From: Ignatzschineria larvae DSM 13226
Lineage (GTDB): Bacteria; Pseudomonadota; Gammaproteobacteria; Cardiobacteriales; Wohlfahrtiimonadaceae
Direction of reading: 5' to 3'
Assembly (NCBI RefSeq): GCF_038500265.1
Contig: NZ_CP150637.1
Location: 191,001 to 255,000 of the forward strand
DNA: 64,000 bases
Within the stretch, counting starts at the first letter, position 1; every line of letters begins with the position of its first letter. Below, in pieces: positions 1 to 64,000 of the stretch. The position numbers and the translations under genes are program-made. Below the pieces are notes generated by a model. The model saw only the letters and a list, made by a program, of their open reading frames with translations. It had not been told where the DNA came from and ran no database searches.

Positions 1-446
1 ATCCCCCGTTTATTACGTGAGAAGAGATAGAGAATCGAAGTGACAACCCAGCCACCGAGGCAAGCGGCAAGGGGGAGGGCATAATCTCCTAATATGGCAA
101 AGAGCGAAGGAAGAAATTGTACGCCGAGAACGATTGCTAATGCGGCAAATAGCCCCGCGCCACTTGAAACACCGATAATACCGGGTTCCACTAAGGGATT
201 ACGGAATAATCCTTGCATGATCGCACCGGAGATCGCAAGCCCACCACCTACTAGAAGTGCTGCAAGTGTGCGAGGAATACGAATCTGCCAGATGATGTAA
301 TACTCAATAGACTCACTATCGAAGAGATTCTCCCAACGAATCTCCATAGCGCCTTGCCAGGTAGCAGTGAGTAAAATGATCACCAAGCCACAAAGGATCG
401 AGAGAATAATAGGCTTTTGATATTGCTCAAAGAAGGCACTATTCAC
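1..446 (-). CDS. FecCD-family ABC transporter permease (haem/iron type), partial
   Basis: Inner-membrane permease of an iron-chelate or haem importer; only the N-terminal ~148 residues lie in the window. The start is a GTG at 446, three bases after the stop of the binding-protein gene, with GGAG upstream, so the two are translated as an operon. A first membrane segment sits at about residues 12-28. The conserved FecCD stretch RIPRTLAALLVGGGLAISG follows at about 57-75 and then GLFRNPLVEPGIIGVSSGAG. The BtuC/FecCD/HmuU family normally has about 330 residues and works with a BtuF/HmuT-like binding protein and a BtuD-like ATPase; the ATPase would lie outside the window. Haem as substrate is inferred from the adjacent receptor; another siderophore is possible. 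Confidence 0.88.
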   Translation of the reverse strand, partial: MNSAFFEQYQKPIILSILCGLVIILLTATWQGAMEIRWENLFDSESIEYYIIWQIRIPRTLAALLVGGGLAISGAIMQGLFRNPLVEPGIIGVSSGAGLFAALAIVLGVQFLPSLFAILGDYALPLAACLGGWVVTSILYLFSRNKRG

Positions 447-449
447 GTC

Positions 450-1361
450 TTATTGCTCCGCCATACAGTGTTGAATTGCATCGAGTAGTTGCGTGCTTTC
501 GGCATAGATATGAATACCGAAGACAAGGTAATTACTCATATTGACATCGAACACACATTTTGGTTGAAGGGCCGCTGGCCAATCTGCGAGCCCCTCTGTT
601 CGGCGGGTAAAGGGGGCTAGTTCCGCTTGCGGCGTGGTCATATTGTGATCGAAGCTCGCTCTTTTCCCTATGAGTACGATATCTGCACGCTTCTGTAATT
701 GGCTCTCAAGGGAAACGGCACGATAGTGATCAAAGTCTTCATCAAAAGCATTATTGATATTGAGCAGCTCTAATAATTTATCGGCAGAGGTTTTATCCCC
801 AGATACTTGCGGGCTTCCTGCTTGGGCTTCTTGCATAATAAAGAAGCCGGTCATCGGTGGATTTTGAGCGGTCATTGCCTCTAATTGTGCCGATTCTTCT
901 GTAATTTTCTGATTCAGTAATGCACCCTCTTCAGCTCGATTTAATGATGCCGAGATGGTGGTCACTGCTTGCTGAATATCGGATAATTCCTTTAATTCAG
1001 GAAGCTGCATCACAGTTACTTGAGAATGTTGTAACTGCTCTAATACATTGATGGGCCCTGAATCGTGAGCAAGCAGAATGAGGTCGGGTTTGAGCGATAA
1101 AATCCCCTCTGAAGAGAGCATGGTACGGTAGCCAATATCAGGAATATTCTGTAGAGAGGGTTTGGTATGGCTGGTGCGGTCAATGCCGACTAAACGATCT
1201 TCGGCATTGAGTGCCGAGATGATTTGGGTAATCGGGTTAGAAGCAGACACAATGCGTGTCGCCTGAATAGTGGCTTGGGTATTTTGTGTCGTAGCATCAT
1301 CCGCATTGGCCATAAAAGGAAGTGCGGAGAGTAAGCTAAGGGTGATCAATTTCCGTAACAT
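450..1361 (-). CDS. Periplasmic haem/iron-chelate-binding protein (HmuT/BtuF-like)
   Basis: Substrate-binding protein that would carry haem or a ferric chelate from the outer-membrane receptor to the FecCD permease. I place the start at ATG 1361, giving 303 residues, because this puts a clear signal peptide at the N-terminus (MLRKLITLSLLSALPFMANA). The open frame extends to a TTG at 1400 with no signal-peptide logic. The mature protein has the class III binding-protein pattern: RIVSASNPITQIISALNAEDRLVG near the N-terminus, then DIGYRTMLSSEGILSLKPDLIL, as in HmuT/ChuT/HutB. There is no lipobox. The permease start follows the stop by 3 bases and the TonB-dependent receptor lies upstream on the same strand. 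Substrate is inferred from family and neighbours. Confidence 0.87.
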   Translation of the reverse strand: MLRKLITLSLLSALPFMANADDATTQNTQATIQATRIVSASNPITQIISALNAEDRLVGIDRTSHTKPSLQNIPDIGYRTMLSSEGILSLKPDLILLAHDSGPINVLEQLQHSQVTVMQLPELKELSDIQQAVTTISASLNRAEEGALLNQKITEESAQLEAMTAQNPPMTGFFIMQEAQAGSPQVSGDKTSADKLLELLNINNAFDEDFDHYRAVSLESQLQKRADIVLIGKRASFDHNMTTPQAELAPFTRRTEGLADWPAALQPKCVFDVNMSNYLVFGIHIYAESTQLLDAIQHCMAEQ

Positions 1362-1593
1362 TGTAAGAGTACCTGTTCTGCTAAGATAGAGAGTTATCAA
1401 TATGTTTGTTCTAATTTTGAATTTAAACTATTTGAATTATTTGAATTATTGGAGTTATTTTAAATGTCTATTTTTATTGATAATTCAAGATGTTGATTTT
1501 TATATAAGTGGGTTAATGGTTTTGCTTTGAAGTGCGATAAAGCCATAGCCGAGATGCGCTATAGCTCTATTGCAAATAGGATTAATTAATCCC
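1362..1593. other. AT-rich spacer between receptor and binding-protein genes
   Basis: A 232-base noncoding stretch. It contains a run of TTGAATTATT-type repeats at 1419-1450. A very similar run occurs at 4313-4343, upstream of the periplasmic dehydrogenase operon. No clear terminator is visible, so read-through from the receptor gene is possible. Confidence 0.4.
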
Positions 1594-3936
1594 CTAAAAC
1601 TCGTATTTCACCGAGAATGCCGCATTAAATCCTGGGTTTGAGGCGCGTCTAAGATCATTCGCTTCTCGTGCGAGTAAGCGATCACTCCAAGACCAATACT
1701 CTTTATCGAGGATATTGTAGAGTCCTGCATTGATTGTGATATCCCGCGATGGGCGATACTCAGCAATGAGATCGACAGTGGCATAACCAGGCGCCGGATT
1801 AATAGGCAGTTGTGGAATGCCGCTTTTACTTCCCTCATTACTATTGATATTACGAGCTTTTTTGGCTTGTACCGCTTTGACACGTGCACTAAGGTAGAGT
1901 TGATCAAGATAGCGATAATCGATACCAATCACAGCGGTCAGGGGTTCTACACTATTGATCGGATTATTGGTGCCTTTCTCTTTGCCTTTAGCATAAGCAA
2001 GACTGCCGTTAATCCCGATGGTGCCTCGACCATTTTGAATCGTAAAGAGATCCATCTGCCCTTTAACCTCTAAGCCATAAATCTTACTTTTGCCGAGGTT
2101 CACTGCTTGATAAACTTGAATTCTAGGATCGTTAGGATCTGTACCTACTAGATTTAACTCATCAATAAAATTCTTATAATTGGTGTAAAATCCAGTCACG
2201 GCAAAGGATTTGGTTTCATCCAGATAGTTCCAACCAAGCTCATAAGATTTACTAGTTTCAGGTTTAAGATTAGGATTTGATTTACTAATATACTTCTGAT
2301 AAGGGCTACTGATATTGCTAAAACCGACATTGACTGCGCTAAATGTGGGTGCGCGGAAGCCTTCTGAATAATTGAAGAAGAGTGTATTCTCATCAGTGGG
2401 ATGCCATAGGAAGGCTAACCGTTTGGAGAATTGCCCTTTGCTAACAGAAGCGGGGGCTGCGGTTCCGGGATTGGCTGATTCAAAAGCACTTCCGGCTTTA
2501 GGGGAGAGTTTGTAATGATCGTAACGAATCCCGGCAATAACCTCAAATTGGCCATCATAGAGGCTAATACGGTCTTGTAAGAAGATGCCTAGCTCTTTGA
2601 TTTTTGAGTCAGGGAAACTTTTGTTTGGGAATGTTTCTGTCTCTGTCGATGCGCCGGTTGCTAGGTTGACTGTATTACCGGTGCGCTCTGTTGTTACTTT
2701 ACTGTGGCGATAATTAACACCATAAGTCAGGTTATGGAAAATTATCTCATTTTGGGCAATGCCTTTGGTAAATTCAGCCCCAAGACCATAGCTTTTATTA
2801 TTAAATTGCCCATAACGGGTACGATAGCTAAGATCCCCACGCATGGATTGCCGGGTTTCATTATGATCTTGTGAGGCTTTACTATTTTGATAATAGATAT
2901 TCCAAAAACCTCGATCAAAGAGCGCGGTTTCTTGATTGAAATCGTGGCGCAGTGTGACTTGTTGGCGTTTATTGACATCTTTAGTATGAAGATCTAAGAA
3001 GGTAATTCTTGAGAGAGGATTAGTATAGTTAAATTGAGAGAGCGGATCGATATCGAGCGTTTCTTTGAAATTTTCATAGGTTAAGCTAAAACGGTGATCG
3101 GCATTCGGTTCAAAGACCCATTTAGTCAAGAAGTTGTAGCTATCTGCTTTAGATTTATTAGGATGAGTTCTCTCATCACCAAGACGATCTTCAGAAGAAG
3201 CTTTTCCCTGATAATTCTCCCGTTCGTGTGGATTAGTATAAGTCAAACGGGCAAAAGCTGAGAGGGTATCGGTTAAGCGCCCTGCAACGGTTCCTGAGAG
3301 AAGTGTTTCACGGGTTGCAGTTCTGTAACCCGCTTTAACTTCACCGCCGAAGCGATTATCGCCACGAATAAAGTCGCTAGGATCTTTGGTTTGCATGAAG
3401 ATACCACCGGCAAGGGCGCTCCCGCCATAAAGCGTAGACATAGGCCCTTTGATAATATCCACGCTCTTCATTGCATCGATATCGAAGTAGTTACGGCTAG
3501 TGGCAAGGTAGCTTCCAAAGCTATAGGTCATCGGCATAGGCGCACCATCTACGGAGATTAAAACGCGGTCACTGCCAATGCCGCGGATACGAATATCGCT
3601 CAATCCCCCGGAATCATTGAGGTCAACGGTGACACCAGGTTCATAAGTTAAAAGATTCGCAAGATTGGTGGCATTTAATCGATCCACTTCTTGAATGCCA
3701 AAGTGAGCAATGGTCGCCGCACTTTCGGCAATAGAGAGCTCTTCTTTCAGTGCACCGGTAATCACCACTTTGCTTAAAGCAACTGTAGGTGGAGTTGGTT
3801 CATCATGGGTATCAAGCGTCACGATACCTTCCGCATTTTCAGTATTATCGTTAACCCAGGTCGGCGTTTGGGCGAACGCAAAGGGGGAGAAAATTAGGGA
3901 AGAGACACAGAGAGATAACAGCGAGCGTTTATACAT
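1594..3936 (-). CDS. TonB-dependent outer-membrane receptor, haem/haemoglobin type
   Basis: Outer-membrane beta-barrel that imports an iron source using TonB energy. The 780-residue protein has a signal peptide (1-22, cut after AFA), a TonB-box-like LSKVVITGA at 54-62, a plug domain to about 185 (IRIRGIGSDRVLISVDGAP, then VDIIKGPMSTLYGGSALAGG), a long barrel, and a C-terminal aromatic residue (VKYEF). FRAP (527-530) and NPNLKPE (554-560) are typical of haem and haemoglobin receptors such as HmuR, HemR and ShuA. The histidine those receptors usually carry between the two motifs is absent; tyrosines are present instead. A binding protein and FecCD permease follow on the same strand, and a Fur-box-like site lies upstream. 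Haem is the likely cargo, but a siderophore cannot be excluded. Confidence 0.88.
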   Translation of the reverse strand: MYKRSLLSLCVSSLIFSPFAFAQTPTWVNDNTENAEGIVTLDTHDEPTPPTVALSKVVITGALKEELSIAESAATIAHFGIQEVDRLNATNLANLLTYEPGVTVDLNDSGGLSDIRIRGIGSDRVLISVDGAPMPMTYSFGSYLATSRNYFDIDAMKSVDIIKGPMSTLYGGSALAGGIFMQTKDPSDFIRGDNRFGGEVKAGYRTATRETLLSGTVAGRLTDTLSAFARLTYTNPHERENYQGKASSEDRLGDERTHPNKSKADSYNFLTKWVFEPNADHRFSLTYENFKETLDIDPLSQFNYTNPLSRITFLDLHTKDVNKRQQVTLRHDFNQETALFDRGFWNIYYQNSKASQDHNETRQSMRGDLSYRTRYGQFNNKSYGLGAEFTKGIAQNEIIFHNLTYGVNYRHSKVTTERTGNTVNLATGASTETETFPNKSFPDSKIKELGIFLQDRISLYDGQFEVIAGIRYDHYKLSPKAGSAFESANPGTAAPASVSKGQFSKRLAFLWHPTDENTLFFNYSEGFRAPTFSAVNVGFSNISSPYQKYISKSNPNLKPETSKSYELGWNYLDETKSFAVTGFYTNYKNFIDELNLVGTDPNDPRIQVYQAVNLGKSKIYGLEVKGQMDLFTIQNGRGTIGINGSLAYAKGKEKGTNNPINSVEPLTAVIGIDYRYLDQLYLSARVKAVQAKKARNINSNEGSKSGIPQLPINPAPGYATVDLIAEYRPSRDITINAGLYNILDKEYWSWSDRLLAREANDLRRASNPGFNAAFSVKYEF

Positions 3937-3976
3937 AAGTAGGGACTCTTTCTTATATGAGGTTAAATAGTAAATG

Positions 3977-4013
3977 AATATGATTGTTTAATGCGAATGA
4001 TATCAATTCTTAT
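3977..4013 (-). promoter_or_regulatory. Putative Fur-controlled promoter of the receptor gene
   Basis: Read on the minus strand, a TTGATA -35 (4001-4006) is followed after 18 bases by CATATT (3977-3982). Over the -35 lies GCGAATGATATCAATTCTT (plus strand, 3993-4011), matching about 12 of 19 positions of the Fur consensus. Iron repression is inferred from this and from the genes downstream. Confidence 0.45.
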
Positions 4014-4455
4014 TTGTATATTTTTCACATTAGCTGATCATTGTCAAATTTTTTCATAAAAATCCGAAAGAGATTCACAGAGTTTCACAAAATCAGATGA
4101 GTCTAAAGCCTGATTTATCGTGGTTATTTGTCGGAATAAAAAGGAAAGTGCAAATGTATTTGTTTAAAAAATAAGCAATTGCAGTGCAATGATTTCTAGA
4201 GGTAAGGATAGTTATTATGAAGGTTGCCCAAGGAGAAGAGGATTACCAATATTGATAATTTTTAATTACTAATAGTGTAAAAGGTATGTAGAGTTGTACT
4301 AGAGCCTATCTTGAATTTAAATTATTGAATTATTTGAAATAATATTGATATTGATTTGGTTTTTATGTGGTATTTTGAGAGGTAAGCTCGGCATTATTCT
4401 TCTATCTTAGGGGAGTATTAGGAGGGTTTATTAAATAATAGATAAGGAATAATAG
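4014..4455. other. Intergenic region between divergent receptor and dehydrogenase operons
   Basis: About 440 AT-rich bases, with the receptor promoter at the left edge. It holds the second copy of the AT-rich motif (4313-4343), centred about 130 bases before the first dehydrogenase gene. I see no gene and no convincing -35/-10 pair for that operon. Confidence 0.4.
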
Positions 4456-4989
4456 ATGAATCGAAGACATTTTATACAGCTCGGTGGAGGTCTCTTTACC
4501 TCTTTAGTGATGCCCCTTAGCTTCATACAGGCACAATCCTTTGCAACCCCGGTGAGTGCGGAGAATGTAACACTTTTTTTGCAAGTATCTGAATTTATTA
4601 CAGATAAGTCTGATCTGAAATTGATTTTAGCGCAGAGGGCATTGAGTAATTTATGGATAGATGATTCAGAGTTTATGGATAAATTACGGGAGTTACATGC
4701 CACGATCTCTCAGAGCGGTTTCCCTAATGCAACAACATTTTCTAAGAGTCTTTTGATGCAAAATCCCCAGATTGCCGATACTGTTAAAAAGATCACTAAA
4801 GCATGGTATTTAGGATATACCGGGGATCAATTGCCATATACAGTATCCGACGATGTTCGTTTTGTCACCTATACGGATGCATTGATGTATCGACCAACAT
4901 TAGATGTAACGATTATTCCTTCATTTTCACGGGAAAAGCCCAATTATTGGTTTAATCCTCCAGTACATTTAATGAATCAACATTCATAA
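4456..4989 (+). CDS. Small subunit of a periplasmic FAD sugar/polyol dehydrogenase (Tat signal)
   Basis: The 177-residue protein starts with a twin-arginine signal peptide (NRRHFIQLGGG, then a hydrophobic stretch to about residue 27). It resembles the small subunit of three-subunit membrane dehydrogenases such as gluconate 2-dehydrogenase subunit 3 and sorbitol dehydrogenase SldS. In those complexes it chaperones the flavoprotein and carries it through the Tat system. It lies 10 bases before the GMC flavoprotein gene and 1.6 kb before a cytochrome c gene, the standard order. The WYLGYTGDQLPYTVSDDVRF segment near residues 115-135 fits the family. The substrate cannot be read from this subunit. 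Confidence 0.8.
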   Translation: MNRRHFIQLGGGLFTSLVMPLSFIQAQSFATPVSAENVTLFLQVSEFITDKSDLKLILAQRALSNLWIDDSEFMDKLRELHATISQSGFPNATTFSKSLLMQNPQIADTVKKITKAWYLGYTGDQLPYTVSDDVRFVTYTDALMYRPTLDVTIIPSFSREKPNYWFNPPVHLMNQHS

Positions 4990-4999
4990 GGAGAAGAGA

Positions 5000-6589
5000 A
5001 TGAGTAAAGAATATGATTATGACATCATCATTGTCGGCTCCGGAGCGTTGGGTGCCAATGTAGCTAGAGTATTAGCTGAAAGAAATCATAGTGTTGCAAT
5101 TTTAGAGGCGGGTGAAAAAATCCCTAGATGGAAAATTTTAGAAAACTTCCGTAATTCACCTCGAAAAGGTAATTTAAATTCCCCTTATCCCAATGCCCCT
5201 TGGGCACGTCACTCTTTTGATGACGATTATATTGAAAATACTGGTTCATTTGAATTTAAACCGGGGATGTTAAAGCTTGTAGGCGGAACAACCTGGCATT
5301 GGGCAGCATTTACTTGGCGCTATCTTCCTAATGATATGAAAATTAATACACTCTATGGTGTAGGGCGAGATTGGCCTATTGAATATGATGATTTAGAACC
5401 TTTTTATACAAAGGCAGAATATGCTTTAGGGGTTGCCGGTAATGATACTCAAGATCAAAGTGGACATAATCAAGGACCATTTCCACCTAGATCAAAACCG
5501 TATCCTTTGCCCCCTGAACAAGATAACTATTTATTGCAGAGAGTTCGAGATCGCTTATCGCCATTAGGATATCGATTTGTACATGAGCCTTGTGCCCGCG
5601 CTACAGTCAAATTTGAAAATCGTCCTGCTTGTGCCGGTAATAATAATTGTATGCCTATCTGTCCTATTGGTGCGATGTATAGTGGGATTTCTGATGTTGA
5701 AAAGGCTGAAAAAGCGGGTGCTATTCTTCTAACGGATGCTACGGCCTATAGGATTAATCGAGGAAAAGAGAATAAGATTGAGTCAATCGATTACCGTTCT
5801 TCAAAAGGAGAGGATAAGCAGTTAACGGCTAAATATTTTGTCATCGCTGCTCATGGCTTGGAAACACCTAAATTATTGTTAATGTCAGATGTTGCCAATA
5901 GTTCAGATCAGGTTGGGCGTAACTTAATGGATCATTCAGGTGCAGGGTTGCAATTTATTGCAGACGAAGAAGTTTGGCCAGGTAGAGGATCTATAGAGTA
6001 TGGTGTGATAGTGAATCACCGTGATGGCGATTTCCGTAAAAAACACGCTGCAATGCGCCATGGTTTTACAAACTCAAATCCTAACTTAACGTTGACACAG
6101 AATTTAATAGAACAAGGGTATTTGGGGACGGAATTAGATGAAAAAATCCGTTACCAAGCGTCACGATGGGTGGATATTTCTACAGTATTTGAGATGTTGC
6201 CAGATCCCAATAATACTGTGCGTCCAAGTACAACTCGTAAAGATGCTTTAGGAATTCCAATGTTAACGGTTCATTATAATGTAGCTGATTATGTGAAAAA
6301 TGCACGGGAAGTGGCTTATCAAGATTATGCCAAAATAGTAGCAGAAATGGGTGAGAAAGTGATTGTTGATCGTACGGGATTCCAAAATAGAGATCACCTT
6401 ATGGGGACTGTGATCATGGGCGATAACCCTAAAGATTCCGTTGTAAATCATGAGTGTCGTACATGGGATCATCCAAATCTCTTTCTTGCAACAACAGGTG
6501 TGATTCCTGCTTCAGGTGTCGTCAATCCTACATTGACAGGTGTTGCCTTAAGTATTCGCTTGGCCGAAATTATTGATCGTGAAATTTAA
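5000..6589 (+). CDS. GMC-family FAD dehydrogenase catalytic subunit with Fe-S motif
   Basis: Catalytic flavoprotein that would oxidise a sugar, sugar acid or polyol in the periplasm. The FAD-binding motif VGSGALGANVARVLAERNH is at about 12-30, ending in an acidic ILEAGE strand. Cys211, Cys217 and Cys221 (CAGNNNCMPIC) have the spacing of the 3Fe-4S ligands described for bacterial FAD-glucose dehydrogenase, which pass electrons from FAD to the cytochrome subunit. The C-terminus has the GMC active-site region (DHLMGTVIMG, later SGVVNPTLTGVALSIRLAE). The start has a good AAGGAG site. There is no signal peptide, as expected if it is exported bound to the Tat-tagged small subunit. Gluconate, 2-ketogluconate, glucose or sorbitol are all possible substrates. 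Confidence 0.88.
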   Translation: MSKEYDYDIIIVGSGALGANVARVLAERNHSVAILEAGEKIPRWKILENFRNSPRKGNLNSPYPNAPWARHSFDDDYIENTGSFEFKPGMLKLVGGTTWHWAAFTWRYLPNDMKINTLYGVGRDWPIEYDDLEPFYTKAEYALGVAGNDTQDQSGHNQGPFPPRSKPYPLPPEQDNYLLQRVRDRLSPLGYRFVHEPCARATVKFENRPACAGNNNCMPICPIGAMYSGISDVEKAEKAGAILLTDATAYRINRGKENKIESIDYRSSKGEDKQLTAKYFVIAAHGLETPKLLLMSDVANSSDQVGRNLMDHSGAGLQFIADEEVWPGRGSIEYGVIVNHRDGDFRKKHAAMRHGFTNSNPNLTLTQNLIEQGYLGTELDEKIRYQASRWVDISTVFEMLPDPNNTVRPSTTRKDALGIPMLTVHYNVADYVKNAREVAYQDYAKIVAEMGEKVIVDRTGFQNRDHLMGTVIMGDNPKDSVVNHECRTWDHPNLFLATTGVIPASGVVNPTLTGVALSIRLAEIIDREI

Positions 6590-6600
6590 GGAGATTAAAG

Positions 6601-7920
6601 ATGAAAAATAATCGAACGTTTTGTAACCGTCTTTTGATCTCTCTATTCACCTTGGGCATGAGTAGCAGTTTGCTTTTTGCGCAATCGCAACCGGAGATCT
6701 CTGAAGCTGAGTTAATTGAAAAAGGTCAATATATCTCCATTGCTGCGGATTGCGTTGCGTGTCATACAGCTCCAACTGAGAATGCAAAACCCTTTGCCGG
6801 TGATTATGTGATTACTGTTCCTATGGGGGATATTGTTGCGCCTAATATTACGCCTTCAAAAGAGCATGGGATTGGAAATTGGAGTGAGGCTGAATTTGCA
6901 GATGCGGTGCGTAAAGGTATTAGGCCTGATGGAACTAGACTCTATCCTGCAATGCCTTATACAGCCTACCATGGCATTACAGATGAGGATATTCACGCAC
7001 TTTATACTTACTTTATGAATGGCGTTGCTGCTGTTGATGCGCCACCAAAACATGAAACTTCGCTCTCATTTCCTTTTGAATACCGTTCATTAATGGCTAT
7101 TTGGAATGGGATGTTTTCGGATGATAAGACATTTACACCTGATCCGAATCAATCCGCGCAAATTAATCGGGGGGAATATCTGATTGATAATTTAGCGCAT
7201 TGCGGAACGTGTCACACTCCTCGCAATCTTCTTTATTCAGAGAAAGAGAATAAGACTCTGTCGGGCTCTAATCTAGGTGGCTGGTATGCGCCGAATATTA
7301 CGCCAGATCCTGAAACGGGAATTGGTAATTGGAGTAAAGAGGAGATTGTGCAATTTCTAAAAACGGGGCATATAGCGAACAAGGCCTCCTCTGCCGGAGA
7401 GATGGCTACAGCAGTTGTAGAAAGTTTTAGTAAAATGACAGACGACGATTTGATGGCAATCGCTGCTGCTTTAAAATCGATTAATGCGATACATGGTTCG
7501 GTTCCGAAAGCCATTTATACCAAGCGCTTCCCCGTTATTGAGATTAATAGTGCTTACACAGGTCAAGGAGATTACCAAACGCTTATCGATCATGATACGA
7601 CAGATGGCGCATTACTTTATCTTAATGTTTGTGCCGCTTGTCATGGCATTCAAGGGGAAGGGGCTCAAGATCAATCTTTTCCATCATTAATTCTCAATAG
7701 TACTGTGAAAAGTCCATTACCTAATAATTTAGTACAAGTGATCGCTGAAGGGCTTCATAGAGCCGTACCCGGAGATGAAGTATTTATGCCAGGATTTAAA
7801 TCAGAGTTAACAACAGGGCAAATCGCTGCACTTACTAATTATGTTCGAACACATTTTGGCAATATTAATGAGTCTATTTCTGCAAAAGATGTTGAGAAAA
7901 TTCTCAGTGGCAAAGAGTAG
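6601..7920 (+). CDS. Tri-haem cytochrome c subunit of the FAD dehydrogenase
   Basis: Membrane-associated cytochrome that would accept electrons from the GMC flavoprotein and reduce quinone or the respiratory chain. The 439-residue protein has a signal peptide (about 1-27, ending LLFAQ) and three c-haem motifs: CVACH at 51, CGTCH at 201 and CAACH at 344. A duplicated segment (PNITPSKEHGIGNWSEAEF and PNITPDPETGIGNWSKEEI) marks the first two haem domains. It starts 11 bases after the flavoprotein stop with an AAGGAG site. Length and architecture match the gluconate, sorbitol and alcohol dehydrogenase cytochrome subunits. A terminator about 125 bases downstream ends the operon. Confidence 0.9.
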   Translation: MKNNRTFCNRLLISLFTLGMSSSLLFAQSQPEISEAELIEKGQYISIAADCVACHTAPTENAKPFAGDYVITVPMGDIVAPNITPSKEHGIGNWSEAEFADAVRKGIRPDGTRLYPAMPYTAYHGITDEDIHALYTYFMNGVAAVDAPPKHETSLSFPFEYRSLMAIWNGMFSDDKTFTPDPNQSAQINRGEYLIDNLAHCGTCHTPRNLLYSEKENKTLSGSNLGGWYAPNITPDPETGIGNWSKEEIVQFLKTGHIANKASSAGEMATAVVESFSKMTDDDLMAIAAALKSINAIHGSVPKAIYTKRFPVIEINSAYTGQGDYQTLIDHDTTDGALLYLNVCAACHGIQGEGAQDQSFPSLILNSTVKSPLPNNLVQVIAEGLHRAVPGDEVFMPGFKSELTTGQIAALTNYVRTHFGNINESISAKDVEKILSGKE

Positions 7921-8044
7921 CTACACTTGATGAATATATGGTAGATCAAAAGATAAAGGTATATAGGTAGAAGTAGGTTTACGGAAGTAATGTCTAAATA
8001 TAGATCTGCTAACAGATACTTCAAAACAGATACCTCACAATGAC

Positions 8045-8092
8045 AACCCTCTAATTATGATATTTGTAATCTGCATAATTAGAGGGTTTTTA
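8045..8092 (+). terminator. Terminator of the FAD dehydrogenase operon
   Basis: A perfect 15-bp stem (8045-8059 with 8074-8088) encloses a 14-base loop and runs into a T-rich tail on the plus strand. The minus-strand reading lacks a T-run, so it belongs to the plus-strand operon. Confidence 0.88.
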
Positions 8093-8148
8093 ATTTGATG
8101 TAACTATGAAAAAGAAAGGATGAAAAAGAAAGGAAGTGATGATCGTTG

Positions 8149-8970
8149 CTACGATAACCGCCCCATCAAATAACCCGTCATCGCAAGTGATCCCATCACT
8201 GTTTGATCGTTGAAGAGGAGTGTTTCATCTTTAGAAGATCGCAGCCCCATAATGTAGAGTAATGGCAGAAAGTGCTCATCTGTAGGAATAGCCAGTTGTA
8301 GGGCGCGATTACCATCACGAAATGCTTGTAGAGCGGTATTATCCCGCGCAAGAACTTGTTGGTTGATGATCTCTCTTGCTTCTTCAGCCCAATCGTAACC
8401 GCCATGCTCATTGTGAAAATCGATACGGCGTAAGTTATGCACGATATTACCGCTGCCAATAATAAGAACCCCTTTTTGTCGTAAAGATTGTAATGTTTGT
8501 GCTAACTCAAAATGCGCCATAGGTGAGAGATTGGTGTTGAGGCTCAGTTGTAACACAGGAATATCTGCTTGTGGGTAGAGGTGGCAGAGAACGGACCAAG
8601 TGCCATGATCTAACCCCCAAATATGATCGAGTTGAATAGTATTGACCATCGATTGGATTTGCTTGGCTAATAAGGGATCGCCGGGAGCCGGGTATTCCAT
8701 CTGATAGAGCGCTTGAGGAAAGTGATAAAAATCATGAATAGTCGGTGGTGCCGGCATTGCCGTTACGCGAGAGCCATCTGTTTCCCAGTGCGCTGAAATG
8801 GAGAGGATTGCTGTAGGTTTAGGGAGATTGTCTCCAAGTGCTCCCCATGTTTGGGTAAACTGATTATTGCCAATTGCATTCATCGGGCTTCCATGACCTA
8901 TGAAGAGAAGTGGCATCTTCTCTGTTTGAGAGAAGTTTGCGGTGATCCTTTCTAGTTGTTGTAAATTCAT
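8149..8970 (-). CDS. ygiD: Class III extradiol ring-cleavage dioxygenase, YgiD/DODA family
   Basis: Metal-dependent dioxygenase. E. coli YgiD opens the ring of L-DOPA (4,5-extradiol cleavage); the physiological substrate in most bacteria is unknown. The 273-residue protein shows the family blocks in order: LLFIGHGSPMNAIG (His26), SISAHWETDG (His near 61), HDFYHFPQALYQMEYPAPGDP, GLDHGTWSVLCHLYP, LIIGSGNIVHNLR and TDEHFLPLLYIMG. The histidines are positioned as the Zn/Fe ligands of this family. The gene stands alone on the minus strand, about 50 bases from LemA. Orientation is shared with the LemA, DUF3137 and DUF4139 genes, but function is probably unrelated. Confidence 0.87.
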   Translation of the reverse strand: MNLQQLERITANFSQTEKMPLLFIGHGSPMNAIGNNQFTQTWGALGDNLPKPTAILSISAHWETDGSRVTAMPAPPTIHDFYHFPQALYQMEYPAPGDPLLAKQIQSMVNTIQLDHIWGLDHGTWSVLCHLYPQADIPVLQLSLNTNLSPMAHFELAQTLQSLRQKGVLIIGSGNIVHNLRRIDFHNEHGGYDWAEEAREIINQQVLARDNTALQAFRDGNRALQLAIPTDEHFLPLLYIMGLRSSKDETLLFNDQTVMGSLAMTGYLMGRLS

Positions 8971-9020
8971 GATGACAATAGCTCCATGCTAACGAATAGA
9001 TGCGAGTTGAAGAAGGGACT

Positions 9021-9593
9021 CTAAAAATTAGGCTTATACTCGAAGTGGTCGGTAGCAACAGCATCTGTGAAGACATTGAGACGTGGTTTATGGGTAATCA
9101 TATTATTGATAAGAACGTTGGGGAATACTTCAATCTTCGTGTTATAACGCTCTACATTGCCATTGAATATCCGAATGCTGGCGGCGATATTATTTTCAAG
9201 TTCGGATAATTCTCGCATAAAGCTTTGATAGATATTGGAGGCTTTCAGGTCTGGGTAGTTCTCTGCCACCATATTAATATTGCTGAGAAGTGCTTTTGAT
9301 TGTTGATTCACTTTAGTGAGTGCATCAATATCGGTTTTCTCTGGTGAAATTTGCTGTAAAGCTGAACGAAGTTCTGTGACATTTTGTAGTACTGAAGCCT
9401 CATGAACTTTGTACTCTTCTACCATCTTTTCAAGGTTCGGCAGGAGCCTTGTTTTCTTGAGCTCTTCGGCGATCACATCTGCCCAAGCCCGTTGGCACGC
9501 ATTATAGAAAGTAATAATGCTGTTATGAATCATGACGATCAATAACAGGAGTAAGGCGATAATCGCAAGTAGAATCAGTAGTGGTGTTGACAT
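9021..9593 (-). CDS. LemA family protein
   Basis: Inner-membrane protein of the LemA family, whose molecular role is not established. I choose ATG 9593 (190 residues) because AAGGAG lies just upstream; an in-frame ATG at 9611 lacks such a site. An N-terminal membrane helix (about 2-27, rich in Leu and Ile) is followed by a helical domain. It includes the typical FYNACQRAWADVIAEELKKT and LLPNLEKMVEEYKVHEASVL, in which the family norm is N(A/L)VK..W..V..Q. The next gene upstream encodes a DUF3137 protein. LemA and DUF3137 are often neighbours, suggesting they act together at the membrane. Confidence 0.85.
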   Translation of the reverse strand: MSTPLLILLAIIALLLLLIVMIHNSIITFYNACQRAWADVIAEELKKTRLLPNLEKMVEEYKVHEASVLQNVTELRSALQQISPEKTDIDALTKVNQQSKALLSNINMVAENYPDLKASNIYQSFMRELSELENNIAASIRIFNGNVERYNTKIEVFPNVLINNMITHKPRLNVFTDAVATDHFEYKPNF

Positions 9594-9644
9594 AAAGATC
9601 TCCTTTATCATTCTTTATAATCTATGGTTTTTGTGATCCTTGAT

Positions 9645-10718
9645 CTAGGATTGTGTTGATGAGTCATTTGCCTGTGAAGGATCAATAACATTGAAATTAT
9701 GATCATTTTCGCACAATATCGTCTCAAGGTCTTTAAGGGTTCTCTCAAGTTTGAGCGCTGTAGATTTCCCCGATAGCTCAGCGATAAATTGCCCAGGGTT
9801 TGAGAGATCATATTGTTGCGGTACTTTTAAGAGATCATTATCATCAAATGAGAAGCAGAGTTCCTGTTCTTCATTGACCTCAAGCGCAATTTTTTGATAA
9901 TGCTTGGCAAAATATTCTAATTGTTCAACGGTTGTCGGTGTCAAGAAACGAGCGGCTTGTTGGGGTGTTTGACTATAGACAATCAATGTCTTACGAAAAT
10001 TAAGGGATGCCGGCGCATAATCCCCTTCATTAAGGCCGATAAGGCGCTTATTGGCGGCGATGACAATGGGCGCGATTTGGGTCATGGTGCTCATAGATTG
10101 TAAATTCAGAATTAAACCATAACGATCAAAATGTTCAAGGACTGTCTCTTGACTCATCTCACCATCATTGCCTCGTTTTTCTACAGTGCGTTGATCTACA
10201 TAATGGAGATGATAGTAATGATAGGTAAAAGTGAGTTGCTGCCCTTGATAATAGCCCCTTAAGCATTCTCGTAATTCTCGCGAATGATTACCTCGATTGA
10301 AGTCCGATAATCGCGTTAGTAGCGCCGGCAATTGGTAATATTCTGAATGATCTACTGTGAGCTCATTATCGAAGAGAAAATCTTGATAGAAGATTTTAGC
10401 TGAGAGATTATCGAGTAATTTCCGGCGGGCAAAAAAGCGTTGCCCTAAAATAAAGGCGATAAAGATGGATAGAAAAGAGAGAAAGAGGGCAAAGCCTTCC
10501 CCGGTTCGTTGGTAGAAGAGTGTGCTCCCGATGAGGAGTAAGAAATCGAGCGTAAAATAGAGATAGAAATCCCGTTGATCAAAGGCTAGATTCCCCTCAA
10601 AACTTTTAGCTTCCTCAACAACAGCAATGAGTGCTTGCGGGGTATCTGCCTTTTGAAGTGCATTATCGATGTGGTTAATAAATTGCTTTAACCGTCGATT
10701 ATGGGCGATAAAGGCCAT
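9645..10718 (-). CDS. DUF3137 domain membrane protein
   Basis: Protein of unknown function, 357 residues from ATG 10718, where AAGGAGG sits directly upstream. The open frame continues further upstream only by running through a dispersed repeat, so a longer start is unlikely. Two hydrophobic segments near residues 52-85 (YFTLDFLLLIGSTLFY and FALFLSFLSIFIAFILGQRFF) anchor a large cytoplasmic part. The stretch LSAKIFYQDFLFDNELTVDHSEYYQLPALL and the PQQAARFLTPTTVEQL region fit DUF3137. LemA starts about 50 bases downstream, so the two genes are likely co-transcribed. Nothing in the sequence suggests an enzymatic activity. Confidence 0.78.
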   Translation of the reverse strand: MAFIAHNRRLKQFINHIDNALQKADTPQALIAVVEEAKSFEGNLAFDQRDFYLYFTLDFLLLIGSTLFYQRTGEGFALFLSFLSIFIAFILGQRFFARRKLLDNLSAKIFYQDFLFDNELTVDHSEYYQLPALLTRLSDFNRGNHSRELRECLRGYYQGQQLTFTYHYYHLHYVDQRTVEKRGNDGEMSQETVLEHFDRYGLILNLQSMSTMTQIAPIVIAANKRLIGLNEGDYAPASLNFRKTLIVYSQTPQQAARFLTPTTVEQLEYFAKHYQKIALEVNEEQELCFSFDDNDLLKVPQQYDLSNPGQFIAELSGKSTALKLERTLKDLETILCENDHNFNVIDPSQANDSSTQS

Positions 10719-10738
10719 ATTCCTCCTTCTCTTAATTC

Positions 10739-10908
10739 TATAGTAAGATCGGTTCAAAATAAGCTTATTGAAATGCCGGCGCATCGGCTGATCGAGGCGA
10801 AGACCTGCTCTGTCCGGCATCTTGCAAGCATTGGTTAGCTAGGTTTTATGTTTTTTAAATCTCCTGATAGCCCCTAAAAACCATTTTTCTTAAACCAAAA
10901 TTACTATA
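10739..10908. repeat. MITE-like dispersed repeat, copy A (170 bp)
   Basis: It begins with TATAGTAA and ends with TTACTATA. The ends are imperfect inverted repeats (TATAGTAA..CGGTTCAAAA against TATAGTAATTTTGGTTTAAG). The interior carries ATGCCGGCGCATC and TCCGGCATCTTGCAAG, able to fold back on each other. Related copies lie at 33991-34165 and 46107-46237 (reverse). It sits between the DUF3137 and DUF4139 genes and codes for nothing. Confidence 0.8.
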
Positions 10909-10919
10909 TTTGAAACGGA

Positions 10920-12368
10920 TTAATTTTTGAAACGGGTATAGCGAATAGTATAGGTTAAGACATTTTCACTATTTGCAGGAATGGTCAATTTCCAAGTGAC
11001 ACCGTCACTATTTGAGCTTTTAATTTTATGATTCGTATCGATCATTTCCCAATTCAGATCGCTCATATTGGGAATGCGTTCATTTACAACAACCTCTACC
11101 GCTTCAGACTTCGCATTTGAGAGCGTGAGTTGATAGCTAATCTCGGTTTCATCTTCATTAATAATATTATAGCTTGTGGATTGACGTTTTTGTGTTACAT
11201 CAAAGGCTTTACCGCTATTGAGTATGGCTGTCTGTTGGTTGGGAGTAGCGGGTAATTGATCTTCGCCGAGGAAGGCTATGTTCTGTGCTCCCTCGTAGAG
11301 CCGAATAATGCCAGAAGGAAGCGGGAAGCCGAGGTGAGATGCTTCATCATTCTTGAAGTAGATACGAATTTCTGCGTTCGTTAAATCTATCTTGTCGGAC
11401 TCTCGTTGATAAGATGCGTAGTTAGTGAAGTAATAACTCTTCTGATAAGGAATCGCTTCACTTGTAAAGAGCATTAATTGCGTCTCTTCATTATTTTTAA
11501 GTGTTGAAATTGTTGGAATATCATAGAGATAGAAATCACCCACTGATTGGGCCGAGATCGCGGTTGATTCATCCATCATCTCCATCTTTGCTGAAGCCAT
11601 GAGTGCCATATTGTAGCGAGGAGTGATGTTCGTATGGATCAAGTTAGGCTCACCGGCGATCAGGCGAATTTTGGCATTTTGATAATCAAGACCACTACCA
11701 TTATTGATCGTTGCCCACCCTTCTAGTTTGAGGGTTTTATTTTTATCATCAAGTTGCGCGATATAATCCGTACTCCAATTTAAACCACCGGTGAGATAGG
11801 TTAAATTCGCTTGATAAGGGGATTTTGTCTCCGGCAGATTATTGAGGATAACCGATAAAACAGGCGTATTACTTAATCCTTCCGGCAACGTACTAAAGGC
11901 GATACGGGCATTCTCAGGCAGGTTGAGTTCAATGCGATCTTGATATTGGATAATGAGCCCACCGTTATTCGAGAGAATAGTTGCGGTCTCAACCTTTTCT
12001 TGTCCGGCTTGTGTGCTCACGATTTTCACTTGTTTGCCTACAAAGTCATTGAGAAGCGTATTTGGAGAGAGAATATTTCGATCTAGCTTCTTCGCTACGA
12101 TAGTAGGAACCTTCTCCCCCTCTTTGTCTGCTGTGAAGGTTAACACTAATGATGAGGTATTGGCTGAAGGGGAGATGCCTGATAGGAAAAGCGTGCTGTT
12201 TTCATGATTTAATGTGAGTGCCCGAGTCTCTTGAATTAACGCAATATTCCCCTGATAAATAGTTACTATTGGTGTTTTATGAACATCTTCTGCTTGTGCA
12301 ATAGAAGATATCATTATTGAAGAGGCCACGAGAGTCGGTAAAATTGTGTGGATCATTTTGGTTTTCAT
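10920..12368 (-). CDS. DUF4139 domain protein, exported
   Basis: Periplasmic or outer-membrane-associated protein of unknown function, 482 residues. The signal peptide covers about 1-27 (MKTKMIHTILPTLVASS to SSIAQA). The N-terminal IYQGNIALIQETRALTL and the central block EGWATINNGSGLDYQNAKIRLIAGEPN match the DUF4139 family. The remainder is predicted beta-rich, with a C-terminal Ig-like segment (YQLTLSNAKSEAVEVVVNERIP). A dispersed repeat separates it from the DUF3137 gene, so it may be a separate unit. No catalytic motif is apparent. Confidence 0.8.
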   Translation of the reverse strand: MKTKMIHTILPTLVASSIMISSIAQAEDVHKTPIVTIYQGNIALIQETRALTLNHENSTLFLSGISPSANTSSLVLTFTADKEGEKVPTIVAKKLDRNILSPNTLLNDFVGKQVKIVSTQAGQEKVETATILSNNGGLIIQYQDRIELNLPENARIAFSTLPEGLSNTPVLSVILNNLPETKSPYQANLTYLTGGLNWSTDYIAQLDDKNKTLKLEGWATINNGSGLDYQNAKIRLIAGEPNLIHTNITPRYNMALMASAKMEMMDESTAISAQSVGDFYLYDIPTISTLKNNEETQLMLFTSEAIPYQKSYYFTNYASYQRESDKIDLTNAEIRIYFKNDEASHLGFPLPSGIIRLYEGAQNIAFLGEDQLPATPNQQTAILNSGKAFDVTQKRQSTSYNIINEDETEISYQLTLSNAKSEAVEVVVNERIPNMSDLNWEMIDTNHKIKSSNSDGVTWKLTIPANSENVLTYTIRYTRFKN

Positions 12369-12914
12369 TGATAGATCGCTCCAGTTTGAGATTTCGCTTG
12401 AAAAAATGGGTGAAAAAGGTCTTATATCAATTTTTTCTGATAAAAAATGAAAATTATTCGATAAATTTAAATAGTTTTCAGGGATAATAATGTCATTACA
12501 ATGGATATTATTCCTATTACAGTGTCATTTAAACTGTTGTTCATTGGCTATTAGTTAAAAAATTGAAGAAAGGTTTAATAGGAACTGTTGAAGAGCGGGT
12601 GATGTATAAATCAAAAAATGGATTGATACAGCACTATTTTTTTATAAGGTTATACTAGAGATACTCTTTAGTGCAGATAGTTAAAAGCAAATGTTAAAAG
12701 TTGATGTTAAAAGTTGATGTTAAAAGCCATTAGCTCTATTTTACTATAAATAATTAGAAGTTATTAGTAAGAGTTTAATTGTTAAGGTTCAACTATAAGC
12801 GTTTATGAACGAGGTTATCAGTGAGAACGATGAGCCTAAGGATTATTCGTTAGAGTAGGTAATCACAAAGTAGCTAGTAGTCGTTATGAGAATTTATTGA
12901 ATGGGAGGTCTTTT
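12369..12914. other. Intergenic region upstream of fruBKA, with 13-bp direct repeats
   Basis: About 545 AT-rich noncoding bases between the divergent DUF4139 and fruB genes. The notable structure is a 13-base unit, ATGTTAAAAGTTG, repeated head to tail at 12691-12703 and 12704-12716, with a diverged third copy at 12717-12729 and a trace before it. No palindrome resembling a FruR/Cra operator (GCTGAAACGTTTCAGC type) was found by eye. Confidence 0.5.
12691..12729. repeat. 13-bp tandem repeat (3 units) upstream of fruB
   Basis: Units ATGTTAAAAGTTG, ATGTTAAAAGTTG and ATGTTAAAAGCCA lie head to tail, about 190 bases before fruB. They could be regulator sites or simple slippage repeats. Confidence 0.7.
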
Positions 12915-15467
12915 ATGACATCATCACCAAAGCTTATCTTAACCGAATCATCCATTAAGCTAAATGCCGGCCCCAGGGACAAGGTAGAGGCCATTAAAGC
13001 GGTTGGCGAGATCTTAGTTGCAGCCGGCGCGGTATCCCCTGATTTTATTGATAGTCTACAAAGACGGGAGGCGGTTTCTAATACTTATCTCGGGGAAGGT
13101 ATCGCCATTCCCCATGGCATGGTTGAAGATAAATCCTTGATCAAAGAGGATGCGATTGCCGTTTTACAAGTGCCGGAAGGTGTTGAGTGGAACGATGGTG
13201 AAAAAGTGACTTTAGTCGTGGGTATTGCGGCGAAAGGCGATACACATATTACGATTCTGCGACGTTTAACGCGCTTAATGCAAAATAAAGAATTGTTAGC
13301 ACAATTACAAACAACGACAGATCCTCAACTGATTTTAGCCGCTTTACTAGAAGATCAGGTCAATACTCAAGCTAACGTTATCACAGAGGCTGTTACCGAT
13401 TTAGCAGAACAGTTTGAATGGACGATTGATTATCCATCAGGCTTACATGCGCGCCCGGCAACCGCATGGTCTGATGCGGCTAAAGCATGGGTTAATCAAG
13501 GTATCAAAATTCAAGTACGCCACCAACAGGAAGTGGCGGATGCCGGCAATATGGTGGCATTACTTCAGTTAGGCCTAAGAGAGGGAGATCAAATTGTGAT
13601 CTCTGCCGAAGGTGATCAAGCACAAGATGCTTTAATGCAATTGAAGCAAGTGATTACCGGCCTTTCAAAAGGGGAAATTGAGGCGGCGAAAAAAGCAGCT
13701 GAAGCGCTAATGAATGCCAAACATGGTGGATGGAAGCCTGCTGCAGAGATTGCGCCGATTGCAGGTGTTACTGCAAGCCCCGGGTTTGCAATGGGGCAAG
13801 TCTATTTCCTTGAGTCAAAGGTGCTTGAGATTCCTGATCAACCTGAACCTTTGACAACGGCTAGTGAACGTTTAAGTCGTGCTTTAGAAAAAACACAATT
13901 ACAGCTCAAATCGATCGTAGATGATATCACCCGTCGATTAGGGGCAAAAGATGCAGAGATTTTTAAGGCACAATCAGCACTCTTAGCAGATGAAGAGTTA
14001 ATGACCCTTGCGAGTCAGCGAATGGTGGCGGGGCATGGTGTTGCTTGGTCTTGGCATGAAGCGGTGGAGATGAAAGCCAATCAATTGGCAAGCAATGCAA
14101 ATCCTCTGATTGCCGCTAGAGCGATTGACCTTCGGGATATCGGTCAGCGGGTATTAGCGAATATTGATAGTAGCTTAAAGAAAAACTCTCTTACGGATCT
14201 TCCTGCCGGTGAATTTATTGTGGTGACGGAAGATTTAACACCCTCAGATACGGCCGGTTTAGATCCTAATAAAGTGAAAGGCATTGCCACATTTGCAGGT
14301 GGTCCTACTTCTCATACGGCTATTTTAGCGCGGACATTAGGCATTCCTGCGGTGGTTGCGATAGGGGGTAAAATAGGGGACAAATTAGGTTCTACATTAG
14401 CAGACCTTGATCAAAAACATACCTTGGTCGTCGATGGGGATGCCGGTCGCGTTTATCTCGATCCATCAGAAGAGAATCTAGCTTCTGCAAAAGCGTGGGC
14501 TGCGCAATTAGCGGAGAAACGCTTAGAGGCAGAGAAAGGTCGTCAATTACCGGCAACTACAACAGATGATGTCAATATTATTATCGGAGCCAACATTAAT
14601 CGTCCTGATCAAGTCCCACTAGCGCTCTCAGAAGGCGCTGAATGTGTGGGTTTGATGCGTACAGAGTTCCTCTTCCTTGAGCGGGGCGATACGCCAACTG
14701 AAGATGAGCAATATGCCACTTACCTTGAGATGGGGCAAAAACTTGAAGGGCGTGAGCTTATTATCCGAACTTTGGATATCGGGGGCGATAAGCAAGTGGC
14801 ACATCTTAAATTACCCCATGAAGAGAATCCTTTCTTAGGCGTGCGTGGCTCACGACTTTTACTCAGACGTTTAGATCTGATGTTGCCCCAATTGCGTGCA
14901 CTTTATCGTGCAGCAAAAGAGGTGAGCAATATTAAGATTATGTTCCCGATGATCACCTCTGTTTCTGAAGTGTTAACCCTTAAACAGTATTGTGAAGAGG
15001 TGCGTAGTAGCTTAGATGCGCCAGAAATCCCTATTGGGATTATGATCGAAGTGCCGGCAGCTGCGGTATTAGCCGATAAACTTGCAGAACACGTGGCTTT
15101 CTTCTCCATTGGTACGAATGACTTAACCCAATATACCCTTGCAACTGATCGCCAAAACCCCGTGTTAGCAGCGGAAGCGAAAAGCTTGCATCCTGCGGTT
15201 TTACGCCTGATTGATTTGACGGTAAAAGGGGCGCAAAAACATCAACGTCCGGTAGGTGTTTGCGGTGGCTTAGCAGGTGATCCTTTAGGCGCACAAATCT
15301 TGATGGGCTTAGGGGTGAGTGAGTTATCGATGACGCCAAGAGATGTTGCTGCAGTGAAAGCCGGTATTCGTAAAAAATCATTTGCAGATATCAAGGCGCT
15401 TGCGGAAAAAGCCCTCTCATTTGAGAGTGCTGAAGAGGTGGAAGCACTTCAAGGAGGTGATGAATGA
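12915..15467 (+). CDS. fruB: Fructose PTS multiphosphoryl transfer protein (EIIA-HPr-EI fusion)
   Basis: Cytoplasmic phosphorelay that takes phosphate from phosphoenolpyruvate and passes it to FruA. The start is ATG 12915 (850 residues), directly after GGGAGG; the frame opens at an unlikely TTG 18 bases earlier. Domain order: EIIA-Fru (about 5-150, active His67 in IAIPHG), HPr/FPr (about 168-258, His178 in GLHARPATAW), EI (about 283-850, phospho-His467 in GGPTSHTAI, and active Cys in VGVCGGLAGDP near 783). Fusing enzyme I to the fructose chain is typical of some gammaproteobacteria such as Pseudomonas and Xanthomonas, and makes fructose uptake independent of a separate EI and HPr. It overlaps fruK by four bases. 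Confidence 0.95.
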   Translation: MTSSPKLILTESSIKLNAGPRDKVEAIKAVGEILVAAGAVSPDFIDSLQRREAVSNTYLGEGIAIPHGMVEDKSLIKEDAIAVLQVPEGVEWNDGEKVTLVVGIAAKGDTHITILRRLTRLMQNKELLAQLQTTTDPQLILAALLEDQVNTQANVITEAVTDLAEQFEWTIDYPSGLHARPATAWSDAAKAWVNQGIKIQVRHQQEVADAGNMVALLQLGLREGDQIVISAEGDQAQDALMQLKQVITGLSKGEIEAAKKAAEALMNAKHGGWKPAAEIAPIAGVTASPGFAMGQVYFLESKVLEIPDQPEPLTTASERLSRALEKTQLQLKSIVDDITRRLGAKDAEIFKAQSALLADEELMTLASQRMVAGHGVAWSWHEAVEMKANQLASNANPLIAARAIDLRDIGQRVLANIDSSLKKNSLTDLPAGEFIVVTEDLTPSDTAGLDPNKVKGIATFAGGPTSHTAILARTLGIPAVVAIGGKIGDKLGSTLADLDQKHTLVVDGDAGRVYLDPSEENLASAKAWAAQLAEKRLEAEKGRQLPATTTDDVNIIIGANINRPDQVPLALSEGAECVGLMRTEFLFLERGDTPTEDEQYATYLEMGQKLEGRELIIRTLDIGGDKQVAHLKLPHEENPFLGVRGSRLLLRRLDLMLPQLRALYRAAKEVSNIKIMFPMITSVSEVLTLKQYCEEVRSSLDAPEIPIGIMIEVPAAAVLADKLAEHVAFFSIGTNDLTQYTLATDRQNPVLAAEAKSLHPAVLRLIDLTVKGAQKHQRPVGVCGGLAGDPLGAQILMGLGVSELSMTPRDVAAVKAGIRKKSFADIKALAEKALSFESAEEVEALQGGDE

Positions 15468-16459
15468 GTCAGGTGATAGATCATACAACGGATCATACAA
15501 TGAACAGTATCTTAACTATTACGCTCAATCCGGCGATTGATCAGACCATTAAAGTTCCGCGCTTAACGGTGGGGGCGGTACAGCGAGCAGAATCTGTCCA
15601 TTACAATGCCGGCGGTAAAGGGATTATGGTGGCTTCATGCTTAGCGGATTGGGGACAGTTTTCTGTTCGTGCCGGCGGTCTATTAGGGGAGAGCAATCCT
15701 CAAATTTTTGAAGAAGCACTGAAAGACAAAGCGATTCAAGATTGCTTTGTGCGCGTCTCAGGGCAGAATCGCACGAATATCAAAATTGTCGATCAAAATG
15801 ATACAACCGATATTAATCTCCCCGGCATTGCCGGAACTGAAGTGGCTTTACAGCGTGTTGCAGCGACTTTTGCAGAACAGAAACCAGAATTACTGGTTCT
15901 CTCAGGTTCTTTAGCAGAAGGGATGCCGGTGGATAGTTATCGCCAATTGATTCAAGCAGCACCGCAAGCGAGTAAGGTGATTCTCGATGCATCGGGTGAG
16001 GCCTTAATTGCAGCATTGAAAGGCGATCGCTTGCCATTTGCCATTAAGCCGAATGAAGTAGAGCTTGCTCAATGGGCGGGTCGGAAGTTAGAAACGACAG
16101 ATGCTATTTTAACCGAAGCGCGAAAATTAGTGGATTTAGGCGTTGCCTTAGTGGCGATTTCTATGGGTGGAGATGGTGCTTATTTCCTCTCAAAAGCAGG
16201 GACGTTACGGGCCTATCTTAAGGCGGAGAAGGTTCTGACAACTGTAGGTGCAGGGGATGCAATGGTGGCAGGAATGACCGCGGCGATTGCAGAAGCCTCA
16301 GTAAAAGACTCTGCCGATAAACTTGATCTTGAACGTGTTGCACGTTTAGGTACAGCTTTTGCGGTAGGGACTTTAGGTTTTATTGGCCCTCACTTGCCGG
16401 AGAGTGATCACATAGAGGCATTAGCACAAGCTGTTCAAATTGACAAAGTGGAGAAATAG
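15464..16459 (+). CDS. fruK: 1-phosphofructokinase
   Basis: Converts the fructose-1-phosphate delivered by FruA to fructose-1,6-bisphosphate with ATP, feeding glycolysis. The protein has 331 residues. The PfkB-family signatures are present: YNAGGKGIMVASCLADWG near residue 47 and TTVGAGDAMVAGMTAAIAEA near 262, with the catalytic Asp in GAGD. The start overlaps the fruB stop as ATGA, with AAGGAGGTGATG just upstream, showing translational coupling. This gives a leader of about a dozen residues before the usual beginning ILTITLNPAIDQT. fruA starts three bases after the stop. Confidence 0.95.
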   Translation: MSQVIDHTTDHTMNSILTITLNPAIDQTIKVPRLTVGAVQRAESVHYNAGGKGIMVASCLADWGQFSVRAGGLLGESNPQIFEEALKDKAIQDCFVRVSGQNRTNIKIVDQNDTTDINLPGIAGTEVALQRVAATFAEQKPELLVLSGSLAEGMPVDSYRQLIQAAPQASKVILDASGEALIAALKGDRLPFAIKPNEVELAQWAGRKLETTDAILTEARKLVDLGVALVAISMGGDGAYFLSKAGTLRAYLKAEKVLTTVGAGDAMVAGMTAAIAEASVKDSADKLDLERVARLGTAFAVGTLGFIGPHLPESDHIEALAQAVQIDKVEK

Positions 16460-16462
16460 ATT

Positions 16463-18235
16463 ATGAATCGAAAGTTATGGGTAGTCGTAGGGCCACAAAC
16501 TTCAGAAGTTCGTCGCATTGTAGTGTTAGAAGCTTTGAAAGCAGCCGCAGAAAAAGAGGCGATTGCGTTAGATCTAAGCTCTTTGGCAGAAGTGGGGCGG
16601 TTGCCACAATTTTCTCAAAATCCGACAGTAGATGATACTGTTTTATTGGTAGATCTCTCGGCTGATCAGGTGTCAGGATTGAAAGGAGAGTTGCAATCAG
16701 TCACTGCAGATGATGTCTTAGGGGATGCCGCAACAGTATTAACAAATGTAGTGGGGTCAGGGTCTACAGGAACCATTTCACTTGCTAAATCTCCCACTGC
16801 ATCGGATATGGAGAGAGGAGAAGTGAGTCATTCAGGGCCAATTAAGATTGTGGCGATCACGTCTTGTCCAACAGGGATTGCGCATACTTTTATGGCGGCT
16901 GAGGGACTTATTAACTCGGCTAAAGCGATGGATATTGAGATGCGTGTAGAAACCCAAGGCTCAGTGGGAGCACAAGATGCATTAACGGCTCAAGAGATTC
17001 GGGATGCCGATATCGTGATGATTGCTGCAGACAGAGAAGTGGATCGTTCACGCTTTAATGGTAAGCGGGTCTTCTCATCAGGCACTAAAAAAGCAATTAG
17101 TAATGGTCAAGCCTTAATTGAGCAAGCACTTAAAGAAGCGAAGACCCAAAAAGGGGCAAGCAGTGATGCTGAAGATGATGTCATTGAAGATAGTGGAGAA
17201 AAAGCGAAATCAGCGGGTGTCTATAAGCATTTGATGAACGGGGTGTCATTCATGCTCCCCTTCGTGGTTGCCGGTGGATTGTTGATGGCGATTGCATTTG
17301 CAATTGGCGGGATTAATGTCGGCGAAGATGAGGGCTCGATTGGCTACTATCTCTTTACGATTGGTAGTAGTTATGGCTTAGCATTGATGGTGCCGGTATT
17401 AGCAGGTTACATTGCCTTCTCCATCGCTGATCGACCAGGACTTGCTCCAGGTATGATTGGGGGAATGTTAGCTGCGGCAACAGGTTCTGGGTTCTTAGGT
17501 GGGATTATTGCTGGTTTCGTGGCGGGTTATTTTGTTCGTTTTCTTATCAAATATCTCAAATTACCGCGTAATCTTGAAGGTTTAAAACCGATTCTGATTT
17601 TACCATTATTAGGCACGCTCTTTGTAGGTCTTATTATGGTCTATATTGTCGGTGAACCGGTGGCTTATATTCTACATGCCCTTGAAAATTGGTTGAAAGG
17701 AATGCAAGGCGCTGGTGGCTTCCTTGTGGGAGCATTAATCGGTGGGATGATGGCGGTTGATATGGGTGGACCTGTAAATAAAGCGGCATATGCAACATCA
17801 GCAGCACTCATAGGATCTGGCGTTTATGAGCCAATGGCAGCAGTAATGGCTGCGGGTATGGTACCCCCACTTGCTGCAGCGCTTGCAACTCGTCTCTATC
17901 GTAGTAAATTCACCAAAGATGAGTATGAATCAGGAGCGGCAACAGCTGTTTTAGGGCTCTCATTTATTAGTGAAGGAGCGATTCCTTTTGCAGCAAGAGA
18001 TCCGTTACGTGTGATCCCATCTTTCGTGGTAGGAGCGGCAATTACGGGGGGTATCTCAATGATGCTCGGTTGTGAGTTAAGAGCACCTCATGGTGGGATC
18101 TTTGTACTCTTTATTCCGGGAGCTATTACCCATTTAATCGGTTATATTATTGCGATTATTGCAGGAACTGTGGCTTCAGCACTATTATTAGTCTTATTAA
18201 AAAGACGCGTAGAAGTTGTTGCGCCTGCAAAGTAA
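16463..18235 (+). CDS. fruA: Fructose-specific PTS enzyme IIBC
   Basis: Inner-membrane fructose permease that phosphorylates fructose at carbon 1 during entry, receiving phosphate from FruB. Its 590 residues comprise a degenerate IIB-like domain (about 1-105), an active IIB domain (about 125-225, phospho-Cys135 in SCPTGIAHTFMAAEG) and a IIC membrane domain (about 245-585, starting YKHLMNGVSFMLPFVVAGG). IIC has conserved glycine-rich loops such as GGPVNKAAYATSAA and SEGAIPFAARDP. It is the last gene of fruBKA, followed by a strong terminator. Confidence 0.95.
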   Translation: MNRKLWVVVGPQTSEVRRIVVLEALKAAAEKEAIALDLSSLAEVGRLPQFSQNPTVDDTVLLVDLSADQVSGLKGELQSVTADDVLGDAATVLTNVVGSGSTGTISLAKSPTASDMERGEVSHSGPIKIVAITSCPTGIAHTFMAAEGLINSAKAMDIEMRVETQGSVGAQDALTAQEIRDADIVMIAADREVDRSRFNGKRVFSSGTKKAISNGQALIEQALKEAKTQKGASSDAEDDVIEDSGEKAKSAGVYKHLMNGVSFMLPFVVAGGLLMAIAFAIGGINVGEDEGSIGYYLFTIGSSYGLALMVPVLAGYIAFSIADRPGLAPGMIGGMLAAATGSGFLGGIIAGFVAGYFVRFLIKYLKLPRNLEGLKPILILPLLGTLFVGLIMVYIVGEPVAYILHALENWLKGMQGAGGFLVGALIGGMMAVDMGGPVNKAAYATSAALIGSGVYEPMAAVMAAGMVPPLAAALATRLYRSKFTKDEYESGAATAVLGLSFISEGAIPFAARDPLRVIPSFVVGAAITGGISMMLGCELRAPHGGIFVLFIPGAITHLIGYIIAIIAGTVASALLLVLLKRRVEVVAPAK

Positions 18236-18325
18236 TAATAACTGATTAACTCATTGATAGTGATGATATATCGCATATAGTCATCATATATTGATGATCA
18301 GTACTATTAGCGGTATATCTGATAC

Positions 18326-18364
18326 AAAATACCCTCAAGATGAAAATCTGAGGGTATTTTTATG
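18326..18364 (+). terminator. Terminator of fruBKA
   Basis: The stem AAAATACCCTC pairs with GAGGGTATTTT, with an inner AGAT/ATCT helix closed by a GAAA tetraloop, followed by T residues on the plus strand. Confidence 0.87.
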
Positions 18365-18390
18365 GGTATTGATAAACTCTTATTGTTCAG

Positions 18391-18712
18391 AGTAAGTTAT
18401 TTCAAATCAAAACTGATTCAGTGCGGGATAGAAAAAGCGAGTCACCAGTAAAATCGAGCGCCCGCAAGCGAGTGATCTTCGGATCTCTCAGTATTAAGAA
18501 CTATCATAATTGCCGGCATAAGATTGTGGAATAGCGATATCGTTCAGCGTAGAGAAATGCGCAATCTGCCGGCACGTGATTATGATAAGAATAAGGTCAT
18601 TCTCCCCGGCGATGCGATAGCTTCTCTTAGTCATTTCAAATAGAAGCTATTTCAAAGCGGGAGGGGATGCTTGCAATTCCATACAATCGAGCGCCCGCAA
18701 GTGAGTAATCCT
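18391..18712. repeat. Diverged repeat locus with two ~85-bp direct copies
   Basis: Two related blocks, about 18391-18478 and 18627-18712, each begin with an ATTTCAAAT..TTCA..GCGGGA segment. Each ends with the identical 17-mer AATCGAGCGCCCGCAAG (18452-18468 and 18685-18701). Between them lie two GCCGGCA-containing sequences. The opening resembles the left part of the MITE-like repeat, so this may be a decayed, duplicated member. The second block reaches the 3' end of the downstream minus-strand gene. Confidence 0.55.
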
Positions 18713-19509
18713 TAGTCTAAGCGTTTTTCCCGCTCTTCATCTTCTCGTTTATTAATCTGCCAATAGGCGCAGGCGAAGAAATCCTCTTTACCTTTTCCCA
18801 TCTCTTGTCGAAGAAAGTCTCGAAGTTTTTTAACGGTATGATATTCGGCTGTAATATGACTAAAATTCGATTCCGGCAATTGTTTCCAGATTTCTATTCC
18901 ACGAGATGCTAATTCACTGCCTTGTTCAGGGTGAGGGTTTACGAGCCATTGAAGTTGTAGATTTGCCGCTGTTTGATAATGATCAGAGTGAATATCTGCT
19001 TCACTTAATACTTCAGTGATGATTGTTACAGATGCTGATTGTGGGACTGTTGCGATTAACGATGAAACGGCGGGAATACCTGTCATATCAGTGATAAAGA
19101 GATAATGGTCTCGAGGTGGCAATACTTCTCGGTGAGCTAATTTCATCGCAAGTCCAACGGTGTCGCCGGCTTTTGCATTGAGTGCCCATTGGCAAGCAAC
19201 TGAATCGCCTTCATGAATCGCAAAATCAACGGTTAAATGTTTCTTCCCAAGGTCAATGCCGCGATGGGTATAAGTACGTACAGTCGGGCGAAGGGATTCA
19301 TCTTCAATTTCCCAGACTTTTAGGTCAGCATTATAGCTTGGCATTACTACTTGACGCATACCTTGGGGAGGAATAAAGAGTTTATTATTCACACCTAATG
19401 GTACTTCTGCGAAAGGGGCGATCTCTTCGCAGTGGAATGTTAGGCGTAAGTAGCCGGGTGTAATATAGTGCTTATCTACAAGTGAAACAGTTGTTCTATG
19501 AACTTTCAT
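18712..19509 (-). CDS. Siderophore-interacting protein (ViuB family flavoreductase)
   Basis: Cytoplasmic FAD-dependent NAD(P)H reductase that frees iron from imported ferric siderophores. I choose ATG 19509 (265 residues; AGGA upstream) over an ATG 27 bases earlier with no ribosome site. The N-terminal FAD domain includes RPTVRTYTHR (the RxYT flavin motif). The C-terminal SIP domain includes DHYLFITDMTGIPAVSSLIA, a VTIITEVLSEADIH strand and the late ACAYWQINKREDEE. A Fur-box-like palindrome overlaps its apparent promoter. No siderophore receptor or synthesis gene lies next to it. It may also serve the haem/iron system at the left end of the window, but that is speculation. Confidence 0.87.
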   Translation of the reverse strand: MKVHRTTVSLVDKHYITPGYLRLTFHCEEIAPFAEVPLGVNNKLFIPPQGMRQVVMPSYNADLKVWEIEDESLRPTVRTYTHRGIDLGKKHLTVDFAIHEGDSVACQWALNAKAGDTVGLAMKLAHREVLPPRDHYLFITDMTGIPAVSSLIATVPQSASVTIITEVLSEADIHSDHYQTAANLQLQWLVNPHPEQGSELASRGIEIWKQLPESNFSHITAEYHTVKKLRDFLRQEMGKGKEDFFACAYWQINKREDEEREKRLD

Positions 19510-19627
19510 AAACTCATCCTTTAAATATTTAAACATCAGCGTGATGGTTCAATTTTGTGTAAAAGTTACCATAGATCGCTGAAATAGAGACTTTGCCAAA
19601 GTCTTAAAATTTATCTGTGAGCACTCT

Positions 19628-19670
19628 ATTTTATGGATCTTATTTTCAAATGCAATAGATTATCATTTGC
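19628..19670 (-). promoter_or_regulatory. Fur-box-like operator and promoter of the siderophore-interacting protein
   Basis: On the minus strand GCAAATGATAATCTATTGC (19652-19670) matches about 13 of 19 positions of the Fur consensus, with GATAATC at its centre. It overlaps a weak -35 (TTGCAT, 19650-19655). A TAAAAT -10 lies 16 bases further on (19628-19633). Confidence 0.55.
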
Positions 19671-20116
19671 ATTTATTGAAGGATCTTGAAGAACCTTTTT
19701 TATGAAGATGATTTTTCAGCGATCATGTTCTAATTTTTGAAAAGATTTGATGGTAAAGGTTCGCTTTTTGAATTATGAAAGCCTATTCTCACTATATTTT
19801 TTTAAAGTAATTTTTGTTCTATAAATTGGATTTCGATTTCAATGAATTCAACTTTAATTAAAATAGGATGATTGATCATGAGCGTTGTAGTTAAGCGATA
19901 TTTTTATAGATTTATGTTAGGATGTTCAATTGCTATTTAGCTTGATCTTTAGACATATATTCAGTAAAATGCCCGAATCGTTTACCAGCGACCCCTAACG
20001 TTGATTTAAGCCAGTAATCTATGAGCGCCTAGCGCTTGCCGGTATTCTCGTTACCGGTGGATTGAATTGTTGGTCTTAGATTTTTTTGTTAGTGATTATT
20101 TATTTTGGAGTTTTCA
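19671..20116. other. Region upstream of rplM with hairpin-forming leader
   Basis: About 445 noncoding bases. The last 100 before rplM contain GCGCCTAGCGC (20025-20035) and a CCGGTA/TACCGG hairpin (20039-20044 with 20052-20057). They could be part of the mRNA leader through which L13 is known to autoregulate rplM-rpsI in E. coli. The sequence ACCGGTGGATTGA recurs upstream of rpoH (about 26132). No clear -35/-10 pair was found. Confidence 0.4.
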
Positions 20117-20545
20117 ATGAAAACATTTAGTGCAAAGCCTGCTGAAGTAACCCGTGAATGGTTTTTAATCGATGCAGAAGGAAAAACCCTCGGCCGTTTA
20201 GCGAGCGAAGTTGCAAGACGCTTACGTGGTAAGCATAAGCCTGAATTTACGCCACACGTAGATACAGGTGATTATATCGTTATTGTGAATGCGGATAAAA
20301 TTCGTGTAAGCGGTAACAAGATGCAGCAAAAAATTTACTACAAGCATACTGGTTATGTTGGTCATTTAAAAGAAACGACACTTGAAAAGATGTTGCAAAC
20401 TAAACCTACGAACGTAATTGAGTTTGCGGTAAAAGGTATGCTCCCTAAAAATGCTTTAGGAAGAGATATGCTTCGTAAGCTTAAAGTGTACGCAGGTCCT
20501 GAGCATGCGCATGCAGCACAGCAACCTAAAGTTTTAGACATCTAA
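20117..20545 (+). CDS. rplM: Large ribosomal subunit protein L13
   Basis: An early-assembly 50S protein. The start is ATG 20117, giving [15 protein letters not shown] and 142 residues, the same length as E. coli L13. The frame opens at a TTG 12 bases earlier, but GGAG sits correctly before the ATG. Conserved stretches include [36 protein letters not shown] and [20 protein letters not shown]. rpsI follows after 20 bases, the usual L13-S9 operon. Confidence 0.97.
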
Positions 20546-20565
20546 TTAAGAAGAGAGAATTTATT

Positions 20566-20958
20566 ATGGCAGTTAACCAAAACTATGGTACTGGAAGACG
20601 TAAAAGATCAGCAGCAAGAGTCTTCTTACGCAAAGGTACAGGCAACATTATTGTAAATAACAAAGCAATTGATGAGTACTTCCCACGTGAAGTCACTCGC
20701 ATGATCGTGCGTCAACCATTAGAGCTTTTAGAGTCTACAGATCAATTTGATGTGATCGTAACTGTAAAAGGTGGCGGTATGAGTGGTCAAGCTGGTGCAA
20801 TTCGTCATGGTTTAACACGTGCATTAATCGAATATGATGAAGCAAATCGTGCGCCATTACGTAAAGCAGGTTTCGTAACTCGTGACCCACGTAGTGTTGA
20901 GCGTAAGAAAATCGGTCTTCGTGGTGCACGTCGTGCAACACAGTTCTCAAAACGTTAA
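20566..20958 (+). CDS. rpsI: Small ribosomal subunit protein S9
   Basis: 30S head protein whose C-terminal tail reaches the P-site tRNA. The 130 residues match the family length and include [20 protein letters not shown], the [19 protein letters not shown] core and the basic C-terminus ending QFSKR. It is translated from ATG after AAGAAGAG. A hairpin with a T-run starts 36 bases downstream and should end the rplM-rpsI transcript. Confidence 0.98.
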
Positions 20959-20993
20959 TTTCTATCGCTATTTTGAGTATGATAAAACAGATC

Positions 20994-21025
20994 AAAGCCT
21001 TTCTAGCGAAAGGCTTTTCTTTTTG
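20994..21025 (+). terminator. Terminator of rplM-rpsI
   Basis: A ten-base stem, AAAGCCTTTC (20994-21003) with GAAAGGCTTT (21008-21017), has a four-base loop and is followed by TCTTTTT. It lies inside the longest possible pcnB frame, which argues for a later pcnB start. Confidence 0.85.
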
Positions 21026-21050
21026 GAATAACGGCGAGGAGCCAACGGCA

Positions 21051-22562
21051 ATGGAGCCAACAATCTATTCGGCAGATACGCATCCTATCCGTAATCGCCA
21101 AATTTCAAAAAATTCGATGACAGTGATTCAACGATTGAATCGCGCTGGATTTAATGCTTATTTGGTAGGCGGCGGCGTTCGGGATCTACTGCTTGGTTTA
21201 GCGCCGAAAGATTTTGATATTGTCACTGATGCTCACCCGAATGAAATTCGTCGGTTATTTCGTAACAGCCGAATTATTGGTCGTCGCTTTCGTTTAGTGC
21301 ATGTCCTATTTGGGCGTGAAGTGGTGGAAGTGGCAACTTTCCGTTCTAATGAAGTGGATGATCGCTCAAAGCATTATCAGACTAATCAAGAAGGATTTGT
21401 CACTCGTGATAATATCTATGGCGATATTGATGAAGATGCGATGCGCCGAGATTTTACCATCAATGCGCTCTTTTATGATGTACGTGATCAGACGATTATT
21501 GATTATTGCGGCGGCTTTGCTGATATGAAACAGCGGCAACTTCGTTTAATTGGGAATCCAACAGAGCGATTTTTAGAGGATCCTGTGCGAATTTTGCGAG
21601 CGATTCGTTTTGAGGCGAAACTTGGTTTTCAGATTGAGCCTGATCTATTAGCGCCGATTGCCGAACATCGTCAGTTACTTGAAAATGTCTCACCGGCAAG
21701 GATGTATGATGAAGTGCTTAAGCTCTTTTTAACGGGGCATGGTGAGGCATCTTATGAGCGATTAATGGCGCATCAGTTATTTGAGATTTTATTCCCTCTG
21801 ACGTATAGAGCATTAGCGCAACAAGATTTTCCGGCACAACATCTGCTACGTCAATCGCTTCATAATTCTGATTTACGAGCGAAAGAGGGATTATCGAGCT
21901 CTCCTTACTTTGTGTATGGTTCTTTGTTGTGGGAGCCGTTTATTACCCGATTTAATGCATTAACAGCGCAAGGTGTGAAGTATCGAACAGCTTCTGAACA
22001 GGCCATTGATGAAGTCTTTAAAATTCAGCATCAGATTACAGTGATTCCACGTTATGTGCGCGAGTTTATTGAAGAATTGTGGGTGCTGCAATTTAGATTA
22101 GAAGCGAAAGTCATTCATCATCCTGAAAAGTTGATGGCAAATCCGCGTTTTAAAGCAGCTTATGACTTTTTACTACTTCGGGCTGAGGCGCAAGAGAGTG
22201 AATCGGTGATCGCGAGAGCAAACTATTGGAAAGGGCAATTTTCTGTATATGAGGCAACGCTCTTAGCGAATGAGCAACAACGTAATAGAGAAGAGCGCCG
22301 AGAGGTAAAGCAAGCGCTGAGAAATGTGGTGAAAGGGCAAGATGAGTCTGAGAATGCTAATAGTGCTTCTCAGAAAAAACGCCCCTCAAGACGCCGCTCT
22401 AGTAAACCAAAAGTCGGTAATAATGCTGGTGAAAATAAAACGGCTCTAGAACCGATCGCGAGTAATAATGGGGTAGAGGTTGAAACGAAGAAGAAACGTA
22501 AACGGCGCCCTCGCAAACGTTCAAAGACTCAGAGTGAGGCTGCTCAAGTCAATGAGCCCTAA
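21051..22562 (+). CDS. pcnB: Poly(A) polymerase I
   Basis: Adds poly(A) tails to RNA 3' ends and so promotes decay. The frame opens at TTG/ATG 20973/20979, but those codons precede a terminator-like hairpin. I prefer ATG 21051 (503 residues), preceded by GAGGA. The nucleotidyltransferase core has LVGGGVRDLLLGLAPKDFDI with the DxD metal site and NSRIIGRRFRLVHV. The RNA-binding neck follows (RILRAIRFEAKLGF). The C-terminus is a lysine/arginine-rich tail (KKRPSRRRSSKPK, later KKKRKRRPRKRSK), as in proteobacterial PcnB. The usual partner folK is not adjacent. The CCA-adding enzyme is the main alternative, but the basic tail and length favour PcnB. Confidence 0.9.
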   Translation: MEPTIYSADTHPIRNRQISKNSMTVIQRLNRAGFNAYLVGGGVRDLLLGLAPKDFDIVTDAHPNEIRRLFRNSRIIGRRFRLVHVLFGREVVEVATFRSNEVDDRSKHYQTNQEGFVTRDNIYGDIDEDAMRRDFTINALFYDVRDQTIIDYCGGFADMKQRQLRLIGNPTERFLEDPVRILRAIRFEAKLGFQIEPDLLAPIAEHRQLLENVSPARMYDEVLKLFLTGHGEASYERLMAHQLFEILFPLTYRALAQQDFPAQHLLRQSLHNSDLRAKEGLSSSPYFVYGSLLWEPFITRFNALTAQGVKYRTASEQAIDEVFKIQHQITVIPRYVREFIEELWVLQFRLEAKVIHHPEKLMANPRFKAAYDFLLLRAEAQESESVIARANYWKGQFSVYEATLLANEQQRNREERREVKQALRNVVKGQDESENANSASQKKRPSRRRSSKPKVGNNAGENKTALEPIASNNGVEVETKKKRKRRPRKRSKTQSEAAQVNEP

Positions 22563-22597
22563 GTGATATAGGTCTCTAATTGACAATCTAGTAGGAT

Positions 22598-22635
22598 AAA
22601 GAAAAAGGTAGCAAAGGCTACCTTTTTCTTTGTCA
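22598..22635. terminator. Bidirectional terminator between pcnB and nlpD
   Basis: A perfect 15-bp stem, AAAGAAAAAGGTAGC (22598-22612) with its complement (22617-22631), has an AAAG loop. A/T runs on both sides suit convergent pcnB and nlpD. Confidence 0.85.
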
Positions 22636-22645
22636 ACTCGAGCGA

Positions 22646-22681
22646 CTTAAAAACCATTTTCCCTAAACCAAATTTACTATA
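22646..22681. repeat. Solo right end of the MITE-like repeat (copy D)
   Basis: Only the terminal ~35 bases of the family are present: AAAACCATTTTCCCTAAACC followed by AAATTTACTATA. They directly abut the nlpD stop codon. The rest of the element is missing. Confidence 0.65.
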
Positions 22682-22683
22682 TT

Positions 22684-23385
22684 TTAAATATAATTCATCG
22701 GATTAACCGTTTGCCCTTGTGTGCGGATTTCAAAATAGAGTACTGTTCGGCCATCAAAGCTATTACCCATTGTTCCGATCTGTTCACCTTTCTTGACTTT
22801 ACGGCCCTCTTTAACATTGATAGAGGAGAGATAGCCATAAGCAGAGTAGGTATTGGCATTGTGGCGAATAATAATGAGTTGGCCATAGCCAGAATTACCG
22901 GCACCTGCAAAGACAATTTCTCCATCATTAGCGGCTACAATCGGTTGGTGTAATGTGCCGGCAATCTGAATTCCTTTTTGTCCGGGAATATTGGGGTTAT
23001 AAGTGCGAACGACATTTCCTGCAGTGGGTTTACGCCAATTTTTTACCGGTGTAGTGACTTTGTCTTTAGGTGCAGGAGACGCTGCCGGCGTTACGACAGT
23101 ATTATTGCGTTTAGGAAGCGGTTGTGGATTAGCATTACTACTTGCAGCAGTGGAAGCTACAGGTACCTCACCAGCCTTGCCTTTGACAACTAATGTTTGC
23201 CCCGCTTTAATAAGATTGGGGTTAGAGATATTATTTAATTGTTGTAATTCTTTGACCGACATATTGTGTTGTTTAGCGATTTTGCTTAATGAATCACCGG
23301 GGCGCACAGTATACTCTCTTGTAGAGCTACAAGCTTGAACGATCAGAAGAGTGATCAGAAATAGTATTAGTCGTTTAAGGTACAT
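22684..23385 (-). CDS. nlpD: Murein hydrolase activator NlpD-like lipoprotein
   Basis: Outer-membrane lipoprotein that in E. coli activates the amidase AmiC during septum splitting. The 233 residues begin with a lipoprotein signal (LIVQAC, lipidated Cys19). A LysM domain follows (about 24-68, [17 protein letters not shown]), then a Pro/Thr/Ala linker and a C-terminal M23-type domain (about 135-230). The M23 domain lacks the catalytic His pattern: the usual HxH position reads VLYFEIR. It should therefore be an activator and not a peptidase. The common neighbour rpoS is absent; maeB lies upstream instead. Confidence 0.9.
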
Positions 23386-23410
23386 AACTCTCTACTTTTA
23401 TATCGCTGAT

Positions 23411-23470
23411 AAAAAACCCTAAAAGGAAGGCGATCATTTTAACACCTTCAATCTTTTAGGGGGATTTTTT
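23411..23470 (-). terminator. Terminator downstream of maeB
   Basis: CCCTAAAAG pairs with CTTTTAGGG, with an inner GAAGG/CCTTC helix. T-runs flank both sides. In the minus direction it ends with TTTTTT, so it terminates maeB before nlpD. Confidence 0.75.
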
Positions 23471-23615
23471 ATTATAATAAATTTCTACCGAGGATTAATG
23501 TTACAGTTTATATCAATGAGATATGAAGGATAAGATATGAACAATAAGATATGGCTTAATAATTAATCTTAATCACTGTGACATTAATTCATCGATTTTT
23601 AATAACGGTACCTCA

Positions 23616-25943
23616 TTACTCAATAGGATCGGTTGCACAGATTGCAGTGACATTGACAATGCGTCGAGCCGTAGCAATATTTGTTACAACATGTGCAGGT
23701 TTAGAGATTCCGGTAAGAATAGGGCCTACTGCAATACTATCAGTAATGGTGCGAACAAAGTTATAAGTCACATTTGCGGTATCAATATTGGCAAAGATAA
23801 AGAGATTTGCCATACCTTGAAGCTCTGAGTTAGGGAAATAAGCATTACGATAACGCTCCCAAAGTGCAAGGTCGGGTTGCATCTCACCTTCACACTCAAG
23901 TTCAGGTGCTTCTGCTTTAAGAATATTCAGAGTTTGCTGCATTTTCCGTGCAAACTTCGATTCCCGAGAGCCAAAGTTAGAGTGGGAAATTAAAGCCACT
24001 TTCGGCGTAATACCAAATCGTTCTACCACTTTCGCTGCCATTTGCGTAATATCTGCAAGCTCTTCAGCAGTTGGATCTTCATTAACATGAGTATCACAAA
24101 AGAAGAGAGGCCCTTTAGGTGAAAGAAGCATTGTAATCGCAGCCGCTTGTAGTGTACCTTTACGAAGCCCGATGGCATCGACAATGTGGTGAACATGGCG
24201 ATGATATTGGCCTAAAATACCGCTGATCTGACCATCGATAACACCTAATTGTAAGAGCATGGCTGAGAGAAGATTGCCGCGGGTTTGCATTCTTTGGCGG
24301 GCAAGCTCCGGGGTAATTCCCTTGCGGCGCATCACTTCATAATATTTCTCTGCGCATTCATCGAGCATTGGCGGATTACGATAATCGATAATTTGAACAT
24401 AGTCGCTCATAATATCTTTACTGATCTTATCGGTGGGCGCTAAAACTTTGGTTGGAAGATTGATCCCAAGTTCCTCAATGCGTTGTTGAATCACTTTCGG
24501 TTGGCCAATGAGAATAGGGTTCGCTAGACGATCTTGTTTGACAAGGTAAACCGCACGCAGAACACGCTCATCTTCACCTTCACAATAGGCGATTGTTCTC
24601 GCATTCTCTTTTGCTTGATTGAAGATAGGGCGCATTGCCATATTGGTCTTATTGAAATGCTCAGTAAGACGTTGGCGATACTCTTCAAAGTTGGTGATAG
24701 GACGTTGTGCAACGCCGGACTCCATTGCAGCTTTGGCAACGGCAATGGGAAGTTCAACGATTAAACGCGGGTCAAATGGCTTTGGAATAATGTAACTGCT
24801 TGAAAAACGCAGGTTTTCACCGGGATAAGCATGAAGTACTTCATCGGTTGGCTCTTTATGAGTCAACTCTGCAATCGCTTCAACGCATGCCATTTTCATA
24901 TCTTCATTGATCTCTGTTGCACCACAATCGAGCGCCCCTCTGAAGAGGTAAGGGAAGCAGAGTACATTATTGATCTGATTTGGATAATCAGAGCGGCCGG
25001 TTGCAATAATGGCATCTTCTCGTACTGCATGTGCAAGCTCAGGACGAATTTCAGGCTCAGGGTTTGCAAGTGCAAAGATCAGCGGATGTGGCGCCATTTT
25101 AACGACCATTTCAGCTGTTAAAACGCGAGGTGCTGAAAGGCCGAGGAAGATGTCAGCATCTTCGATGACTTCACCTAGGGTTGTTTTATCTGTTTGTTGG
25201 ATGAAAGCAGATTTATACTCATCTAAACTTTCAGGGGAACGAAGATGATTCACTACCCCATCACGATCGACGACGGTAATATGCTCTCTTTTGACGCCAA
25301 AGCGCATTAAAAGATTTAAACAGGAGATTGCCGCAGCACCAGCACCACTACAGACGACTTTCACATCTTCAATCCGCTTGTCGGTGAGTTTAAGTGCATT
25401 AATCACACCTGCAGCGGTAATGATTGCGGTGCCATGTTGATCATCATGAAAAACGGGGATATTCATCCGCTTTTTGAGTTCTTTTTCGATATAGAAACAC
25501 TCAGGCGCTTTGATATCCTCGAGATTAATGCCGCCGAATGTGGGTTCAAGGCTTGCGACAATATCGATAAATTTATCGGGATCAAGCTCATCGACTTCAA
25601 TGTCAAAAACATCAATATCGGAGAAGTTTTTAAAGAGAACGCCTTTACCTTCCATCACAGGTTTGCCGGCAAGGGGGCCAATATTACCTAAGCCTAAAAC
25701 AGCAGTGCCATTACTGATGACGGCGACGAGATTGCCTTTAGCAGTATAATCTAATGCTGTTAATGGATCGTTTTGGATCTCTTCACAAGCATAGGCAACG
25801 CCAGGAGAGTAGGCTAAAGAGAGATCTTTTTGGTTGACAAGCGGTTTAGTGGCTTCAACCGATATTTTTCCAGGTCTAGGCTGTGCATGATAGCGAAGTG
25901 CTTCAATACGAAGATCTTCAGTTTTATTGTTGGGAGAATCCAT
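23616..25943 (-). CDS. maeB: NADP-dependent malic enzyme with phosphotransacetylase-like domain
   Basis: Converts malate to pyruvate and CO2 with formation of NADPH. The protein has 775 residues, close to the 759 of E. coli MaeB. The malic domain (about 1-425) includes [16 protein letters not shown], the metal/substrate stretch [20 protein letters not shown] and a Rossmann loop [19 protein letters not shown]-terminal phosphate acetyltransferase-like domain (about 430-775) is regulatory in E. coli, where acetyl-CoA inhibits. The start ATG 25943 begins [19 protein letters not shown]. It is divergent from rpoH and has its own terminator. Confidence 0.94.
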
Positions 25944-26326
25944 ATTTAGATCTATCCTTTGTACTGAAATATGAGGGAAATATTAGATACTAACAAGGAT
26001 TTTATTGTGAATCTATAGATTCTGTTATAAAAAAGCATAATATCGGAGATAGTATTGGAAAATAGCTGTCTAAAATGTTTACAAAGGGCTCGCTAAAAAT
26101 GAATAAAATAGGCAGAAATGCTAGACGCTCACCGGTGGATTGATTGTTGTACTGCTAATTGTTAAAAAGCGTGTCTATGATCTTCATAAGAATATTAAAT
26201 GAATATTTAATAAGGACGATTTAGAGGATATTTGTTATACTAACCCGCAGTGAACAGCAGGGAAGAGTCTGGTTTAAACTGAGTTAATGGAAGAGAATCT
26301 ATTCTACTCAAATTTGGAGGGTTTGA
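25944..26326. other. Intergenic region between divergent maeB and rpoH
   Basis: About 380 noncoding bases. It holds a GCTCACCGGTGGATTGATTG stretch near 26125-26144 sharing 13 bases with the rplM leader. It also has a duplicated GAATATT near 26190-26207 and the likely rpoH promoter. Confidence 0.4.
26233..26241 (+). promoter_or_regulatory. Possible extended -10 promoter of rpoH
   Basis: TGTTATACT is an extended -10 element (TGn plus TATACT), about 85 bases before the start codon. No convincing -35 lies upstream, consistent with the extended -10 class but not proof. Confidence 0.35.
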
Positions 26327-27205
26327 ATGTCCGATCAAGATAAACAATTAGTGCTAAGAGCAAATACTTTCCCGTCGGTTGCAGATGGTTTAGATGCTTA
26401 TATTAGTGCGATTAGTGATATTCCGACGCTCACAGCGGAAGAAGAGCAGGCTTTAGCGTATCGTTTACTTGAACATCAAGATCTCAATGCAGCGCAGACA
26501 TTAATCTTGTCGCATCTAAAGTTTGTAGTGCATATTGCAAAGAACTATACGGGCTATGGCCTACCGCTGATTGATCTGATTCAAGAGGGAAATGTCGGCT
26601 TGATGAAAGCAGTCAAGCGTTTTGATCCTGCTTATAATGTAAGATTGATCTCTTTTGCTGTCTATTGGATTAAATCAGAAATCCATGAGTATGTGATTCG
26701 TAATTGGCGAATTGTGAAAGTCGCGACAACTAAAGCGCAACGTAAACTCTTCTTTAATCTCCGCTCCTCTAAAGAGAGCCTTGATTGGTTAACTGATCAG
26801 GAGGCTTCTGATATTGCCAAAGAACTCAATGTGAGTAAGGCTGAAGTAAAGAGAATGGAGATGCGACTTTTCTCTAACGATATTGCATTTGATCTTCCCG
26901 CTAATAGCAGTAGTGATGATGGTGATTTTAGCCCTTCTGATTGGCTTGCAAGCCATAATGCAGACCCATCGCAACAGGTTGAACGAGAGGATTATACACA
27001 TTACGAGAATGAGAAGCTTAATACTGCGCTTGCAGAGCTAGATCCTCGGAGTAAAGATATAATTATGCAACGTTGGATGCAAGATGAAGATGAGGCACGC
27101 CCGACTTTAACAGAATTAGCGGATAAGTATGAAGTCTCCGCCGAAAGGATTCGACAAATTGAAAATCAGGCGATGAGTAAAATCAAAGACCTGTTAACTG
27201 TATAG
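26327..27205 (+). CDS. rpoH: Heat-shock sigma factor sigma-32
   Basis: Directs RNA polymerase to heat-shock promoters. The 292 residues match the RpoH family (E. coli 284). Region 2 includes KFVVHIAKNYTGYGLPLIDLIQEGN and VRLISFAVYWIKSEIHEYVIRNWRIVK. The RpoH box TKAQRKLFFNLR follows. Region 4 ends with LTELADKYEVSAERIRQIENQAMSKIK, the -35-binding helix-turn-helix. ATG follows GGAGGG by about 7 bases. ftsX, the enteric neighbour, is absent. RpoH mRNA often has a thermosensor structure near its start; I could not confirm one. Confidence 0.95.
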   Translation: MSDQDKQLVLRANTFPSVADGLDAYISAISDIPTLTAEEEQALAYRLLEHQDLNAAQTLILSHLKFVVHIAKNYTGYGLPLIDLIQEGNVGLMKAVKRFDPAYNVRLISFAVYWIKSEIHEYVIRNWRIVKVATTKAQRKLFFNLRSSKESLDWLTDQEASDIAKELNVSKAEVKRMEMRLFSNDIAFDLPANSSSDDGDFSPSDWLASHNADPSQQVEREDYTHYENEKLNTALAELDPRSKDIIMQRWMQDEDEARPTLTELADKYEVSAERIRQIENQAMSKIKDLLTV

Positions 27206-27223
27206 GATACATTTTATAATTCA

Positions 27224-27256
27224 TAAGACTCAGAGATTGTTTTCTGGGTCTTTTCT
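27224..27256 (+). terminator. Terminator of rpoH
   Basis: The stem AAGACTCAGA/TCTGGGTCTT (one G-U pair) is followed by TTCT, starting 18 bases after the rpoH stop. The tail is short, so read-through into diaA is possible. Confidence 0.65.
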
Positions 27257-27276
27257 ATTATTGGAGATAAATAACG

Positions 27277-27843
27277 ATGACAGCCATTTCCCATATTCAA
27301 GAGAGCCTTGCCGTTAAAGAGAAAGTATTAACGCAATTGCCAGAGGTAATCGAGTCGACAGGTCATGTTTTAGTAGATGCTCTCAAAAATGGCCATAAGG
27401 TTTTAGTGTGTGGTAATGGGGGGTCTGCTGCAGATGCACAACATTTTGCCGCCGAGTTAATTAACCGTTTTGAAACAGAACGTGCCCCATTGCCGGCAAT
27501 TGCATTAACGACAGATAGCTCTAATCTCACGTCGATCGCGAACGATTATAGTTATGAAGTTGTTTTCTCTAAGCAGGTTCAAGCATTAGGGCAATCAGGT
27601 GATGTGCTCATTGCAATTAGTACTAGTGGTAATTCAGTCAGTATTAATAATGCTGTAGAGGTGGCACTCGCCAAAGGAATGCACGTATTAGCCTTGACGG
27701 GAGAAACCGGTGGGAAGATGGCGGAGATTGTTTCGGATCATCTACATCTTGTGAAAATCCCAAGTCATAGAACCGCCCGAATTCAAGAGATGCATATTTT
27801 AGTGATCCATATTTGGTGTGCAATGATCGATCAGGCTTTCTAA
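27277..27843 (+). CDS. diaA: SIS-domain DnaA initiator-associating protein
   Basis: In E. coli, DiaA binds DnaA and promotes its assembly at oriC. The 188-residue protein is a single SIS domain with VCGNGGSAADAQHFAAELINRFETERAPLPAIAL and ISTSGNSVSINNAVEVALAKGM. It closes with IPSHRTARIQEMHILVIH. Similarity to phosphoheptose isomerase GmhA is strong. DiaA is favoured by the INRFETER..LPAIAL..D segment and by the next gene, a DolP-type BON lipoprotein, which follows diaA in enteric bacteria. The Glu of AAEL and the QEMH histidine are kept, so GmhA activity cannot be excluded. Confidence 0.85.
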   Translation: MTAISHIQESLAVKEKVLTQLPEVIESTGHVLVDALKNGHKVLVCGNGGSAADAQHFAAELINRFETERAPLPAIALTTDSSNLTSIANDYSYEVVFSKQVQALGQSGDVLIAISTSGNSVSINNAVEVALAKGMHVLALTGETGGKMAEIVSDHLHLVKIPSHRTARIQEMHILVIHIWCAMIDQAF

Positions 27844-28200
27844 ATCATTTTCAATTTGAGATTTCTAACTCCTATTATGACTATCATGTCCACCATAAAC
27901 ACTGAGACGTAAACAATTATTACAGGTGAGTCAGATGAATATGATGAATAAAAGATGATAAAAGTCAGAGAGAAGGAAAAGATAATGGAATTTGAATGGA
28001 ATTTGAATGGAACTTGGATGGAACTTGTGTAGCGCTCTATTAAGTAGTGATAAGATTAGGTGCAATAAAGAAAGCACAATAAAGAGAACTTAATATAAAG
28101 TAGACATGATATCAATCATAAATAGCTGTGTTTTATACGGATAGAGGATATGGTTGGTGAGAATAATTTAATGATATTTTGCCCTAAATGGTGAGTAAAT
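27844..28200. other. Intergenic region diaA-dolP with tandem 11-bp repeat
   Basis: 357 noncoding bases, long for genes that are adjacent in other bacteria. Four head-to-tail copies of an 11-base unit lie at 27986-28029. No terminator or promoter stood out. Confidence 0.5.
27986..28029. repeat. 11-bp tandem repeat, four units
   Basis: The units are TGGAATTTGAA twice, then TGGAACTTGGA and TGGAACTTGTG. They are noncoding and lie 170 bases before dolP. Confidence 0.8.
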
Positions 28201-28800
28201 ATGATGAAGCGATTTTTGTTACTAGGTAGTGTTTTATGGGCTTTAGCGGGATGTGTTCCTGCCCTCATAGTGGGAGGTGTCGGCGCAACTGCTTTAGGCG
28301 TTAATGATCGGCGTACAGCAGGGCAGATTGTAGAAGATAATGCGATCACCGTAAAAGTACAAAGTAAAATTGGAGAGTTACCTGGTAGGATGCATGCCCA
28401 TATTAGTATTTTAAGCTATAACGGCGTGGTCTTGATTTTAGGTGAGGTACCTACTCAACAGCTTGGGCTTGAGGTGGAGAAAGCCGTGCTTAATACTGAG
28501 CATGTGAAGGGGGTACATAATGAATTGATTGTGGCGCCTGAAGCCTCTATTGCAAGTATCTCTACTGATGCAATGATTACTGCTAAAGTAAAGGCGGCAT
28601 TGGCTACAGAGATTACGCTAAAGGGTTTTAATGCTGCGAATGTGAAAGTGGAGACGTCCCGGCGTAAAGTCTACTTAATGGGGATTGTTAACGAAGCTGA
28701 AGCGAAAGAAGCGATTAATATTGTAAGACATGTAGAAGGGGTGGAAGAGGTTGTGCCCTTCTTTGATATTGTGAATCGACAATTCTATAATGTAAATTAG
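28201..28800 (+). CDS. dolP: Outer-membrane lipoprotein with two BON domains (DolP/YraP)
   Basis: Lipoprotein that in E. coli supports outer-membrane integrity and the BAM complex at division sites. It has 199 residues. The lipoprotein signal ends at LAGC (Cys18). A short RTAGQIVEDNAI segment is followed by two BON domains, about 50-115 (VKVQSKIGEL to NELIV) and 125-195 (AKVKAALATEITLKGFNAANVKVETSRRKVYLMG). It follows diaA as in enteric bacteria, though 357 bases away. The start could be either of two consecutive ATG codons. Confidence 0.9.
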   Translation: MMKRFLLLGSVLWALAGCVPALIVGGVGATALGVNDRRTAGQIVEDNAITVKVQSKIGELPGRMHAHISILSYNGVVLILGEVPTQQLGLEVEKAVLNTEHVKGVHNELIVAPEASIASISTDAMITAKVKAALATEITLKGFNAANVKVETSRRKVYLMGIVNEAEAKEAINIVRHVEGVEEVVPFFDIVNRQFYNVN

Positions 28801-28919
28801 CACAAAGCTTTAATATAAGATTCTTTATGAAAACTGAACAAATGGAAATCGATTAACTACTTTGTAGTAAAATAGCGAGAATCATTATTCAGATGAATGA
28901 CATTAAAAAGGTGAATGTA

Positions 28920-30275
28920 ATGGTACAAAAGTATGATGCAATTATAATCGGTGGCGGATCGGGAGGTCTATCTTACGCGGAGCGTGCTGCAAGTTATGGT
29001 GTGAAATGCCTACTTATTGAAAAAGATAAGCTCGGCGGTACTTGTGTGAATGTTGGTTGTGTTCCCAAAAAAGTGATGTGGAATGCAGCCAATATTGCCC
29101 ATACTTTCGATGATGCCAAGGGATACGGCTTTTCGTTTGAAGGCCCATCATTTTCATGGTCAACACTTAAAGCAAAACGTGATCAATATATTCACAATAT
29201 CGTGAATTGGTATAATGAAAGCTATATGCCTAATGCTGGCGTTGATGTGATTCATGGTGCTGCAAAATTTGTAGATAATAAAACGGTGGAAGTCAATGGC
29301 GAGCAATATAGTGCCGAAACGATCGTTATCTCAACGGGAGGGTATCCGCTTCGTTTAGATGTACCTGGAACAGAGTATGGTATTACTTCTGATGAATTTT
29401 TTGACCTTGAAGAAGCACCAAAGCGCGTTGCTGTGGTGGGGGCAGGTTATATTGCCGTTGAATTAGCCCAATTATTATCGGCATTAGGAAGTAAAACAGA
29501 GCTCTTGTGCCGTGGTGATATGGTTCTTCGTCATTTTGATTCTTATATCACGGAGCATCTCTATGAGGAGTTGATGAAAGATGAGCATTTAACGCTTCAT
29601 CCGCGCTCTAATGTACAAGAAGTGATCAAAAATGCAGATGGTTCATTAACCGTTCGTACAGAGCGTGAAACACTAGAGGTGGATCTTTTAGTCTGGGCGA
29701 TTGGGCGTGGTTATAATACTCACAACATTGGTTTAGAGAATACCGATGTGCCGGTCAATCCGGATGGCACTATTACTGTTGATAAGTATCAAGCGACGAA
29801 TGTTGAGGGTGTTTACGCATTAGGCGATATTATCGGTGGTAAATATCAATTAACGCCTGTTGCAATTGCCGCAGGGCGTCGTTTGGCTGATCGTCTGCAT
29901 AATGGAATGACGGATCGGCATTTGGAGTATCACAATATTCCAAGTATTGTCTTCTCACATCCTCCGATTGGAACCACTGGTTTGACTGAAAAAGAGGCGA
30001 TTGCTGAGTATGGGCAGGCTGCAATCACCTGTTATACTACTTCGTTTACAGCGATGTACTCTAGCTTTAGCGATAAACCTGTGAAAACAGCGATGAAGAT
30101 GGTTTGTGCTGGCGAAGAGGAAAAAATTGTCGGTATTCATCTGATAGGCCCTTCTGTCGATGAGATGCTTCAAGGCTTTGCTGTTGCCGTAAAAATGGGC
30201 GCACGAAAACAAGATTTCGATGACACTGTAGCGCTTCATCCGACAGCTGCCGAAGAATTAGTAACGATGCGTTAA
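28920..30275 (+). CDS. gor: Glutathione-disulfide reductase
   Basis: Cytoplasmic FAD enzyme that reduces oxidised glutathione with NADPH. I choose ATG 28920 (451 residues; E. coli Gor has 450), which follows AAAAAGGTGA; an upstream ATG at 28893 would add nine unneeded residues. The FAD motif [16 protein letters not shown] is followed by the redox disulfide [13 protein letters not shown] (Cys42/Cys47). The NAD(P) motif [15 protein letters not shown] and the C-terminal active-site [12 protein letters not shown] follow. Pit lies 41 bases downstream and may be co-transcribed. Confidence 0.94.
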
Positions 30276-30316
30276 TAAGACTAATAAATTTCAGATGAAT
30301 TAAGAGTAGAAACGGC

Positions 30317-31792
30317 ATGTTAGAATTTTTTCAGGGTATTGATTTCGCAATTTTATTAACATTAGTCTTATCGGTCGGTTTAGTGCTTGCCTTTGAGTTC
30401 GTCAATGGCTTTCATGATACGGCAAATGCTGTTGCAACGGTGATTTATACCAAATCATTAAAGCCACGTTTAGCGGTATTTCTATCGGGGATTTTTAATT
30501 TTCTCGGTGTTTTACTTGGCGGTTTAGGCGTTGCTTATGCAATAGTCAACCTTTTACCGATGGATCTCCTAGCGAGTGCAGACTCTACAAAGGGTCTAGT
30601 GATGGTGGTGTCACTTTTAGTGGCCGCATTAATTTGGAATCTTGGTACTTGGTATTTTGGTATTCCAGCTTCTAGTTCCCACACATTAATAGGTTCCATC
30701 CTTGGGGTTGGGCTTGCGAATGCCCTGATTAATGATCATTCCTTAGTTGAAGGCGTGAACTGGGGTAAAGCTTTAGGCGTTTTTGAATCTCTACTCTTTT
30801 CCCCCTTTATTGGGGCTGGTTTAGCAGGATTGCTTCTTTTAGGGCTTTTACGTTTTCTTCCGAATAGTTATATTCATAAAACCCCTTATCAACGTCATGT
30901 TATAGACAATAAGAAGAAGCCACCTTTCTGGCCCCGATTTTGGCTTGTCACCTCTGCAATGGGGATGAGTTATGCCCACGGGCAAAATGATGGGCAGAAA
31001 GGGATTGGTTTAGTGATGTTAGTGCTCTTTAGTGTAGTACCAGCGCATTTTGTCTTGAATCTTAATTCAAGTGTCTTTGAAATTGAACAGACGCGCGTTG
31101 CAGCACAGCAGATGATTGCTTATTACGATAGTAATAAAACGGTCTTAGATGAGCTCTATCCTAAGCAGAGCAAAGCGCAAGCCGAAGATGAAGGTCTTTT
31201 TAGTTGTGAATATAGTGAAATGACGCAACACTCTAAAAAATTGATCCATCTTTTAGAGGGCATTGATAATTATGACCAGCTGACAACAGATCAACGTTGG
31301 GGTGTTCGTAATGAGGTGATGTGTTTAGCGAATATTGCTAAGACGCTCGAGTCTGTTGAGGCATTACCTGAGGGGTATCGTAAATCGTATAAAGCAATTG
31401 GTAAAGATCTTACCAAAACAACACAATATGCCCCTTTCTGGGTGATTGTTGCGGTAGCCGCTGCACTTGGAATGGGAACGATGATTGGTTGGAAACGGGT
31501 TGTAGATACTGTGGGTGGTAAAATCGGTAAAAAAGATATGACTTATGCACAAGGAATGAGTGCGCAGATTGTCTCGGCATTTGCGATTGCATCTGCTAGC
31601 CATTTTGGTTTCCCTGTATCGACTACACATATTCTCTCTAGTTCCGTTGCCGGGACGATGATCGCCAATAAGGCAGGGCTCCAAAAATCAACGGTTAAAA
31701 ATATTGTGATTGCATGGATTTTGACCTTGCCGGTCTCAACTGCGCTCTCTTTTGGACTTTATGTGCTAGGCACTTATCTGTTTGTGAATTAG
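30317..31792 (+). CDS. pit: Low-affinity inorganic phosphate transporter, Pit family
   Basis: Inner-membrane symporter that takes up metal-phosphate complexes with protons. The 491 residues have the two PiT signature repeats: FEFVNGFHDTANAVATVIYT near 27-46 and, after the loop, SAFAIASASHFGFPVSTTHILSSS near 418-441. A third conserved block, AMGMSYAHGQNDGQKGIG, lies near 214-231. About ten hydrophobic helices are separated by a large hydrophilic loop (about 255-360). tsaC starts one base after its stop codon ends. Confidence 0.93.
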   Translation: MLEFFQGIDFAILLTLVLSVGLVLAFEFVNGFHDTANAVATVIYTKSLKPRLAVFLSGIFNFLGVLLGGLGVAYAIVNLLPMDLLASADSTKGLVMVVSLLVAALIWNLGTWYFGIPASSSHTLIGSILGVGLANALINDHSLVEGVNWGKALGVFESLLFSPFIGAGLAGLLLLGLLRFLPNSYIHKTPYQRHVIDNKKKPPFWPRFWLVTSAMGMSYAHGQNDGQKGIGLVMLVLFSVVPAHFVLNLNSSVFEIEQTRVAAQQMIAYYDSNKTVLDELYPKQSKAQAEDEGLFSCEYSEMTQHSKKLIHLLEGIDNYDQLTTDQRWGVRNEVMCLANIAKTLESVEALPEGYRKSYKAIGKDLTKTTQYAPFWVIVAVAAALGMGTMIGWKRVVDTVGGKIGKKDMTYAQGMSAQIVSAFAIASASHFGFPVSTTHILSSSVAGTMIANKAGLQKSTVKNIVIAWILTLPVSTALSFGLYVLGTYLFVN

Positions 31793-31793
31793 G

Positions 31794-32354
31794 ATGAAAT
31801 TATTAAGTTATGATGAGGCAGCTTTCGCGTTACAAAACGGGGAAGTGATTGCCTACCCTACGGAAGGGGTATATGGATTAGCCGCTGATGCAACTAATCA
31901 ATTAGCGGTTGAACGTTTGCTAACAATGAAGCAGCGAGCATCAAGTAAAGGGTTTATTGTGATGAGTGCTTCCTTAGAGAAGCTCGGCTCACTGATTGAG
32001 CCCTTAGACAGAGCGGAGACAACGGAGGTATTAGAATCATATCGGGGTGGGTTTCGTTACACTTGGATTGTTCCAGCAAAAGAATCTGTTCCACACTATT
32101 TGCGGGGGGATTTCACGACCTTAGCTATTCGTATTACCAATCATCCGGATGCTTTAGCGCTTTGTGAGCGTATGTCTGTTGGAGTTGTATCGACTAGTGC
32201 GAATTTGCATCAAGAAGCGCCATTAATATCGCCTGAAGCGATTATGGGAGTTTTTGGTACCAAGATTGCTGGTGTGATGATGGGTGAGATTGGTGGATTA
32301 TCGTCACCTACGCGTATCGTAAATCTTAAAACCAAAGCGGTGATTCGTGCTTAG
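31794..32354 (+). CDS. tsaC: Threonylcarbamoyl-AMP synthase
   Basis: Makes threonylcarbamoyl-AMP from threonine, bicarbonate and ATP for the t6A modification of tRNAs that read ANN codons. The 186 residues are the short TsaC form of the YrdC/Sua5 family (no Sua5 domain). Motifs include VIAYPTEGVYGLAADATNQ near 18-36, the phosphate-binding MKQRASSKGFIV and VVSTSANLHQEAP near 136-148. It starts immediately after the pit stop, so translation is probably coupled. A terminator follows. Confidence 0.93.
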   Translation: MKLLSYDEAAFALQNGEVIAYPTEGVYGLAADATNQLAVERLLTMKQRASSKGFIVMSASLEKLGSLIEPLDRAETTEVLESYRGGFRYTWIVPAKESVPHYLRGDFTTLAIRITNHPDALALCERMSVGVVSTSANLHQEAPLISPEAIMGVFGTKIAGVMMGEIGGLSSPTRIVNLKTKAVIRA

Positions 32355-32384
32355 ATTTTAATTAGGATGGCATCATATCTGAAT

Positions 32385-32416
32385 AAAAGAGGCTTATATG
32401 TAAGTCTCTTTTTTTA
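32385..32416 (+). terminator. Terminator downstream of tsaC
   Basis: AAAAGAGGCTTA pairs with TAAGTCTCTTTT (one G-U) across a four-base loop, and the right arm runs into T residues. Confidence 0.8.
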
Positions 32417-32449
32417 TGTGTATCGATATCACTCTAGGTTGAAAGAAAT

Positions 32450-32482
32450 AAAAAACCCTGACATAAAATGACAGGGCTTTTC
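32450..32482 (-). terminator. Terminator of rpsT
   Basis: In the minus direction the stem CCCTGtCA/TGtCAGGG is followed by TTTTTT. It stands opposite the tsaC terminator between convergent genes. Confidence 0.75.
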
Positions 32483-32588
32483 TATGATCTATATCACTCA
32501 AAGAATGGATATTTCTAAGAGAAGAATGATTGTATATTGATATTGCTATTGCTACTAATAGTAGATAACGGCAATGTCTATGAATCAA

Positions 32589-32852
32589 TTAAGCTAATGC
32601 TTTAATTTGAGCATTTAAACGGCTAAGAAGACGTGCAACTTTGTTCTTATGGATTAAACCACGTTTTGCTGAACGATCAAGTGCGCCTTGAGCTTTAGCG
32701 AAAGCTTTAATCGCTTCTTCACGGTTATTGCTCTTGATTGCATTGATGGTTTTCTTAACATAAGTTCTAGTCATTGAACGATATGAAGCGTTAGCTGCAT
32801 TGTGCTTCTCAGCTTGACGAACGCGTTTTCTTGCTTGTGCTGTATTTGCCAA
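32589..32852 (-). CDS. rpsT: Small ribosomal subunit protein S20 (TTG start)
   Basis: 30S protein that binds 16S rRNA early. The recognisable protein begins ANTAQARKRVRQAEKHNAAN and the codon before it is TTG at 32852, with GGAG about 8 bases upstream. This gives 87 residues, exactly the E. coli length. Extending to the ATG at 32936 would add 28 non-conserved residues. E. coli rpsT also starts with UUG, a feature linked to its translational autoregulation. The C-terminus ends LLSRLNAQIKALA. Confidence 0.96.
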   Translation of the reverse strand: MANTAQARKRVRQAEKHNAANASYRSMTRTYVKKTINAIKSNNREEAIKAFAKAQGALDRSAKRGLIHKNKVARLLSRLNAQIKALA

Positions 32853-33021
32853 GGTTTTACTCCAATTTAAAAAATGTATGAATTTATAACACAATATTGC
32901 GCCTAAAATCGGCGCAATTAAATTTGTAATAATCACATATGATTAACCTTTTTCATGGTTTTGTCAATGTAATTTCACTGAAAATGGGAAGAAAGCGGGC
33001 ACTTTTTCTGAGAACGATTTC

Positions 33022-33801
33022 TTAGAAAACAGGAACGATACTACCTTCATATTTCGTTTCAATGAATTGACGAACATCATCTGATGTAATCGCTTCCATT
33101 AATGCTTTGATGCGTGGGTCATTTTCATTCTCAGGGCGGACAACAATGATATTAGTATAAGGTGATTGTGCGCCCTCAATAAAGAGAGAATCTTTAGTCG
33201 GATTTAAACCCGCATCTAATGCAAAGTTAGTATTGATGAGTGCTAATTCAACTTCATCAAGGGTACGAGCCAGCATTGGCGCCTCAAGCTCCACAAACTC
33301 TAATTTATGTGGGTTTTCAACGATATCAAATGTAGTTGAAAGAATATTACTTGGATCTTTCAGTTTAATTAAGCCTTCATCATCAAGCAAAATGAGTGCG
33401 CGGCCACCATTGGAGGGGTCGTTAGGAATACTGACTTTTGCACCATCAGGAAGGTCACTAATATTTTGAATTTTTTGTGAATAGCCGGCAATCGGTTCAA
33501 TATGAATTGCAGGCGTTAAGGCCACTAAATTGATATTGTGATTTTTGTTAAATTCATCAAGATAAGGAGTATGTTGGAAGAAGTTTGCATCTGCTTCTTT
33601 TTCATCCACCATCATGTTCGGCAGTACATAGTCAGTCACAACCACGATATTAAGATCAATATCTTTCTCTGCGAGTTTAGGTGCGATCTGCTCTAAAATC
33701 TCTGCATGAGGTACCGGTGTTGCTGCTACAGTGAGTTTCTCTGCTGCCAGACCAAAGAATGGAATAAGTGAAAGTGCTGAAACAAGTGCTAATTTACGCA
33801 T
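33022..33801 (-). CDS. metQ: MetQ/NlpA-family substrate-binding protein
   Basis: Binding protein of a MetNIQ-type methionine (or related amino acid) importer. It has 259 residues. The signal peptide MRKLALVSALSLIPFFGLAA has no lipobox cysteine, unlike E. coli MetQ, so it may be free in the periplasm. Family blocks are LTVAATPVPHAEILEQIAP, NFFQHTPYLDEFNKNHNI, SIPNDPSNGGRALILLDDEGLI and ALINTNFALDAGLNP. The permease and ATPase genes lie upstream on the same strand but are separated from it by a diaminopimelate dehydrogenase gene. Substrate could be D/L-methionine or another amino acid. Confidence 0.88.
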   Translation of the reverse strand: MRKLALVSALSLIPFFGLAAEKLTVAATPVPHAEILEQIAPKLAEKDIDLNIVVVTDYVLPNMMVDEKEADANFFQHTPYLDEFNKNHNINLVALTPAIHIEPIAGYSQKIQNISDLPDGAKVSIPNDPSNGGRALILLDDEGLIKLKDPSNILSTTFDIVENPHKLEFVELEAPMLARTLDEVELALINTNFALDAGLNPTKDSLFIEGAQSPYTNIIVVRPENENDPRIKALMEAITSDDVRQFIETKYEGSIVPVF

Positions 33802-33990
33802 GATGAATATCCTTTAAATAAATAGTGAGGAATCGAGCCCCGAGAACTCTTTTATAACGAGCTTTTTCTATGAAATCAAGCTATTTTGATAAAAATATAT
33901 TTAAAAAGTATGTTTAGTATGTATTTAATCGCTGCCATTTGAGGCTAGATGTCGCTTCTATCATAAATCTCAATGAGCTATCATGAGCTT

Positions 33991-34165
33991 TATAGTAAGA
34001 TCGTTTCAAAAGAAGCTGATTCAAATGCCGGCGCATCAACTGATCTAGGTGAGAAAATCTGTTCTATCCGGCATCTTGCAAGTGTTGTTTAGTACGGTTT
34101 TATCTTCTTTTAAAACCCCACAATAGCTGTTTAAAAACCATTTTTCTTAAACCAAATTGATTATA
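33991..34165. repeat. MITE-like dispersed repeat, copy B (175 bp)
   Basis: Same orientation as copy A. The left end is TATAGTAAGATCGTTTCAAA, the interior holds ATGCCGGCGCATC and ATCCGGCATCTTGCAAG, and the right end CCATTTTTCTTAAACCAAAT finishes TTGATTATA. It is noncoding, upstream of metQ. Confidence 0.8.
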
Positions 34166-34216
34166 AGATATGGATTACGCTGCTACAATAGATCGATTGA
34201 AATATCGAGATAAAAT

Positions 34217-34247
34217 AAAAAGACCAAAGATCATCTCTTTGGCCTTT
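34217..34247 (-). terminator. Terminator of ddh
   Basis: Minus-strand stem AAGGCCAAAGA/TCTTTGGTCTT with a five-base loop, followed by TTTTATTTT. Confidence 0.8.
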
Positions 34248-34326
34248 CTGAATGATGAATGAATCGCTATAAACGATTCATTGATCTAACTCTCTATCAA
34301 TAAGTTAGTTGGATAGAATTGATAGA

Positions 34327-35217
34327 TTACACTAAATCATGAATTAAGGTTTCACGATCACCATATAATAGATCGATTAAAGGAATCTCAATCATTGTAT
34401 AAGCGCCAGGTTGTTGTTTCGTGACAGCGCGTGCGCTTGATACAAGAATTTGTGCAGTTAATGCAGGGTTATTGATGCGCATATCAAATTCAAAGAGTTG
34501 ATTATCCGTTTTACCTGAAACACCTTTGCGAGTAATCGTCACGCCGTGACCAGCATCTTTTAATGAATCGATTGAATCAACGTGCTCAACGATAGTATCA
34601 TCATTTTTGAAGTAATCATCATTCAAGATGGTATTTTTAACAGTGTCGAAATGAACGCCTTGTTCAGTTTCAACGTAGACCATACGACGATGTTTTCCTG
34701 TACCAATCGGAATGGTGACAGAGAGTGCATCTTTTACGCCTTCAATGGCTTTAACAGCAACAGAGTGCCCCATGCTCATACCAGGACCGAAGTTGGTATA
34801 AGTAATCCCTTTAGGGGCCGCGGCTAAGAGAAGCGCACGAATCACAGAGTCTGAACCGGGATCCCAGCCTGCTGAAAGAATAGCACTTTTGCCATGCTTT
34901 TGAGCTACATCGTTTAAGTGAGCGCGAACTTTTGTGATATCCGAATGAATATCGAAGCTATCTACGGTATGGATACCTTTCGCTAAGATTTCAGAGGCAT
35001 ATTGCTCAATTTGACGGCTTGGGACACAGAGAATTGCGACATCGACTTTGCCTAATTCGGTAATCTCTGTGACCACGGGATAATCAACACCCTTAATTGG
35101 AGTTGCCTGGCGACGAACGATCCCTGCGATTGTAAAATCAGGTGCCGTTTCAAGGGCATCTAAAACGTAGCGTCCAATATTGCCGTAACCTACAATAGCA
35201 GCAGTTATTTTACTCAT
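34327..35217 (-). CDS. ddh: meso-Diaminopimelate D-dehydrogenase
   Basis: NADPH enzyme that interconverts tetrahydrodipicolinate and meso-diaminopimelate in one step, short-cutting the lysine and peptidoglycan precursor pathway. It has 296 residues. The Rossmann motif is IVGYGNIGRYVLDAL near residue 8. The family blocks SAGWDPGSDSVIRALLLAAAPKG and YTNFGPGMSMGHSVAVKAIEGVKDALS are clear, with later GTGKHRRMVYVE. The gene lies between metI and metQ and has terminators on both sides, so it is probably its own transcript. Ddh is patchily distributed in gammaproteobacteria. Transfer or a link to the adjacent importer are both possible. Confidence 0.92.
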   Translation of the reverse strand: MSKITAAIVGYGNIGRYVLDALETAPDFTIAGIVRRQATPIKGVDYPVVTEITELGKVDVAILCVPSRQIEQYASEILAKGIHTVDSFDIHSDITKVRAHLNDVAQKHGKSAILSAGWDPGSDSVIRALLLAAAPKGITYTNFGPGMSMGHSVAVKAIEGVKDALSVTIPIGTGKHRRMVYVETEQGVHFDTVKNTILNDDYFKNDDTIVEHVDSIDSLKDAGHGVTITRKGVSGKTDNQLFEFDMRINNPALTAQILVSSARAVTKQQPGAYTMIEIPLIDLLYGDRETLIHDLV

Positions 35218-35343
35218 AGTAATAATCTCCGGTTGTAAAATTGTGAGAAGAAGCTCGTTAAGAGGGCTCTATGAATGATGTTAGTGATTCTCATTTACAC
35301 TCTTGTAAGTGAGAATTTTTATCATTTATTAAAAAAGACTCTC

Positions 35344-35385
35344 AAAAAAAGTGCAATCTCAGGGCTATTGCCACAAGACTGCACT
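35344..35385 (-). terminator. Terminator downstream of metI
   Basis: Minus-strand stem AGTGCAGTCT with AGATTGCACT (one mismatch), then TTTTTTT. It separates metNI from ddh. Confidence 0.72.
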
Positions 35386-35406
35386 CTATTTTAGATCGAA
35401 AATGGG

Positions 35407-36084
35407 TTATTTCCGTGTGTAGTGGCGAACGAGCCAATCGCCAATCCATTGTATAATTTGTACCATAATAATGAGTACAATCACAATAAGATACATCAAT
35501 TCTGACATATTTCTGTGGAAGCCAAAACGAACCGCAATATCCCCAAGCCCGCCGGCACCTACTGTTCCCGCCATTGCAGTATAGGAGAGAATTAAAATGC
35601 CGGTGACTGTTGTTGCGGCAATTAAACTTGGCCTTGCTTCAGGAAGTAAAACTTTGAGAATAATTGTGCGAAGCGGTGTTCCCATACTTTGTGCAGCTTC
35701 AATCACCCCCCGATCGATCTCTCTAAATGCTGTTTCTGCAAGTCGAGCAAAGAAAGGGGCAGAGCCGACAACAAGTGGGAAGATTGCTCCTTTAACGCCC
35801 ATTTTGGTACCCATGAGGTGAAAGGTTAGGGGGAGCAGTACTACAATGAGAATCAAGAAGGGAATGGAGCGCAAAATATTGGTGATGAAAGAGAATATTC
35901 GATAAAAATTAGGCGCTGCGAGTAATTGCTTCGGTGAAGAGAGAAAAAGCGCAATTCCCCAAGGAAGCCCAATCAGAATGGTAAAGAGCCAAGTAAACCC
36001 TAACATGATTAGAGTAATCCAAGTATTTTTGAGAATCATATCCCAATATTGTGCATTGCTAAGAGCATCTAAAAACGCTGTCAT
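35407..36084 (-). CDS. metI: MetI-type ABC transporter permease
   Basis: Inner-membrane permease of the methionine importer. The 225 residues (E. coli 217) contain about five membrane helices. The cytoplasmic EAA loop AAQSMGTPLRTIILKVLLPEARP (about 135-157) contacts the MetN ATPase, and GILILSYTAMAGTVGAGGLGDIAVRFG is highly characteristic of MetI. The start is ATG 36084. metN lies 137 bases upstream. Confidence 0.92.
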   Translation of the reverse strand: MTAFLDALSNAQYWDMILKNTWITLIMLGFTWLFTILIGLPWGIALFLSSPKQLLAAPNFYRIFSFITNILRSIPFLILIVVLLPLTFHLMGTKMGVKGAIFPLVVGSAPFFARLAETAFREIDRGVIEAAQSMGTPLRTIILKVLLPEARPSLIAATTVTGILILSYTAMAGTVGAGGLGDIAVRFGFHRNMSELMYLIVIVLIIMVQIIQWIGDWLVRHYTRK

Positions 36085-36199
36085 AATTTGAAAAGCCTTT
36101 TGCGAATTAGGTTGTTACTGGTGTTGATACAGAGTTATTGCTGATATTAATGCAAAATTAATATCACGATGAACGATCGATTATCTAATCGATATATTC

Positions 36200-36223
36200 A
36201 CCATTACCATTACCATTACCATT
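36200..36223. repeat. Hexanucleotide repeat (ACCATT)x4 at the metN stop
   Basis: Four perfect ACCATT units end inside the metN stop codon region. Read on the minus strand the unit is AATGGT. Because the unit length is six, copy-number changes would not shift the frame. Confidence 0.8.
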
Positions 36224-37271
36224 ATGAGTATGGGTTGAGCTTGATTTGAGTGAGTGCCGGTGAAAGTGATGTCACTAATACTTTATGGGCTTTAAAGAGC
36301 GTAATCGCCTCTTCAACTTCATCCTTGTCGCCATTAATTGTGACAATCATCTGCCCATAAGGAATATCGCGGATATAGCTAATAGAACCCGATAAGATCG
36401 AGAGATCGATATTACTCTGTTTGATGATCTGGCTAAGATGGGGTTCAAATGCCTCGTTTCCAATATAAGAGAGCTGATAAAGGTGATGCTGTTGCGCTGG
36501 TGCTCGCTCAAGATATTTAATCAATTGTGCTTGCTCGGTCTTATCAATGATAAATTCTTTGGTAACATCGGATGCCGGGTGCAAAAAGACCTCTTCTACC
36601 GGCCCTTCCTCGATGATTTGACTATCGTGAATGACCGCAACACGATGACAGATAGAGCGAATCACCTCCATCTCATGGGTGATCAATACGATTGTTAAAT
36701 TCAGTTTTTGGTTGATATCGACGAGTAGTTCTAGAATAGATTGCGTGGTTTGAGGGTCTAGCGCCGAAGTTGCCTCATCACAGAGTAGCACTTTCGGATT
36801 ATTTGCAAGCGCTCTAGCAATGCCCACGCGTTGTTTCTGCCCGCCTGAGAGTTCTGATGGATATTTATTCCGGTGATCAGCAATATCGACTAATTCTAAC
36901 AAGTCTTCCACCCGTTTTTGAATCGCACTTGCGCCCATTTTTTCTAGACGCAAGGGGAAGGCGATATTATCGAATACAGTTTGACTAGAGAGTAGATTGA
37001 AGTGTTGGAAGATCATGCCCATTTTTCGGCGTTCATGCATTAATGCTTTTGCTGGGAGTTGAGTAATATCTGTGCCGTCGATGATCACAGCGCCACTATC
37101 GGGTTTTTCTAGAAGATTTAGGCAACGAATTAGAGTGCTTTTTCCTGCTCCGGAATGACCAATGACACCAAAAATAGAACCTCTTTCAATGGTTAGAGAG
37201 ATGTTTTGAAGTGCAATTTTCGGGCCTTTTGGGGTTAGATAGGATTTTGTGAGCTGTTCAATTTTAATCAT
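36222..37271 (-). CDS. metN: MetN-type ABC transporter ATPase
   Basis: ATPase that powers the MetNIQ importer. Of 349 residues, the nucleotide-binding domain covers about 1-245: Walker [19 protein letters not shown], signature SELSGGQKQRVGIARALA, Walker B VLLCDEATSALDP and switch His in LITHEME. A C-terminal NIL (ACT-like) domain, about 265-345, senses internal substrate and inhibits transport in E. coli MetN. The metI permease follows. The upstream region shows no MetJ-box-like AGACGTCT array. Confidence 0.94.
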   Translation of the reverse strand: MIKIEQLTKSYLTPKGPKIALQNISLTIERGSIFGVIGHSGAGKSTLIRCLNLLEKPDSGAVIIDGTDITQLPAKALMHERRKMGMIFQHFNLLSSQTVFDNIAFPLRLEKMGASAIQKRVEDLLELVDIADHRNKYPSELSGGQKQRVGIARALANNPKVLLCDEATSALDPQTTQSILELLVDINQKLNLTIVLITHEMEVIRSICHRVAVIHDSQIIEEGPVEEVFLHPASDVTKEFIIDKTEQAQLIKYLERAPAQQHHLYQLSYIGNEAFEPHLSQIIKQSNIDLSILSGSISYIRDIPYGQMIVTINGDKDEVEEAITLFKAHKVLVTSLSPALTQIKLNPYS

Positions 37272-37603
37272 AAAAAATCTTTTTATAGAGTCAATAGATC
37301 AATCTGATGATAAATCTGGCGATAGATCATCCTATCGATAGGTTTTGCAAGCGTCTAATTATAGCAAGAATCTCAGCTAATATTCGTAGTTTAGAGGGTA
37401 AAAAGAGAAATTTTGTGCCATTACAGTTTTTTAAGTGTCTATTAGATTTACAAGTTAAAGAGAAAGAAGTTAGAGATGCTTGATAGAAATAATTATTGGT
37501 AATTTAATATTAACAGTTGAAATTTAAGAACTATAATAAAAACATAATAGAAGTTAATCACTTTAGATGATTGGAATGAGAATATTCAGTAATAGTGATA
37601 TTA
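37272..37603. other. Intergenic region upstream of metN
   Basis: About 330 AT-rich bases between metN and the left end of the insertion sequence. I see no gene and no confident promoter or riboswitch. Confidence 0.4.
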
Positions 37604-38453
37604 GGGGCTGTTGAACATTCATAACTTCAGCCAAATATAGGCACAAGCTAAAGCAACGTTGTTTTCATAATGTTGTTTTAGCTTGTCATATCTTGTTGCT
37701 ATACTTCTAAAATGTTTCAGCCTTGCAAATGCATTCTCCACTAAATGCCGAGTTTTATAAATATGCCAGTCCATATGATTATTATTCGTAAGAGTATTCC
37801 TCTTTTTAGGAATAATAGCTTTAGCTCCTTGATTTATAATATCTTCTCTAAAACTCTCAGAATCATAACCTTTATCTGCACTAACGTAATCTGTCGTATT
37901 TAAATGAACCCTGCTAAGTAGCTCTGGAGCGACCTTGATATCGTGGGTCGTTCCATCTGTTACGATAAATTCACAGGGATTACCGCAAGCATCTACGATC
38001 ATATGAATTTTTGAACTATTTCCACCAACACTTTTAGATATTGCTTGAGGATTATCTGCGGTTGCTCCTGTGCTATGCTGGTGAGCTCTAATGTGAGTTG
38101 CATCTATAAACAGCCATTCATAGTCAACATCTTGTGATAGTTTTTTAAATAATTTCAAGAGCTTGTTATTTTTAGACCAACGACTAAAAGTTTTAAAAAT
38201 AGTATTAGGTCGCCCAAATTGCTCAGGAATATCCCTCCAAGGAACACCTGTTCTCATTCTAAATAGAATACCCTCAACGATATTTCTTAAATTTGGTTTG
38301 TCATAGATATTCAAATCTAGGAGAATAGGCTTCAGTTTCAGCCATAGTTTATCTGTAAGCATGGTTCGAGACATAGCGAGAGGTAGGTTTTTTTTGACGA
38401 TAATATTCTACCGCTCGCTTTTTTTATTTTGAACTGCAATGTTCAACAGCCCC
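37604..38453 (-). mobile_element. IS5-family insertion sequence, complete (850 bp)
   Basis: Perfect 16-base terminal inverted repeats GGGGCTGTTGAACATT bound a single transposase gene. A TA dinucleotide flanks both sides (37602-37603 and 38454-38455), consistent with the 2-bp target duplication of the IS427-type IS5 group. It lies between metN and the DUF1090 gene and breaks no recognisable gene. Confidence 0.9.
37619..38374 (-). CDS. IS5-family transposase
   Basis: DDE transposase of 251 residues that cuts and joins the element's ends. The N-terminal part has the DUF4096-type LRNIVEGILFRMRTGVPWRDIP. The catalytic core has IDATHIRAHQHSTGA (first Asp), SADKGYDSESF (second Asp) and RHLVENAFARLKHFRSIATRYDK (catalytic Glu with the following K). 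Many IS427-group relatives need a frameshift to make this protein; here it is one open frame. All parts look intact, so it may be active. Confidence 0.93.
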   Translation of the reverse strand: MSRTMLTDKLWLKLKPILLDLNIYDKPNLRNIVEGILFRMRTGVPWRDIPEQFGRPNTIFKTFSRWSKNNKLLKLFKKLSQDVDYEWLFIDATHIRAHQHSTGATADNPQAISKSVGGNSSKIHMIVDACGNPCEFIVTDGTTHDIKVAPELLSRVHLNTTDYVSADKGYDSESFREDIINQGAKAIIPKKRNTLTNNNHMDWHIYKTRHLVENAFARLKHFRSIATRYDKLKQHYENNVALACAYIWLKL

Positions 38454-38515
38454 TAGTTATTTATATAATGTTTACTTTTTTATACAAATTTTCCTATAAA
38501 TTACTTAAGTGCAAA

Positions 38516-38537
38516 ACTCATTTGGTAACAAATGAGT
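38516..38537. promoter_or_regulatory. Perfect inverted repeat upstream of the DUF1090 gene
   Basis: ACTCATTTG and its complement CAAATGAGT are separated by GTAA. There is no T-run. The site lies about 105 bases before the start codon and could be an operator or an mRNA hairpin. Confidence 0.5.
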
Positions 38538-38642
38538 AAACAACATGTCGTTATTAATATTGCAGTTTGAATAATAAGTTGCATAGATAATTATTAACGA
38601 TAATAGGTTGTAGATGTAACTTATTCTATAGGAGATAAGAAA

Positions 38643-39068
38643 ATGAAAAAGTTAAGTGTGATTGCGCTTGTACTCTCAGGCCTTATAGTTCCAGCTGTTT
38701 CTATGGCTGATTATGGTTGTAAACGTAAAGAAGCAGCGCTTGAGAATCAATTAGAATACGCTAAGAAATATAACAATACTTATCGTATTCAAGGGCTAGA
38801 GCGTGCACTTGCAAATGTGAAAACTTATTGTGGTGGCGGATATCCTCTAGATTCTGAGGAAGCTAAATCTTACTATGAGGCGGATCAGCGGTTAGAAGTA
38901 CTCGAGAAGATTGAGGATGCTCAGAAAGATTTAGCTAAAGCGGAATATAAATTGCAAAAAGCAAAAATAAAAGGTGATATTGAAGACCAATATGAAGCTG
39001 AGTATAAAATCAAAGAGGCAAAAATGCGCTTAGAGATGTATCAGGGCTATTTTGATGGGTTGAAATAG
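38643..39068 (+). CDS. DUF1090 (YqjC-like) periplasmic protein
   Basis: Small exported protein of unknown function, 141 residues. A signal peptide (about 1-22, ending VSMA) is followed by GCKRKEAALENQLEYAKKYNNTYRIQGLERAL and a second Cys at 61 (KTYCGG), the typical pair for a disulfide in DUF1090. The rest is a charged, probably coiled-coil helix (VLEKIEDAQKDLAKAEYKL). It is transcribed alone with GGAGAT before the ATG and a terminator after it. Confidence 0.8.
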   Translation: MKKLSVIALVLSGLIVPAVSMADYGCKRKEAALENQLEYAKKYNNTYRIQGLERALANVKTYCGGGYPLDSEEAKSYYEADQRLEVLEKIEDAQKDLAKAEYKLQKAKIKGDIEDQYEAEYKIKEAKMRLEMYQGYFDGLK

Positions 39069-39137
39069 TCTATTGAAAATAGTCTATTAAATGATTAGTA
39101 AATATCATTTAATGACGTCACGATAAATAAAGAGCAT

Positions 39138-39170
39138 AAGGGATAGAAGGAGAACTTCTGTCCCTTTTTT
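39138..39170 (+). terminator. Terminator of the DUF1090 gene
   Basis: AAGGGATAGAAG pairs with CTTCTGTCCCTT (one G-U/mismatch) over a five-base loop, followed by TTTT. Confidence 0.85.
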
Positions 39171-39574
39171 GCCTTTGATCAGATCTTTAGTGAATATTAT
39201 GGCTCTATTTAGATCGTGTTTATAGGATTTACAACTTAAATCATATAAAATTAATTCAATAAATATCAAAATGATAGTTTAATTCAGCAAAATGGTGGCT
39301 CTAGCTTTAGTCATAAGCTGCTAGTAATAAAAATAGCGTAAATTTCACTAAATATCCGTTATACTGTAGTAGTTACTTACATTTATTGGCCTCAGAAGAA
39401 CTCTATTTTTCATGGGGCTTTTATCAATTGTGTGAAAAATACTTATGCTTGAAGATGTATTCTCATCTGAAAGCATTTATTTTGATTCAAAAGACAGTCA
39501 TCTGTCTATTTTTCACAAGACTAGATCCTATCGAGAGATAGGATGTTCTAGTTAATGCAAAAGAGGATAATTTT
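39171..39574. promoter_or_regulatory. aceE upstream region with tandem leader hairpins
   Basis: About 400 noncoding bases. A TATACT -10-like hexamer lies at 39360-39365 with no good -35. Near the gene are two hairpins: AGACAG-TCAT-CTGTCT followed by ATTTTT (39492-39513, terminator-like), and ACTAGATCCTATC-GAGA-GATAGGAT..CTAGT (39520-39552). The second ends about 22 bases before aceE. They could form an attenuator or stabilise the 5' end. No PdhR-type AATTGGTnnnACCAATT site was found by eye. Confidence 0.45.
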
Positions 39575-42247
39575 ATGGCAGACCAAAAGTTATTGAATGA
39601 TATTGATCCGTTAGAAACCAAAGATTGGGTCGATTCAATCGAAAGTGTCCTTGAAGTAGAAGGGGAAGAGCGGGCGCATTTTCTCATCGAGAAAGTGATT
39701 GAACGCGCCCATCGTGATGGTGTGCAGATCCCTTTTATTGGCACGACTGAATATATCAATACCATTCCGGCAGATAAACAACCTCGTTATCCTGGCAACT
39801 CCGAATTAGAGCATAAAATCCGCTCCTATATTCGTTGGAATGCGATGGCGATGATTGTGCGCACCAATGCAGAAGATTCAAGTTTAGGCGGACATATTGC
39901 AAGTTACGCCTCTTTGGCAACGATGTGGGAAGTGGGCTTTAACCACTTCTGGAAAGGAAATACTGATACGCAAGATGGTGATTTGATCTTCTTCCAAGGT
40001 CACTCAAGCCCAGGTATCTATGCGCGTGCCTTTATTGAAGGGCGCATTACAGAAGAGCAGATGGATAACTTCCGCCGAGAAGTGGATGGTAAAGGTTTAT
40101 CATCTTATCCGCACCCTTGGCTCATGAAAGATTTTTGGCAATTCCCAACGGTATCAATGGGTTTAGGGCCAATGCAAGCGATCTACCAAGCGCGTTTCTT
40201 GAAGTATCTTCATTCTCGTGGATTAGCGGATACTGAAAATCGTAAAGTATGGTGTTTCTGCGGTGATGGTGAGATGGATGAGCCTGAATCACTAGGTGCG
40301 ATCTCGCTCGCAGGTCGTGAGAAACTCGATAACCTGATCTTTGTGATTAACTGTAACTTACAGCGTCTTGATGGCCCTGTGCGCGGTAATGGTAAAATTA
40401 TCCAAGAGCTTGAATCAAACTTCCGCGGTAATAACTGGAATGTGATTAAACTTATTTGGGGAAATGGTTGGGATGCCTTATTAGCACAAGATCATGATGG
40501 GATCTTACGCCGTCGTATGATGGAATGTGTTGATGGAGATTATCAAACATATAAATCACGTGATGGGGCTTATGTTCGTGAGCATTTCTTCAATACGCCA
40601 GAATTAAAAGCGATGGTTGCGCATATGTCAGATAATGATATTTGGCGTTTAAATCGTGGTGGCCATGATGAGAATAAAGTCTATGCAGCTTATGATGCAG
40701 CGGTTAAAACAGTAGGTCAACCGACTGTCATTCTGGTAAAAACTATTAAAGGTTACGGGATGGGGCAAGATGGTGAAGCGCAAAACGTGGCGCATCAACA
40801 AAAATCTATTAGCCTTGAATCCCTCCGTCGTTTCCGCGACCGTTTTGAAGTGCCAATCTCTGATGAAGATTTAGAGGCAGTGAACTTTATTCGTCCACCT
40901 GAAGGGAGCCCTGAACTTGAGTATCTGCATGAGCGTCGTAAAGCATTAGGGGGTTATGTTCCTTCTCGCCGTACACAAGCGAAAGAGAAATTAACAGTCC
41001 CTAAGTTAGAAGCCTTCAAACCACAACTTGAAGCGACTGCAGAAGGCCGAGAAATCTCAACAACCATGAGTTTTGTCCGTATCTTGAATACATTAGTGAA
41101 GGATAAAACGATTGGTAAGCGTGTAGTGCCTATTCTTGTAGATGAATCTCGAACTTTCGGAATGGAAGGGATGTTCCGTCAGTTAGGTATCTGGTCACAA
41201 GCAGGACAACAATATACACCACAAGATGCCGGTCAATTGATGTTCTATAAAGAGACAAAAGATGGACAGATTCTGCAAGAAGGGATCAATGAAGCAGGCG
41301 GTGTAAGCTCATGGATTGCGGCAGGAACGGCTTATTCCAATTCTAATGTGGAGATGATTCCATTCTTTGTTTGTTACTCTATGTTCCAAATGCAACGCAC
41401 TATGGATCTTATCTGGGCGGCAGCAGATCAGCGGACTCGTGGTTTCTTAATGGGCGGTACTTCTGGTCGGACAACGCTTAATGGGGAAGGTTTGCAGCAT
41501 GAGGATGGTCATAGCCATATCTTAGCGAGTTTGATTCCAAACTGTAAATCCTATGATCCTGCACTTCAGTTTGAATTAGCAGTGATTATGCAAGATGGTT
41601 TACGTCGTATGGTGAAAGAACAGGAAGATATCTTCTATTACATTACCATTATGAATGAGAATTATGCACATCCTGAAATGCCAAAAGGTGTGGAAGAAGA
41701 TATTCTTAAAGGTCTCTATCTACTCAAAGCGGCGGATAAAGGACAAGGCCCGAAAGTACGTTTAATGGGCTCTGGTACAATTCTGCAAGAAGTGATGCAT
41801 GCCGCTGAGCTTCTTAAAAATGATTGGAAAGTAGAGAGTGATATTTTCAGTGCAACCAGTTTTACCGAGCTTGCACGTGACTTTAATGAGTGTGAACGCC
41901 AAGCGCTTTTCCATCCAGAAAAAGCAGCACCTGAATCTTTCGTTGCACAAAAATTGAATCATGAAGAGACACCGATTATTGTGTCAACGGATTATGTGCG
42001 GATGTATGCAGAGCAAGTACGCCCGGCAATCACAAAAGCACCTTATCGTGTATTAGGTACGGATGGTTTTGGTCGTTCAGATACGCGTCCACAACTTCGT
42101 AAATTCTTTGAAGTCGATCGCTACTATATTACGATTGCAGCGCTCAAAGAGCTTGCTGATGCTGGCACTATTGCTAAATCAGTCGTAACTGAAGCGATTC
42201 AGAAATACAACATTGATGTTAATAAACCAAATCCACTTTGGGTGTAG
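39575..42247 (+). CDS. aceE: Pyruvate dehydrogenase E1 component
   Basis: Thiamine-diphosphate enzyme that decarboxylates pyruvate and acetylates the lipoyl group of AceF. The 890 residues are the homodimeric type (E. coli 887). Clear blocks are LGGHIASYASLATMWEVGFNHF, FFQGHSSPGIYARAFIEGR, the ThDP motif CGDGEMDEPESLGAI to VINCNLQRLDGPVRGN, and later TSGRTTLNGEGLQHEDGHS. ATG follows GAGG. aceF lies 250 bases downstream across a large palindrome. The operon supplies acetyl-CoA to the TCA cycle. Confidence 0.97.
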   Translation: MADQKLLNDIDPLETKDWVDSIESVLEVEGEERAHFLIEKVIERAHRDGVQIPFIGTTEYINTIPADKQPRYPGNSELEHKIRSYIRWNAMAMIVRTNAEDSSLGGHIASYASLATMWEVGFNHFWKGNTDTQDGDLIFFQGHSSPGIYARAFIEGRITEEQMDNFRREVDGKGLSSYPHPWLMKDFWQFPTVSMGLGPMQAIYQARFLKYLHSRGLADTENRKVWCFCGDGEMDEPESLGAISLAGREKLDNLIFVINCNLQRLDGPVRGNGKIIQELESNFRGNNWNVIKLIWGNGWDALLAQDHDGILRRRMMECVDGDYQTYKSRDGAYVREHFFNTPELKAMVAHMSDNDIWRLNRGGHDENKVYAAYDAAVKTVGQPTVILVKTIKGYGMGQDGEAQNVAHQQKSISLESLRRFRDRFEVPISDEDLEAVNFIRPPEGSPELEYLHERRKALGGYVPSRRTQAKEKLTVPKLEAFKPQLEATAEGREISTTMSFVRILNTLVKDKTIGKRVVPILVDESRTFGMEGMFRQLGIWSQAGQQYTPQDAGQLMFYKETKDGQILQEGINEAGGVSSWIAAGTAYSNSNVEMIPFFVCYSMFQMQRTMDLIWAAADQRTRGFLMGGTSGRTTLNGEGLQHEDGHSHILASLIPNCKSYDPALQFELAVIMQDGLRRMVKEQEDIFYYITIMNENYAHPEMPKGVEEDILKGLYLLKAADKGQGPKVRLMGSGTILQEVMHAAELLKNDWKVESDIFSATSFTELARDFNECERQALFHPEKAAPESFVAQKLNHEETPIIVSTDYVRMYAEQVRPAITKAPYRVLGTDGFGRSDTRPQLRKFFEVDRYYITIAALKELADAGTIAKSVVTEAIQKYNIDVNKPNPLWV

Positions 42248-42255
42248 TAACTACC

Positions 42256-42384
42256 CGTAATAGAGGATAGAGACAGTGTTCTATCGAGATTGTAATGTTC
42301 GAAGTTGAATATTTGAGTACGATTTGAGTATGAATATTTGAACGTAAAATGATAGAACACTGGCTTCTGAATAGGACTATTACG
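42256..42384. repeat. 129-bp nested palindrome between aceE and aceF
   Basis: The outer arms CGTAATAG (42256-42263) and CTATTACG (42377-42384) are exact complements. Inside, CAGTGTTCTATC (42274-42285) is an exact complement of GATAGAACACTG (42351-42362). Further in, GTTC/GAAC and AATATT pairs align. The mRNA could form one long stem-loop. There is no T-run, so it is not a simple terminator. Confidence 0.8.
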
Positions 42385-42497
42385 TGAATGAAGGAAGTAC
42401 GCATTGTAGTAATGCACTTATAGTGATGCGTTTATAGTGATGAGATCATTCAATGTTTTGAAATGGTTGAATATAACTGATTAAAAGGATTAAAAAT

Positions 42498-44195
42498 ATG
42501 GCGACAATTGAATTAAGAGTGCCAGATATTGGTAATTTTGATGCCGTAGATATTATCGAAATTCCGGTAAAGGTTGGCGATACAGTAGCAGTCGATGATA
42601 CGCTCATGACATTAGAATCAGATAAGGCTTCAATGGATGTCCCAGCAGAAGCTGCGGGTAAAATTGTAGAGCTACTTGTCAAAGTAGGTGATCAAGTGAC
42701 GACGGGAGATCTGATTGGTCGCATGGAAGTAGCAGGAGATGCCGAAGCGGGTTCGGTAAAATCGGATACAGCTCAGGCGTCTGCTGAAACCTCTAAGACT
42801 GAACCAGCTAAGACTGAATCAGTTCAAGCACCTGTAGCGAAAGTTGCAGCACAATCAGCTGGTGAAATTGCAGAGATTCGCATTCCTGCTGTCGGAAATA
42901 ATGATGAGTTAGATGTAATTGATATTCCTGTGAAAGTAGGTGATGTCGTTGCGCTTGATGACACGCTTGCCACATTAGAGTCAGATAAAGCATCAATGGA
43001 TGTTCCCGCAGATAAAGCCGGTACCATTACTGAGATCGCATTATCTGTCGGTGACAAAGTGAAAGAGGGGGATCTTGTCGTCAAAATTGCGACAGGCGGC
43101 TCTTCAGCAGAATCAACGTCTCAAGTTGCGCCCGCGGCACAAGCACCAGAAGTGAAATCTTCTGATGTGAAAGCAACCACTACATCAAAACCTGATTTAA
43201 CTGCACCCCATAAAGGGGATGAAATTCCTGTCGCGCCACCAAGCCAAGTAGCGCAAGCAACGCTTGATATCAGCGGAGCGCATGCTTCACCTTCTGTGCG
43301 TGCTTTTGCTCGTGAATTAGGTGCGAATCTTAATGAGGTGAAAGGTTCAGGACGTAATGGCCGGATTCTTCGTGAAGATGTTTTAAGTTATGTGAAAGGC
43401 GTGTTAAGTGGTGCGCAGCCAGCCGTTGCTGGTAAAGCAGCGGTATCTTCTAATGGTGGGGGCTTAGATCTGCTTCCATGGCCAAAAGTAGATTTCACTA
43501 AATTTGGAGAAGTAGAAGAGAAACCATTAAGCCGAATTCAAAAAATCTCAGGGGCAAATCTTGCGCGTAACTGGGCGATGATTCCGCATGTGGCACAGTT
43601 TGATGAGGCCGATATTACAGATTTAGAAGCACTTCGTAAGCAGCTTAACAAAGAGTATGAAAAACAAGGTGCAAGAGTCACTATTTTAGCGTTCCTCTTC
43701 AAGGCTGTTGTGAAAGCATTGCAAAAATTCCCTGAGTTTAATAGTTCATTAGAGGGCGATAAGCTCATTCTCAAAAAATATTATCATATCGGTTTTGCGG
43801 CAGATACACCTAATGGTTTAGTGGTGCCGGTGATTCGTGATTGTGATAAAAAAGGTGTCTTAGAGATTGCCGCTGAAATGCGTGAACTTGCAGGGCTTGC
43901 ACGTGATGGTAAATTGAAGCCTGATCAAATGACGGGTGGATGTTTCACTATCTCATCATTAGGCGGCATCGGTGGAACGAACTTTATTCCGATTATTAAC
44001 GCACCTGAAGTGGCAATCCTCGGTGTTGCGAAGAATCAAATTAAGCCTGTATGGAATGGTAAAGAGTTTGAACCTCGTTTAATGATTCCATTATCGCTCT
44101 CTTACGATCATCGGGTGATCGATGGGGCATTAGGTGCGCGTTTCATCGTTTATCTCAATGAGTTACTTACAGATATGCGTCGCATGGTAATCTAA
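42498..44195 (+). CDS. aceF: Pyruvate dehydrogenase E2 (dihydrolipoamide acetyltransferase)
   Basis: Core of the complex; moves the acetyl group from E1 to CoA. The 565 residues contain two lipoyl domains with lipoyl-lysines near 43 and 164 (both in ESDKASMDVPA). Flexible Ala/Thr/Pro/Glu linkers separate them from a peripheral-subunit-binding domain (SPSVRAFARELGANLNEVKG, about 272-308) and the catalytic domain (about 330-565, active His near 538 in SYDHRVIDGALGARF). E. coli AceF has three lipoyl domains; two is common elsewhere. lpdA follows after 11 bases. Confidence 0.96.
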   Translation: MATIELRVPDIGNFDAVDIIEIPVKVGDTVAVDDTLMTLESDKASMDVPAEAAGKIVELLVKVGDQVTTGDLIGRMEVAGDAEAGSVKSDTAQASAETSKTEPAKTESVQAPVAKVAAQSAGEIAEIRIPAVGNNDELDVIDIPVKVGDVVALDDTLATLESDKASMDVPADKAGTITEIALSVGDKVKEGDLVVKIATGGSSAESTSQVAPAAQAPEVKSSDVKATTTSKPDLTAPHKGDEIPVAPPSQVAQATLDISGAHASPSVRAFARELGANLNEVKGSGRNGRILREDVLSYVKGVLSGAQPAVAGKAAVSSNGGGLDLLPWPKVDFTKFGEVEEKPLSRIQKISGANLARNWAMIPHVAQFDEADITDLEALRKQLNKEYEKQGARVTILAFLFKAVVKALQKFPEFNSSLEGDKLILKKYYHIGFAADTPNGLVVPVIRDCDKKGVLEIAAEMRELAGLARDGKLKPDQMTGGCFTISSLGGIGGTNFIPIINAPEVAILGVAKNQIKPVWNGKEFEPRLMIPLSLSYDHRVIDGALGARFIVYLNELLTDMRRMVI

Positions 44196-44206
44196 AGGAG
44201 TTAGAG

Positions 44207-46018
44207 ATGATTATTGAGTTAAAAATTCCAGATATCGGCAATTTTGATAGTGTCGATGTGATTGAAGTGCTCGTAAAACCAGGTGATACCGTTGCTATTG
44301 ATGATACACTTTTAACGCTTGAGTCTGACAAAGCTTCTATGGATGTACCCGCGGAAAAAGCAGGGACGATCACAGAAGTACTAGTTTCTGTGGGTGATTC
44401 TGTAAGTGAAGGAACTGTCATTGCTAAATTAGAAGTAGCAGAAGGCTCATCAGAATCGGCTGCTAAAACTGATGCCTCTAAAGTAGATTCAGTTAAAACG
44501 GAAGCGAAATCAGAGGCAAATGTAGAGAGAAAAGCAGAACCTGCTCAAGCAACTCATCAAGCGGCAACAGCACAGGCAGATGATGTGGTCATGTCTACGA
44601 TTTTAGATCCGGATTGTGATCTTGTTGTGATTGGTGGCGGTCCGGGTGGTTATTCTGCAGCTTTTAGAGCGGCTGATTTAGGGCTTAAAGTGATCCTTGT
44701 TGAACGATATCCAACCATTGGTGGAGTGTGTTTAAATGTCGGTTGTATTCCCTCTAAAGCATTACTACACGTTGTAGATGTAATGGAATCTGCGAAATCT
44801 TTTGCAGATATCGGTATTACTTACGAAGCGCCTAAAGTCGATATTGACAAATTACGAGGCTTTAAAGAGTCGGTTGTTAATAAATTGACGGGCGGTTTAG
44901 CAGGAATGGCTAAAATGCGTAAAGTGGAAATTGTTCAAGGGTTTGCAACCTTTAAGAATGATCATCACTTAACCGTTGCCTTGACAGAAGGCGGCGAGCG
45001 TGAAATTAGCTTTAATAAGGCAATTATTGCGGCAGGCTCTTCTGTTGTTAAATTGCCTTTCTTGCCAGAAGATCCTCGTATTATCGATTCAACCGGTGCG
45101 CTTGAGTTACAAGATATTCCTAAGAAATTATTGGTCATCGGTGGCGGGATCATTGGTCTTGAGATGGCCACGGTCTACTCAACGCTAGGTAGTGAAATCA
45201 CTATCGCAGAATTTGCAGATGGTTTAGTACCGGGGGCAGATCGTGATTTGGTAAAAGTCTTTGAAAAATATAACAAAGATCGTTTCCATAAAGTGATGCT
45301 TAAAACGGCTGTAACGGGTGCAAAAGCAACCGATGCCGGTATTGAAGTAACCTTTGAAGGGGCGAATGCACCTGATGGTCCTTTGACGTTCGATAAGGTG
45401 TTAGTGGCAGTCGGTCGTAAGCCAAATGGTTTAACGCTTCATGCCGAGAAAGCGGGTGTGAATGTAGATGAGCGGGGTTTTATCTCTGTTGATAAACAGA
45501 TGCGAACTAATGTACCTCATATCTTTGCAATTGGAGATATTGTGGGTCAACCTATGCTTGCACATAAGGCTGTTCATGAAGCGCATGTGGCGGCTGAAGT
45601 CTGTATCGGTGAGAAACGCTTCTTTGATGCAAAATTTGTACCATCAGTAGCTTATACCGATCCTGAAATTGCTTGGGCGGGTTTAACTGAAACCGAAGCA
45701 AAAGCAAAAGGGATTAAGTATGAGGTCTCAGTTTTCCCTTGGGCTGCAAGTGGGAAGGCGATTGCCAATGGTCGTGATGAAGGCTTTACGAAATTGCTTT
45801 ATGATCCGGAGAGTAAAATTATTCTTGGTGGGGCAGTGGTAGGGATTCATGCCGGCGATTTAATCGGTGAAATCTGTCTTGCTGTTGAAATGGGGGCGGA
45901 TAGTATTGATATAGGTCATACGATTCATCCTCATCCAACCTTGATTGAATCTGTGGGAATGGCTGCAGAAAATATCCTGGGCGCATGTACTGATCTACCA
46001 CCACAACGGAAAAAATAG
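44207..46018 (+). CDS. lpdA: Dihydrolipoamide dehydrogenase with N-terminal lipoyl domain
   Basis: E3 of the complex; reoxidises dihydrolipoamide using FAD and NAD+. The 603 residues begin with an extra lipoyl domain (about 1-78, lipoyl-lysine 42 in ESDKASMDVPA), joined by an Ala/Lys/Glu linker to a normal E3. The E3 has the FAD motif VIGGGPGGYSAAFRAADLG near 141, redox disulfide Cys175/Cys180 (GGVCLNVGCIPSK), NAD motif VIGGGIIGLEMATVYSTLG, and active His in HPHPTLIES. Lipoyl-E3 fusions are known in Neisseria and some gammaproteobacteria. It overlaps neither neighbour and ends the operon. Confidence 0.95.
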   Translation: MIIELKIPDIGNFDSVDVIEVLVKPGDTVAIDDTLLTLESDKASMDVPAEKAGTITEVLVSVGDSVSEGTVIAKLEVAEGSSESAAKTDASKVDSVKTEAKSEANVERKAEPAQATHQAATAQADDVVMSTILDPDCDLVVIGGGPGGYSAAFRAADLGLKVILVERYPTIGGVCLNVGCIPSKALLHVVDVMESAKSFADIGITYEAPKVDIDKLRGFKESVVNKLTGGLAGMAKMRKVEIVQGFATFKNDHHLTVALTEGGEREISFNKAIIAAGSSVVKLPFLPEDPRIIDSTGALELQDIPKKLLVIGGGIIGLEMATVYSTLGSEITIAEFADGLVPGADRDLVKVFEKYNKDRFHKVMLKTAVTGAKATDAGIEVTFEGANAPDGPLTFDKVLVAVGRKPNGLTLHAEKAGVNVDERGFISVDKQMRTNVPHIFAIGDIVGQPMLAHKAVHEAHVAAEVCIGEKRFFDAKFVPSVAYTDPEIAWAGLTETEAKAKGIKYEVSVFPWAASGKAIANGRDEGFTKLLYDPESKIILGGAVVGIHAGDLIGEICLAVEMGADSIDIGHTIHPHPTLIESVGMAAENILGACTDLPPQRKK

Positions 46019-46055
46019 GTTAGTACTGATACAGTCTACTTAGAAGTGATAAAAG

Positions 46056-46095
46056 AAACCCAAAATATCGAGTGATATTTTGGGTTTTGTTTTTA
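46056..46095 (+). terminator. Terminator of the aceE-aceF-lpdA operon
   Basis: A perfect 14-bp stem, AAACCCAAAATATC with GATATTTTGGGTTT, has a GAGT loop and is followed by TGTTTTT. Confidence 0.9.
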
Positions 46096-46106
46096 CTGAA
46101 TTGTAT

Positions 46107-46237
46107 TATAGTAAATTTGGTTTAAGAAAAATGATTTTAAACAACACTTGCAAGATGCCGGATAGAATAGCTTCCTTACTTATTGCAGCCGATGCGCCGG
46201 CATTTAAATATGCTTATTTTGAACCGACATTACTATA
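46107..46237. repeat. MITE-like dispersed repeat, copy C (131 bp, reverse)
   Basis: It runs opposite to copies A and B and starts TATAGTAAATTTGGTTTAAG. The inner CTTGCAAGATGCCGGAT and GATGCGCCGGCATTT match the other copies; it ends TTACTATA. About 40 bases near one end of the interior are missing compared with copies A and B. Confidence 0.8.
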
Positions 46238-46271
46238 AATAATTGTATGAAATGAGTTGAATGAATTAAGA

Positions 46272-47462
<1,191 letters not shown>

Positions 47463-47484
47463 ATAACTGTTTAGAGCGATATTA

Positions 47485-47745
47485 TTAAGCAACTGGATCG
47501 ATGCTTACATATTTACGCTTGCCTAAACCTTTGGTTTCGAATGTTACATGACCATCAGTTTTTGCAAAAAGTGTGTGATCTTTACCAACACCTACATTTA
47601 ATCCTGCATGAAAACGTGTACCACGTTGACGAACAATGATTGAACCAGCTGTTACAAGCTCACCACCAAAACGCTTTACTCCAAGACGTTTACTTTCTGA
47701 GTCACGACCGTTACGGCTCGAACCAACACCTTTCTTCTGTGCCAT
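47485..47745 (-). CDS. rpmA: Large ribosomal subunit protein L27
   Basis: 50S protein near the peptidyl-transferase centre. The 86 residues start [20 protein letters not shown], the mature-type N-terminus of proteobacteria, with no Firmicutes-style cleavable leader. Later [22 protein letters not shown] fits the family. It starts 25 bases after the rplU stop. Confidence 0.97.
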
Positions 47746-47770
47746 AGTTTAAGTACCTCTATAAGTTTAA

Positions 47771-48085
47771 TTAAGCGCTAATGCCAGTGATTTTAATTTC
47801 TGTAAAATGCTGGCGATGACCTGCATGATGGCGATAGTGCTTACGACGACGGAATTTAATAATGTCGATTTTACGAGTACGACCTTGTTTTTTAACTTCC
47901 GCAGTTACTTTAGCACCGGCTACCACAGGAGTACCGACAGTTAAGTTACCATTTGCACTTACAAGAAGAACATCATTTAATTCGATGTTTGAGCCTTCTT
48001 CTGCGCCTTCGATTTTTTCAATACGGAGGATTTGACCTTCCGCAACGCGATATTGTTTACCGCCCGTTCTAATTACTGCATACAT
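47771..48085 (-). CDS. rplU: Large ribosomal subunit protein L21
   Basis: 50S protein that binds 23S rRNA. The 104 residues (E. coli 103) include [48 protein letters not shown] (the signature, about 71-98) and [11 protein letters not shown]. It is the first gene of rplU-rpmA. A good sigma-70 promoter lies about 100 bases upstream. Confidence 0.97.
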
Positions 48086-48482
48086 AATTGCTGAATGCTC
48101 CGCATAAATTAATTTACATAAAATATTCGATCAAACCAGCCATTTGAGAGGGGACTACAAAACGGTCGGGTTTAAGAGGGGTAATATTACTGCTTAACTA
48201 AAAAATAGTCAAGCAATCCCTAGGGACTTTTCTAGGAATAACACAACTCTATGATCAATCTAGCTCGGGATTATCCCACGCTTTAATATAACAATCAATC
48301 AGTCATTTTAAATATTTTCAAATAATTTAAATACATTTTGAATCCCTCAAATTTTATCTATCTACTACCCTTTAATTATGAGCATATGAAGGGTATTTAT
48401 GGATGCAGGGTATTTGCAAATGTAGAGTAAAAGATTGGAGAGAAGTATTGATTTAATCAAATTAGATAGAGTAAGTGGATTA
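48086..48482. other. Intergenic region between rplU and the pilin-like cassette
   Basis: About 400 noncoding bases between divergent units. It contains the rplU promoter (48184-48212), a TCCCTAGGGA palindrome near 48217, and TACCCTT/AAGGGTA (48366-48372 with 48389-48395), an inverted repeat about 90 bases before the first pilin-like start. Confidence 0.5.
48184..48212 (-). promoter_or_regulatory. Sigma-70 promoter of rplU-rpmA
   Basis: On the minus strand TTGACT (48207-48212) and TAATAT (48184-48189) are separated by exactly 17 bases. The transcript would start about 85-90 bases before the rplU start codon. Confidence 0.75.
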
Positions 48483-48722
48483 ATGATGGAACAAGAAAGT
48501 AGCGGGAAGTTAGATGTTGCTGAACATGATCTTCAATATAAACAGAAAGGTAGCAAGCAGGAAGGTGAACGAGGGGCTATTTTGCTGGAAGTTGTCATCG
48601 CTTCGCTATTTCTTTTGCTGGTGATGAGCATGGGTAATCGTTTATTAGGGTTTTATCATCTTAATTACCAGAAGCTCTTCATCACTCATCAAGTATTGAT
48701 GCAGAAACAAAATGAGCGATAA
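48483..48722 (+). CDS. Small prepilin-like protein (PilV-like), putative
   Basis: Protein of 79 residues from ATG 48483; the frame opens upstream at a TTG (48435). A charged leader of about 31 residues ends GERG. It is followed by AILLEVVIASLFLLLVMSMG, which is a type IV prepilin N-terminus with Glu at mature position 5. The part after the helix is only about 25 residues, far shorter than normal PilV, so it may be a stub or serve only as an anchor or initiator. The next gene starts inside its end. Function as a minor pilin is inferred from the N-terminus and neighbours. Confidence 0.6.
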   Translation: MMEQESSGKLDVAEHDLQYKQKGSKQEGERGAILLEVVIASLFLLLVMSMGNRLLGFYHLNYQKLFITHQVLMQKQNER

Positions 48723-49671
48723 ACAGATAACAGGCATGAAGAATTCGTATCGGAGTAGAGAGTCGGGGCAGAGCTTACTCTCAATGCTTGTCGGATTGGC
48801 GCTGTTCGCGATTATTCTTTTAATGGTATCGATGATTACTCGCAGTTGGATGATGCAGACCCTATTACTTAAACAAGAGGTTGAATTATTGGATTCGCTA
48901 GTGGCGACAGAGGATCTTCTACGTAAGGAATTTGAAACTCTGTTATTTGCTCCATATTGCCCATCTTTACTGCCTTCTTATTCGTCGATGATGCTTGGGG
49001 TGAGCGTTGATAAACAATATCGTAATCTTTTACAACAAAGCCTTTTAATATCTTCACCAATGCCTGCTCATAAAGTGAAGGTGCTTAATTTGCATAAATT
49101 ACAAGGTCGGGGAAGTGGGCAATATTCTCCTGAGCCAATGAAGAAGTTGCAACGTTTAGTGGAGGGGAGTGAGCTTTTTTATCTCATTGGTCTTAAAGAG
49201 ACCGGTCTATCTATGCAAGGCACAAAAATTCAAGGAGATATGCCCGCTTCGCTCATCGGAATACGAGGAGCTTATTTTTATTTGACGGATTGTCGTAGCA
49301 GTATGTTGTTGTCGGCCAATCGTAAAGATGAGGGGTTTGAATTATCGGCTGTTGATTTAGAGTTGATTACTCAATTGTTTGATCAGAAAAAGTTGCAGAT
49401 TTATGTAATGCAAGAATATCTCGTATATCTACAAATTCGGGATCAGGAGAGCTTTTTGGTCATAGATTATATGGATGGTCAGGCTTTTTATCGAGCGCCT
49501 TATATTGTGGATATGAATCTGCAATTACAAAATGGTGTATTGACGGTTTTATTGGTGTCCGGCCTTACAAGAAGGGCGCCGGCTAAAAATATTGTAGAAG
49601 ATTTTTATGGGCGAACTATTGAAAATGGTTGGAATATCAATGTTTGGCCTATTGAGATTTCCTTGGAATAG
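48712..49671 (+). CDS. PilW-like minor pilin, putative
   Basis: Protein of 319 residues that overlaps the previous gene by 11 bases (ATG 48712; an in-frame ATG at 48736 is possible). The leader ends RESG, followed by QSLLSMLVGLALFAIILLM, a prepilin-type helix. The fifth residue is Ser where Glu is normal. The body has a PilW-like segment, YFYLTDCRSSMLLSANRKDEG (about 183-203), and a late FYRAPYIVDMNLQL. PilW-type proteins start pilus or competence-pseudopilus assembly. Nothing else of the pilus machinery lies in the window. Low similarity makes the family call tentative. Confidence 0.6.
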   Translation: MSDKQITGMKNSYRSRESGQSLLSMLVGLALFAIILLMVSMITRSWMMQTLLLKQEVELLDSLVATEDLLRKEFETLLFAPYCPSLLPSYSSMMLGVSVDKQYRNLLQQSLLISSPMPAHKVKVLNLHKLQGRGSGQYSPEPMKKLQRLVEGSELFYLIGLKETGLSMQGTKIQGDMPASLIGIRGAYFYLTDCRSSMLLSANRKDEGFELSAVDLELITQLFDQKKLQIYVMQEYLVYLQIRDQESFLVIDYMDGQAFYRAPYIVDMNLQLQNGVLTVLLVSGLTRRAPAKNIVEDFYGRTIENGWNINVWPIEISLE

Positions 49672-49760
49672 ATTGAATGATAGAAATTGTATTGTAGAGA
49701 TTATTCAATTGCTTATAGTGCCGATTGTAGTAATGACTGAAAAAGTGAAGTAAGTGTAAG

Positions 49761-50927
49761 ATGAGAACGATGCAACAGCGAGAATCAGGTTCTATTTTTG
49801 TCGGCGTTATTATAATAGTAGGGCTATTTTTTCTATTCTTTTGGGGCATGCAACAGATGCTCTCTCAGGAGTGGTTTTTATTACGTAAAAAATCTGCTTG
49901 GGTTGAGAAATTGCATGTTTCAAAATCTTTTGTTCGAAAGCCGAATCAATTTTCAATTACCAAAAAAGAGGCTCATCAAGTCGAGAAGTGTGACCTGTAT
50001 CGGCAGAAAATCCTAATTAGGAATCGTCAGTCAGAGGGGAATCATTCTTTAAATATATCTGATTGTTATAATGACCCCTTTTATAAGTTAAATGTTGATT
50101 TCTATCTAGATGCCGTATCTCCTGATCAAAATATCTCTTATGCGCACTATTATTATGAGGTCAATAATGACAGTAAGGCCTTAGAGAATGCTGTTTTAGT
50201 TGAGTTTGTGAGGGTTGAAGAAGATTTGGTATCGGTTGTTATTCTTCATGAGAACCAGCAATATGATTACCAGTTGCCTCTATTTGATGATCAAGAACGG
50301 ATACAGTATCAGTTAGTGAAAGGTATCGATAGTGGAGTGGCGATAATTGTAAATCGCACGCTTTGGTTTTTGTCGTTTACAGGGGAGGTGAAGCTTGTTG
50401 CGCGAGACTTACCTTTTAAATTTGAATCAATACTGTTATCTGCTTTAATTCCTGTTAAGAAGGGGCTCGATAATGATAGTGAAAAAAATGCGTTATATTT
50501 CAATAGAACCTATTTGAATAAAGTCTATTTTTTAGTGCGTCCAACAAAAGCAGAATTGAGATTATACTTGATAGATGCTGCCGGTATTGGAGGAGAGATA
50601 AAAAGATGGAATCTTGATAATGAACGAGATTTTGATGAGGGATATGGAGTGTTGGAGAAAAGGATTCGTTTAAGTTTAGATCGTTGGAGCGTGGAGTGGT
50701 TAGATCAGGCGGGAATAATACTCTTATTCAAGAGTCTTGATCAGGAATATGACCGACTATTTGCAATAGATTGGGGAGGCAGTCCGTTATGGGGAGATCG
50801 AGCTTTTTGGGTTCGTCAGGTAGATAACGGTGTTTATTGTGGTTTGCAGCAAATATTGTTTGAGCCTGTGCCGGGATGGATTCTAGGATGTCAGCGATTA
50901 CGAGAAGGTAAAATAGTGATAGAGTAG
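49761..50927 (+). CDS. Prepilin-like exported protein with large C-terminal domain, unknown
   Basis: I do not recognise this 388-residue protein. The start RESGSIFVGVIIIVGLFFLFF resembles a PilX-type prepilin, cut after Gly and without Glu5. It keeps the same RESG leader as the gene before it. The C-terminal part (about 100-388) is rich in beta-strand-like repeats such as LWFLSFTGEVKLVAR, LYLIDAAGIGGEIKRWN and LFAIDWGGSPLWGDR. These weakly recall propeller blades of pilus-tip proteins. Cysteines at about 75, 97 and two near the C-terminus could form disulfides. It follows the PilW-like gene by 89 bases, and fdhD starts 61 bases later. Confidence 0.5.
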   Translation: MRTMQQRESGSIFVGVIIIVGLFFLFFWGMQQMLSQEWFLLRKKSAWVEKLHVSKSFVRKPNQFSITKKEAHQVEKCDLYRQKILIRNRQSEGNHSLNISDCYNDPFYKLNVDFYLDAVSPDQNISYAHYYYEVNNDSKALENAVLVEFVRVEEDLVSVVILHENQQYDYQLPLFDDQERIQYQLVKGIDSGVAIIVNRTLWFLSFTGEVKLVARDLPFKFESILLSALIPVKKGLDNDSEKNALYFNRTYLNKVYFLVRPTKAELRLYLIDAAGIGGEIKRWNLDNERDFDEGYGVLEKRIRLSLDRWSVEWLDQAGIILLFKSLDQEYDRLFAIDWGGSPLWGDRAFWVRQVDNGVYCGLQQILFEPVPGWILGCQRLREGKIVIE

Positions 50928-50988
50928 TTTAATCGAATGGGTATACGGTCATTGGCGCGGCTAATGACTAAGGTAAAGGTGGGATCAA

Positions 50989-51774
50989 ATGACAAAAGAT
51001 AAAACAGCTTTTTTTGAAACAGTCAATGTTCAGCGTTATCGCGCTGGAGAATGGCGGATGGTGAAAGATGACGTGTTAATAGAACGTCCAGTATCGCTTA
51101 TTTATAATGGTATGCCGCATGTTGTCATTATGTGTACGCCGCAAGACTTAATAGATTTTATCTATGGGTTTTCTCTAACTGAAGGTATTGTTATGAGTCG
51201 AGATGATATTCGCTCTATCGATATTCATCCTAAGCCATTAGGCGTTGAAGCGCGCGTTGAGGTTACCCCTCTCTGTATGTTCCGTATTGAGGGACGAAAG
51301 CGACAGATGAGTGCACGAACAGGGTGCGGTATTTGCGGTTTAGATACATTGACTGATGTGGTGAGAGAACAAAAGCCTATTGATTTCGATTTTAAAATAA
51401 ATGAGGTTGCGATTGATAAAGCGTTGGGTGATGCTACGGATGCGCAGATTATGAATCAAAAGACGGGTGGGGCGCATGCAGCTTTCTTTGTCGCAAGTGA
51501 TGGTGTAATTATGTTAATGCGAGAAGATGTCGGTCGGCATGTGGCACTCGATAAGCTGATAGGTGGGATGATACAGCAGAATATAGATCCTAAAAGTGGT
51601 TTTATCTTGACCACTTCTCGGGCAAGCTTTGAGATGATACAGAAAGCTGTTGCTGCGCGGGTGGGGTTATTGGTAACAATGTCAGCACCCACTTCTATGG
51701 CGATTGATCTAGCGCATGAAATGAATTTGAAACTTGCCGCTTTTAGTCGAGTCGGTAAAATTAATCTTTATTAA
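50989..51774 (+). CDS. fdhD: Formate dehydrogenase accessory sulfurtransferase FdhD
   Basis: Passes sulfur from IscS to the molybdenum cofactor of formate dehydrogenase. The 261 residues have the key ARTGCGICG motif with Cys113 and Cys116. Also present are TGGAHAAFFVASDGVIMLMREDVGRHVALDKLIG and the C-terminal SRASFEMIQKAVAARVGLLVTMSAPTSMAIDLA. A formate dehydrogenase is expected elsewhere in the genome. ATG is preceded by AAAGGTGGG. It lies directly before the str operon promoter. Confidence 0.94.
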   Translation: MTKDKTAFFETVNVQRYRAGEWRMVKDDVLIERPVSLIYNGMPHVVIMCTPQDLIDFIYGFSLTEGIVMSRDDIRSIDIHPKPLGVEARVEVTPLCMFRIEGRKRQMSARTGCGICGLDTLTDVVREQKPIDFDFKINEVAIDKALGDATDAQIMNQKTGGAHAAFFVASDGVIMLMREDVGRHVALDKLIGGMIQQNIDPKSGFILTTSRASFEMIQKAVAARVGLLVTMSAPTSMAIDLAHEMNLKLAAFSRVGKINLY

Positions 51775-51792
51775 AATTAATCTCTATCAAGG

Positions 51793-51821
51793 TTGACAGA
51801 AATGGTGATTAATTATACTAT
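51793..51821 (+). promoter_or_regulatory. rpsL: Promoter of the str operon
   Basis: A perfect TTGACA -35 (51793-51798) is followed by TATACT (51814-51819, 15-base gap) or TACTAT (51816-51821, 17-base gap). It starts 19 bases after the fdhD stop and about 105 before rpsL. Confidence 0.65.
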
Positions 51822-51823
51822 CT

Positions 51824-51862
51824 CGTATCCCCTAGGGTAACTGAGGGGTAATTACGTTTTTT
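51824..51862 (+). terminator. Terminator-like hairpin between fdhD and rpsL
   Basis: CGTA..CCCCT pairs with AGGGG..TACG, followed by TTTTTTG. It would end fdhD transcripts. Because it overlaps the predicted str start site, it may also sit at the very 5' end of the rpsL mRNA. Confidence 0.65.
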
Positions 51863-51904
51863 GTTATTTTTATAACTCATGTTTTAAGCAAGGATTTAGA
51901 TTTA

Positions 51905-52279
51905 ATGGTAACAGTTAATCAGTTAATCCGCCGTCCGCGCGGAACGAAAGCTGATAAATCTGACGTTCCTGCACTTGAGGGTTCACCTCAACGTCGTGGA
52001 GTGTGTACAAGGGTTTATACAGCAACACCTAAAAAACCTAACTCTGCTATGCGTAAAGTATGTCGTGTTCGTTTAACTAACGGATATGAAGTGTCTAGCT
52101 ACATCGGTGGTGAAGGCCATAACTTACAAGAGCACAGTGTTGTTTTAGTACGTGGTGGAAGAGTAAAAGACCTTCCAGGGGTTCGTTATCACGTTGTTCG
52201 TGGTGCATTGGACTCGCAAGGTGTTGATAAACGCCGTAAAGGTCGTTCAAAATATGGTGCTAAGAAGCCTAAAGCTTAA
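51905..52279 (+). CDS. rpsL: Small ribosomal subunit protein S12
   Basis: 30S protein at the decoding centre. The 124 residues equal E. coli S12. The decoding-loop segment [20 protein letters not shown] includes Lys43 (TPKKPN), and [17 protein letters not shown] follows later; both are the wild-type, streptomycin-sensitive forms. The start reads MVTVNQLIR after AAGGA. First gene of rpsL-rpsG-fusA-tuf. Confidence 0.98.
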
Positions 52280-52333
52280 TCAAGCTTGGTGATTTTAGTT
52301 AAGATTGGATTTAGTATTTATTGAGAGTATCTC

Positions 52334-52804
52334 ATGTCTAGAAGAAGAGAAGTCCCAAAACGCGAGATTTTGCCTGATGCAATGTATGGCGATGTAATGC
52401 TTGCGAAGTTTATTAATATGGTGATGGTTTCTGGTAAGAAATCGATCGCTGAGCGAATCATGTATGGCGCATTAGATATCGTTAAAGAGAAAGGCCACGA
52501 AAATCCTGTTGAAGCCTTAGAGCAGGCTTTAGAAAATGTTCGACCAAAAGTTGAAGTTAAGTCAAGACGCGTTGGTGGTGCAACTTATCAGGTTCCTGTA
52601 GAGGTTCGTGCCACAAGACGTGATGCCTTAGCTATGCGCTGGATGGTAGATGCGGCTAGAAAACGTTCTGAAAAATCAATGGTTCGTCGTATGGGTGCTG
52701 AAATTTTAGATGCACTTGAGAATCGTGGTGCTGCGGTGAGAAAAAGAGAAGATATGCACCGTATGGCAGAAGCAAACAAGGCGTTCTCACATTTCCGCTG
52801 GTAA
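52334..52804 (+). CDS. rpsG: Small ribosomal subunit protein S7
   Basis: Initiates assembly of the 30S head; in E. coli it also represses the str operon. The 156 residues start [15 protein letters not shown] and include [28 protein letters not shown] and the C-terminal [13 protein letters not shown]. It lies 54 bases after rpsL. A weak hairpin sits in the gap to fusA. Confidence 0.98.
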
Positions 52805-52831
52805 GAAATTTACAGAATTTGTTTATGCAAC

Positions 52832-52870
52832 TGCGGTGCTCATCTATAATGGGTCACCGCATTTGTTGTT
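52832..52870 (+). terminator. Weak hairpin between rpsG and fusA
   Basis: TGCGGTG (52832-52838) pairs with CACCGCA (52855-52861) over a 16-base loop and is followed by TTTGTTGTTT. It could be an attenuator or a processing site rather than a full stop, as fusA must be expressed. Confidence 0.45.
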
Positions 52871-52908
52871 TAAAGAAAAAATTGAATTTATAAAGAAGGA
52901 TTTTAATT

Positions 52909-55008
52909 ATGGCTCGTACTATGCCTATTGATCGATATCGGAATATCGGTATCAGTGCTCACATCGATGCAGGAAAAACTACGACTTCTGAGCGTATTCT
53001 GTTCTATACAGGTAAAAATCACCGTATTGGGGAAACTCATGATGGTACTGCAACAATGGACTGGATGGCTCAAGAGCAAGAGCGTGGTATTACAATTACC
53101 TCTGCTGCAACAACCTGTTCATGGAAAGGAATGAAACAGCAATTCCAAGAGCATCGTATTAATCTTATCGATACTCCGGGACACGTTGACTTCACAATCG
53201 AAGTTGAGCGTTCAATGCGTGTATTAGATGGTGCGGTAATGGTTTACTGTTCAGTAGGTGGTGTTCAGCCACAATCTGAAACAGTATGGCGTCAAGCAAA
53301 TAAGTATGCGGTGCCAAGAATTGCATTTGTAAACAAAATGGATCGTACTGGTGCTGACTTCTTCCGTGTTGTAAGTCAAATGAAAGAGCGCTTACGTGCG
53401 AATGCTGTACCAATTCAAATTCCAATCGGCGCTGAAGATAAATTTGAAGGTGTGATTGACTTAGTAACAATGAAAGCAATCTACTGGAATGAAGAAGATA
53501 TGGGAATGACGTTCGAAGAGCGTGAAATTCCAGCGGATCTTCTTGCGGATGCCGAAAACTATCGTTCAAAAATGGTAGAGGCAGCGGCTGAATCAAGCGA
53601 AGAGTTGATGGATAAATACCTTGAAGAGGGTGAATTGACTGAAGAGGAGATTCGACAAGGTCTTCGTGCTCGTACGCTTGCGTCTGAGTTAGTGCCTGTG
53701 TGCTGTGGTTCTGCATTTAAAAATAAAGGTGTTCAAGCGCTTCTTGATGATGTGATTTATTACCTTCCATCACCAACTGAAGTAAAAGATATTTCGGGTG
53801 TATTACCAGATGGTGAGCCAGGTGTGCGTATCTCTTCTGATGATGAGCCGTTCTCTGCGCTTGCATTTAAGTTGGCGAATGACCCGTTTGTAGGTAACTT
53901 AACGTTCGTGCGTGTTTACTCTGGTGTTATTAAGTCAGGTGACCATGTTTATAACCCTGTAAAAGGTAAGCGTGAGCGTGTAGGTCGTCTATTACAGATG
54001 CACTCAAATTCTCGTGAAGAGATTGATGAGATTCGAGCAGGGGATATCGCGGCGATGGTGGGTCTTAAAGATGTCATTACAGGTGATACACTTTGTGATC
54101 AAAAAGACCAAATTACACTTGAGCGTATGGAGTTCCCTGAGCCTGTAATCTTTGTTGCAATTGAGCCAAAAACAAAAGCTGACCAAGAAAAAATGGGTCT
54201 TGCACTTTCTCGTTTAGCGCAAGAAGATCCATCTTTCCGTGTGAGAACTGATGAAGAATCAGGTCAAACAATTATCGGTGGTATGGGTGAGCTTCACTTA
54301 GATATTATCGTTGACCGTATGAAGCGCGAATTTAAAGTTGAGTGTGGCGTTGGTGCGCCTCAGGTTGCTTATCGTGAAACAATTACTAAAGCTGTTGAGG
54401 CAGAAGGTAAATTTGTTCGTCAGTCAGGTGGTCGTGGTCAGTTCGGTCATGTTTGGTTACGTATCGAACCGCAAGAGCTTGGTAAAGGTTATGAGTTCAT
54501 TGATGAAATCGTGGGGGGTGTCGTTCCAAGAGAATATATCCCTGCGGTTGATAAAGGTATTCAAGAACAGATGGCAAATGGTGTTATCGCAGGATATCCA
54601 ATCGAAGATGTGAAAGTAACACTTTATGATGGTTCATACCATGATGTTGACTCAAGTGAAATGGCGTTTAAAATCGCAGGTTCTATGGGTTTCAAAAATG
54701 GTGTTCAAAAAGCAGGTCCTGTATTACTTGAGCCTGTAATGAAAGTGGAAGTTGAAACGCCTGAAGAATATATGGGTGATGTAATGGGTGACTTGAATCG
54801 TCGTCGTGGTAACCTTCAAGGTATCGATGATGCATATGGTTCAAAATTGATCCGTGCAGAAGTCCCATTATCAGAAATGTTTGGTTATGCAACTGCACTT
54901 CGCTCATCAACACAAGGTCGTGCAACATACTCTATGGAGTTCTTGAAATATCAACAAACTCCTAATAATGTTGCAGAATCAATTATTAACGCAAGCAAAA
55001 AAGACTAA
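52909..55008 (+). CDS. fusA: Elongation factor G
   Basis: GTPase that drives translocation and ribosome recycling. The 699 residues match the 704 of E. coli. The G1 motif is [19 protein letters not shown]. The switch region is [19 protein letters not shown]3 DTPGHVDF and G4 NKMDR. The later domain IV has [16 protein letters not shown] and domain V ends [15 protein letters not shown] follows AAGGA. Confidence 0.98.
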
Positions 55009-55055
55009 TTTTTAAGAGTTAGTCGCTCTGAAAAACAATTAGTTGAAATAATAGT

Positions 55056-55083
55056 TTGCAATCTAAGAGACAAGCTCTATAAT
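55056..55083 (+). promoter_or_regulatory. tuf: Candidate tuf promoter overlapping the fusA terminator
   Basis: TTGCAA (55056-55061) and a perfect TATAAT (55078-55083) are 16 bases apart. The -10 falls across the end of the left arm and the loop of the terminator at 55070-55098. Confidence 0.5.
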
Positions 55084-55098
55084 GTAGAGCTTGTTTTT
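55070..55098 (+). terminator. Terminator between fusA and tuf
   Basis: A perfect 10-bp stem, ACAAGCTCTA with TAGAGCTTGT, has a TAATG loop and is followed by TTTT. Confidence 0.8.
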
Positions 55099-55127
55099 AG
55101 CTCTTTAAAAAATTGGGGTATTAGAAT

Positions 55128-56318
55128 ATGTCAAAGGAAACTTTTAGTCGTAATAAACCGCACGTAAACGTCGGTACAATTGGTCACGTTGACCATGGTA
55201 AAACTACTTTAACAGCTGCATTAACTAAAGTGGGTAATGAATCTTCAGGTGCGAATGTTCGTGCATACGATCAGATCGATAATGCACCAGAAGAGAGAGA
55301 GCGTGGTATTACAATCTCTACTTCTCACGTAGAATATGAGTCACCATTACGCCATTATGCACACGTTGACTGCCCAGGACATGCTGACTATGTTAAAAAC
55401 ATGATCACTGGTGCGGCACAAATGGACGGCGCGATCCTTGTTTGTTCAGCTGCAGATGGTCCTATGCCACAAACTCGTGAGCATATCCTGTTATCACGCC
55501 AAGTAGGCGTTCCATATATTGTTGTTTTCTTAAATAAAGCAGATATGGTAGATGATGCTGAGTTAATCGAATTAGTTGAGATGGAAGTTCGTGAACTTCT
55601 TGATGCGTATGAATTCCCTGGCGATGATACTCCAGTAATCGTAGGTTCAGCACTTAAAGCAATTGAAGGCGATGAGTCTGAAATTGGTGTGCCTGCAATC
55701 AAAAAATTACTTGATGCACTTGATAGCTGGATTCCACTTCCAGAGCGTCAAATCGACAAGCCTTTCTTGATGCCAATCGAAGATGTATTCTCAATCTCAG
55801 GTCGTGGTACAGTTGTAACTGGTCGTGTTGAGACTGGTGTTGTTAAGACTGGTGAAGAGTTAGAAATCGTTGGTATCCGCCCTACACAAAAAACTACCTG
55901 TACTGGTGTTGAAATGTTCCGTAAGCTTCTTGATCAAGGTCAAGCAGGGGACAACGTAGGTGTTCTTCTTCGTGGTACTAAACGTGAAGATGTTGAACGT
56001 GGTCAAGTATTAGCAAAACCAGGTTCAATCAAGCCACATACAAAATTTGAAGCAGAAGTATACGTTCTTTCTAAAGAAGAAGGTGGTCGTCATACTCCAT
56101 TCTTCAAAGGTTATCGTCCACAATTCTATTTCCGTACTACAGACGTGACTGGTTCAGTTGAGTTGCCTGAAGGTGTAGAAATGGTTATGCCTGGCGATAA
56201 CGTGAAAATGGTTGTTGAGTTGATTAACCCAATCGCTATGGATGAAGGTTTACGTTTCGCAATTCGTGAAGGTGGCCGTACAGTTGGTGCGGGCGTTGTA
56301 GCTAAAGTTATTGCATAA
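55128..56318 (+). CDS. tuf: Elongation factor Tu
   Basis: GTPase that brings aminoacyl-tRNA to the ribosome. The 396 residues include [15 protein letters not shown] (G1), [16 protein letters not shown] (switch I), [12 protein letters not shown] (G3) and NKADM (G4), and end VAKVIA. Many gammaproteobacteria carry a second tuf copy; only this one is in the window. It is probably transcribed both with fusA and from its own promoter, and ends at a terminator before rpsJ. Confidence 0.98.
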
Positions 56319-56327
56319 TTAATTTTT

Positions 56328-56357
56328 TCCTAGGCTCTTTTTGAGTCTAGGATTTTT
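56328..56357 (+). terminator. Terminator between tuf and rpsJ
   Basis: TCCTAGGCTC pairs with GAGTCTAGGA (one G-U) over a TTTTT loop, then TTTTT. It marks the end of str and the start of the S10 operon, though rpsJ begins only 14 bases later. Confidence 0.78.
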
Positions 56358-56371
56358 AAAATGAGAGTAGT

Positions 56372-56683
56372 ATGGATAATCAAAGAATTAGAATTCGCCT
56401 TAAAGCATTTGACTATCGTTTAATCGATCAGTCAGCTAAAGAGATTGTTGAAACGGCTAAGCGCACTGGCGCACAGGTCAAAGGTCCTATCCCTTTACCT
56501 ATCAAACGTGAAATCTTCACTGTATTGACTTCACCGCATGTAAATAAAGATGCACGTGATCAATATGAGTTGAGAACCCATAAGAGACTTATGGATATCG
56601 TAAATCCAACAGATAAGACAGTAGATGCTTTAATGAAGCTTGACTTAGCTGCTGGTGTGGATGTGCAAATTCGTTTAGGTTAA
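56372..56683 (+). CDS. rpsJ: Small ribosomal subunit protein S10
   Basis: 30S head protein, also the NusE subunit of antitermination complexes. The 103 residues equal E. coli S10, with [20 protein letters not shown], the P-site loop [19 protein letters not shown] and a C-terminal VDVQIRLG. First gene of the S10 cluster. Confidence 0.98.
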
Positions 56684-56707
56684 TCCCTAAAAGAGTTTGT
56701 CCGCGAT

Positions 56708-56735
56708 GAAGGTCGCCAACCTTCCTCTCGTTTTT
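56708..56735 (+). promoter_or_regulatory. Hairpin in the rpsJ-rplC gap
   Basis: GAAGGT and ACCTTC flank a CGCCA loop, followed by CTCTCGTTTTT. It may be a partial terminator or an L4-type regulatory structure; position relative to rpsJ differs from E. coli. Confidence 0.4.
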
Positions 56736-56761
56736 ATTATTATTTAATTGAGGTTATTAAA

Positions 56762-57415
56762 ATGGCAGTAGGATTAATCGGAAAAAAACTCGGAATGAGT
56801 AGGGTTTTTGGTGAAGATGGTCGCTCACTAGCAGTGACTGTTGTGCAAATCGAAAACAATGAAATTGCTCAAATTAAAACAGAAAATGTCGATGGCTACA
56901 GCGCAATCCAAGTCGCGCATGGTCCTCAATACTCAAGCAAAAAGAAAAAATCATTAGATGGTCATTTTGCTAAAGCGGGAATTACTTCAAGTCGTTCACT
57001 TTGGGAATTCCGTCTTGATGCAACACAAGTTGCTGAGTTTGAAATTGCACAAAAGTTAACTGTAGAATTATTTGAAGCGGGACAAAAAGTCGACGTTTCA
57101 GGTATTACACAAGGTAAAGGTTTCGCCGGTACAATTAAACGTCATAACTTTGCTGGTCAACGTAATACGCATGGTAACTCATTGTCACATCGTGTTCCTG
57201 GATCAATTGGTCAATGTCAGGATCCTGGTCGTGTTTTTAAAGGCAAAAAAATGTCAGGGCATATGGGTGCAGTTCGTAGAACAGCTCAAAACCTTGAAAT
57301 CGTTGGCGTAGATACAGAGCGCAACTTACTTCTCATTAAGGGTGCTGTCCCAGGATCTAAGGGGTCAGATGTTGTTGTGTCTCCTGCAATTAAAGTGAAA
57401 AGAGGTAAGGCGTAA
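56762..57415 (+). CDS. rplC: Large ribosomal subunit protein L3
   Basis: One of two assembly-initiating 50S proteins. The 217 residues (E. coli 209) start [16 protein letters not shown] and include [23 protein letters not shown] and [23 protein letters not shown], the long loop reaching the peptidyl-transferase centre, with the methylated Gln position kept. Its stop overlaps the rplD start by one base (TAATG). Confidence 0.98.
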
Positions 57416-58023
57416 TGGAAATTCAAGTAATTGGCGGATCTCCAGTTGAATTAGATGAAGCGCAATTTGCTCGTGATTTCAACGAAGCATTGGTTCATCA
57501 AGTTGTAACTGCGTATCAAGCAGGTGGTAGAGCTGGTACCCGTGCACAAAAAACACGTTCAGAGGTGGCGGGAAGTACTGCAAAACCTTGGAGACAAAAA
57601 GGAACGGGTCGTGCTCGTGCGGGTAGTAAACGTAATCCAATTTGGAGAGGCGGTGGTGTAACTTTCGCTGCTAAGCCACAAAATTGGAGTCAAAAAATTA
57701 ACAAGAAAATGTATAAAGCGGGAATGCTTAACATTCTTTCTGAGTTAATTCGTAGTGAAAGATTAGTTGTTGTGGAAGATTTCACAGTAGCAGAGCCTAA
57801 AACAAAAGCATTCATTGAAAAGCTTACAGGCTTAAATATTGAAAGTAGAAGCGTGTTAATAGTCACCGAAGCAGTAGATTTTCCTTTATACCTAAGTGCA
57901 AGAAATGTGCCACATGTTCTTTTGCTTGATGTTGAAGCGATTGACCCGGTTAGCCTAGTGCGTTTTGATAAAGTGGTAATGACTAAACAGGCGCTTGTTG
58001 CAGTTAAGGAGTGGTTAGCATGA
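57415..58023 (+). CDS. rplD: Large ribosomal subunit protein L4
   Basis: 50S protein lining the exit tunnel; in E. coli it represses the S10 operon by attenuation. The 202 residues (E. coli 201) contain the tunnel loop [33 protein letters not shown]. The C-terminal part is [19 protein letters not shown] to VAVKEWLA. Coupled to rplC by TAATG and to rplW by ATGA. Confidence 0.98.
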
Positions 58024-58328
58024 GTCTAAGTGTTAAAGAAAGATTAATGAAAGTGATCATTGCTCCTCATGCGTCTGAAAAAACAGCACGCCAAGAAGAG
58101 CTTAATGGTGAAGTAACTTTTCGTGTATTGAAAGATGCGAATAAGAAAGAGATTGCTGATGCAGTTGAATTATTATTCAATCGTAAAGTCGCGAAAGTAA
58201 CTGTGCTTAATCAAAAAGGTAAGCGCAAATCATTTGGTCGTCATATGGGTGTCAAGCAAGATTGGAAGAAAGCTTACGTTACTCTTGCTGACGGGGAAGA
58301 TGAAATTGATTTTTTAGGTGATATGTAA
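58020..58328 (+). CDS. rplW: Large ribosomal subunit protein L23
   Basis: 50S exit-site protein that docks trigger factor and SRP. I choose ATG 58020, which overlaps the rplD stop (ATGA) and follows AAGGAG, giving 102 residues. The frame opens slightly earlier but the conserved start is [40 protein letters not shown] is the rRNA-binding loop. The stop overlaps the rplB start. Confidence 0.97.
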
Positions 58329-59152
58329 TGAGTATAAAAAAAGCAAAACCAACTTCACCGGGCCGTCGCGGGTTAATTCAAGTTGTTACTCCAGGTTTGC
58401 ATAAAGGTAAACCTTATGCACCACTTTTAGTAAGTCAGCACAGTACTGGTGGTCGTAATAATGATGGTAGAATTACCTCTCGTCATCGCGGTGGTGGTCA
58501 TAAGCAACATTATCGTTTAATTGACTTTAAACGTGATAAAGAGAATATCCCAGCGAAAGTTGAGCGTATCGAATACGATCCAAATCGTACTGCGCATATT
58601 GCATTACTTTGTTATGTGGATGGTGAGCGCCGTTATATCATTGCGCCACAAAAAGTAGAAGTAGGCGATGTGTTGTTTGCAGGTTCAAATGCACCTATCA
58701 AAGCAGGTAACGCTCTTCCTCTTCGCAATATTCCGATAGGTACTACTATTCACTGTGTAGAAATGAAGCCAGGTAAAGGCGCGCAACTTGCACGTTCTGC
58801 TGGTGCATCTGTACAGTTAATTGCAAAAGAAGGCGCATATTCAACATTACGTCTTCGTTCAGGTGAGATTCGTAAAGTTCTCTCTGATTGTAAAGCGACA
58901 ATTGGTACAGTGAGTAATGGTGAGCATAGCCTTCGCGTGCTTGGTAAAGCCGGTGCAAAACGTTGGTTAGGTGTTCGTCCACAAACTCGTGGTGCGGCGA
59001 TGAACCCGGTAGATCACCCACATGGTGGTGGTGAAGGTCGTTCATCAGGTGGTAGACATCCTGTAACGCCTTGGGGACAACCTACTAAAGGTTATAAAAC
59101 ACGTACTAATAAGCGCACAAGCAAATATATTGTCCGCCGTCGTACTAAATAA
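58328..59152 (+). CDS. rplB: Large ribosomal subunit protein L2
   Basis: Core 50S protein needed for subunit joining and peptide-bond formation. The 274 residues (E. coli 273) include [21 protein letters not shown] and the catalytic-site region [31 protein letters not shown] with the conserved His. It starts in TAATG after rplW. Confidence 0.98.
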
Positions 59153-59175
59153 TTACATCGAATAAAGGGTAAAAT

Positions 59176-59448
59176 ATGCCACGTTCTATAAAGAAAGGTC
59201 CATTTATCGATCATCATCTACAAAAGAAAGTAGATGAAGCAGTAGCGTCAAATAACCGTCGTCCTATCAAGACTTGGTCACGTCGCTCAATGATCCTTCC
59301 GGAAATGATTGGACTTACAATTGCTGTTCACAACGGTAAAATTCATGTGCCGATTTTAATTACAGAAAACATGATTGGTCATAAGTTAGGTGAGTTTGCA
59401 CTTACCCGTACTTATCGCGGTCATGCTGCAGATAAAAAAGCACGTTAA
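59176..59448 (+). CDS. rpsS: Small ribosomal subunit protein S19
   Basis: 30S head protein that forms a complex with S13. The 90 residues (E. coli 92) contain [39 protein letters not shown] and [21 protein letters not shown] comes after AAAGGGT. Confidence 0.98.
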
Positions 59449-59462
59449 TAAGGAGATATATT

Positions 59463-59795
59463 ATGGAAAGCAGAGCAATACATCGCAATGCGCGAATTTC
59501 TCCTCAGAAAGCGCGCTTAGTTGCAGATCAGGTACGTGGGTTACCTGTTGATCGTGCACTTACTTTATTACAATTCAGTGATAAGAAAGCTGCAGGTTTA
59601 ATTCGTAAAGTATTAATTTCATCAATGGATAATGCTGAGAATAACTTTGGAGCAGACATCGATACCCTATTTGTGAAAACAATTATGGTTGATGAGGGTC
59701 CTCTTCTTAAGAGAATGCGCGCACGTGCTAAAGGCCGTGGTGACCGTATCCTCAAGAAGACCAGTCATATCACTGTAGTCGTTGCTGAAGCTTAA
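59463..59795 (+). CDS. rplV: Large ribosomal subunit protein L22
   Basis: 50S protein whose beta-hairpin lines the exit tunnel. The 110 residues equal E. coli L22. [20 protein letters not shown] and the hairpin tip [23 protein letters not shown] are wild type, with no macrolide-resistance deletion. Preceded by AAGGAG. Confidence 0.98.
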
Positions 59796-59810
59796 TAGGA
59801 GTAAGTCAAA

Positions 59811-60503
59811 ATGGGTCAAAAAGTAAATCCAACCGGTATACGCTTAGGGATCTCAAAAGACTGGAATTCGCGTTGGTACGCGGATTCTAAAGCCTTCCCT
59901 GAGTTCGTTGAATCTGACTTTAGAGTTAGAGAATATTTGAGAAAGAAATTAGCAGGGGCTGCAGTTTCTAAAATTCATATCAGCCGTCCATCAAAGTCTG
60001 CACAAGTTGTTATTCATACAGCTAGACCTGGTGTTGTGATTGGTAAGAAAGGTGAAGATATTGAAGTACTTCGTAAAGAACTTTCTAAAATCATGGGTTG
60101 TCCTGTACATGTTCTTATCCAAGAGATCAGAAAGCCGGAATTAGATGCATATCTTGTCGCTGAAGGTATCGCACAACAATTAGAGCGTCGTGTGATGTTT
60201 AGACGTGCTATGCGCCGAGCTGTAACAAATACTATGCGTTTAGGTGCTGAAGGGATTCGTGTTAATGTATCAGGTCGTTTAAACGGTGCTGAAATTGCAC
60301 GTGCAGAGTGGTATCGTGAAGGTCGTGTGCCATTGCATACATTCCGTGCGGATATCGACTACGGAACAGCTGAAGCATTAACAACTTATGGTATCTTAGG
60401 GGTTAAAGTCTGGATCTACAAAGGTGAAGTGTTTGATTACCTTGCAGTGGAGCAGGAAGAAGCAGCACCTAAGAAAAGAAACAGAAGAAGGAAAGGTGAG
60501 TAA
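59811..60503 (+). CDS. rpsC: Small ribosomal subunit protein S3
   Basis: 30S protein at the mRNA entry tunnel, with helicase-related residues. The 230 residues (E. coli 233) begin [20 protein letters not shown]. The KH domain has [21 protein letters not shown] and the C-terminal domain [24 protein letters not shown]. The basic tail is [10 protein letters not shown]. rplP starts two bases after its stop. Confidence 0.98.
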
Positions 60504-60505
60504 TC

Positions 60506-60919
60506 ATGTTGCAACCAAAACGTACTAAATTTAGAAAAATGCGTAAAGGTCGTAACCGTGGGGTTGCGGCAGCAGGTAATAAGGTGGATTTTGGCGAGTT
60601 CGGATTAAAATCTACTGAAAATGGACGCATCAATGCTCGTGAAATCGAGGCAGCACGTCGTGCGATTACTCGCTATATCCGTCGTGGTGGTAAAGTTTAT
60701 ATCCGTGTTTTCCCTGATGTGCCAATTACTGGTAAACCATTAGAAGTTCGAATGGGTAGTGGTAAAGGTAACGTTGAATACTGGGTAGCAAAAGTTCAAC
60801 CAGGTCGTGTGCTTTTTGAAATTGAAGGTGTCACGGAAACTGTTGCTCGTGAAGCATTTAGACTTGCTTCTGCAAAGCTATCTGTTAAAACAGCGTTTGC
60901 TGAACGTACAGTTCTTTAA
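60506..60919 (+). CDS. rplP: Large ribosomal subunit protein L16
   Basis: 50S protein needed for assembly of the A site and tRNA positioning. The 137 residues (E. coli 136) begin [50 protein letters not shown] and [30 protein letters not shown] are typical, including the arginine hydroxylated in E. coli (PLEVRMG). Confidence 0.98.
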
Positions 60920-60934
60920 TAGGTGAGGGTATTC

Positions 60935-61144
60935 ATGAGTAAAGTATCTAAAGCAACTCAATTAAGAGAAAAGTCTGTTAATGAGTTAAGAGAAGAAAAA
61001 CTTCAATTGCAACGTGGTTTGTTTAACCTTCGTATGCAAAAGGCAACTGGTCAACTTGAGAAGTCTCACCAGTTTAAAGAGTCTCGTAGAGAAATCGCGA
61101 GAATTAACACAGTACTTGGTGAAAAAGAAGAGGGTGGTAAATAA
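60935..61144 (+). CDS. rpmC: Large ribosomal subunit protein L29
   Basis: Small two-helix 50S protein next to L23 at the exit site. The start is ATG 60935 (69 residues) after GGTGAGGG; the frame opens at GTG 60923 without support. Compared with E. coli L29 (63 residues), the N-terminus has a short extension before [40 protein letters not shown] is conserved. Its stop overlaps the rpsQ start as TAATG. Confidence 0.95.
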
Positions 61145-61413
61145 TGACTACTGCTATTGAACAACAACATGCTCGTACTGTGATCGGTACAGTTGTTTCA
61201 AACAAAAGTGATAAAACCATTACTGTATATGTAGAAAGATTAGTTAAGCATCCTAAATACCAAAAGTATGTAAAACGCTCAACTAAATTCTATGCGCATG
61301 ATGAAGCGAATGCATGTAATATTGGTGATATCGTAGAAATCAAACAAGTGCGTCCTATTTCTAAGAAAAAGACTTGGGACTTAGTACGCGTCGTTGAAGA
61401 AGCGAGGGGTTAA
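61144..61413 (+). CDS. rpsQ: Small ribosomal subunit protein S17
   Basis: Primary 16S rRNA-binding protein with an OB fold. The 89 residues (E. coli 84) include [30 protein letters not shown] and [25 protein letters not shown]. Last gene of the S10 operon in E. coli; here rplN follows after only two bases, so S10 and spc are joined. Confidence 0.97.
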
Positions 61414-61415
61414 TA

Positions 61416-61784
61416 ATGATTCAGATGCAAACAGTTTTAGATGTTGCTGATAACTCTGGTGCACGTAAAGTGATGTGTATCAAGGTTCTCGGTGGTTCAC
61501 ATCGTCGCTATGCAACCGTTGGAGATGTTATTAAAGTTTCTGTAAAAGAGGCGATTCCTCGTGGACGTGCGAAAAAAGGTGATGTGTACAATGCAGTTGT
61601 TGTAAGAACTCGTAAAGGTATTCGTCGTCAAGATGGATCTTTGATCAAGTTTGATGGCAATGCTGCAGTTCTTCTTAATAATAACTTGGATCCAATCGGA
61701 ACTCGTATCTTTGGCCCTGTAACTCGTGAGTTGCGTGGTGATAAGTTTATGAGAATTATTTCGCTTGCACCTGAAGTTATCTAG
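61416..61784 (+). CDS. rplN: Large ribosomal subunit protein L14
   Basis: 50S protein at the inter-subunit face. The 122 residues (E. coli 123) start [33 protein letters not shown], with [32 protein letters not shown]. In E. coli it is the first gene of the spc operon; here there is no promoter or gap before it. Confidence 0.98.
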
Positions 61785-61800
61785 TCAAGAGGTTTTAAAT

Positions 61801-62034
61801 ATGGCAAAGATTCGTAAAGGTGATGAAGTTGTAGTAATTACCGGAAATAGTAAAGGGCATCGCGGTACTGTATTAGAAGTCAAAGATGGTCGTGTAAAAG
61901 TAGCTGGCGCTAACAGAGTAATTAAACATGTAAAACCTAATCCTCAGTTAGGGATTGAAGGTGGACGTGTTGAGCAAGAGTCTTTTATCGACATTTCAAA
62001 TGTAAAACTTCACAGCGCTGAAGCTTCAAAATAA
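61801..62034 (+). CDS. rplX: Large ribosomal subunit protein L24
   Basis: 50S protein that starts assembly of domain I. From ATG 61801 it has 77 residues, shorter than E. coli L24 (104). MAKIRKGDEVVVITGNSKGHRGTVLEVK carries the KOW motif, and NRVIKHVKPNPQLGIEGG follows. The C-terminal part ends with SNVKLHSAEASK, which is truncated relative to E. coli but not obviously broken. Its stop lies at the edge of a terminator-like hairpin. Confidence 0.93.
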   Translation: MAKIRKGDEVVVITGNSKGHRGTVLEVKDGRVKVAGANRVIKHVKPNPQLGIEGGRVEQESFIDISNVKLHSAEASK

Positions 62035-62096
62035 AAATCTAGTTAGAGTATCTGTAATGATTGAGAAATTAATATAGATACTCTTTATTAGATTTT
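62034..62096 (+). terminator. Terminator-like hairpin between rplX and rplE
   Basis: AAAATCTA (62034-62041) pairs with TAGATTTT (62089-62096). Inside, AGAGTATCT (62045-62053) pairs with AGATACTCT (62076-62084). The two helices stack around small bulges. The left arm begins at the last base of the rplX stop codon. Confidence 0.65.
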
Positions 62097-62116
62097 AAAA
62101 CATAGTGTAAAAAAAG

Positions 62117-62145
62117 TTGGCTATTCTTAACGCTTTTGGTATTAT
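62117..62145 (+). promoter_or_regulatory. Candidate promoter of rplE and downstream spc genes
   Basis: TTGGCT (62117-62122) and TATTAT (62140-62145) are exactly 17 bases apart. GTTGGCTAT/ATAGCCAGC can also form a hairpin over the same sequence. rplE starts about 85 bases downstream. Confidence 0.55.
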
Positions 62146-62229
62146 AGCCAGCTCATTTTATAAATAATTACTGTGTCCAATAGGATGTATCGCGTTAAAA
62201 GACATATCCGTTAGGCATTGAGGAATATC

Positions 62230-62772
62230 ATGAAAGCAAGATTAAAGCAATATTATGATGAAGTTGTGGTTCCAAAACTCATTGAAGAGTTTGGCTACAC
62301 TAATCCTATGGAAGTACCAAAAATTACCAAAATCTCATTAAATATGGGTGTTGGTGAAGCGGTTCTTGATAAGAAAGTAATGGATTTTGCAGTCGCAGAA
62401 ATGACTGCTATTTCAGGTCAACAAGCACAAGTAACGTTGTCTAGAAAGTCTGTTGCAGGTTTCAAAATCCGTGATGGTTGGCCTGTAGGTTGTCGTGTAA
62501 CACTTCGTCGTACAACAATGTATGAGTTTTTAGATCGTTTGATCAATATCTCTTTACCACGCGTAAGAGATTTCCGTGGTGTGAGCGCTCGTTCTTTTGA
62601 TGGTCGCGGTAACTATAACTTTGGTATTAAAGAACAGATCGTTTTCCCTGAAATCGAATATGAAAAAGTTGATGCAGTACGTGGTATGGATATTAGTATC
62701 GCGACGACAGCAAAAACTGATAAAGAAGCAAAAGCGCTTCTCAGTGCTTTCAACTTCCCATTTCGTAATTAA
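62230..62772 (+). CDS. rplE: Large ribosomal subunit protein L5
   Basis: 50S central-protuberance protein that binds 5S rRNA. The start is ATG 62230 (180 residues; E. coli 179) after GAGGA; the frame opens at a TTG 12 bases earlier. [21 protein letters not shown] and the C-terminal [24 protein letters not shown] are conserved. It is separated from rplX by nearly 200 bases, which is unusual. Confidence 0.97.
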
Positions 62773-62789
62773 TTATAAAGCAGGATATT

Positions 62790-63095
62790 ATGGCTAAAGT
62801 ATCAATGGTTAATCGCGAGAAAAAGCGTGCAAAATTAGTTGCAAAATACGCTGCAAAACGCGAAGAATTAAAGAAAATTATTATTAGTACAGATGCTACA
62901 GCAGAAGAGAAAGAGACTGCAGTAGTAGCATTACAGAAGTTACCAAGAGATTCCTCTCCATCTAGACGTCGCAGACGTTGTAGCATTACTGGTAGACCTC
63001 ATGGTGTTTATCGCAAGTTTGGTCTTGGTCGTAACAAGTTAAGAGAAATCACTATGCGTGGTGATATTCCTGGCTTAAGAAAATCTAGTTGGTAG
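62790..63095 (+). CDS. rpsN: Small ribosomal subunit protein S14
   Basis: 30S head protein. The 101 residues are the long, zinc-free C-minus form of most proteobacteria: [20 protein letters not shown], then [46 protein letters not shown]. Only one Cys remains in the region that binds zinc in short S14. Confidence 0.98.
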
Positions 63096-63106
63096 GAGAA
63101 TTATTA

Positions 63107-63505
63107 ATGAGTATGCACGATCCTATTTCAGATATGTTGACTCGCATTCGGAATGCGCAAATATCTGAAAAAACAGAAGTAGAGATTCCGTTCTCTAACT
63201 TAAAAAAATCTATTGCAAACGTACTTCTTGAAGAAGGTTACATTGCTAATATCAAAACAACTGGTGAAAAAGTATCTGATAAGAAACTTGTTCTTGAGTT
63301 GAAATATTATCAAGGCAGACCCGTTATTGAGCGTATCGAAAGAGTTAGTAAGCCAAGTCTTCGTGTTTATCGTGATAAACACGGTCTTCCACAGATTTTA
63401 GGTGGCTTAGGGATTGCTATTGTTTCAACTTCACAAGGTATGATGACTGACCATAAAGCGAGATCTTTGTCGCTTGGTGGTGAAGTGATCTGCGTTGTTG
63501 CTTAA
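63107..63505 (+). CDS. rpsH: Small ribosomal subunit protein S8
   Basis: Binds 16S rRNA early; in E. coli it represses the spc operon by binding near rplE. From ATG 63107 (AGGAG upstream) it has 132 residues and begins [18 protein letters not shown]. The frame opens earlier, overlapping rpsN, but that start is unsupported. The C-terminal [30 protein letters not shown] is the RNA-binding part. Confidence 0.97.
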
Positions 63506-63518
63506 TTAGGGGGTTCGG

Positions 63519-64000
63519 ATGTCACGTGTAGCTAAGCAGATTATTACTGTGCCAGCGGGTGTTGAAGTCACAATCTCTGGTAATAACGTAAAAGCAAAAG
63601 GTCCTAAAGGTGAGCATGATTTACAATTGCATTCATCTGTAGGAATTAAACAAGAAGGGAATGAATTAGAAATCGTTCCAGATTTAGTGCAAAGCAAAGG
63701 TAGTTATGCTATTGCCGGTACTATGCGTTCGTTAGTAAACAATTTAGTAGTAGGTGTATCTCAAGGATTTGAGAGAAAACTTATTCTTAATGGTGTTGGT
63801 TACAGAGCGCAAGCACAAGGTTCAACGCTTAACCTTACTCTTGGTTTCTCTCATCCTATCGCTCACACTATGCCTGAAGGTGTAACTTGTGAGACACCTA
63901 CACAAACTGAAATTGTGATCAAAGGTGTTGACAAACAAGCCGTGGGTCAAGTTGCAGCTAAAATCAGAGCGTATCGTCCACCAGAGCCTTATAAAGGTAA
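63519..64000 (+). CDS. rplF: Large ribosomal subunit protein L6, partial
   Basis: 50S protein near the GTPase centre. ATG 63519 follows AGGGGG. About 160 of the expected ~177 residues lie in the window. It begins MSRVAKQIITVPAGVEVTIS and includes KGPKGEHDLQLHSSV, GSYAIAGTMRSLVNNLVVGVSQGFERKLILNGVGYRAQ and the late KAKIRAYRPPEPYKG-type signature. The window ends inside it. Confidence 0.97.
   Translation, partial: MSRVAKQIITVPAGVEVTISGNNVKAKGPKGEHDLQLHSSVGIKQEGNELEIVPDLVQSKGSYAIAGTMRSLVNNLVVGVSQGFERKLILNGVGYRAQAQGSTLNLTLGFSHPIAHTMPEGVTCETPTQTEIVIKGVDKQAVGQVAAKIRAYRPPEPYKG

Follow-up and report, generated by a model that had tools for sequence, protein, structure and literature searches.

Three consecutive genes of an Ignatzschineria chromosome encode prepilin-like proteins that are probably core minor pilins of the I, J and K types. 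They would form the tip of the sole type IV pilus or competence-type machine encoded in the genome. The window analyzed was a stretch of 64,000 nucleotides (C1:191001-255000) of the single-contig 2.56-Mb chromosome (C1); among named species, Ignatzschineria ureiclastica is closest to it (87% identity in gene 2). The first-pass annotation had placed the trio at 48483-50927, and the reading of the open reading frames (ORFs) showed this to be correct (Table 1). Genes 1 and 2 overlap by 11 bp. The ATG of gene 1 at 48483 yields a protein of 79 aa, and an alternative in-frame TTG at 48435 would yield 95 aa. A literature search found no paper combining Ignatzschineria with type IV pili.

Table 1. Positions of the trio, its neighbors and related features. 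Plain numbers refer to the window.
Feature	Position	Strand	Basis or remarks
Gene 1, candidate headless I-type minor prepilin, 79 aa	48483..48722	+	Prepilin-end scan; 15 genomes with similarly shaped homologues
Gene 1 leader, 31 aa	48483-48575	+	Mature part of 48 aa, begins AILLEVV with Glu5
Gene 2, candidate J-type minor prepilin, 319 aa	48712..49671	+	N_methyl (six-frame search), family alignment
Gene 2, Ser codon of mature position 5	48781-48783	+	Leader to Gly19
Gene 3, candidate K-type minor prepilin, 388 aa	49761..50927	+	Scan, alignments, model
Gene 3, Gly codon of mature position 5	49803-49805	+	Leader to Gly10
rplU, left neighbor, divergent	47771..48085	-	Same neighbor in relatives
fdhD, right neighbor, then rpsL-rpsG-fusA	50989..51774	+	Conserved trio context in relatives
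Leaderless gene 1, 49-aa pilin helix	L026:5179-5328; L028:5005-5154
Leaderless gene 1, 49-aa pilin helix	L029, oriented 4531-4680	-
PilD	L086:9550-10335 (C1:734549-735334)
PilB-type ATPase	L101:6278-8506 (C1:716277-718505)
139-aa neighbor of the PilA-like pilin	L086:19171-19590 (C1:744170-744589)
GspG-type major pseudopilin	L088:8606-9067 (C1:2353605-2354066)

Prepilin ends, synteny and selection

Prepilin ends were scanned for mechanically, as a Gly within the first 60 residues with K or R just upstream, followed by a hydrophobic 20-residue stretch that was uncharged except at position 5 and had a mean hydropathy above 1.9. Exactly 3 of the 142 window ORFs of at least 60 aa matched, and these were the consecutive genes 1, 2 and 3, which indicates that the prepilin ends are not there by chance. 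The cut sites read GERG/AILLE (gene 1), RESG/QSLLS (gene 2) and RESG/SIFVG (gene 3), placing Glu, Ser and Gly, respectively, at mature position 5. Both the run of three prepilin-type leaders and the restriction of Glu5 to the first gene, as originally described, were borne out. Each protein has the Gly cut site and hydrophobic helix of a type IV prepilin, and the genome encodes one prepilin peptidase, PilD, an enzyme on whose presence the original description depended. Only gene 2 passed the cut-off of the Pfam N_methyl model (21.2 bits), and only in a six-frame search (23.2 bits), but scored 19.7 bits in hmmscan; no library model matched gene 1 or gene 3 at a meaningful score. Promoters and terminators did not stand out above shuffled sequences, and an Rfam search gave no matches.

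Seven other Ignatzschineria genomes have relatives of genes 2 and 3, located ahead of fdhD-rpsL-rpsG-fusA. G007 lacks an fdhD ORF between gene 3 and rpsL, and the place of the trio is otherwise the same. The same three genes occupy the same place in two sister genera, g2 (probably Wohlfahrtiimonas) and g4, and the cassette is thus kept in position across three genera of the family. No match was found in G008, an assembly of 230 contigs. A profile built on the head of gene 2 had no match in the order outside the family, and among 370 sampled genomes of the class it matched the window's own genome alone. Comparison with G006 gave dN/dS values of 0.07 for gene 1 (47 codons), 0.09 for gene 2 and 0.24 for gene 3, with fdhD (0.04) as the yardstick. 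These low values indicate purifying selection on all three genes.

Minor-pilin types and head domains

The I-, J- and K-type assignments were made because of gene order, size and the residue at position 5. In HIJK sets, K alone lacks Glu5, is often larger and is encoded last (PMC5207764), and the K subunit caps the tip (PMC10191384, PMC10790768). The trio resembles these sets (GspHIJK, PilHIJK, FimU-PilVWX and ComGD-GE-GF-GG) in its prepilin-type ends, its small I, its J and its large last K without Glu5, and the Ignatzschineria genome also has an H-like pilin, although it is encoded elsewhere. The first-pass annotation had treated the missing Glu5 of gene 3 as an oddity, but its absence is regular in K subunits (PMC5207764, PMC10191384) and belongs to the published K signature (PMC5207764, PMC10790768), so that gene 3 is unremarkable here; its position 5 is never Glu in any relative. 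The real anomaly of the trio is the Ser5 of gene 2, where relatives keep Glu.

Several features count against the I-J-K assignment. Gene 1 is headless, whereas I subunits normally have a head. J subunits keep Glu5 in HIJK sets, whereas the J of the trio lacks it (Ser in the window, Gln in g4); in the g2 relatives, genes 1 and 2 both begin with a textbook prepilin end that includes Glu5. Finally, no likeness to PilW, PilX, GspJ or GspK was detectable in the head domains of gene 2 and gene 3. Comparison with PilW and PilX profiles of the same order aligned the N-terminal helix alone. The earlier description of a PilW-like segment in the second gene is therefore not supported, as the label has nothing behind it other than the common pilin helix.

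Searches of Pfam, NCBIfam and PDB sequences with members of the family returned N-terminal or chance matches alone, and no known family or solved structure matched the head of gene 2 or gene 3. These genes would thus add two tip heads without a match to known sequence families. Single-sequence AlphaFold2 models reached pLDDT values of 39.7 and 41.0, with the helix alone confident. The poor model of gene 3 (39.7) has many strands after the helix, where the first-pass annotation had described blade-like repeats that would recall a beta-propeller; its top Foldseek match, a WD40 domain (E 0.046, probability 0.15, TM 0.12), is meaningless at this pLDDT.

The cysteines of the heads were compared across relatives. 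In gene 2, Ignatzschineria and g2 have both C83 and C194 (TDC motif), whereas g4 has neither. This joint retention or loss suggests a disulfide, and from the alignment Cys83 and Cys194 are probably bonded. The four cysteines of gene 3 (Cys77, Cys102, Cys360 and Cys377) all align in Ignatzschineria and g2. C77, C360 and C377 do so in nearly every relative; C102 is out of line in g4 only, where the protein has four cysteines too, at a different spacing.

The pilus machine of the genome and the function of the trio

The first-pass annotation had the trio standing alone, with no other pilus genes. This is true locally but not genome-wide, as the remaining pilus machine is encoded elsewhere: one each of PilC/GspF, PilD, a PilB-type ATPase, a PilT-type ATPase and PilQ, together with ComEC, a PilA-like pilin, a GspG-like protein and, near scpA and trpS, a FimT/GspH-like pilin with Glu5. 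The pilQ, pilD and comEC genes to which the same annotation had pointed are thus all present, PilQ and ComEC being the parts expected for DNA uptake. PilQ comprises 478 aa with the Pfam domains Secretin_N and Secretin only, and the alignment of PilC begins at model position 59. An N_methyl search of the genome found no second I/J/K set. In g4, an ordinary minor-pilin set (pilE, fimU, pilV, pilW and pilX type) exists besides the trio; the trio is therefore an additional set in that genus, and Ignatzschineria seems to have kept only the trio.

Two known arrangements are close to that of the trio. The FimU-PilVWX-PilY1 sets of the same order share its I, J, K order and a K without Glu5. However, their heads could not be aligned with those of the trio, and PilY1 (PF05567), the partner in a PilVWX-PilY1 priming complex, is absent from 9/9 Ignatzschineria genomes and present in the ten other genera sampled. 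Like the trio, comNOPQ of Haemophilus influenzae (ppdA-ppdB-ygdB-ppdC of Escherichia coli) is isolated from other pilus genes, but it adjoins recC rather than fdhD and includes an H-type member, and no sequence relation to the trio was found beyond the helix.

In the processing, assembly order and tip location that we infer for the trio, the single PilD peptidase would cleave the three prepilins, and the gene 3 product, a large K without Glu5, would cap the tip. The gene 1 product (I, a bare helix) would lie beneath it, with its Glu5 facing the N terminus of K, and the gene 2 product (J) would come next below, with Ser at the position serving gene 1. The separate FimT/GspH-like pilin (H) would join this complex to the PilA-like filament, the assembly of which the complex would prime. 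As PilY1 is absent, the exposed tip would consist of the heads of J and K.

The trio had been described as a reduced minor-pilin or DNA-uptake tip complex. A tip complex remains the best fit (gene order, sizes, K-type residue 5, synteny, and a single machine with ComEC), but DNA uptake is possible as a candidate function only. Uptake is favored among the functions because the isolated comNOPQ operon of H. influenzae is required for DNA uptake and transformation (PMC12616744) and because ComEC is present; adhesion and secretion would be compatible with the data as well.

Secretion is central to another reading, one that we consider unlikely, in which the trio forms the I-J-K tip of a secretion pseudopilus: the same single machine would carry out secretion of a type II-like kind, and the GspG-like protein encoded beside aroA would be its major pseudopilin. 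This protein scores above its NCBIfam cut-off (92.1 versus 88.85 bits). We take Dichelobacter nodosus to belong to the same order as Ignatzschineria. Its type IV fimbrial system also takes part in protease secretion (PMC3480457). The classical example of a large K subunit lacking Glu5 is GspK (PMC5207764). However, the sole secretin is of the PilQ type (331 bits, cut-off 284) and falls far short as the GspD secretin of a type II secretion pseudopilus (185 bits, cut-off 351), a PilT-type retraction ATPase is present, and the trio heads have no similarity to GspI, GspJ or GspK.

Other proteins of the machine were also inspected. The PilB-type ATPase has 742 aa, and its alignment to the PilB model starts at residue 318, which leaves a long extra N-terminal part with a weak MshEN match only. 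The PilA-like pilin is adjoined by a 139-aa protein kept in seven Ignatzschineria genomes; it has an N-terminal membrane helix and a PilA-like C-terminal cysteine pair, lacks a leader, cut site and Glu5, and matched a PilA profile with a probability of 74% over 123 columns. The GspG-type protein adjoining aroA is a lone major pseudopilin in a genome without a GspD secretin.

Residue 5 of gene 2 and the reduction of gene 1

Among the gene 2 proteins, those of g2, G003 and G007 have Glu at position 5, those of the window, G006, G002, G004 and G005 have Ser, and g4 has Gln. If Glu is ancestral, the Gln of g4 and the Ser of Ignatzschineria indicate that Glu5 was lost at least twice; the tree node that decides between one and two Ser origins in Ignatzschineria has a support of 0.11. 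In gene 1, position 5 is Glu everywhere except in g4 (Ser). The first-pass view of gene 1 as almost only a helix held in all genomes where it could be read (15/15). Truncated Geobacter pilins and their relatives (PilA-N) are likewise reduced to little beyond the helix (PMC5174107), but PilA-N is the major subunit of a filament, whereas the trio would be a set of minor pilins at its tip.

In G002, G004 and G005, the leader region of gene 1 has no in-frame start codon, and the stops TAA TAG occupy mature positions 1 and 2 in G002 and G005. All three genomes have a 49-codon frame with an ATG at mature position 3, preceded in G004 by a plausible ribosome site (GGAGGAAGAGTA-ATG). Between G002 and G004, 27.6 of 32.2 synonymous sites and 30.4 of 114.8 nonsynonymous sites differ, and the length is equal. 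The excess of synonymous differences at the same length indicates that the short form is maintained by selection. Its product is presumably made and inserted, and an I subunit made without a leader would be made without the prepilin peptidase. In G015 (g2), the Gly preceding the cut site is replaced and an ATG lies at mature position 1, possibly a second loss of the leader. A literature search on leaderless pilins found nothing relevant. The leaderless species (3/3) all have Ser5 in gene 2; this co-occurrence would fit an altered I-J contact but is a correlation across very few lineages.

A decaying minor-pilin operon, left over in a genus that is losing its pili, is a very improbable reading of the trio, since the losses of Glu5 in gene 2, of the head of gene 1 and of its leader in some species, the missing PilY1 and the trimmed PilQ, PilC and PilD have to be set against intact frames in 15 genomes (dN/dS, 0.07 to 0.31), conserved cysteines in genes 2 and 3, and a leaderless gene 1 that keeps its exact 49 aa across the synonymous divergence given above.

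Judged from the sequences, the subunits of the probable I-J-K tip have progressively lost a head domain, Glu5 and, in some species, the leader peptide. It is conceivable, although we lean against it, that this tip has escaped the prepilin rules, with a headless I that is leaderless in some species, a J that docks without Glu5 and a PilD without its N-terminal domain. If true, a working priming complex could be built without Glu5 in J and without cleavage of a leader from I; the roles of Glu5, the head domain and leader cleavage in starting a type IV filament are still debated. The close species represent a natural variant series (Glu5 or Ser5 in J, I with or without a leader, PilD with or without its N-terminal domain), and the family would show the extent to which a minor-pilin tip can be pared down and still be kept by selection.

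The N-terminal domain in question, A24_N_bact (PF06750), is missing from PilD in 4/4 Ignatzschineria proteins scanned and is present in g2 and g4, where PilD has this domain and the peptidase domain. With such a PilD, Ignatzschineria pilins may lack N-methylation. The peptidase domain itself, including its two Asp motifs, is retained in the PilD of the window's genome.
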